A stretch of DNA of 20,962 bases, from positions 1 to 20,962 of the IMG/VR virus record IMGVR_UViG_3300010400_000058; one strand, 5' to 3'. Below are positions 1 to 20,962 of this stretch, one piece after another. Below the pieces are notes generated by a model, which did no database searches, had not been told where the DNA came from, and worked only from the letters and a program-made list of their open reading frames with translations. Within the stretch, counting starts at the first letter, position 1; each line of letters begins with the position of its first letter. The stretch comes from a virus. Both the position numbers and the translations under genes were made by a program.

Positions 1-147
1 ATCATGAAGACGGTGGGCAGCCCCGCGTGGGTCGCCAAGAACCGCTACAACATGCCCTCCGAGCTGCCCTTCCCCAAGGACAAAGGCTGGGACACGTTCG
101 TCAACGCGATGATGAAGGGCTGGGATTCCGCCACGCCCGCGGCCTGA
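1..147 (+). CDS. Sak4-like recombinase ATPase, C-terminal fragment (5' truncated)
   Basis: Only the last 48 codons are present; the reading frame is open from the first base and ends at TGA 145-147. The fragment carries a W-V-A-K-N-R-Y-N-M-P segment followed by an E-L-P-F-P motif and a short helix. This is how the C-terminus of phage RecA-fold nucleotide-binding proteins (AAA_24/Sak4 type) usually ends, after the ATPase core. Sak4 proteins are single-strand annealing or recombination ATPases that work with a single-strand binding partner. The DUF669 gene that follows 39 bases later is the neighbour expected for this family and is the main support. The Walker motifs would lie to the left of the window, so the call rests on the tail and on context. 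Confidence 0.6.
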   Translation: MMKTVGSPAWVAKNRYNMPSELPFPKDKGWDTFVNAMMKGWDSATPAA

Positions 148-186
148 TTTCTTCACGAACTCCATTTTGAAAGAAAGGACGACTCC

Positions 187-681
187 ATGGTCGACATGAA
201 CGGATTCAACGCGAACGAAGTCCCGCCCGCCCAGGACTTCGAGGCCCTGCCACCGGCCCGCTACGAGGTGATGATCGTCGACAGCGAGATGATCGAGACG
301 AAGGCGAAGGACGGCCACTACATGAAGCTGACCCTCATGGTCCTCGAGGGACCCTACAAGGGCCGCAACCTCTGGACGAACCTGAACCTCGTCAACAAGT
401 CCGACAAGGCGGTCCAGATCGCCAAGGGACAGCTCTCCTCGATCTGCCGCGCGGTGAACGTGCTCACCCCGAGGGACTCGAACGACCTCCACAACCTTCC
501 CCTGGTGGTCCGCGTCGACACCCGGAAGGAGGGCGACAAGACCTACAACGACGTGAAGGGCTTCTACCCCCGCCAGGGCGGCGAGGCCGCGGCGGCGCCC
601 GATCCGAAGTCGTCCACCCCTCCGGCCAAGCCCGCGGGAGGCGACACCCAGCCCGCCTGGGCGCGCAAGAAGGCCCAGTAG
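187..681 (+). CDS. DUF669 family protein, probable phage ssDNA-binding recombination partner
   Basis: A 164-residue protein. Residues about 10-128 match the DUF669 pattern: an N-terminal F-E-x-L-P-x-x-x-Y segment, a central K-L-T-L-x-V-L-E-G-P-Y-K-G-R motif with W-T-N-L-N-L, and a closing N-D-V-K-G-F-Y. The C-terminal 35 residues are rich in Pro and Ala and look disordered, as in SSB-like tails, but here the tail ends basic rather than acidic. DUF669 proteins commonly sit beside Sak4-type recombinases and are thought to act as single-strand binding proteins. ATG 187 is chosen because a purine-rich GAAAGAAAGGA lies about 8 bases upstream; the in-frame ATG four codons later is less well placed. 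Confidence 0.85.
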   Translation: MVDMNGFNANEVPPAQDFEALPPARYEVMIVDSEMIETKAKDGHYMKLTLMVLEGPYKGRNLWTNLNLVNKSDKAVQIAKGQLSSICRAVNVLTPRDSNDLHNLPLVVRVDTRKEGDKTYNDVKGFYPRQGGEAAAAPDPKSSTPPAKPAGGDTQPAWARKKAQ

Positions 682-698
682 GACCGAGTTCCACCCCC

Positions 699-722
699 GG
701 GCGCCCTCTTCGGAGGGCGCCC
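699..722 (+). promoter_or_regulatory. 10-bp hairpin with UUCG tetraloop over the helicase ribosome binding site
   Basis: GGGCGCCCTC (699-708) and GAGGGCGCCC (713-722) are perfectly complementary around a TTCG loop closed by C-G, the extra-stable cUUCGg type. The only Shine-Dalgarno-like stretch for the helicase gene, GGAGGG at 712-717, lies inside the 3' arm, and the ATG follows at 727. No T-run follows, so it is unlikely to be an intrinsic terminator. The visible consequence is that the ribosome binding site would be paired; translational control is inferred. Confidence 0.7.
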
Positions 723-726
723 CAAG

Positions 727-2373
727 ATGGAACTCATCCTTCGGGAGTACCAGCGCAAGGCGGTCGACGCGCTCTGGAATCACATCAGGACGCGCGACGA
801 CAACCCCTGCATCGTCCTGCCGACCGGCGCCGGCAAGGGCGTCGTCCTCGCGCAGATCGCGAAGGACGTGGTCGCCTGGAACGGTCGGATGGCGATCCTG
901 GCGCACGTCAAGGAGCTCCTCGAGCAGACCGCCGGCAACATCATGAAGATGGCGCCCGAGATCCCCGTGGGCATCTACTCCGCGGGCCTGGGCTCCCGAG
1001 ATCTCGGCTACGCCGTCACCGTCGCCGGGATCCAGTCGATCTACGACAAGGCCGAGGCGCTCGGGAAGCTCGACATCATCGCGATCGATGAGGCCCACCG
1101 GATCCCGCCCGATGGCGAAGGGATGTACCGGACCTTCCTCGATGCCGCGAAGAAGCTCAATCCCCACGTGCGCCTGGTCGGGCTCACGGCCACGCCCTAC
1201 CGCCTCGGGTCGGGCCGGATCTGCCTGCCCGAGAATCTCCTGAACGCGGTCTGCTACGAGATCGGCGTCAAGCAGCTGATCGTGGCTGGCTTCCTCTCGC
1301 CCCTCAAGTCGAAGACCAGCGTCGAGTCGACGGACGTTTCGAACGTCTCGATCCGCGGCGGCGAGTTCGTGCAGAGCGAGCTGCAAGCCGCCATGAGCGG
1401 CGACGAGGGCAAGGTGGTCCTGGCGTGCATGGACATCGCCCACAAGACCCAGGACCGCAAGAGCGTCCTCGTCTTCGCGACCGGCATCGAGCACGCGAAG
1501 CAGATCACCCAGTTCCTCGAGGACATCCTCGGCAATCCCGTCCCGATGATCATCTGCGACACGCCAAGCGAGGAGCGGGCCCGGACGGTCCGCGAGTTCC
1601 GCGAGGGCCGGCTGAAGTACCTGGTCAACGTCGACGTGCTGACCACGGGCTTCGACGCCCCGGCCGTCGACTGCGTGGCAATCCTGCGGCCGACGATGTC
1701 GCCCGGCCTCTTCTACCAGATGGTGGGCCGCGGGTTCCGCCTGGCCGACGGCAAGAAGGACTGCCTGGTCCTCGACTTCGGCGGGAACCTCATGCGGCAC
1801 GGCCCGATCGACCGAATCCGCCCTCCGAAGAGCAGCTCCGCGGCGAAGGCCTCCGACCAGCCCGACTACAAGGAATGCCCCGCATGCCGCGAGGTCGTTG
1901 CAAACGGCTGCGAGGTCTGCCCGGACTGCGGCCTGAAGTTCGAGAAGAAGGAGCGCCAGCCGCGCGAGATCAACCACGACGGCCGCGCGGCCGACAAGGA
2001 CGTCCTCTCCGGGCCCGAGGAAGTCTTCTCGGTCGAGTACTCCAGGCACAACAAGAAGGACGCTCCCGAAGGGCATCCGCCCACGCTCCGAGTCGACTAC
2101 CACATCGGCGCCATGTGGCCGGTGTCCGAGTTCGTCTGCCTCCAGCACCAGGGCTTCGCCCGCCACAAGGCCGAGGCCTGGTGGAAGCTCAGGTCCTCGG
2201 AGCCGGTCCCCACCACCATCGACCAGGCGATCGAAACCATCATGGCGAAGGGGATCCTCCAGCCGAAGAAGATCGTCCTCGAGATGGAGGGCAAGTTCGC
2301 GCGGATCGTGCGGGTGATGGATCTGACGCGCCGTGCTCCCGCGGACAACAGTGATCTCGGGGTGAAGTTCTGA
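727..2373 (+). CDS. DEAD/DEAH-box SF2 helicase (ResIII/UvrB type) with zinc ribbon
   Basis: A 548-residue ATP-dependent helicase. Seen in order: a Q-like N-terminal motif (L-R-x-Y-Q, 5-9), Walker A P-T-G-A-G-K-G (32-38), DEAH (121-124), motif III T-A-T-P (154-157), a second RecA domain from about 225, motif V T-T-G-F-D-A-P (306-312) and motif VI Q-M-V-G-R-G-F-R (331-338). A four-cysteine zinc ribbon follows at C384, C387, C398 and C401, then a C-terminal domain of unknown role (about 430-540). Phage helicases of this type sit in recombination modules and probably remodel DNA for the neighbouring recombinase and nuclease. The start lies 4 bases after a strong hairpin. The stop overlaps the next start (TGATG). 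Confidence 0.92.
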   Translation: MELILREYQRKAVDALWNHIRTRDDNPCIVLPTGAGKGVVLAQIAKDVVAWNGRMAILAHVKELLEQTAGNIMKMAPEIPVGIYSAGLGSRDLGYAVTVAGIQSIYDKAEALGKLDIIAIDEAHRIPPDGEGMYRTFLDAAKKLNPHVRLVGLTATPYRLGSGRICLPENLLNAVCYEIGVKQLIVAGFLSPLKSKTSVESTDVSNVSIRGGEFVQSELQAAMSGDEGKVVLACMDIAHKTQDRKSVLVFATGIEHAKQITQFLEDILGNPVPMIICDTPSEERARTVREFREGRLKYLVNVDVLTTGFDAPAVDCVAILRPTMSPGLFYQMVGRGFRLADGKKDCLVLDFGGNLMRHGPIDRIRPPKSSSAAKASDQPDYKECPACREVVANGCEVCPDCGLKFEKKERQPREINHDGRAADKDVLSGPEEVFSVEYSRHNKKDAPEGHPPTLRVDYHIGAMWPVSEFVCLQHQGFARHKAEAWWKLRSSEPVPTTIDQAIETIMAKGILQPKKIVLEMEGKFARIVRVMDLTRRAPADNSDLGVKF

Positions 2374-2945
2374 TGCCTACGACCGTCACGTTCCGAGCCG
2401 TCGACCACACCTACCTGACGCCGGAGGGCCGGATCCTTTCGGGGATTACCGGGCTCCTGCGGAACGTCGGCTGCCTCTACGAGATGGAGGAAAACGGCCT
2501 CCTCGACCCCTCGAAGGGCCACCGGATCCACGAAGCCCTCGAGCTCTACTTCCGCAACGTCGACACGCCCGAGAACCTCCTGCCCGAGTCGGAGCGCGGC
2601 TTCATCCTCGCGGCCATGAAGGCGACGAGCCAGCTGGGCCTCGAGGTCCAGGAGGTCGAGAAGGCCGTCGGCAACGAGCCGATGGGCTACGCGACGAAGA
2701 TCGACGCGATCGCCAAGTGGCGCGGCAAGCTCGCGCTGGTGAATTGGAAGACGTCGGCGAAGGTCTACCGGTTCTACGCGATCCAGTCGGCCCTCGAGGC
2801 CCTCTGCTTCTCCCCCGAGCCGGTCGAGCGCCTGGGGATCCACCTCCAGGGCGACGGCTCCTACCGCGTGAAGCACTACACGGACCGGAACGATTTCGTG
2901 ATTGCCAAGGCCGCCGTTCAGATCGCGGCCTGGCGGAAAGGATAG
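2373..2945 (+). CDS. PD-(D/E)XK nuclease-superfamily protein (RecB/Cas4-like), D-to-N variant
   Basis: A 190-residue protein. It shows the RecB-nuclease pattern: K-G-x-R-I-H-E-A-L (48-56, supplying a conserved His), E93/E96 before G-Y-A-T-K-I-D-A (105-112, metal-binding D111), and then L-V-N-W-K-T-S (122-128) where the family normally reads D-W-K-T or E-x-K. Here the second acidic residue is Asn124 (codon AAT), while Lys126 is kept. A Q-S-A-L-E helix follows (138-142). Related phage proteins are exonucleases in recombination modules. With the Asn, catalysis may be weak or lost, or another acidic residue may serve. The start is coupled to the helicase stop by TGATG, so the two are probably translated together. 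Confidence 0.75.
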   Translation: MPTTVTFRAVDHTYLTPEGRILSGITGLLRNVGCLYEMEENGLLDPSKGHRIHEALELYFRNVDTPENLLPESERGFILAAMKATSQLGLEVQEVEKAVGNEPMGYATKIDAIAKWRGKLALVNWKTSAKVYRFYAIQSALEALCFSPEPVERLGIHLQGDGSYRVKHYTDRNDFVIAKAAVQIAAWRKG

Positions 2946-2952
2946 GAGGCGC

Positions 2953-3672
2953 ATGCTGCATTCGGTGGCGAAGCCCAGGGAGATCCCGGCGATCGAGGTG
3001 GCGGACATCGAGGCCAGGTCCGGACCGTTCCTCAAGAACGCGATGGCCCTCCAGGTCACCACGCGCGAGGAGGACGAGGTCGCCAAGCGCGAGTTCCTCG
3101 CCGGCAAGGAGATCGAGAAGCTGATCAAGTCCAGCTTCGAGAAGCCCAAGGAGATCGCCTTCCGTCACCACAAGGAGACGGTCGCCGCGGAGAAGGAGTA
3201 TCTCGACCCGGTCCAGAAGGCCCTCGGGATCATCGAGTCGAAGTGCCTCTCCTTCAAGGCCGAGGAGGACCGGAAGGCGCGCGAGGAGGCCGAGCGCCTG
3301 GCCGCCGAGGCCCGCAAGCTCGAGGAGGACCGCAAGCTCCACGAAGCAGCGGCCGCGGAAGCCGCCGGCGACAAGGAAGCGGCCGAGGCGATCCTGAACG
3401 AACCCGTCGCGCCGGTCTCCATGACCGTCGAGAGCGACGTCGCCAAGGTCGCCGGCGTCGGGACCCGCTCGACCTGGTCCGCCGAGGTCCACGACCTCAA
3501 GGCCCTGGTGAAGTGGGTCGCGGCCCGGATGGACGCGGAGCCCGCGGTCCTCGCCTACCTGCAGCCCGGCCAGGTCGCCCTCAACAAGATCGCCCAGGCC
3601 CAGAAGAAGCTCATGCGCATCGACGGCGTCGTGGCGAAGGAGAAGACCTCGATGAGCGGGAGGACGGTGTAG
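2953..3672 (+). CDS. Coiled-coil phage protein of recombination modules, function unknown
   Basis: A 239-residue protein from ATG 2953, which follows a clear AGGAGG (2944-2949); longer upstream starts would run into the nuclease gene. Residues about 50-145 are highly charged, rich in Glu, Lys and Ala, and predicted to form a long coiled coil. The C-terminal part (about 165-232) contains a W-x-A-E-V-x-D-L-K-A-L-V-K segment and a Q-P-G-x-V-A-L-N-K-I-A motif. I know this C-terminal pattern from many phage hypothetical proteins encoded beside recombinases or nucleases. No catalytic motif is visible. A structural or adaptor role in the recombination complex is plausible but inferred only from location. 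Confidence 0.75.
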   Translation: MLHSVAKPREIPAIEVADIEARSGPFLKNAMALQVTTREEDEVAKREFLAGKEIEKLIKSSFEKPKEIAFRHHKETVAAEKEYLDPVQKALGIIESKCLSFKAEEDRKAREEAERLAAEARKLEEDRKLHEAAAAEAAGDKEAAEAILNEPVAPVSMTVESDVAKVAGVGTRSTWSAEVHDLKALVKWVAARMDAEPAVLAYLQPGQVALNKIAQAQKKLMRIDGVVAKEKTSMSGRTV

Positions 3673-3674
3673 CC

Positions 3675-3845
3675 ATGCCGGTTGCGATCTGCGTCGAGTG
3701 CGGGGAATGCTGCATCGCGGTCTGTCCGCACTGTTCGGCCCCGGTTCATCAGGCCTACGGCTTCAACAACAAGAACTGCAGCGGCAGGCACGAGCAGAAG
3801 TGTGCAGCGGCAAAGGCTGCGAATCAGCCCGAACCCAAGAAGTGA
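3675..3845 (+). CDS. Small cysteine-rich zinc-binding protein
   Basis: A 56-residue protein starting two bases after the preceding stop. The N-terminal half packs C-V-E-C, C-C and C-P-H-C with His residues within the first 26 residues, followed by C-x-G-R-H-E-Q-K-C. This spacing fits one or two zinc sites of a RING- or ribbon-like fold. The C-terminus is short, charged and Pro-rich. I do not recognise a named family. No strong ribosome binding site of its own is visible; GGGAGGACGG lies at the end of the preceding gene, so coupled translation is likely. Confidence 0.6.
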   Translation: MPVAICVECGECCIAVCPHCSAPVHQAYGFNNKNCSGRHEQKCAAAKAANQPEPKK

Positions 3846-3871
3846 GTCGATCGAGAGAGAGGAGGAGAAAC

Positions 3872-3988
3872 ATGCGTGCGATCGGGAGGGACAAGGGCGA
3901 CCGGATTTTCGGCGGCGCGATCTCGGGGAGGATCATCGTGAGCCTCCCGATCGTGCTTCTGGTGTTGCGGGTCGTGATCGGCCTGTGA
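3872..3988 (+). CDS. 38-residue single-pass membrane peptide
   Basis: ATG 3872 is preceded by a strong GGAGGAG with good spacing. The protein has a basic N-terminal part (residues 1-20) and a hydrophobic stretch of about 18 residues (21-38) rich in Ile, Val and Leu, so a single inner-membrane helix with the N-terminus inside is expected. The stop codon overlaps a possible GTG start of the ParB-like gene. It is too short for a family assignment. The strong ribosome binding site is the main reason to believe it; its function is unknown. Confidence 0.5.
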   Translation: MRAIGRDKGDRIFGGAISGRIIVSLPIVLLVLRVVIGL

Positions 3989-3999
3989 AGGAGGAGAAG

Positions 4000-5694
4000 G
4001 TGGCGACAGGGACGGTGGTGGAGCTCGAAGTCGATTTCAAGATGATCCCCCTCGAGGGGATCCTGCCCAGCGGGACCAACCCGAGGAAGACGTTCGACGC
4101 GAAGGCCCTCGAGGACCTGGCGGCGAGCATCAAGGAGAAAGGGGTCTTGCAGCCCATCCTGGTGCGGTTCAAGCCGCGGCAGCACGTGGGCGGGACGTCG
4201 ATCGCGGAGCACTACGAGCTCGTCGCCGGCGAGCGTCGCTGGCGCGCGGCGAGGAAGGCCGGACTGAAGGAGATCCCCGCCGTCATCCGTCAGCTGAGCG
4301 ACGACCAGGCCCTCGAGGCCCAGGTCGTCGAGAACCTGCAGCGGGCCGATGTTCACCCCCTCGAGGAAGCGGAGGGGTACCAGGCGCTCCTCAAGCGCGG
4401 CCGCCTTAAGGTCGAGGACCTGGCCGCGAAGGTGAACAAGAGCGTCTCCTACATCTGGCAGCGGATCAAGCTCACCGAGCTGATCCCGACCGCGCAGCAG
4501 GCCTTCCTCTCCGACCAGATCACGGCGGGCCACGCTGTGATGATCGCGAGGCTCCAGCCCAACGATCAAAAGGAGGCCCTCCAGGCCTGCATCGGCCGTG
4601 AATGGATCGGCGGCCAACACCAGCAGACGCTCGTCAGCGTCCGCGGGCTGCAGCGGTGGATCCAGGAGAACATCCACCTCAGCCTCGACGGGGCGCCATG
4701 GAAGAAAGACGACGCCGCCCTGGTCGCGGCCGCGGGACCATGCACGACCTGCCCGAAGAGGTCGGGCAACTCGCCGGCCCTCTGGCCCGAGATCTCCAGG
4801 GCCCAGGTCTGCACGGATAGGACCTGCTACCAGACCAAGCTCTCGGCCCACTCGCTCCAGCAGAAAAAGCAGCTCGAGGAAAAAGGCGAGCGGGTCGAGC
4901 GGATCTCCGAGGACTACAACCCCAGCGAGAAGGGGGTGATCGGGTGCAACGCCTACCAGGTCGCCGCCAAGAACAAGAAACGCTGCCCGGAGACGATCAA
5001 GGGCATCTACGCCGACGGGGACAAGCGCGGCCAGGTCACCGACATCTGTGTGGGCGAGAACTGCAGGATCCATCGGCAGAAGAACGCCTACGGCAGCCCG
5101 AGCCAGATGCGGAGCTCCGCCGACCAGAAAGAACGGGCAAAGGAGATTCTGAAGGAGCGCGCCACTGAGAGGGCGCGGCTCGCGATCCTGGGCGAGATTC
5201 TGAAGGTAACGAAGAGCCTGACCAGGGCGGACCTGGAGCTCGCCGCGTGCGGGTTCAATCGCTACGTCTACATGGCCTATGAGCTCACCGAATCCGAGTT
5301 CGCGCCGATCGAGGTGAATGGGCCGGACGACTGCGCGAAGGCCTCCGACAAGGACCTCGCCCGTTACATCGTCGCCGCCGCGCTCAATCGGGAGTTGCGC
5401 CTGGTCGAAGATCCCAACCTGCTCTACGCAACGGCCAAGCGCCACAAGATCGACGTGAAGTCGATCGAGAAGAAGGCCCTCGAGGCCGTCGTCTACGACC
5501 GCACGCACAAGGACCGCATGCAGCGCTGGAAGGGCCTCAAGGCCTCCGGCAACACCCGCTTCGAGATCATGACCTGCCAACTCTGCGGCCGCACCCAGGT
5601 CGAGCAGTCCAAGGGCGGCTGGCACTGGATCCGCAAGAGCGAGAAGAACAAGACCGCGCTCTGCAACGACTGCGAGCGCCTCGAGAGGAAGTAG
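4000..5694 (+). CDS. ParB-like CTPase/DNA-binding protein with C-terminal cysteine clusters
   Basis: A 564-residue protein. The N-terminal ParB/Srx domain (about 14-125) shows N-P-R-K (27-30), G-E-R-R-W-R-A-A (77-84, CTP-binding C-motif) and E-N-L-Q-R-A-D-V-H-P-L-E-E-A (111-124, P-motif). A helix-turn-helix region follows (about 135-185). The C-terminal half is unlike chromosomal ParB: it has C-x2-C-P-K-R with a downstream C-x4-C-Y, further spaced cysteines, and a final ribbon with C-Q-L-C and C-N-D-C near residues 530-560. Extended ParB-like proteins occur on plasmids and phages as partition or regulatory factors. GTG 4000 is chosen because AGGAGG lies 5 bases upstream; GTG 3985 overlaps the previous stop but lacks a site. 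No ParA is in the window. Confidence 0.85.
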   Translation: MATGTVVELEVDFKMIPLEGILPSGTNPRKTFDAKALEDLAASIKEKGVLQPILVRFKPRQHVGGTSIAEHYELVAGERRWRAARKAGLKEIPAVIRQLSDDQALEAQVVENLQRADVHPLEEAEGYQALLKRGRLKVEDLAAKVNKSVSYIWQRIKLTELIPTAQQAFLSDQITAGHAVMIARLQPNDQKEALQACIGREWIGGQHQQTLVSVRGLQRWIQENIHLSLDGAPWKKDDAALVAAAGPCTTCPKRSGNSPALWPEISRAQVCTDRTCYQTKLSAHSLQQKKQLEEKGERVERISEDYNPSEKGVIGCNAYQVAAKNKKRCPETIKGIYADGDKRGQVTDICVGENCRIHRQKNAYGSPSQMRSSADQKERAKEILKERATERARLAILGEILKVTKSLTRADLELAACGFNRYVYMAYELTESEFAPIEVNGPDDCAKASDKDLARYIVAAALNRELRLVEDPNLLYATAKRHKIDVKSIEKKALEAVVYDRTHKDRMQRWKGLKASGNTRFEIMTCQLCGRTQVEQSKGGWHWIRKSEKNKTALCNDCERLERK

Positions 5695-5810
5695 GACGTT
5701 CACCCGGGGGATGTAGTCCTGGGACAGGAGCAGCGGCCAGGCAGAGAGGGTGAGAAGTTGGCCGCGACCGGGGTGGGGTGGCCTGGGGGTCGCCCCCCAA
5801 ATATTCGGGG
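5695..5810 (+). promoter_or_regulatory. Structured 116-base leader before the zinc-finger gene
   Basis: No gene is supported here. Three hairpins can be drawn: TCCTG/CAGGA (5717-5721 with 5725-5729), GCGGCCA/TGGCCGC (5733-5739 with 5759-5765) and TGGGGG/CCCCCA (5784-5789 with 5794-5799). The last overlaps an imperfect 16-bp palindrome, CCCCAAATATTCGGGG (5795-5810), which abuts the ATG at 5811. The AATATT core is unusually AT-rich for this genome. It may be an operator, an attenuator or a terminator without a T-run; none of these is proven. Confidence 0.4.
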
Positions 5811-6419
5811 ATGAGGGGCACAGTGGGGCAAAAGAGAGAGGCGGCAGTAGCTGAAGAGAGGGCGAAGTTTTTCGAGTGTCCGGAGTGCCACGAGCACTTC
5901 CAGACGCCGGAAGGTCTCGGCTCACATCTCGAGCGGCACCGGGAGGTGCTGCCCGCGGCTCCTCCATCTCCTCTCGGCAAGCCCCGCAGTCGTCCATGCC
6001 CGCGTGGCTGCGGTCGGCACTTCAGCCTCAAGGGCGAAATCAGCGAGTGGAACGGTCACCTTGCGCTCTGCGACGGCTCGGCGCCGATCGCCGCGGTGAT
6101 CGAAGAGGTACGGAAGGAGGAACCGGTGGCGAAGTTGGAATGCCCGAAGTGCGGCAAGCGGTACCTGCGCGGCGGATCGAAGTACGAGAAGCACGTCGAG
6201 GACTGCGCCGAGGAGGACACCTCCGCCGGCGAAGGGGGGGGGGATGCCGAAACGGCCGCGCGGCCCGCCGCCGCGGCGATCGCGCCCGAGAAGGACGGCA
6301 CGGTCAAGGACCAGGTCCTCTCCATGCTCGAAGGCCTCGAGCAGCACTTCGAGGGCAAGCTCAAGCAGGTCAAGGTGCTCATCTCCGCGGTGCGGCAGGC
6401 CTCGGAGGTTGAGGGGTGA
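5811..6419 (+). CDS. Three-zinc-finger protein (C2H2 plus two C2HC) with C-terminal helix
   Basis: A 202-residue protein from ATG 5811. Finger 1 is a textbook C2H2: C23-x2-C26-x12-H39-x3-H43, with Phe and Leu at the core positions. Finger 2 is C63-x3-C67-x15-H83-x3-C87. Finger 3 is C111-x2-C114-x13-H128-x3-C132. An Ala/Gly/Glu linker (134-162) follows, then an amphipathic helix (about 163-198) that may dimerise. Multi-finger C2H2 proteins are rare in phages; DNA or RNA binding is likely. The linker is encoded partly by a run of ten G. The start is uncertain: GTG 5778 and GTG 5823 are in frame and no site is strong. The stop overlaps the next start by GTGA. Confidence 0.75.
   Translation: MRGTVGQKREAAVAEERAKFFECPECHEHFQTPEGLGSHLERHREVLPAAPPSPLGKPRSRPCPRGCGRHFSLKGEISEWNGHLALCDGSAPIAAVIEEVRKEEPVAKLECPKCGKRYLRGGSKYEKHVEDCAEEDTSAGEGGGDAETAARPAAAAIAPEKDGTVKDQVLSMLEGLEQHFEGKLKQVKVLISAVRQASEVEG
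6234..6243 (+). repeat. G10 homopolymer inside the zinc-finger gene
   Basis: Ten consecutive G fall at codons 142-145, between the fingers and the C-terminal helix. Slippage by one base would replace the last 55-60 residues, since all three frames stay open for at least 160 bases. The assembled length keeps the frame through to the GTGA overlap with the next gene. Confidence 0.85.
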
Positions 6420-6892
6420 TTCGCAACGCCTTCTTCAGTCCGGACCGCGCGCATCGCCTCTGGCTCTATCGAGGCTGGGACGAGCGGAAGCCCTACGTCT
6501 TCTACGTCGGCCTTAACCCTTCGAAGGCGGACCACAAGGTCGATGACATGACCGTGAAGAAGGGGATCGGCTTCGCCGAGATCCTGGGATGCGGGTCGGC
6601 CTACTTCGCGAACGCCCACTCGCTGATCTCAACCGATCCGAAGCGCCTATACGGCGCCCCCGATGCGATCCATCCGGATACGGATCGATACCTGCTGTCG
6701 CTCGCCGTGGGTGCCTATCGATTGATCGTCTGCTGGGGCGCCTTCCCGAAGTTCGACCAGCGATTCAACGCCGTCTCGGACCTGCTGGCTCGGTACTCAC
6801 CCAAGTGTTTCGGACGGACGCGCAACGGATACCCGCACCACATCTCCCGCATCGCCTACTCGACACCGCTCGAGGACTGGAGGCGCCCGTGA
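6416..6892 (+). CDS. DUF1643 family protein
   Basis: A 158-residue protein starting at GTG 6416, which overlaps the preceding stop and has GGAGG just upstream. The DUF1643 hallmarks are visible: a N-terminal L-W-L-Y-R segment, V-G-L-N-P-S-K-A-D (31-39), a central Y-F-A-N-A-H-S-L motif (62-69), V-C-W-G-A (109-113) and a closing Y-P-H-H-I-S-R-I-A-Y (139-148). The usual family length is about 150-170, so it is intact. The family is widespread in phages and bacteria, but its biochemical role is not established. The downstream gene starts inside its stop codon (GTGA). Confidence 0.9.
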   Translation: MIRNAFFSPDRAHRLWLYRGWDERKPYVFYVGLNPSKADHKVDDMTVKKGIGFAEILGCGSAYFANAHSLISTDPKRLYGAPDAIHPDTDRYLLSLAVGAYRLIVCWGAFPKFDQRFNAVSDLLARYSPKCFGRTRNGYPHHISRIAYSTPLEDWRRP

Positions 6893-7263
6893 GCCTCCTC
6901 TTCATCCGGGGCATTGATCTCTACGACACGCGCGAGCTGGAGATCCTCGTCGACGGCGAGGGCCTCTGCGTGGCGAACGCCTGGAACTGGGGCTCGAACC
7001 ACAAGCGCCCGGAGCTCTTCCGGATCTACCACAAGCGGACCGGGCTGCCGGTCGGGCCCCACTATGTCTCCCTCACGCTCGCGGATCACGCGCTCCGGTC
7101 GCTGCTCAAGATCCCCAACGCCAAGCAGGTCTGGAGCGAGGACCTCGCCTTCTTCCACGCGAACCGCTGGGTGAAGGCCTGGGTCGACCAGAACATCGGC
7201 CGGGCCGGAGATCTGGTCGGCGGCGAGTGGGTCGACGAGAAGGGAAAGCCGGTGAGGTCATGA
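6889..7263 (+). CDS. Phage protein of unknown function
   Basis: A 124-residue protein from GTG 6889, coupled to the DUF1643 gene by a GTGA overlap and preceded by GGAGG. It is rich in aromatic and charged residues (W-N-W-G-S-N-H-K around 37-44, F-F-H-A-N-R-W-V-K-A-W around 88-98) and looks like a compact soluble domain. No cysteine cluster, membrane segment or known catalytic motif is visible, and I do not recognise a family. It is supported by uniform G/C third positions and by tight coupling on both sides. Confidence 0.7.
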   Translation: MSLLFIRGIDLYDTRELEILVDGEGLCVANAWNWGSNHKRPELFRIYHKRTGLPVGPHYVSLTLADHALRSLLKIPNAKQVWSEDLAFFHANRWVKAWVDQNIGRAGDLVGGEWVDEKGKPVRS

Positions 7264-7496
7264 GCCGCCCTCGCCGGCCGCTGGCCCTGGCCTTCCAGGA
7301 CACCAAGGTCGTCTGCCCTCGGTGCCCGGACGTCACGCTGCAGTACTACGGCAAGCCGGACTGGATCGCGTTCGTTCGGGACTCGAGGCCGGTCCGCTTC
7401 TGGTGCCCGAAGTGCGAGTCGAAGTTCGATGCGACCGTGAAGATCGGCACGACGCCCGAAGAGGACGATCGGTCGCTGACCGAGGTAAAGAAATGA
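7260..7496 (+). CDS. Small zinc-ribbon protein
   Basis: A 78-residue protein whose ATG overlaps the previous stop (ATGA). It contains C-P-R-C (19-22) and C-P-K-C (49-52), a C-x2-C-x26-C-x2-C zinc ribbon in which beta-strand residues (L-Q-Y-Y, F-W) fall between the knuckles. The N-terminus is basic and the C-terminus acidic. This kind of ribbon can bind nucleic acid or serve as a protein-interaction module, and there is no basis for a specific function. It is the last gene before a 262-base stretch that appears not to encode protein. Confidence 0.7.
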   Translation: MSRPRRPLALAFQDTKVVCPRCPDVTLQYYGKPDWIAFVRDSRPVRFWCPKCESKFDATVKIGTTPEEDDRSLTEVKK

Positions 7497-7503
7497 CGAT
7501 CGC

Positions 7504-7641
7504 GGGGCGACGAATCGAAACCGCTGTGGCTGAGGGCCGGGAACGTAGGCACTGCCACCCGCGGAAGGGCGCTAATACCGCCCGTGGAGGTGAAGGCCTC
7601 CAACGCCTTGACCATACGACCCGGTTCGATTCGTCGGCCCC
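7504..7641 (+). ncRNA. Candidate structured RNA closed by a long terminal stem
   Basis: The stretch 7497-7758 shows no convincing gene. CGACGAATCGAA (7508-7519) is perfectly complementary to TTCGATTCGTCG (7625-7636). The helix extends outward by GGGG (7504-7507) with CCCC (7638-7641) across one bulged G, and inward by CCG (7521-7523) with CGG (7622-7624) across one bulged A, giving about 19 pairs. Enclosed hairpins include GTGGC/GCCAC (7526-7530 with 7554-7558), GGGCG/CGCCC (7567-7571 with 7579-7583, loop CTAATAC), and either GGAGG/CCTCC (7586-7590 with 7597-7601) or AAGGC/GCCTT (7593-7597 with 7605-7609). The multibranched fold resembles a riboswitch, ribozyme or small RNA; I cannot match it to a known class. 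It could also be the leader of the XRE gene at 7759. Confidence 0.5.
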
Positions 7642-7667
7642 CGGTCGCCAGGAGGCCCTGAGGCTCA

Positions 7668-7677
7668 CCCCCCCCCC
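7668..7677 (+). repeat. C10 homopolymer in the intergenic leader
   Basis: Ten consecutive C follow the folded region and precede the XRE-type gene by about 80 bases. It is the second 10-base homopolymer within 1.5 kb. Confidence 0.85.
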
Positions 7678-7758
7678 ATCTGAGATCGAGATCCTCGAGT
7701 GGCCACCGCTTCCCGTTCCGCTCATTCCAAGAAACCTAGATTGAAGGAGATCACGCAC

Positions 7759-8100
7759 ATGCTCACGTTCGGACAGCGCATCAAGCAAGCCCGCCTGGCG
7801 AAGGGCTGGACGCTCGAGAAAACCGCCAAGGCGGTCCGGTCCCACAAGGGCTACATCTCGGGCATCGAGAACGGCAAGGTGAAGGCGCCGTCGCCCAAGA
7901 TCATCCCCCTCCTCTGCTCGAAGCTGGAGCTGCCCCTCACGGAGCTGATGGCGCTCGCCTGGTGGGAGAAGCGGCCCAAGGCCGTCACCGCGATCGCGGC
8001 CCACGAGCTGCTCTCCCTGGTCCGGGAGGAGGAGGCGAAGCAGAAGAGCGACGAGAGCCAGGTCCTGCCGCCTTCGGCGCCGGCGAAGGAGGCGGTGTAG
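7759..8100 (+). CDS. XRE-family helix-turn-helix regulator
   Basis: A 113-residue protein from ATG 7759 with GAAGGAG about 9 bases upstream. Residues 4-63 form a Cro/CI-type HTH_3 domain: F-G-Q-R-I-K-Q-A-R, then W-T-L-E-K-T-A-K-A-V, the turn and recognition helix S-H-K-G-Y-I-S-G-I-E-N-G-K, and the L-C-S-K-L-E-L-P closing helix. The C-terminal 40 residues are charged and flexible with no peptidase or ligand domain, so it is a small regulator rather than a LexA-like repressor. It binds DNA in the cytoplasm and may control this early region. The long structured leader in front of it suggests RNA-level control of its own expression, which is inference. Confidence 0.85.
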   Translation: MLTFGQRIKQARLAKGWTLEKTAKAVRSHKGYISGIENGKVKAPSPKIIPLLCSKLELPLTELMALAWWEKRPKAVTAIAAHELLSLVREEEAKQKSDESQVLPPSAPAKEAV

Positions 8101-8104
8101 GACC

Positions 8105-8410
8105 ATGAACCTTTGCGAACCGTGCAGGAAGGAGCTCGGGACGCCCGAGATCGACGACTTCTTCGAGGCGATGAAGAAGGAGGCCGCATACCAGCGCGAC
8201 CGATGGGCCGAGAAGGGAGACGCCGGAAAGACCTGCGCCGACTGGTTCTGGCTGATCGGCTACCTCGCCGGCAAGGCGCTCCACAATCCGGGCGGCAACC
8301 GCGAGAAGAAGCTCCACCGGATCATCACCGTCGCGGCCGCGGCCTGCAACTGGTGGGCGGCGGTCCAGGGGAAGACCAGCATGCGGCCCGGCACCGTGCA
8401 GAAGGAATAG
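8105..8410 (+). CDS. Conserved phage protein, function unknown
   Basis: A 101-residue protein 4 bases after the XRE gene, with AAGGAGG upstream inside that gene. It carries D-x-G-K-T-C-A-D-W-F-W-L-I-G-Y-L-A-G-K-A-L-H (about 39-60) followed by a helical R-I-I-T-V-A-A-A-A-C-N-W-W-A-A-V segment. I recognise this W-F-W-x-I-G-Y-L-A-G-K-A-L-H pattern from many short phage hypothetical proteins in replication regions; their function is unknown. The protein seems all-helical and soluble. A single C-E-P-C pair lies at the N-terminus (4-7) without a matching second pair, so zinc binding is doubtful. Confidence 0.75.
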   Translation: MNLCEPCRKELGTPEIDDFFEAMKKEAAYQRDRWAEKGDAGKTCADWFWLIGYLAGKALHNPGGNREKKLHRIITVAAAACNWWAAVQGKTSMRPGTVQKE

Positions 8411-8413
8411 GCC

Positions 8414-8629
8414 ATGAACGTGATCGTGTCGCTCAAGGACTGGAACGCCATCAGGAAGTACATCCGACAGGAGCGAGGCGTCTACTTCGGCTCCTTCGGG
8501 ATCCCCGGCCGGATGAGGCAGACCTGGCGCGAGGAGTACTCGAAGGCGGATCCCGAGGGCTACAAGACGTTCGAAGCGGCTGAGAAGGCAATCTCGCGCG
8601 GGCGGTCCGCGCGAGTCGGAACTCGATAG
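8414..8629 (+). CDS. Small protein of unknown function
   Basis: A 71-residue protein from ATG 8414 with AAGGAA upstream. It has an N-terminal strand (V-I-V-S-L), a helix with K-Y-I-R-Q-E-R, a Gly-rich F-G-S-F-G-I-P-G-R turn (26-34) and a basic C-terminus. The sequence does not match a family I know. It sits in a run of short co-directional genes and has the same codon habit as its neighbours, which supports it as a real gene. Confidence 0.6.
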   Translation: MNVIVSLKDWNAIRKYIRQERGVYFGSFGIPGRMRQTWREEYSKADPEGYKTFEAAEKAISRGRSARVGTR

Positions 8630-8643
8630 GAAAGGAGATCCCA

Positions 8644-8988
8644 GTGGCGGAAACGACGGAGAAAGGCGAGGGCCTGAAGAAGCTCAAGCAGGCCCGGCTG
8701 CCGGGGCTGACCAAGGGCAAGGCCGGCGGTCCGATCAAGAAGGTCCAGGAGGTGGAGGACGCGGCGACCGCGTGGGACCAGAAGGTGAAGGAGCGGATGG
8801 AAATGACCAAGGACGAGGTCAAGCTCCACAACGCGCTCCTGACCCTGATGGAGAAGCACAAGATCCCCGAGTACCGCCTGGGCAACACGATCTTCCGCCG
8901 CACCGAGGGCAAGCGGAAGGTGAAGCGGGTCCGCGTCACCGACGAGGACCAGGTCGAGGCGGACGAGAAGGACGAGGCGGCCGAGTAA
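8644..8988 (+). CDS. Small charged protein upstream of RuvC, function unknown
   Basis: A 114-residue protein from GTG 8644, preceded by AAAGGAGA. The N-terminal 45 residues are rich in Lys and Gly and probably disordered. Residues 45-80 look helical (V-K-L-H-N-A-L-L-T-L-M-E-K-H-K). Residues 82-104 form a strand-turn-strand ending in basic K-R-K-V-K-R-V-R-V, and the tail is strongly acidic. The region around Y-R-L-G-N-T-I-F-R-R resembles small phage proteins encoded immediately before RuvC-like resolvases. The stop TAA shares its last base with the RuvC start, so translation is probably coupled. Confidence 0.65.
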   Translation: MAETTEKGEGLKKLKQARLPGLTKGKAGGPIKKVQEVEDAATAWDQKVKERMEMTKDEVKLHNALLTLMEKHKIPEYRLGNTIFRRTEGKRKVKRVRVTDEDQVEADEKDEAAE

Positions 8989-9461
8989 TGTCCCGCTTCG
9001 TCCTCGGTCTCGATCCCGGCACCCACTTCGCCGGCTACGCGCTGATCGATGTCCGTCGTCCTGGGCTCTACCGAGCCCAGGCGATGGGCACGATCGTGAT
9101 GCGGGACGGCCCGCTCCATACGCGCCTGGCCCAGGTGATGGGCGAGCTGATCCCCATCCTCGACCAGGCTCGCGAGAAGAACGCGGAGTGCGTGGTCGAG
9201 CGTCCGTTCGTGAACAAGAACCACATGGCGACGCTCGCGATCGCCGGGTGCCGGGCCATTTGTCTCGCGCTGATCGGCGGCGCCGAGCTGCGCTTCACCG
9301 AGTACTCCCCGCAGACCTGGAAGCGGATCACGGGCAAGGGCAACGCCCAGAAGATCGAGGTCGCCAACGTCGTCAAGCGGATCCTCAACCTGGATTTCGA
9401 TCCGCCGCTCGACGCGGCCGACGCGGCCGGCATGGCGATCTATCACGCGCACACGAGCTGA
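8988..9461 (+). CDS. ruvC-like: RuvC-like Holliday junction resolvase
   Basis: A 157-residue protein of the usual size for RuvC. The RNase H-fold active site is complete: D9 in L-G-L-D-P-G-T-x-x-x-G-Y, E71 in V-V-E-R-P-F, and D142 and D145 in L-D-A-A-D-A-A-G-M-A-I-Y-H-A. The Y-S-P-Q-T-W-K segment (106-112) and the G-K-G-N-A-Q-K turn (116-122) are typical of phage members. The enzyme would cut four-way or branched DNA made by the recombination module or left before packaging. ATG 8988 overlaps the previous stop by one base. No RuvA or RuvB is visible, as usual for phages. Confidence 0.92.
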   Translation: MSRFVLGLDPGTHFAGYALIDVRRPGLYRAQAMGTIVMRDGPLHTRLAQVMGELIPILDQAREKNAECVVERPFVNKNHMATLAIAGCRAICLALIGGAELRFTEYSPQTWKRITGKGNAQKIEVANVVKRILNLDFDPPLDAADAAGMAIYHAHTS

Positions 9462-9510
9462 GGGGCTAGAGAGAGAGTTCGGAAGGCAGAGGGTAGGAGA
9501 GAGAGGCATT

Positions 9511-11001
9511 GTGGCAGACCAACAGGATCCTGCCGTAGTCCAGGAGAAGGGGCTCGTCGGCTCCCTTCTGTGGGCCGACGCACGCCAGGGCGAGCGCTTC
9601 AAGATCTCGAAGGAGATCACCCGCGGCTGGGAGCCGTTCGTCATTCCCCAGCACCGGATCATCCTCGCGGCGCTCGAGACGGTCCTCAGCCGCGAGGCCC
9701 AGTGCGATCTCCCCATGCTGCACGGGGAGCTCGCCGCCACCGGGAAGCTCGCGGAGGTCGGCGGCGCCGACGCGCTGGTCGGGCTCATCCAGGAGCTTCC
9801 CAATCCAGATCATTCCGAGAGCTACGCGAAAGGCGTCGTCCGGCTGGCCAGCCGTCGCAAGGCCCTTCGACTCATCAAGCAGGTGAACGACCTGGTAGTG
9901 AAGGGCGAGGACCTGAACGGCGAGCTCGAGGAGCTCGCCCTCGCCACCATGGAGGCGACCGAGATCTCGAGGACCACGAAGAAGAAGACCTGGGAGGAAA
10001 TCACCGGCTCACCAGTCGTCCACGGCGAGCAGCTCCTCCGGGCCGCGGAGACGCCCCTCGAGTATGTCGTCGACCCGATCGTCCCGCGCGGATACCTCAC
10101 CCAGATCCACGGCCCGCCGAAGGGCGGCAAGTCGAGCTTCACGCTGTTCCTGGGGGTCGCCACCAGCATGGGAATCTGGCCCGAGAAGGCGCTCCTCCAG
10201 AGCAAGGCGCAGAAGGTCCTCTACCTCACCTGGGAGGACATGCTGCCGCTGATCTCGAAGCGAATCCTGTCCTACGCCCGAGGCCTCGGGTCGAACGGGA
10301 TCCCGCCCAACCTACACGTCGTCGAGATGCCGCTCCTCCTCATGAACGTCGCGGAGCATGCCCAGGCGCTCGAAGAGAAAATCGCAAGCGAGCGCTACGA
10401 CCTGGTCGTGCTCGACACCATCAGCCACGCCCACGGCGTCGACGAGGACAAGGCCTCCGAGATCAAGCTCGTCATGCAGATCCTCCAGCGCATCGCCAAG
10501 AACTGCCGCTGCGCGATCATGTACGTCCACCACCGGAGGAAGAACGGCGAGGGCGTCTCGATGTCGGAGCGCGGCCGCGGATCGACCGCGATCGGGGCCG
10601 CACCGGTCTCGATCATCGACTGGGGCGACCGCGGCGACGGCGATATCACGCCGGTTTCCATTACGTCGAAGTTCGACTACCGGGCGAAGTGGGAAGTCGA
10701 GTACATCCGCCAGAACGACGACGCCGTCCGGTGGGAGATCCGCGAGCAGGAATCCAACAAAAAGAAGCGCGGCGGCGGGACCGACGGAGTCTTCAAGGTC
10801 ATCCAGGAACTCTCCGTTGCAGCCGGCGGGGGCGAGATCCCGGGCAAGCAGATCGTCTCCGTCATGGCCGATCAGGGGGTCTCCAAGACCCACGTCTACA
10901 GGCATCTCCACTCGCTTCAGGAAGCGATGGCCATCACTTCGGTGGTCCGTGGAAACGCGACGTTCTACCGGCTGAACTCGGTGAAATGTGACGCTAAATA
11001 A
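9511..11001 (+). CDS. Replicative helicase: DnaB N-terminal-like domain fused to a RepA/AAA_25 ATPase
   Basis: A 496-residue protein from GTG 9511 with AGGAGAGAGAGG upstream. Residues about 5-125 follow the DnaB N-terminal pattern (E-K-x-L-V-G-S-L-L, P-Q-H-R-I-I-L-A-A-L, L-P-M-L-H-G-E-L, L-A-E-V-G-G-A-D-A-L, Y-A-x-x-V-V-R-L-A-S-R-R). Residues about 180-400 are a RecA-fold ATPase of RepA type: Walker A G-P-P-K-G-G-K-S-S (201-209), Walker B L-V-V-L-D-T-I-S (298-305) and a H-H-R-R sensor (340-343). A winged-helix region ends the protein (about 425-490). It should be the phage replicative helicase or initiator. The fusion replaces the usual DnaB motor. The stop TAA lies at the edge of the repeat block that may be its target. 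Confidence 0.85.
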   Translation: MADQQDPAVVQEKGLVGSLLWADARQGERFKISKEITRGWEPFVIPQHRIILAALETVLSREAQCDLPMLHGELAATGKLAEVGGADALVGLIQELPNPDHSESYAKGVVRLASRRKALRLIKQVNDLVVKGEDLNGELEELALATMEATEISRTTKKKTWEEITGSPVVHGEQLLRAAETPLEYVVDPIVPRGYLTQIHGPPKGGKSSFTLFLGVATSMGIWPEKALLQSKAQKVLYLTWEDMLPLISKRILSYARGLGSNGIPPNLHVVEMPLLLMNVAEHAQALEEKIASERYDLVVLDTISHAHGVDEDKASEIKLVMQILQRIAKNCRCAIMYVHHRRKNGEGVSMSERGRGSTAIGAAPVSIIDWGDRGDGDITPVSITSKFDYRAKWEVEYIRQNDDAVRWEIREQESNKKKRGGGTDGVFKVIQELSVAAGGGEIPGKQIVSVMADQGVSKTHVYRHLHSLQEAMAITSVVRGNATFYRLNSVKCDAK

Positions 11002-11057
11002 CTCGTCCCAAAACTCGTCCCATCGGGATTTGGAGTGTGGGACGAGAACTCGTCCCA

Positions 11058-11094
11058 CGTCCCATCCCTCTAGGAGAGGGAGAGGGATGGGACG
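11058..11094 (+). repeat. 14-bp perfect inverted repeat within the repeat block
   Basis: CGTCCCATCCCTCT (11058-11071) is exactly complementary to AGAGGGATGGGACG (11081-11094) around a 9-base purine loop. The right arm merges with a TGGGACGAGT box. No T-run follows, so a cruciform or protein-bound structure is more likely than a terminator. Confidence 0.8.
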
Positions 11095-11123
11095 AGTTAC
11101 GACGGCAAACATGGAACGAGTTT

Positions 11124-11152
11124 TTGAGACGAGATTTTCGGGTTTGAAAAAT
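11124..11152 (+). promoter_or_regulatory. Candidate sigma-70-type promoter for the HerA-like gene
   Basis: TTGAGA (11124-11129) and AAAAAT (11147-11152) are separated by 17 bases; they match the -35 and -10 consensus at 5 and 4 of 6 positions. It lies in the AT-rich flank, overlaps a variant box at 11125-11134 and points toward the GTG start at 11217. Confidence 0.35.
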
Positions 11153-11216
11153 CTCTGAATGTTTTGTGGGCCTGCAAGAGCAGGTCGGAATCAGGTTCGG
11201 AAGGGAGGGTACGGCG

Positions 11217-13034
11217 GTGGCGAGAATCGAGATCGGGCGCGCGGATAAGAGGGCGGTCCACTTGGACTTGGACGTCCTCCTGCGGACGCGGGCCCTGGTG
11301 CAGGCCAACAGCGGCGGCGGCAAGTCCTGGCTCGCCCGGCGCCTGGCCGAGCAGCTCTTCGGGAAGGTGCCCGTCTGGATCATCGACCCGGAGGGCGAGT
11401 TCAACACGCTGCGTGAGGACGGCAAGTTCGATTTCTTCCTGGTCGGCAAGGGCGGCGATACGCCGGCGGATCCGCGCACGGCGGAGCTCGTGGCCCACAA
11501 GCTCCTCGAGCTGGGCGCATCGGCGGTGTTCGACCTCTACGACCTGAAGCCCCAGACGCGCCACCACTGGGTCCGCGTCTTCCTCGAGGCCCTGGTCAAC
11601 GCGCCGAAGTCGCTCTGGCGGCCCCTGATCCTTATGCTGGACGAGGCCCACGTCTACGCCCCCGAGAAGGGCCAGGGCGAGAGCGAGGCCTTCGGCGCCG
11701 TTCAGGACGTCGTCACGCGCGGGCGAAAGCGCGGGATCTGCCCGATCCTCTACACGCAGCGCCTCGCCAAGCTCTCGAAGAACGTGTCGGCCGAGCTCCT
11801 CAACCGCCTGGTCGGGATGACGTTCGAGGGCGTCGACGTCGACCGGGCCGCGGAGGTCCTCTCCGTGCCCAAGAGCGAGCGCGAGGGCTTCAAGGTCGAG
11901 ATCAAGTCCCTCGAGCCCGGGCAGTTCTACGGCCTGGGCCCCGCGATCGCGAAGGACCGCACGCTCATCATGGTCGGGCCCGTCGTCACCTCGCACCGGG
12001 AAGTGGGCTCGAAGAAGTTCTCGGCCGAGCCCCCGCCGCCGTCGGAGAAGATCAAGGCGCTGCTCCCCAAGCTGAAGGATCTCCCCCAGGAGGCGGAAGC
12101 GAAGGCGAAGACCGAGGCGGAGCTCCGCGGCGAGATCCGGTCGCTCAAGGCGCAGCTCGCCTCGAGGCCGAAGGACCCCACCCCCCTCCCGGCCCCGGCC
12201 CCCGTCCCCAAGCCCGTCCGGGTCGAAATCCCGGTCATCCCGCCCGCGCAGCTGGTCCGCCTCGAGAAGGCGATGGCGAACGCCGTCACGGCTGCCGGCA
12301 AGTGCGACAGCATCGCCGTCATGCTGCGCGGCTTCTCCGATCTGGTCACCGAGAATGTGAAGAAGATCGAGCAGCGGGCCCGCCGGCCCGAGCCGGTCCT
12401 CACCCCCATCCCGGCGCACGGCGCGAAGGTCAAGCCCATGCCGACGCCGGCAGAGTCGGTGTCCCAACTACAGACGTCTGCACTCCTGGCCCGCGTTCCC
12501 TTCTGGCCCGTTCCGTTCCTGCCTTCAGCCGATCGCGACACCACCGTCTCCCGTCCCCAGCTCCGGATCCTCCAGGCCCTGGCCATGTTCGAGGCCCTGG
12601 GCTTCAGCGAGGTCCCGCGCACGTGGATCGCACCGCTCGCCGACACGACCTGGAAGTCGAGCGGCTTCGAGAAGAACGTCTCGACGCTGAAGACCGGCGG
12701 ATACGTCGACGTGGGCAGCCCGGGCAACCTCCGGATCCTGTCGCCCGGGCGCGGCGAGGTCGGCGATCAGCCGGCGCCGACCCACGAGCTGCTCCTCCAG
12801 AAGTGCGCCGCGGCGATCTCCACGCCCCAGGCCGCGATCCTGAACAACCTGGTCCAGGTCTATCCCCAGGACCTCGACCGCGAGGAGATCGCGGCCAGGT
12901 CCGGCACCACCGTCACCTCAAGCGGATTCGAGAAGAACATGAGCACGCTCAAGACCGCGGGCATGATCGAGATCTCCGGCAAGGGCCGGGCTCGTGCCGC
13001 GGCTTGGCTGTTCGCTGAAAGGAGAGAGGCATGA
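11217..13034 (+). CDS. HerA/FtsK-like ATPase (DUF87 type) with duplicated C-terminal winged-helix motifs
   Basis: A 605-residue protein from GTG 11217, chosen for the GGAAGGGAGGG about 8 bases upstream; GTG 11166 is also in frame but lacks a site. The N-terminal ATPase has Walker A N-S-G-G-G-K-S (31-37), W-I-I-D-P-E-G-E-F (54-62), Walker B L-I-L-M-L-D-E-A-H-V-Y-A-P (137-149), then T-R-G-R-K-R-G and Y-T-Q-R-L (likely sensor and arginine finger). These match HerA-like hexameric DNA translocases. A Glu/Lys coil and Pro-rich linker follow (about 285-450). Two C-terminal helical modules share S-S-G-F-E-K-N-x-S-T-L-K-T-x-G at 481 and 568, 87 residues apart. No NurA nuclease is adjacent. It may move or load DNA at the neighbouring repeat block. 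Confidence 0.82.
   Translation: MARIEIGRADKRAVHLDLDVLLRTRALVQANSGGGKSWLARRLAEQLFGKVPVWIIDPEGEFNTLREDGKFDFFLVGKGGDTPADPRTAELVAHKLLELGASAVFDLYDLKPQTRHHWVRVFLEALVNAPKSLWRPLILMLDEAHVYAPEKGQGESEAFGAVQDVVTRGRKRGICPILYTQRLAKLSKNVSAELLNRLVGMTFEGVDVDRAAEVLSVPKSEREGFKVEIKSLEPGQFYGLGPAIAKDRTLIMVGPVVTSHREVGSKKFSAEPPPPSEKIKALLPKLKDLPQEAEAKAKTEAELRGEIRSLKAQLASRPKDPTPLPAPAPVPKPVRVEIPVIPPAQLVRLEKAMANAVTAAGKCDSIAVMLRGFSDLVTENVKKIEQRARRPEPVLTPIPAHGAKVKPMPTPAESVSQLQTSALLARVPFWPVPFLPSADRDTTVSRPQLRILQALAMFEALGFSEVPRTWIAPLADTTWKSSGFEKNVSTLKTGGYVDVGSPGNLRILSPGRGEVGDQPAPTHELLLQKCAAAISTPQAAILNNLVQVYPQDLDREEIAARSGTTVTSSGFEKNMSTLKTAGMIEISGKGRARAAAWLFAERREA
12471..12482. repeat. Copy 1 of CAGACGTCTGCA palindromic motif
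   Basis: CAGACGTCTG is a perfect 10-bp palindrome inside the HerA-like coding region. The same 12 bases recur in an intergenic gap at 15974-15985. Confidence 0.6.
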
Positions 13035-13252
13035 CCCCGCCCCGCATCGATCCCGAGCCCGAAGTCGTGACGAAGGCAAAGCCCTGCCCGTTCTGCGAGC
13101 GCACCGAGCTCGGCATGCTCTCCGTCCCGGAGATGAGCAAGGACGGCCCGATCCGCGCGTGGTTCATCTACTGCAAGTTCTGCAAGGCCGACGGCCCGCA
13201 GGACTGCAGCCCGGTGTACGCCGTCGAGCGGTGGAACCGGAGGCCTCGGTGA
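13031..13252 (+). CDS. Lar-like restriction alleviation protein
   Basis: A 73-residue protein whose ATG overlaps the HerA-like stop (ATGA), with AAAGGAGAG upstream. It shows the Lar family pattern: K-P-C-P-F-C (17-22), a hydrophobic strand with aromatic residues (W-F-I-Y-C-K-F-C, knuckle C48 and C51), a G-P turn and a closing A-V-E-R-W-N-R-R-P. Lar of the Rac prophage modulates type I restriction-modification. Many phage Lar-like proteins have only the zinc ribbon in common with it, so an anti-restriction role is inferred by family. The length is typical for the family. Confidence 0.75.
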   Translation: MTPPRIDPEPEVVTKAKPCPFCERTELGMLSVPEMSKDGPIRAWFIYCKFCKADGPQDCSPVYAVERWNRRPR

Positions 13253-13578
13253 CGATCGAGATCGGCAACGGCCCGATGCCCCACATTCCGCTCAAGAAGG
13301 AGTGCTGGCATTCGGGCTGCACGAATCTCCTCGAATGGCAGGTCGGGATCACCGTCTACGGTGTGCTCGACGGCGTGAAGTACCCCTGCCACTCCGAGAC
13401 GAGCGTCACAGTCTGCACCGAACACAGGAAGGACATCACCGTCGCGCACATGGTCACCGACGAGGGCTGGGTGATGATTTGCGCCGGCTTCCGACTCGCT
13501 CGGCGCCTCGAGCCCACGCGCGAGCTCACGGAGCTGCGGTTCCTTCCCATCCTCAATCTGCCGGGAGCGACCGCATGA
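13249..13578 (+). CDS. Cys/His-rich protein of unknown function
   Basis: A 109-residue protein from GTG 13249, coupled to the Lar-like gene by a GTGA overlap and preceded by GGAGG. The N-terminal half holds C-W-H-S-G-C (18-23), Y-P-C-H-S (44-48) and V-C-T-E-H (54-58), consistent with one zinc site. The C-terminal half is a mixed alpha/beta stretch with a V-M-I-C-A-G-F segment and ends E-L-R-F-L-P-I-L-N-L. I recognise no family. The Cys-x4-Cys start followed by a Cys-x2-His pair resembles small phage zinc-finger proteins of unknown function. Confidence 0.65.
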   Translation: MTIEIGNGPMPHIPLKKECWHSGCTNLLEWQVGITVYGVLDGVKYPCHSETSVTVCTEHRKDITVAHMVTDEGWVMICAGFRLARRLEPTRELTELRFLPILNLPGATA

Positions 13579-13682
13579 ACGACGCCCTAGTACCCCACCC
13601 CAGCTGTCGGGCCGGGCACGCTGTTCCATTCTCTCCCGCAACAGAGACCGGAGCCCGGCCCGAACTGGGTGGAGGCTTCTGA
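13575..13682 (+). CDS. Possible 35-residue peptide, doubtful
   Basis: The frame starts with an ATG overlapping the previous stop (ATGA) and ends in a TGA overlapping the next ATG (TGATG), so it would be perfectly coupled on both sides. Third positions are less G/C-rich than in neighbouring genes, and most of the frame lies inside a strong hairpin (13595-13672). It may be a leader peptide that lets ribosomes open the hairpin and reach the downstream start, or just a spacer. The peptide is Pro- and Gly-rich and has no recognisable motif. Confidence 0.3.
   Translation: MNDALVPHPSCRAGHAVPFSPATETGARPELGGGF
13595..13672 (+). promoter_or_regulatory. Long hairpin ending at the ribosome binding site of the 81-residue gene
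   Basis: TCGGGCCGGGC (13607-13617) pairs perfectly with GCCCGGCCCGA (13653-13663). Outside an internal loop, CCACCCCAG (13595-13603) pairs with CTGGGTGG (13665-13672), with one bulged C. Inside, CTGTT (13621-13625) pairs with AACAG (13640-13644). The GGAGG for the gene at 13682 begins at 13671, so its first two bases are in the 3' arm. A translational switch is the simplest reading. Confidence 0.6.
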
Positions 13683-13927
13683 TGGCCCAGGAGCGGTTGA
13701 CCTTGGATCGGATGCGCGAGCTCGTCGCGCAGCTCGAGCCGGTGATGGAGTCCTTCGACGGCTCCTTCGTCGAGCTCCAGGATGAGGCCGTCGCGCTCTG
13801 TAAGCGCCTCGAGCGTGAGTTCGTCTCGGACATCTCGAGCATCGAGGCCCTGCTCCTCGCGGCCCTGGTCAATCGGCTGAAGTATCACATGCGGCATCGG
13901 GAGATCGAGATGAGGAATCGGGCATGA
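13682..13927 (+). CDS. Small helical protein, function unknown
   Basis: An 81-residue protein from ATG 13682 with GGAGG 6 bases upstream. It is predicted almost entirely helical, with heptad-like hydrophobic spacing (L-D-R-M-R-E-L-V-A-Q-L, L-Q-D-E-A-V-A-L-C-K-R-L, I-E-A-L-L-L-A-A-L-V) and a basic R-H-R-E-I-E-M-R-N-R tail. No metal or catalytic motif is visible. Its start may be controlled by the hairpin in front of it, and its stop overlaps the next start (ATGA). Confidence 0.65.
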   Translation: MAQERLTLDRMRELVAQLEPVMESFDGSFVELQDEAVALCKRLEREFVSDISSIEALLLAALVNRLKYHMRHREIEMRNRA

Positions 13928-14037
13928 GCTTCGCCCTGGGCGTCTGGGTCGGCGCGAGCGTGGTGCTCGGGCTGTGGTTCGCCCGGTGGATGCTCTTCTG
14001 CCATTGCGAAGTCTGCGAGAAGCGGAGGGGCCGATGA
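13924..14037 (+). CDS. 37-residue membrane peptide with C-terminal cysteine motif
   Basis: The ATG overlaps the previous stop and its own TGA overlaps the next ATG. Residues 4-25 form one hydrophobic helix (V-W-V-G-A-S-V-V-L-G-L-W-F-A) and are followed by C-H-C-E-V-C and a basic K-R-R-G-R tail, which should stay in the cytoplasm. The Cys-x-Cys-x2-Cys cluster might bind metal. It is too short for family assignment; the double 4-base overlap and the clean membrane helix support it as a real gene. Confidence 0.55.
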   Translation: MSFALGVWVGASVVLGLWFARWMLFCHCEVCEKRRGR

Positions 14038-14270
14038 AGACCTTCGAGAAGATGTCCGACGCGGAGTGCAGGCAGCTCGAGATGCTGGCCTACAACGCCC
14101 AGTGTGCGGTCCACGGTCAGCCACTCGCCGATTGCGCGAATCAACGCCTCAGCCAAGTCAAGGCGGCGCGGCAGATGGATGAACGCTCGATGGCGTCGGC
14201 TCGGGCGTGGGAGAAGCAGGCAAACGAGTCTCGCCTGGAATTACAGAGATCAATCGAAAGGAGCAAGTGA
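14034..14270 (+). CDS. Small helical protein, function unknown
   Basis: A 78-residue protein from ATG 14034, overlapping the previous stop and preceded by GGAGGGG. The whole length is predicted helical and charged (M-S-D-A-E-C-R-Q-L-E-M-L-A-Y at 7-20; the last 30 residues are a likely coiled coil). Cysteines C12, C24 and C35 and H27 are scattered; C24-x2-H27 with C35 could make a weak metal site. No known family. The TGATG junction with the next gene indicates coupled translation. Confidence 0.6.
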   Translation: MKTFEKMSDAECRQLEMLAYNAQCAVHGQPLADCANQRLSQVKAARQMDERSMASARAWEKQANESRLELQRSIERSK

Positions 14271-14470
14271 TGGCGGCCAAATTCATCTGCGACGGCTGCG
14301 GGAAGGAAGCGCCTGCGGAGTACGTGCGGAACGGCGGCGCCGGCTGGTTCAAGCCCCGCTCCTGGTTCCAGCGCCAGGACGACGACGGACCGCAGGACGC
14401 ATGCTCGCGCGAGTGCGTGGAGAAGATCGCGAAGGAATCGGGCAAGACCGGTGTGGTCCTGCCCTTTTGA
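14270..14470 (+). CDS. Small zinc-finger protein
   Basis: A 66-residue protein from ATG 14270 with AAAGGAG upstream. The motif C-D-G-C-G-K (7-12) and the later C-S-R-E-C (45-49) give C-x2-C-x34-C-x3-C, the treble-clef or ribbon spacing of many short phage proteins that read as a zinc knuckle plus a closing helix. The middle region is aromatic (W-F-K-P-R-S-W-F). The function is unknown; a protein or DNA contact module is likely. Confidence 0.65.
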   Translation: MAAKFICDGCGKEAPAEYVRNGGAGWFKPRSWFQRQDDDGPQDACSRECVEKIAKESGKTGVVLPF

Positions 14471-14509
14471 ACGGAATGCAAGTACGGGGATTGTGAGGGA
14501 GGAGAGGCC

Positions 14510-15013
14510 ATGAGCGTCGATTCTACGGACCAGACCGTGAAGATCGAGGAACTGCGCGAGGCTGTACTGAAGATGGAATCCAAGGCGCCGGTGAAGGCCG
14601 ACGAGGAGACCAAGAAGATCGAGGCGCCGGCGAAGGCGAAGAAGGAAGAGCCGCTGCCTCCCGACCTCCCGGAGGACGTGAAGCGGCCGCAAAAGCTGAT
14701 CGAGGCAATCCACATGCGCCGCGAGATGCGCGCCCGGTTCGTCGCCGAGAAGCTCCGCCGCGGCGTGGAGATCGAGAACGAGCTGCGCCAGGCGGAGAAG
14801 GACCGCAACGCCCGCCTCGATGCCGTCGAAGCCCATGCCAAGGCGCAGCTGGACGCGATCGCGGCCGCCTATCAGGACCTGGGGCGCGAGCGGAAGGCCG
14901 AGCTCGATGCGCGTGATACCCAGATCGAGAAGGTAGATCTCTCCCTCGAGCAGCTCTGCAAGCAGCTCGACGCCGAGCTCGCCAAGCTGACGGGGAGGAA
15001 GGTGTCGGCGTGA
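14510..15013 (+). CDS. Coiled-coil protein, function unknown
   Basis: A 167-residue protein from ATG 14510 with GGGAGGAGAGG upstream. Residues 1-45 are Lys/Glu-rich and flexible with a K-A-P/K-K sequence. A short P-P-D-L-P-E-D segment follows, then a nearly continuous helix (about 65-165) with heptad spacing. It is probably an oligomeric, elongated cytoplasmic protein. No motif gives a function. The stop overlaps the next GTG start (GTGA), and the next gene also encodes a coiled-coil protein, so the pair may form a complex. Confidence 0.65.
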   Translation: MSVDSTDQTVKIEELREAVLKMESKAPVKADEETKKIEAPAKAKKEEPLPPDLPEDVKRPQKLIEAIHMRREMRARFVAEKLRRGVEIENELRQAEKDRNARLDAVEAHAKAQLDAIAAAYQDLGRERKAELDARDTQIEKVDLSLEQLCKQLDAELAKLTGRKVSA

Positions 15014-15570
15014 CGGAAGAGTTGAAGTCCATAACCGAGGCGGATCTCGCCAGGATCGAGGCGCTCGATGGATTGCGCGAGCAGACTCTTCGGGTCCGGG
15101 TGAGCAACGACGATCCCGCCCAGGTCCAGAACGTGAAGATCGTCTGCCAGCTGGCCGACGCCGTGCCGAGCCTGCTCGCCGAGGTGCGCCGGCTGCGCGG
15201 TCTGCAGCGGGTCACGATCGTACCCGCGTCCGGGCCGCTCCTTGGAAAGGAGGTGGTAGAGATCTTCGAGAGACAGCAAGCCACGATCCGCGAGATGCAG
15301 GAGAATAGGAACGAGTGGCGCAATCAGTTCTACGACGAGCGGGCCAGAAGGGACCGCGTCGACGCTGACCTCTTCTCCGCGAACGTCGAGATCGACAACC
15401 TGCGCAAGCGCATCGAGGACCTGACTGCCGAGCGGGACCACGAGCGCCACCAGAAGGAACTCCGACATCAGGCCTGGCTGGAAGCGACCGGCCAGGCCAA
15501 GCCCGTCCCGATGTGCCGGCCCGACGCGCTCGAGGACCTATTCCCCAGTGCAGAGGGGAGGCCGACGTGA
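15010..15570 (+). CDS. Coiled-coil protein, function unknown
   Basis: A 186-residue protein from GTG 15010, preceded by GGGGAGGAAGG and overlapping the previous stop. The first 60 residues are mixed and include a L-R-V-R-V-S-N-D-D-P-A-Q-V segment. Residues about 75-155 form a long charged coiled coil ending in D-H-E-R-H-Q-K-E-L-R-H-Q-A. The C-terminus is Pro-rich. It may partner the coiled-coil protein just upstream. I recognise no family and no enzyme motif. Confidence 0.65.
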   Translation: MTEELKSITEADLARIEALDGLREQTLRVRVSNDDPAQVQNVKIVCQLADAVPSLLAEVRRLRGLQRVTIVPASGPLLGKEVVEIFERQQATIREMQENRNEWRNQFYDERARRDRVDADLFSANVEIDNLRKRIEDLTAERDHERHQKELRHQAWLEATGQAKPVPMCRPDALEDLFPSAEGRPT

Positions 15571-15971
15571 AGAAGTGCTCGGCCTGCGCGCTCCATGCCG
15601 TGCATCTCCAGACACTCGCCCTCACGATCGCCGCGTCGGAGGGCCGGATCGAAGAATGCCGGCGGCTCAATCACATTCCCTACAAGCGCCTCGCGGGGAA
15701 GCATGACGTGTGCGTGAACTGCCTTCGTCACGGCTGGGCGACGATGGCCGTTCTCTCGGAGGTTCTCTCTCAACCGCAGGACCAGGCGGGGCGGCCGCTT
15801 CGGGGGCCGGAATCCGATCCCTCGAGGGATGGAGGCATTTGGGCGGCGGCGCAGACGCCGGAGGACCTCGCCTATGCCGGCCGCTGGCGGAAGATCCTCT
15901 GGGTGCTGGCCTTGATCGCATCGGCAGCCGCGTTCTTCGGTTTGTTGGTCTCGAGGTTTGGCCCTCGGTAG
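15567..15971 (+). CDS. Zinc-knuckle protein with C-terminal membrane anchor
   Basis: A 134-residue protein from GTG 15567, overlapping the previous stop (GTGA) and preceded by GGGGAGG. The N-terminal domain carries C-S-A-C (4-7) and C-V-N-C-L-R-H (49-55), so a C-x2-C/C-x2-C zinc site is likely. A flexible linker follows (about 68-105). The C-terminus has a single hydrophobic helix (about 110-130) with a short basic end. The protein would be a tail-anchored inner-membrane protein with a cytoplasmic zinc domain. No family recognised. Confidence 0.65.
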   Translation: MKKCSACALHAVHLQTLALTIAASEGRIEECRRLNHIPYKRLAGKHDVCVNCLRHGWATMAVLSEVLSQPQDQAGRPLRGPESDPSRDGGIWAAAQTPEDLAYAGRWRKILWVLALIASAAAFFGLLVSRFGPR

Positions 15972-15985
15972 TGCAGACGTCTGCA
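15972..15985. promoter_or_regulatory. 14-bp perfect palindrome, possible operator
   Basis: TGCAGACGTCTGCA is a perfect palindrome starting directly after the preceding stop, 25 bases before the HTH-protein start at 16011. Twelve of its bases recur at 12471-12482. The position fits an operator. Confidence 0.45.
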
Positions 15986-16010
15986 GTGGGAAGAGTGAGG
16001 GGACAGTGAG

Positions 16011-16259
16011 ATGGGAGCAAGAGAGATGGTCGACAAGCTTTTGGACTTTGATCCAGCGGAACAGAAGCCGGGCGACGTGCTGGTCGGGTGGAAGTCTCTT
16101 TCGGTCGCCACGGGATACTCCGAGGACACGCTGCAACGCTGCTGTGTGGCCTTGAAGATCGAGCTTCCGCGATGGGGAAGGCCGAGTCCGACGGCTCCGG
16201 TGTTCCTCCCGAGGGTGAAGGTGACGATCCTGCGGCGGCTGATTATGGGAGGTTTCTAG
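16011..16259 (+). CDS. Small helix-turn-helix DNA-binding protein
   Basis: An 82-residue protein from ATG 16011; ATG 16026 is an in-frame alternative and neither has a strong ribosome site. Residues about 26-55 (W-K-S-L-S-V-A-T-G-Y-S-E-D-T-L-Q-R-C) read as a MerR/excisionase-like helix-turn-helix, followed by a wing-like L-P-R-W-G segment and a F-L-P-R-V-K-V strand. It could be a late-gene regulator or a packaging factor, since it sits immediately before the phased repeats and the terminase genes. An operator-like palindrome lies just upstream, consistent with autoregulation, which is inference. Confidence 0.6.
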   Translation: MGAREMVDKLLDFDPAEQKPGDVLVGWKSLSVATGYSEDTLQRCCVALKIELPRWGRPSPTAPVFLPRVKVTILRRLIMGGF

Positions 16260-16260
16260 C

Positions 16261-16310
16261 TCTCCGCTTGTCACCGCTGCTCGCCGCTGCTCGCCGCTCG
16301 TCACCGCATG
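16261..16310 (+). repeat. Five tandem 10-bp repeats beside the terminase genes (candidate packaging site)
   Basis: The 50 bases divide into TCTCCGCTTG, TCACCGCTGC, TCGCCGCTGC, TCGCCGCTCG and TCACCGCATG, consensus TCnCCGCTnn. One unit is close to one helical turn, so all copies face the same side of the DNA. The last unit runs into the palindrome GCATGCATGC (16306-16315). Helically phased repeats next to a small terminase gene suggest a pac or cos recognition element. Confidence 0.6.
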
Positions 16311-16330
16311 CATGCACGTTTGCCCCCTTG

Positions 16331-16348
16331 ACAGGCACATTTGCCTGT
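16331..16348. promoter_or_regulatory. Inverted repeat overlapping a TTGACA hexamer
   Basis: ACAGGCA (16331-16337) and TGCCTGT (16342-16348) form a perfect 7-bp inverted repeat with a 4-base centre. It overlaps TTGACA (16328-16333), a perfect -35-like hexamer. No good -10 lies 16-18 bases downstream, so any promoter would need an activator. The next start is ATG 16362. Confidence 0.4.
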
Positions 16349-16361
16349 AAGTTCCGGGCGC

Positions 16362-16931
16362 ATGGACGCGAGCGACGGAGCCAATACAAACGGGAACGGC
16401 CACGCCGATCCCGAACCCGTCTCGCTGCCGTCCGCCGCAGCGGCCCCTTCGGGGGCCCCGGTTTCGGGCGCGATCGCCGCGCCTGCAGCCGGAGCTCCCG
16501 AACCTCTCATCGTGGTCGACGACGATGTCCGCGATGAGCATGGCCGCATCAGGAAGGGCAAAACCCTCAATCCCAAAGGCCGAGCGCCCGGAATCCCGAA
16601 CAAGAACACCGAGTTCTTGAAGCTCCTGACGAGCACGCAGCTTCGCGAAGTCTGGGCGATCGCGAAGAAGCTGGCCCTGAAGGGCGATGTCGGTCTCCTG
16701 GAATTCCTTCTCGAGCGCGCCCTCGTCAAGCTCACGCCGGAGGCCGCCGGCATCGTGATCAACAACAACCCGAGCGCGCACGCAAGCGCCGGCGCGAGTG
16801 CGACCGCCTCAACTCTGAATGATCGTCTTGAAGAACTCCGAGGAGACCCTGGAGTCCGCGATTCTTTCTGCGATCTCGTTGACCGGATCGCAGAGCGACG
16901 CGCAGCTAAGTCCGTCTCTCCTCGCAATTGA
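16362..16931 (+). CDS. DUF5681-like protein, candidate small terminase subunit
   Basis: A 189-residue protein from ATG 16362. The first 50 residues are Ala/Pro-rich and disordered. The segment G-R-I-R-K-G-K-T-L-N-P-K-G-R-A-P-G-I-P-N-K (about 63-83) matches the Gly/Asn-Pro-x-Gly-Arg signature of DUF5681-type phage proteins encoded directly before large terminases. A helical region follows (about 88-125), then an Asn/Ala/Ser-rich stretch and a final helix. Location and signature suggest a small terminase or packaging recognition role. The last 113 bases overlap the large terminase frame, and third-position G/C is lower there in this frame. No strong ribosome site is visible. Confidence 0.55.
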   Translation: MDASDGANTNGNGHADPEPVSLPSAAAAPSGAPVSGAIAAPAAGAPEPLIVVDDDVRDEHGRIRKGKTLNPKGRAPGIPNKNTEFLKLLTSTQLREVWAIAKKLALKGDVGLLEFLLERALVKLTPEAAGIVINNNPSAHASAGASATASTLNDRLEELRGDPGVRDSFCDLVDRIAERRAAKSVSPRN

Positions 16932-18363
16932 ATCAACCGGGGGCCGCTTGAGCAGGACTCGACTCTGGGCTCTCTTCGATCGGGTCGCGATCGCCGTTCT
17001 CCTCGGCTTCATCACGAACCTCCTCATCGAGGTCCCGCCGCAGCACGGGAAGAGCCAATACTGGTCGAAATATTTCCCCGCCTGGTACCTGCGGCATCGT
17101 CCGAATCATCGCATCATCCTGAGCTCCTACGCCGCGGGCTATGCCGCGGGCTGGGGCCGCGAGGCTCGCGACGTGGTCATGCGGAACTCCGGCCTCATCG
17201 GGTCCGACGTGCGCGACGATGTGGCCGGCGCCTCGGAGTGGAAGCTCGATGGCCATGAGGGAGGGATGATCACCTCGGGTTATGAGGGCGGCATCTCGGG
17301 CCGCCCCGCGGAGATCGCCATTGCCGACGATCTCATCAAGGATGCGGCAGCTGCGACATCGAAGCTCGAGAAGGACAAGATCTGGCTCTGGTGGCAGGAA
17401 GAGCTTTCATCTCGTCTACAGCAGGGCGGCATCCGGATCGTGATCATGACACGCCGGGCGGTCGACGATCCGATCGGCCGGATCCTCAAGCTCCATGAGT
17501 CCGGCAAAGAGAAATGGGTCCGTATTCGGCTGCCTGCGATCGCGGAAGAGGACGAGAGCCTGGCGGACCTGGTCGACGTCCATGGTCGACCGCTGAATCT
17601 CAAATGGTCGCGCAAGACGGGCGAGGCGCTCGTTCCTGAGCTTCACCCCATCGAGGGGCTTCTTGCGACGCAGAGCGCCGTCAATCCCAACACCTGGGCC
17701 GGCCTTTACCAGCAGCGCCCCTACCCGCGCGGGGGCGGCGATCTCAAGAGCGAGTGGTTCAAGATCGTTCGAGGGGATCCCGCATTCGCCACCCGCGTTC
17801 GGGCATGGGACTTGGCCTACAGCGAGTCGCCTACCGCGAAGCGGACCGCCGGCGTGATGATGACGAAGCGGCGCGAGGGCGAGTCGAACAAGTACCACAT
17901 CGCCGACGTCAACTTCGGCCGCTGGGGTCCGGGCATTCGGAACGAGAAGATCAAGCAGCAGGCCCAGATCGACGGCCGCGGCGTTCCTATCGTCTTTGAG
18001 GAAGAGCCCGGCTCGGGAGGCCCTGCCCAGGTGGACGAGCTGGTCCGACTGCTCGACGGGTGGACCGTGATCCGCTCGCGCGCCTCGAGGGGCGGTTCCA
18101 AGGAGCTCCGCGCAATGGCCATGGGCGGCCAGGCCCAGGTGGGGAACATGACTCTGCGCGAAGCTCCCTTGTGGAACGCCGAGTTCGCGGCCGAGGTCGA
18201 CAGCTTCCCCGGCGGACCGACCATCGACATGGTCGACGCGGCCGCGCACGCCTACAACTATCTCGCCGGCGAAGAGGTCGCCAGGATCCCCGCGAGCGCC
18301 CAGGTCATCCTCCCGGGCAAGCCCAGGCCCTTCTCGGGCGGCCCGCGGAGGTTTGGCCTATGA
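16819..18363 (+). CDS. terL: Terminase large subunit
   Basis: A 514-residue packaging motor and nuclease. ATPase: Walker A P-P-Q-H-G-K-S-Q (73-80), Walker B I-A-I-A-D-D-L (166-172), and motif III region I-M-T-R-R-x-x-D-D-P-I-G-R (209-221). The RNase H-like nuclease has D331 in R-A-W-D-L-A-Y, E394-E396 in V-F-E-E-E-P-G-S-G-G, and D473 in F-P-G-G-P-T-I-D-M-V-D-A. It acts with the portal during head filling and cuts the concatemer. ATG 16819 overlaps the upstream gene by 113 bases, and third positions in this frame are nearly all G/C from the start, which supports it. TTG 16948 would remove the overlap. The stop overlaps the portal start (ATGA). Confidence 0.93.
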   Translation: MIVLKNSEETLESAILSAISLTGSQSDAQLSPSLLAIESTGGRLSRTRLWALFDRVAIAVLLGFITNLLIEVPPQHGKSQYWSKYFPAWYLRHRPNHRIILSSYAAGYAAGWGREARDVVMRNSGLIGSDVRDDVAGASEWKLDGHEGGMITSGYEGGISGRPAEIAIADDLIKDAAAATSKLEKDKIWLWWQEELSSRLQQGGIRIVIMTRRAVDDPIGRILKLHESGKEKWVRIRLPAIAEEDESLADLVDVHGRPLNLKWSRKTGEALVPELHPIEGLLATQSAVNPNTWAGLYQQRPYPRGGGDLKSEWFKIVRGDPAFATRVRAWDLAYSESPTAKRTAGVMMTKRREGESNKYHIADVNFGRWGPGIRNEKIKQQAQIDGRGVPIVFEEEPGSGGPAQVDELVRLLDGWTVIRSRASRGGSKELRAMAMGGQAQVGNMTLREAPLWNAEFAAEVDSFPGGPTIDMVDAAAHAYNYLAGEEVARIPASAQVILPGKPRPFSGGPRRFGL

Positions 18364-19856
18364 AGAATTTCCTGAAGCGCCTCTTCTTGGCCAAGGAGAA
18401 CGATCCGAAGGAGGGGCCTCCCACCCAGTCGACGCTGCGGTCGAACTTTGCGACCATGCTCGCCGGGCAGTTGGCCGCCGAGGTCAAGCGGGTGATCGGC
18501 GTCTTCAACCCGCGCTATGTGGGGATGCGCGAGCATCTCCAGATGCGTCTCGATCCCGACGTCTCCTTCGCCCACGCGATCGTCCGGGCGCCTCTCATCA
18601 ACGCCCAGTTCACGGTCGAATCGAAAGACCCCATCATCAAGGCCGCGGTCGAGCAGGAGTTCAAGCGCAAATACCGGCGTATCGCGAAGGCCGGATCGCT
18701 TGCGCTGGGCTTCGGCTACCAGGTGGTCGAGAAGACCTACAAGCCCAAGCTGGTCACGGTCGAATACGGCGAGAAGCTGGGCGAGTCGGTGAGCAAGAAC
18801 CTCGGCACGAAGTGGTCGTTCGACAAGATCAAGGCGATCGATCCTCGGACGCTTTCGCTCGTGGTCGACGAGAAGACCGACACCTGGGCTGGCGTTCGGC
18901 AGAACTCGCTCCTCACGGGCAAGTCGAGCGACGAACTGGTGGGCCCGAAGCGCGTCGCTCTGTGGAGTTACCGATCGGAGGACGTCTTCCAGGACCTCCG
19001 CGGGTGGGGCAAGTTCGACGACGCCTACTCGCCGTGGTGGGAGAAGATCTTCTTCGAGCTCGCCCAAGGGCGCTACTACGAACGCCACGGCGATCCCATC
19101 CCCATCGGCCGCGCCGATGCGAGCTACATGCGGGGCAATGTGACGATGGACGGCTTCGAGTTGATGGAAGCCGTTCAGGCCGCCATCAAGCTCTCGGGCG
19201 GCGTGATCCTGCCGTCGATCCGCGACGACAAGGGGAACTTCAAGTTCGACCTGTCCTACCTGCTCGACGATCAGCGCGGCGACATGTTCCAGATCCCGAT
19301 CAATGCGCGGGCGCTGGCGATTCGCCGCGCCTTCTGGCTTACCGACGAAGTCGCCACGTCGCAGGATTCGGGCTCGCGTGCCCGTGCGACCGTTCATGCC
19401 GACACGCTTTCCGAAAGTCTGGAATCGATCCTCTACGACTTCTTCGAGGACTTCGTCAACCCGCAGTTCGTCGACGACTACGTCCTCTGGAACTTCGGCG
19501 AACAGGCGCTCGAGGAAAGCGATACGCGCCTCTGCCCATCGGGCCTGTCCGCCGGCATGAAGGACCTGCTCAAGGAGGTCCTCTTCAAGCAGATGGACGC
19601 CGAAGCGATGCAAGCCGCCGGCAAGCGCGTGCCTCTGGCCAAGATCCTGAACGGTCCCGCCATCATGAAGACCCTCGACCTCCCGCTGGTCAACGCCCAG
19701 GAGCTCGAGGAGCTCGAGAAGGAGCAGGCGGAAGAAGTCGCCAAGGGCGAAGAAGCAGCGAAGGCCCTTCAGGACGCGCCTCCGATGGACGATGCCGCGC
19801 GCAAGCAGGCCATGGACCAATTGAAGAATTTGGGCATCGCCGACCAGGGCGAATAG
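18360..19856 (+). CDS. Portal protein, Mu gp29 type (DUF935)
   Basis: A 498-residue protein from ATG 18360, overlapping the terminase stop. The order terL-portal and the sequence pattern fit DUF935: an early Y-V-G-M-R-E-H-L-Q-M-R-L-D-P-D-V segment, the F-G-Y-Q-V-V-E-K-T-Y strand (about 120), a central R-S-E-D-V-F-Q-D-L-R-G-W-G-K (about 201-214), W-W-E-K-I-F-F-E-L-A (about 223-232) and S-Q-D-S-G-S-R-A-R-A-T-V-H (about 339-351). The C-terminal 50 residues are Glu/Lys-rich helix. Twelve copies would form the head vertex pore. DUF935 portals occur in Mu-like and some non-transposing siphophages; no transposase is visible here. Confidence 0.88.
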   Translation: MKNFLKRLFLAKENDPKEGPPTQSTLRSNFATMLAGQLAAEVKRVIGVFNPRYVGMREHLQMRLDPDVSFAHAIVRAPLINAQFTVESKDPIIKAAVEQEFKRKYRRIAKAGSLALGFGYQVVEKTYKPKLVTVEYGEKLGESVSKNLGTKWSFDKIKAIDPRTLSLVVDEKTDTWAGVRQNSLLTGKSSDELVGPKRVALWSYRSEDVFQDLRGWGKFDDAYSPWWEKIFFELAQGRYYERHGDPIPIGRADASYMRGNVTMDGFELMEAVQAAIKLSGGVILPSIRDDKGNFKFDLSYLLDDQRGDMFQIPINARALAIRRAFWLTDEVATSQDSGSRARATVHADTLSESLESILYDFFEDFVNPQFVDDYVLWNFGEQALEESDTRLCPSGLSAGMKDLLKEVLFKQMDAEAMQAAGKRVPLAKILNGPAIMKTLDLPLVNAQELEELEKEQAEEVAKGEEAAKALQDAPPMDDAARKQAMDQLKNLGIADQGE

Positions 19857-19924
19857 GAGCGGACAAGACTGGCGTGATTCCACGACAGCGCCGCGGCTGA
19901 GAGAGAGCGAAGGAGACCGGAGCC

Positions 19925-20560
19925 ATGGGACGCAAACTGTACAACGGCACGAAGGGATTCGGATCGGTCCGCATCGGCGACAACGCGAACCTCGCGGACG
20001 CCGAGGTGATCGTGCTCGGCTCGAAGACGTACGAATGGAACGACACCGAGGGCGACATCGTCGCCGGCCGCGTGTGGCTGAACCGCTCCGCCGGCTCCGA
20101 CGCCCTCTGCGCGGCCGAGCTGGTCGCGAAGATCAACGCGAACAAGCCCTCGAAGGCGGTCACGGCCTACGTCGACCCCGTCGACACGAAGGTCGTCCGG
20201 ATCGAGACGGACAAGCAGTCCGATGCCGGCCAGATCGCCTTCACGACCACGATGGGCGATTCGGACAACGTGATCGCGGCGGTGTCGAACAAGCTGGGCG
20301 GCGCCGAGTCGAGCCGCAACCGCGTCGAGGACGAGGGCGAGTACCCCGTCAACGCGATCGACATCCTGGCCGCGAATATCATGATCCCGACGGCCCTCCA
20401 GACGCCGCGGTTCGTGAAGTTCGAGTGCTTCGCCTCGACCGGGGAGCACAAGGCGATCACCTGGCGCGCCACGATCTCGGGCACGCGGATCAAGATCTCC
20501 TCGAACGGCGCGACCGCGCCCATCGCCGGAGACGTCATCCGCTGGCAGGCCTGCGAGTAA
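19925..20560 (+). CDS. Probable virion structural protein with a phage beta-domain
   Basis: A 211-residue protein from ATG 19925 with GAAGGAGA upstream. Residues about 25-120 follow a pattern I know from phage head or tail proteins: V-I-V-L-G-S-K-T-Y-E-W, then A-G-R-V-W-L-N-R, a helix A-A-E-L-V-A-K-I-N-A-N, V-T-A-Y-V-D, and V-V-R-I-E-T with a final D-N-V-I-A-A-V. The C-terminal part is beta-rich and ends W-R-A-T-I-S-G-T-R-I-K-I-S and I-A-G-D-V-I-R-W-Q-A. Position after the portal suggests a head, decoration or connector component; the exact role is unknown. Confidence 0.6.
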   Translation: MGRKLYNGTKGFGSVRIGDNANLADAEVIVLGSKTYEWNDTEGDIVAGRVWLNRSAGSDALCAAELVAKINANKPSKAVTAYVDPVDTKVVRIETDKQSDAGQIAFTTTMGDSDNVIAAVSNKLGGAESSRNRVEDEGEYPVNAIDILAANIMIPTALQTPRFVKFECFASTGEHKAITWRATISGTRIKISSNGATAPIAGDVIRWQACE

Positions 20561-20595
20561 AGAGAGCCTTCTGAAAAACTGAGAGAGAGGACGAC

Positions 20596-20962
20596 ATGAG
20601 CAACGACAACCTGGTCCGGGAAAGCTACCTGGTCCGCGACAGCGTGGCTTCCCTCAAGAAGTTCCCGCGTCCTTCGCACGGCCAGCTGGCCCTCACGATG
20701 GACAGCGGTCTCTTCTACCGCTTCGACGGCGACAGCGATTCCACGGGCAACGACGGCGACGTAGTCAAGCCGAACCTCAAGGACAACGACGAGAACGGCC
20801 GCTGGCTGCTCTGCGACTACAAGGTCATCTCCGGCTTCGCTGGCGTCAAGAGCTTCCAACCCGTGGGCGCGGATCTCGGGCTCGACGGCGCGGCGGGCAG
20901 CGACGACGGCACCAATCCCAAGTTCCTGGCGGCCATGATGGGCAACCTCCTGGCCGACGAGG
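20596..20962 (+). CDS. Probable virion protein, 3' truncated by window end
   Basis: ATG 20596 follows GAGAGAGAGGACGAC; 122 codons are present and the frame is still open at the last base. The visible part contains L-V-R-D-S-V-A-S-L-K-K-F (12-23), a L-T-M-D-S-G-L-F-Y-R-F-D-G strand pair (33-45), an Asp/Asn/Gly-rich loop and N-G-R-W-L-L-C-D (70-77). The strand-turn pattern L-F-Y-R-F-D-G followed by G-R-W is common in phage coat and fibre proteins. No specific family is recognised. The Asp/Gly-rich loops could bind calcium, which is speculation. Confidence 0.55.
   Translation, partial: MSNDNLVRESYLVRDSVASLKKFPRPSHGQLALTMDSGLFYRFDGDSDSTGNDGDVVKPNLKDNDENGRWLLCDYKVISGFAGVKSFQPVGADLGLDGAAGSDDGTNPKFLAAMMGNLLADE

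Follow-up and report, generated by a model that had tools for sequence, protein, structure and literature searches.

A strong inverted repeat in an apparently non-coding spacer ahead of an XRE-type regulator gene of a phage

The ends of a segment lying just ahead of an XRE-type regulator gene pair with each other in a real closing stem, and the two arms of this stem carry all of the folding signal of the segment. The DNA analysed here (the window) comprises the 20,962 nucleotides of a 21-kb virus record. Profile and protein matches identify among its gene products a single-strand binding protein, a helicase, exonucleases, a ParB-like protein and RuvC, as well as a DnaB-like/AAA protein, a HerA-like ATPase, the large terminase and the portal. 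We favour, at about an even chance, a generic or non-functional foldback in a lineage-specific non-coding spacer; the analysis does not establish the segment as a member of a defined class of multibranched RNAs. The features discussed are the following:

7263-7496, + strand: upstream small gene, with weak zinc-ribbon-like matches below curated cut-offs
7493-7744, open on the + strand: spacer, open for 83 codons, without coding signal by codon statistics and without a protein match
7494-7519, + strand: 5' arm of the inverted repeat, 26 nt, 85% complementary, ungapped score 18, beginning at the upstream gene's stop codon
7523-7621, + strand: enclosed region, drawn as several hairpins, folding no better than shuffles (z -0.91)
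7625-7650, + strand: 3' arm of the inverted repeat, located by repeat search, pair probabilities and ungapped score
7759-8100, + strand: downstream XRE/HTH-type regulator gene, with PHROG transcriptional-regulator matches and an 81% identical protein in a relative

The closing stem and its interior

The arms at 7494-7519 and 7625-7650 match without gaps at 22 of 26 positions, and their ungapped score is the maximum of the window, where the runner-up reaches 15. The preliminary description had proposed a perfect 12-bp core extended on both sides, and the sequence bears this out: the core (7508-7519 with 7625-7636) is perfect and the stem continues outward to about 7497/7647, with pair probabilities of approximately 1 for 7497-7502 and 7509-7517 and approximately 0.84 for 7504-7507. 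The 138-mer folds as described, with a minimum free energy of -69.8 kcal/mol that none of 200 shuffles equalled (z -4.03; in a set of 2000, one shuffle did as well). For the repeat together with its interior, folding as DNA gives z -4.07.

The general mark of a structured RNA, an interior that folds better than its shuffles, is absent here, as the enclosed 99 nt have a z of -0.91 and 356 of 2000 shuffles fold as well. The whole 251-nt spacer gives z -1.43. These two values indicate that the internal hairpins, among them those at 7567-7583 and 7585-7602, whose pair probabilities are about 0.5-0.9, have no signal of their own and are what such a base composition forms anyway. Thus, the multibranched fold with at least three inner hairpins that was originally described can be drawn, but its hairpins do not stand as a signal.

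The closing stem, too, is more ordinary than it appears. Perfect inverted repeats of 12 bp or longer whose loops measure 20-250 nt occur five times in the window, against 0.7 expected in shuffles, so the window is richer in such repeats than shuffling predicts, and the 12-bp core is one of several. Inverted repeats scoring at least 18 number nine in 0.64 Mb of GC-rich phage loci, or about 0.3 per 21 kb, a rough rate given that some of these repeats cluster in one locus and that the loci were fetched for other reasons. A sliding fold scan (30 shuffles per position) places several other regions at z of about -4.5 or lower, namely around 650, 8953-9090, 9601, 10957-11053, 15385 and 16429. Several regions of the window exceed the 138-mer in absolute z, some of them within genes; the stretch at 8953-9090, which runs from the end of one gene into the beginning of the following one, reaches z -5.05 when compared with 200 shuffles. 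In GC-rich phage DNA, an end-pairing stem this strong is met about every 70 kb, and the value of the case lies mainly in caution, as base composition by itself accounts for the multibranched drawing inside the stem.

The strongest fold of the window (z -7.2) lies elsewhere, in an intergenic cluster at 10995-11110, after the DnaB-like/AAA gene, where ACTCGTCCC / GGGACGAGT repeats occur in both orientations. These repeats are possibly an origin or operator cluster.

Coding statistics and searches for known families

The spacer looks non-coding. It is the one long stretch of the early region without coding signal, and a 250-nt spacer is unusual among such tightly packed genes. GC by codon position in the 7493-7744 frame is 0.70/0.57/0.65; the low third-position G/C noted earlier is borne out by a GC3 of 0.65, where the remaining genes with a correctly assigned frame have 0.71-0.96. 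The codon log-odds score of the frame (-0.14) falls below that of every correctly framed gene, all of which are positive. This comparison leaves out rows 3676-3845 and 3980-5694, which were scored in the wrong frame; the latter was also part of the codon-score training set, which slightly weakens the score and leaves the GC3 comparison unaffected. No 3-base periodicity was detected in pieces of 7493-7744. The 83-codon frame has no PHROG match and retrieves neither a phage record by tblastn nor a viral contig, and the longer version of the frame (7322-7741) matches no Pfam family. An XRE-type gene does follow the element, at 7759-8100. Runs of ten G (6234-6243) and ten C (7668-7677) stand in otherwise mixed sequence; the length of these runs may be misassembled, which matters for frames that cross them.

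A search of the window against Rfam 15, recommended earlier, yields no family at gathering thresholds; the best sub-threshold matches are snoZ168 at 18.7 bits and tRNA-Sec at 18.1 bits (gathering 47). ARAGORN finds no tRNA or tmRNA in the window, in line with the earlier statement that the element matches no tRNA. With introns allowed and the score lowered, it reports nothing beyond two overlapping low-score artefacts that draw on the arms of the repeat. Searches with blastn against phages and plasmids returned short weak matches only, and scanning IMG/VR with 14-mer arm sequence yielded no homolog among the matches listed, many of which are expected by chance. A paired-arm pattern run over the genome collection and IMG/VR gave eight matches, none like the element, and a literature search found nothing relevant.

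Three specific identities were considered and rejected. Near matches to the arm motif number 33 in the window, as many as expected by chance (32.9), which argues against an operator for the XRE regulator. On inspection of the sequence, the T-stem pairing of a tRNA attachment site is absent, as is the R'/R'' core of an integron attC site.

The spacer in a relative phage

Relatives were sought by protein scans with the XRE gene, the helicase, the gene at 6889-7260 and the 83-codon frame. The sole close relative found is IMGVR_UViG_3300045933_000271 (L002/L126); the search set may omit the records closest to the window, and phages almost identical to it could thus have escaped notice. Its XRE protein is 81% identical, and the main shared DNA blocks around the XRE gene are 83-94% identical. 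The relative encodes a tyrosine integrase and is therefore probably a temperate phage.

The two phages show no alignment from about window position 6099 to 7743, and homology resumes at 7744. By alignment the element is absent from the relative, where blastn gives one 17-nt chance match and a single-sequence covariance model does not find the element. Instead, an open frame, sigma-factor-like in appearance, reaches the XRE leader. Absence from one relative is no proof of absent function. The frame at L126 2-1441 is sigma-factor-like at its start and then continues stop-free into sequence aligning with the window gene at 5778-6419; it is possibly a fusion or an artefact.

Elsewhere in the two phages, an intergenic hairpin-forming block of 79 nt is identical between window positions 13591-13669 and L126 7050-7128. 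Its stem is CGGGCCGGGC / GCCCGGCCCG (z -3.7), over most of the adjoining block the two phages are about 83% identical in their aligned DNA, and neither an Rfam family nor a match in phage records was found for it. An 80-nt identical run also occurs within a gene (12534-12613), and the identity of the intergenic block may accordingly reflect recent recombination.

Alternative readings and likeness to known systems

The reading we prefer, with roughly even confidence, is that of a plain foldback. The signal is confined to the arms, comparable repeats occur elsewhere, the statistics of the spacer are non-coding, and the element is absent from the relative and has no homolog; the points against are that no other inverted repeat in the window scores as high, that this one starts exactly at the upstream stop codon, and that it lies in the long stretch without coding signal, where so wide a spacer is unusual. 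The spacer would be a 250-nt non-coding stretch specific to the phage lineage, set between the small gene and the XRE regulator gene and holding one imperfect 26-nt inverted repeat. The region would presumably be transcribed together with its neighbours, in which case the arms would form a long GC-rich stem from the upstream stop codon onward. At most this might serve as a generic mRNA stem that slows 3' exonucleases on the upstream message and also separates translation of the two genes, or the stem may have no function.

The non-coding character of the region, the strong closing stem (z -4) and the lack of an Rfam family at gathering scores would also suit an RNA of a class outside Rfam in which a long helix closes a core of several hairpins, serving either as a dedicated non-coding RNA of the phage or as a cis-regulatory leader for the XRE gene. 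We regard this as a minority possibility, as its core is at chance level, no homolog or conservation in the relative was found, and a scan for a simple sigma-70 consensus detects no sigma-70-like promoter (other promoter types lie outside that scan). Its more specific form, a hitherto undescribed regulatory RNA of about 150 nt, with a long terminal helix, that only some phages of the lineage would encode, in its own spacer before an XRE-type regulator, we think unlikely; if real, it would extend the scarce knowledge of RNAs in uncultured phages by one regulatory class. Pairing of the arms is possible on both strands and also in DNA (z -4.07), and this phage carries the segment whereas the relative, in which homology resumes at 7744, does not, as might be expected if the repeat acted at the DNA level, either as the ends of a small non-autonomous mobile element or as a protein-binding or recombination site. 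However, the repeat ends show no target-site duplication, no second copy turns up in the window, the relative or the collections searched, and the non-aligning block (about 6099-7743) is far larger than the repeat, making this reading improbable. The features of a miniature inverted-repeat transposable element are likewise missing, with no duplication at 7494/7650 and no further copy in the window or relative. Most doubtful is a real small gene, running from the ATG at 7493 to the TGA at 7744 and translated by coupling to the upstream gene. Its start overlaps the upstream stop (ATGA) and a GAGG ribosome-binding-like site precedes it, but its GC3 (0.65), lack of periodicity and codon score below every correctly framed gene all speak against it, as do the absence of a protein homolog and the ten-C run (7668-7677) within the frame.

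Retron non-coding RNAs are similar in length to the element and have long pairing arms at both ends. The element differs from them in having no single long inner hairpin and no Rfam match, and no reverse transcriptase is found among the scanned proteins of the window, which is itself a fragment. With the phage-associated structured non-coding RNAs of several Rfam classes it shares a length of about 140-155 nt, a long helix pairing the ends and a location in a non-coding spacer, but here there is no Rfam match at gathering scores, no conserved interior and no homologs. The mRNA-stabilising intergenic stem-loops of bacteria and phages usually have a far shorter loop than the approximately 105 nt seen here, and the element, whose part as an mRNA stem is presumptive, has no second copy; with them it shares a GC-rich inverted repeat that directly follows a stop codon and separates two genes of like orientation.
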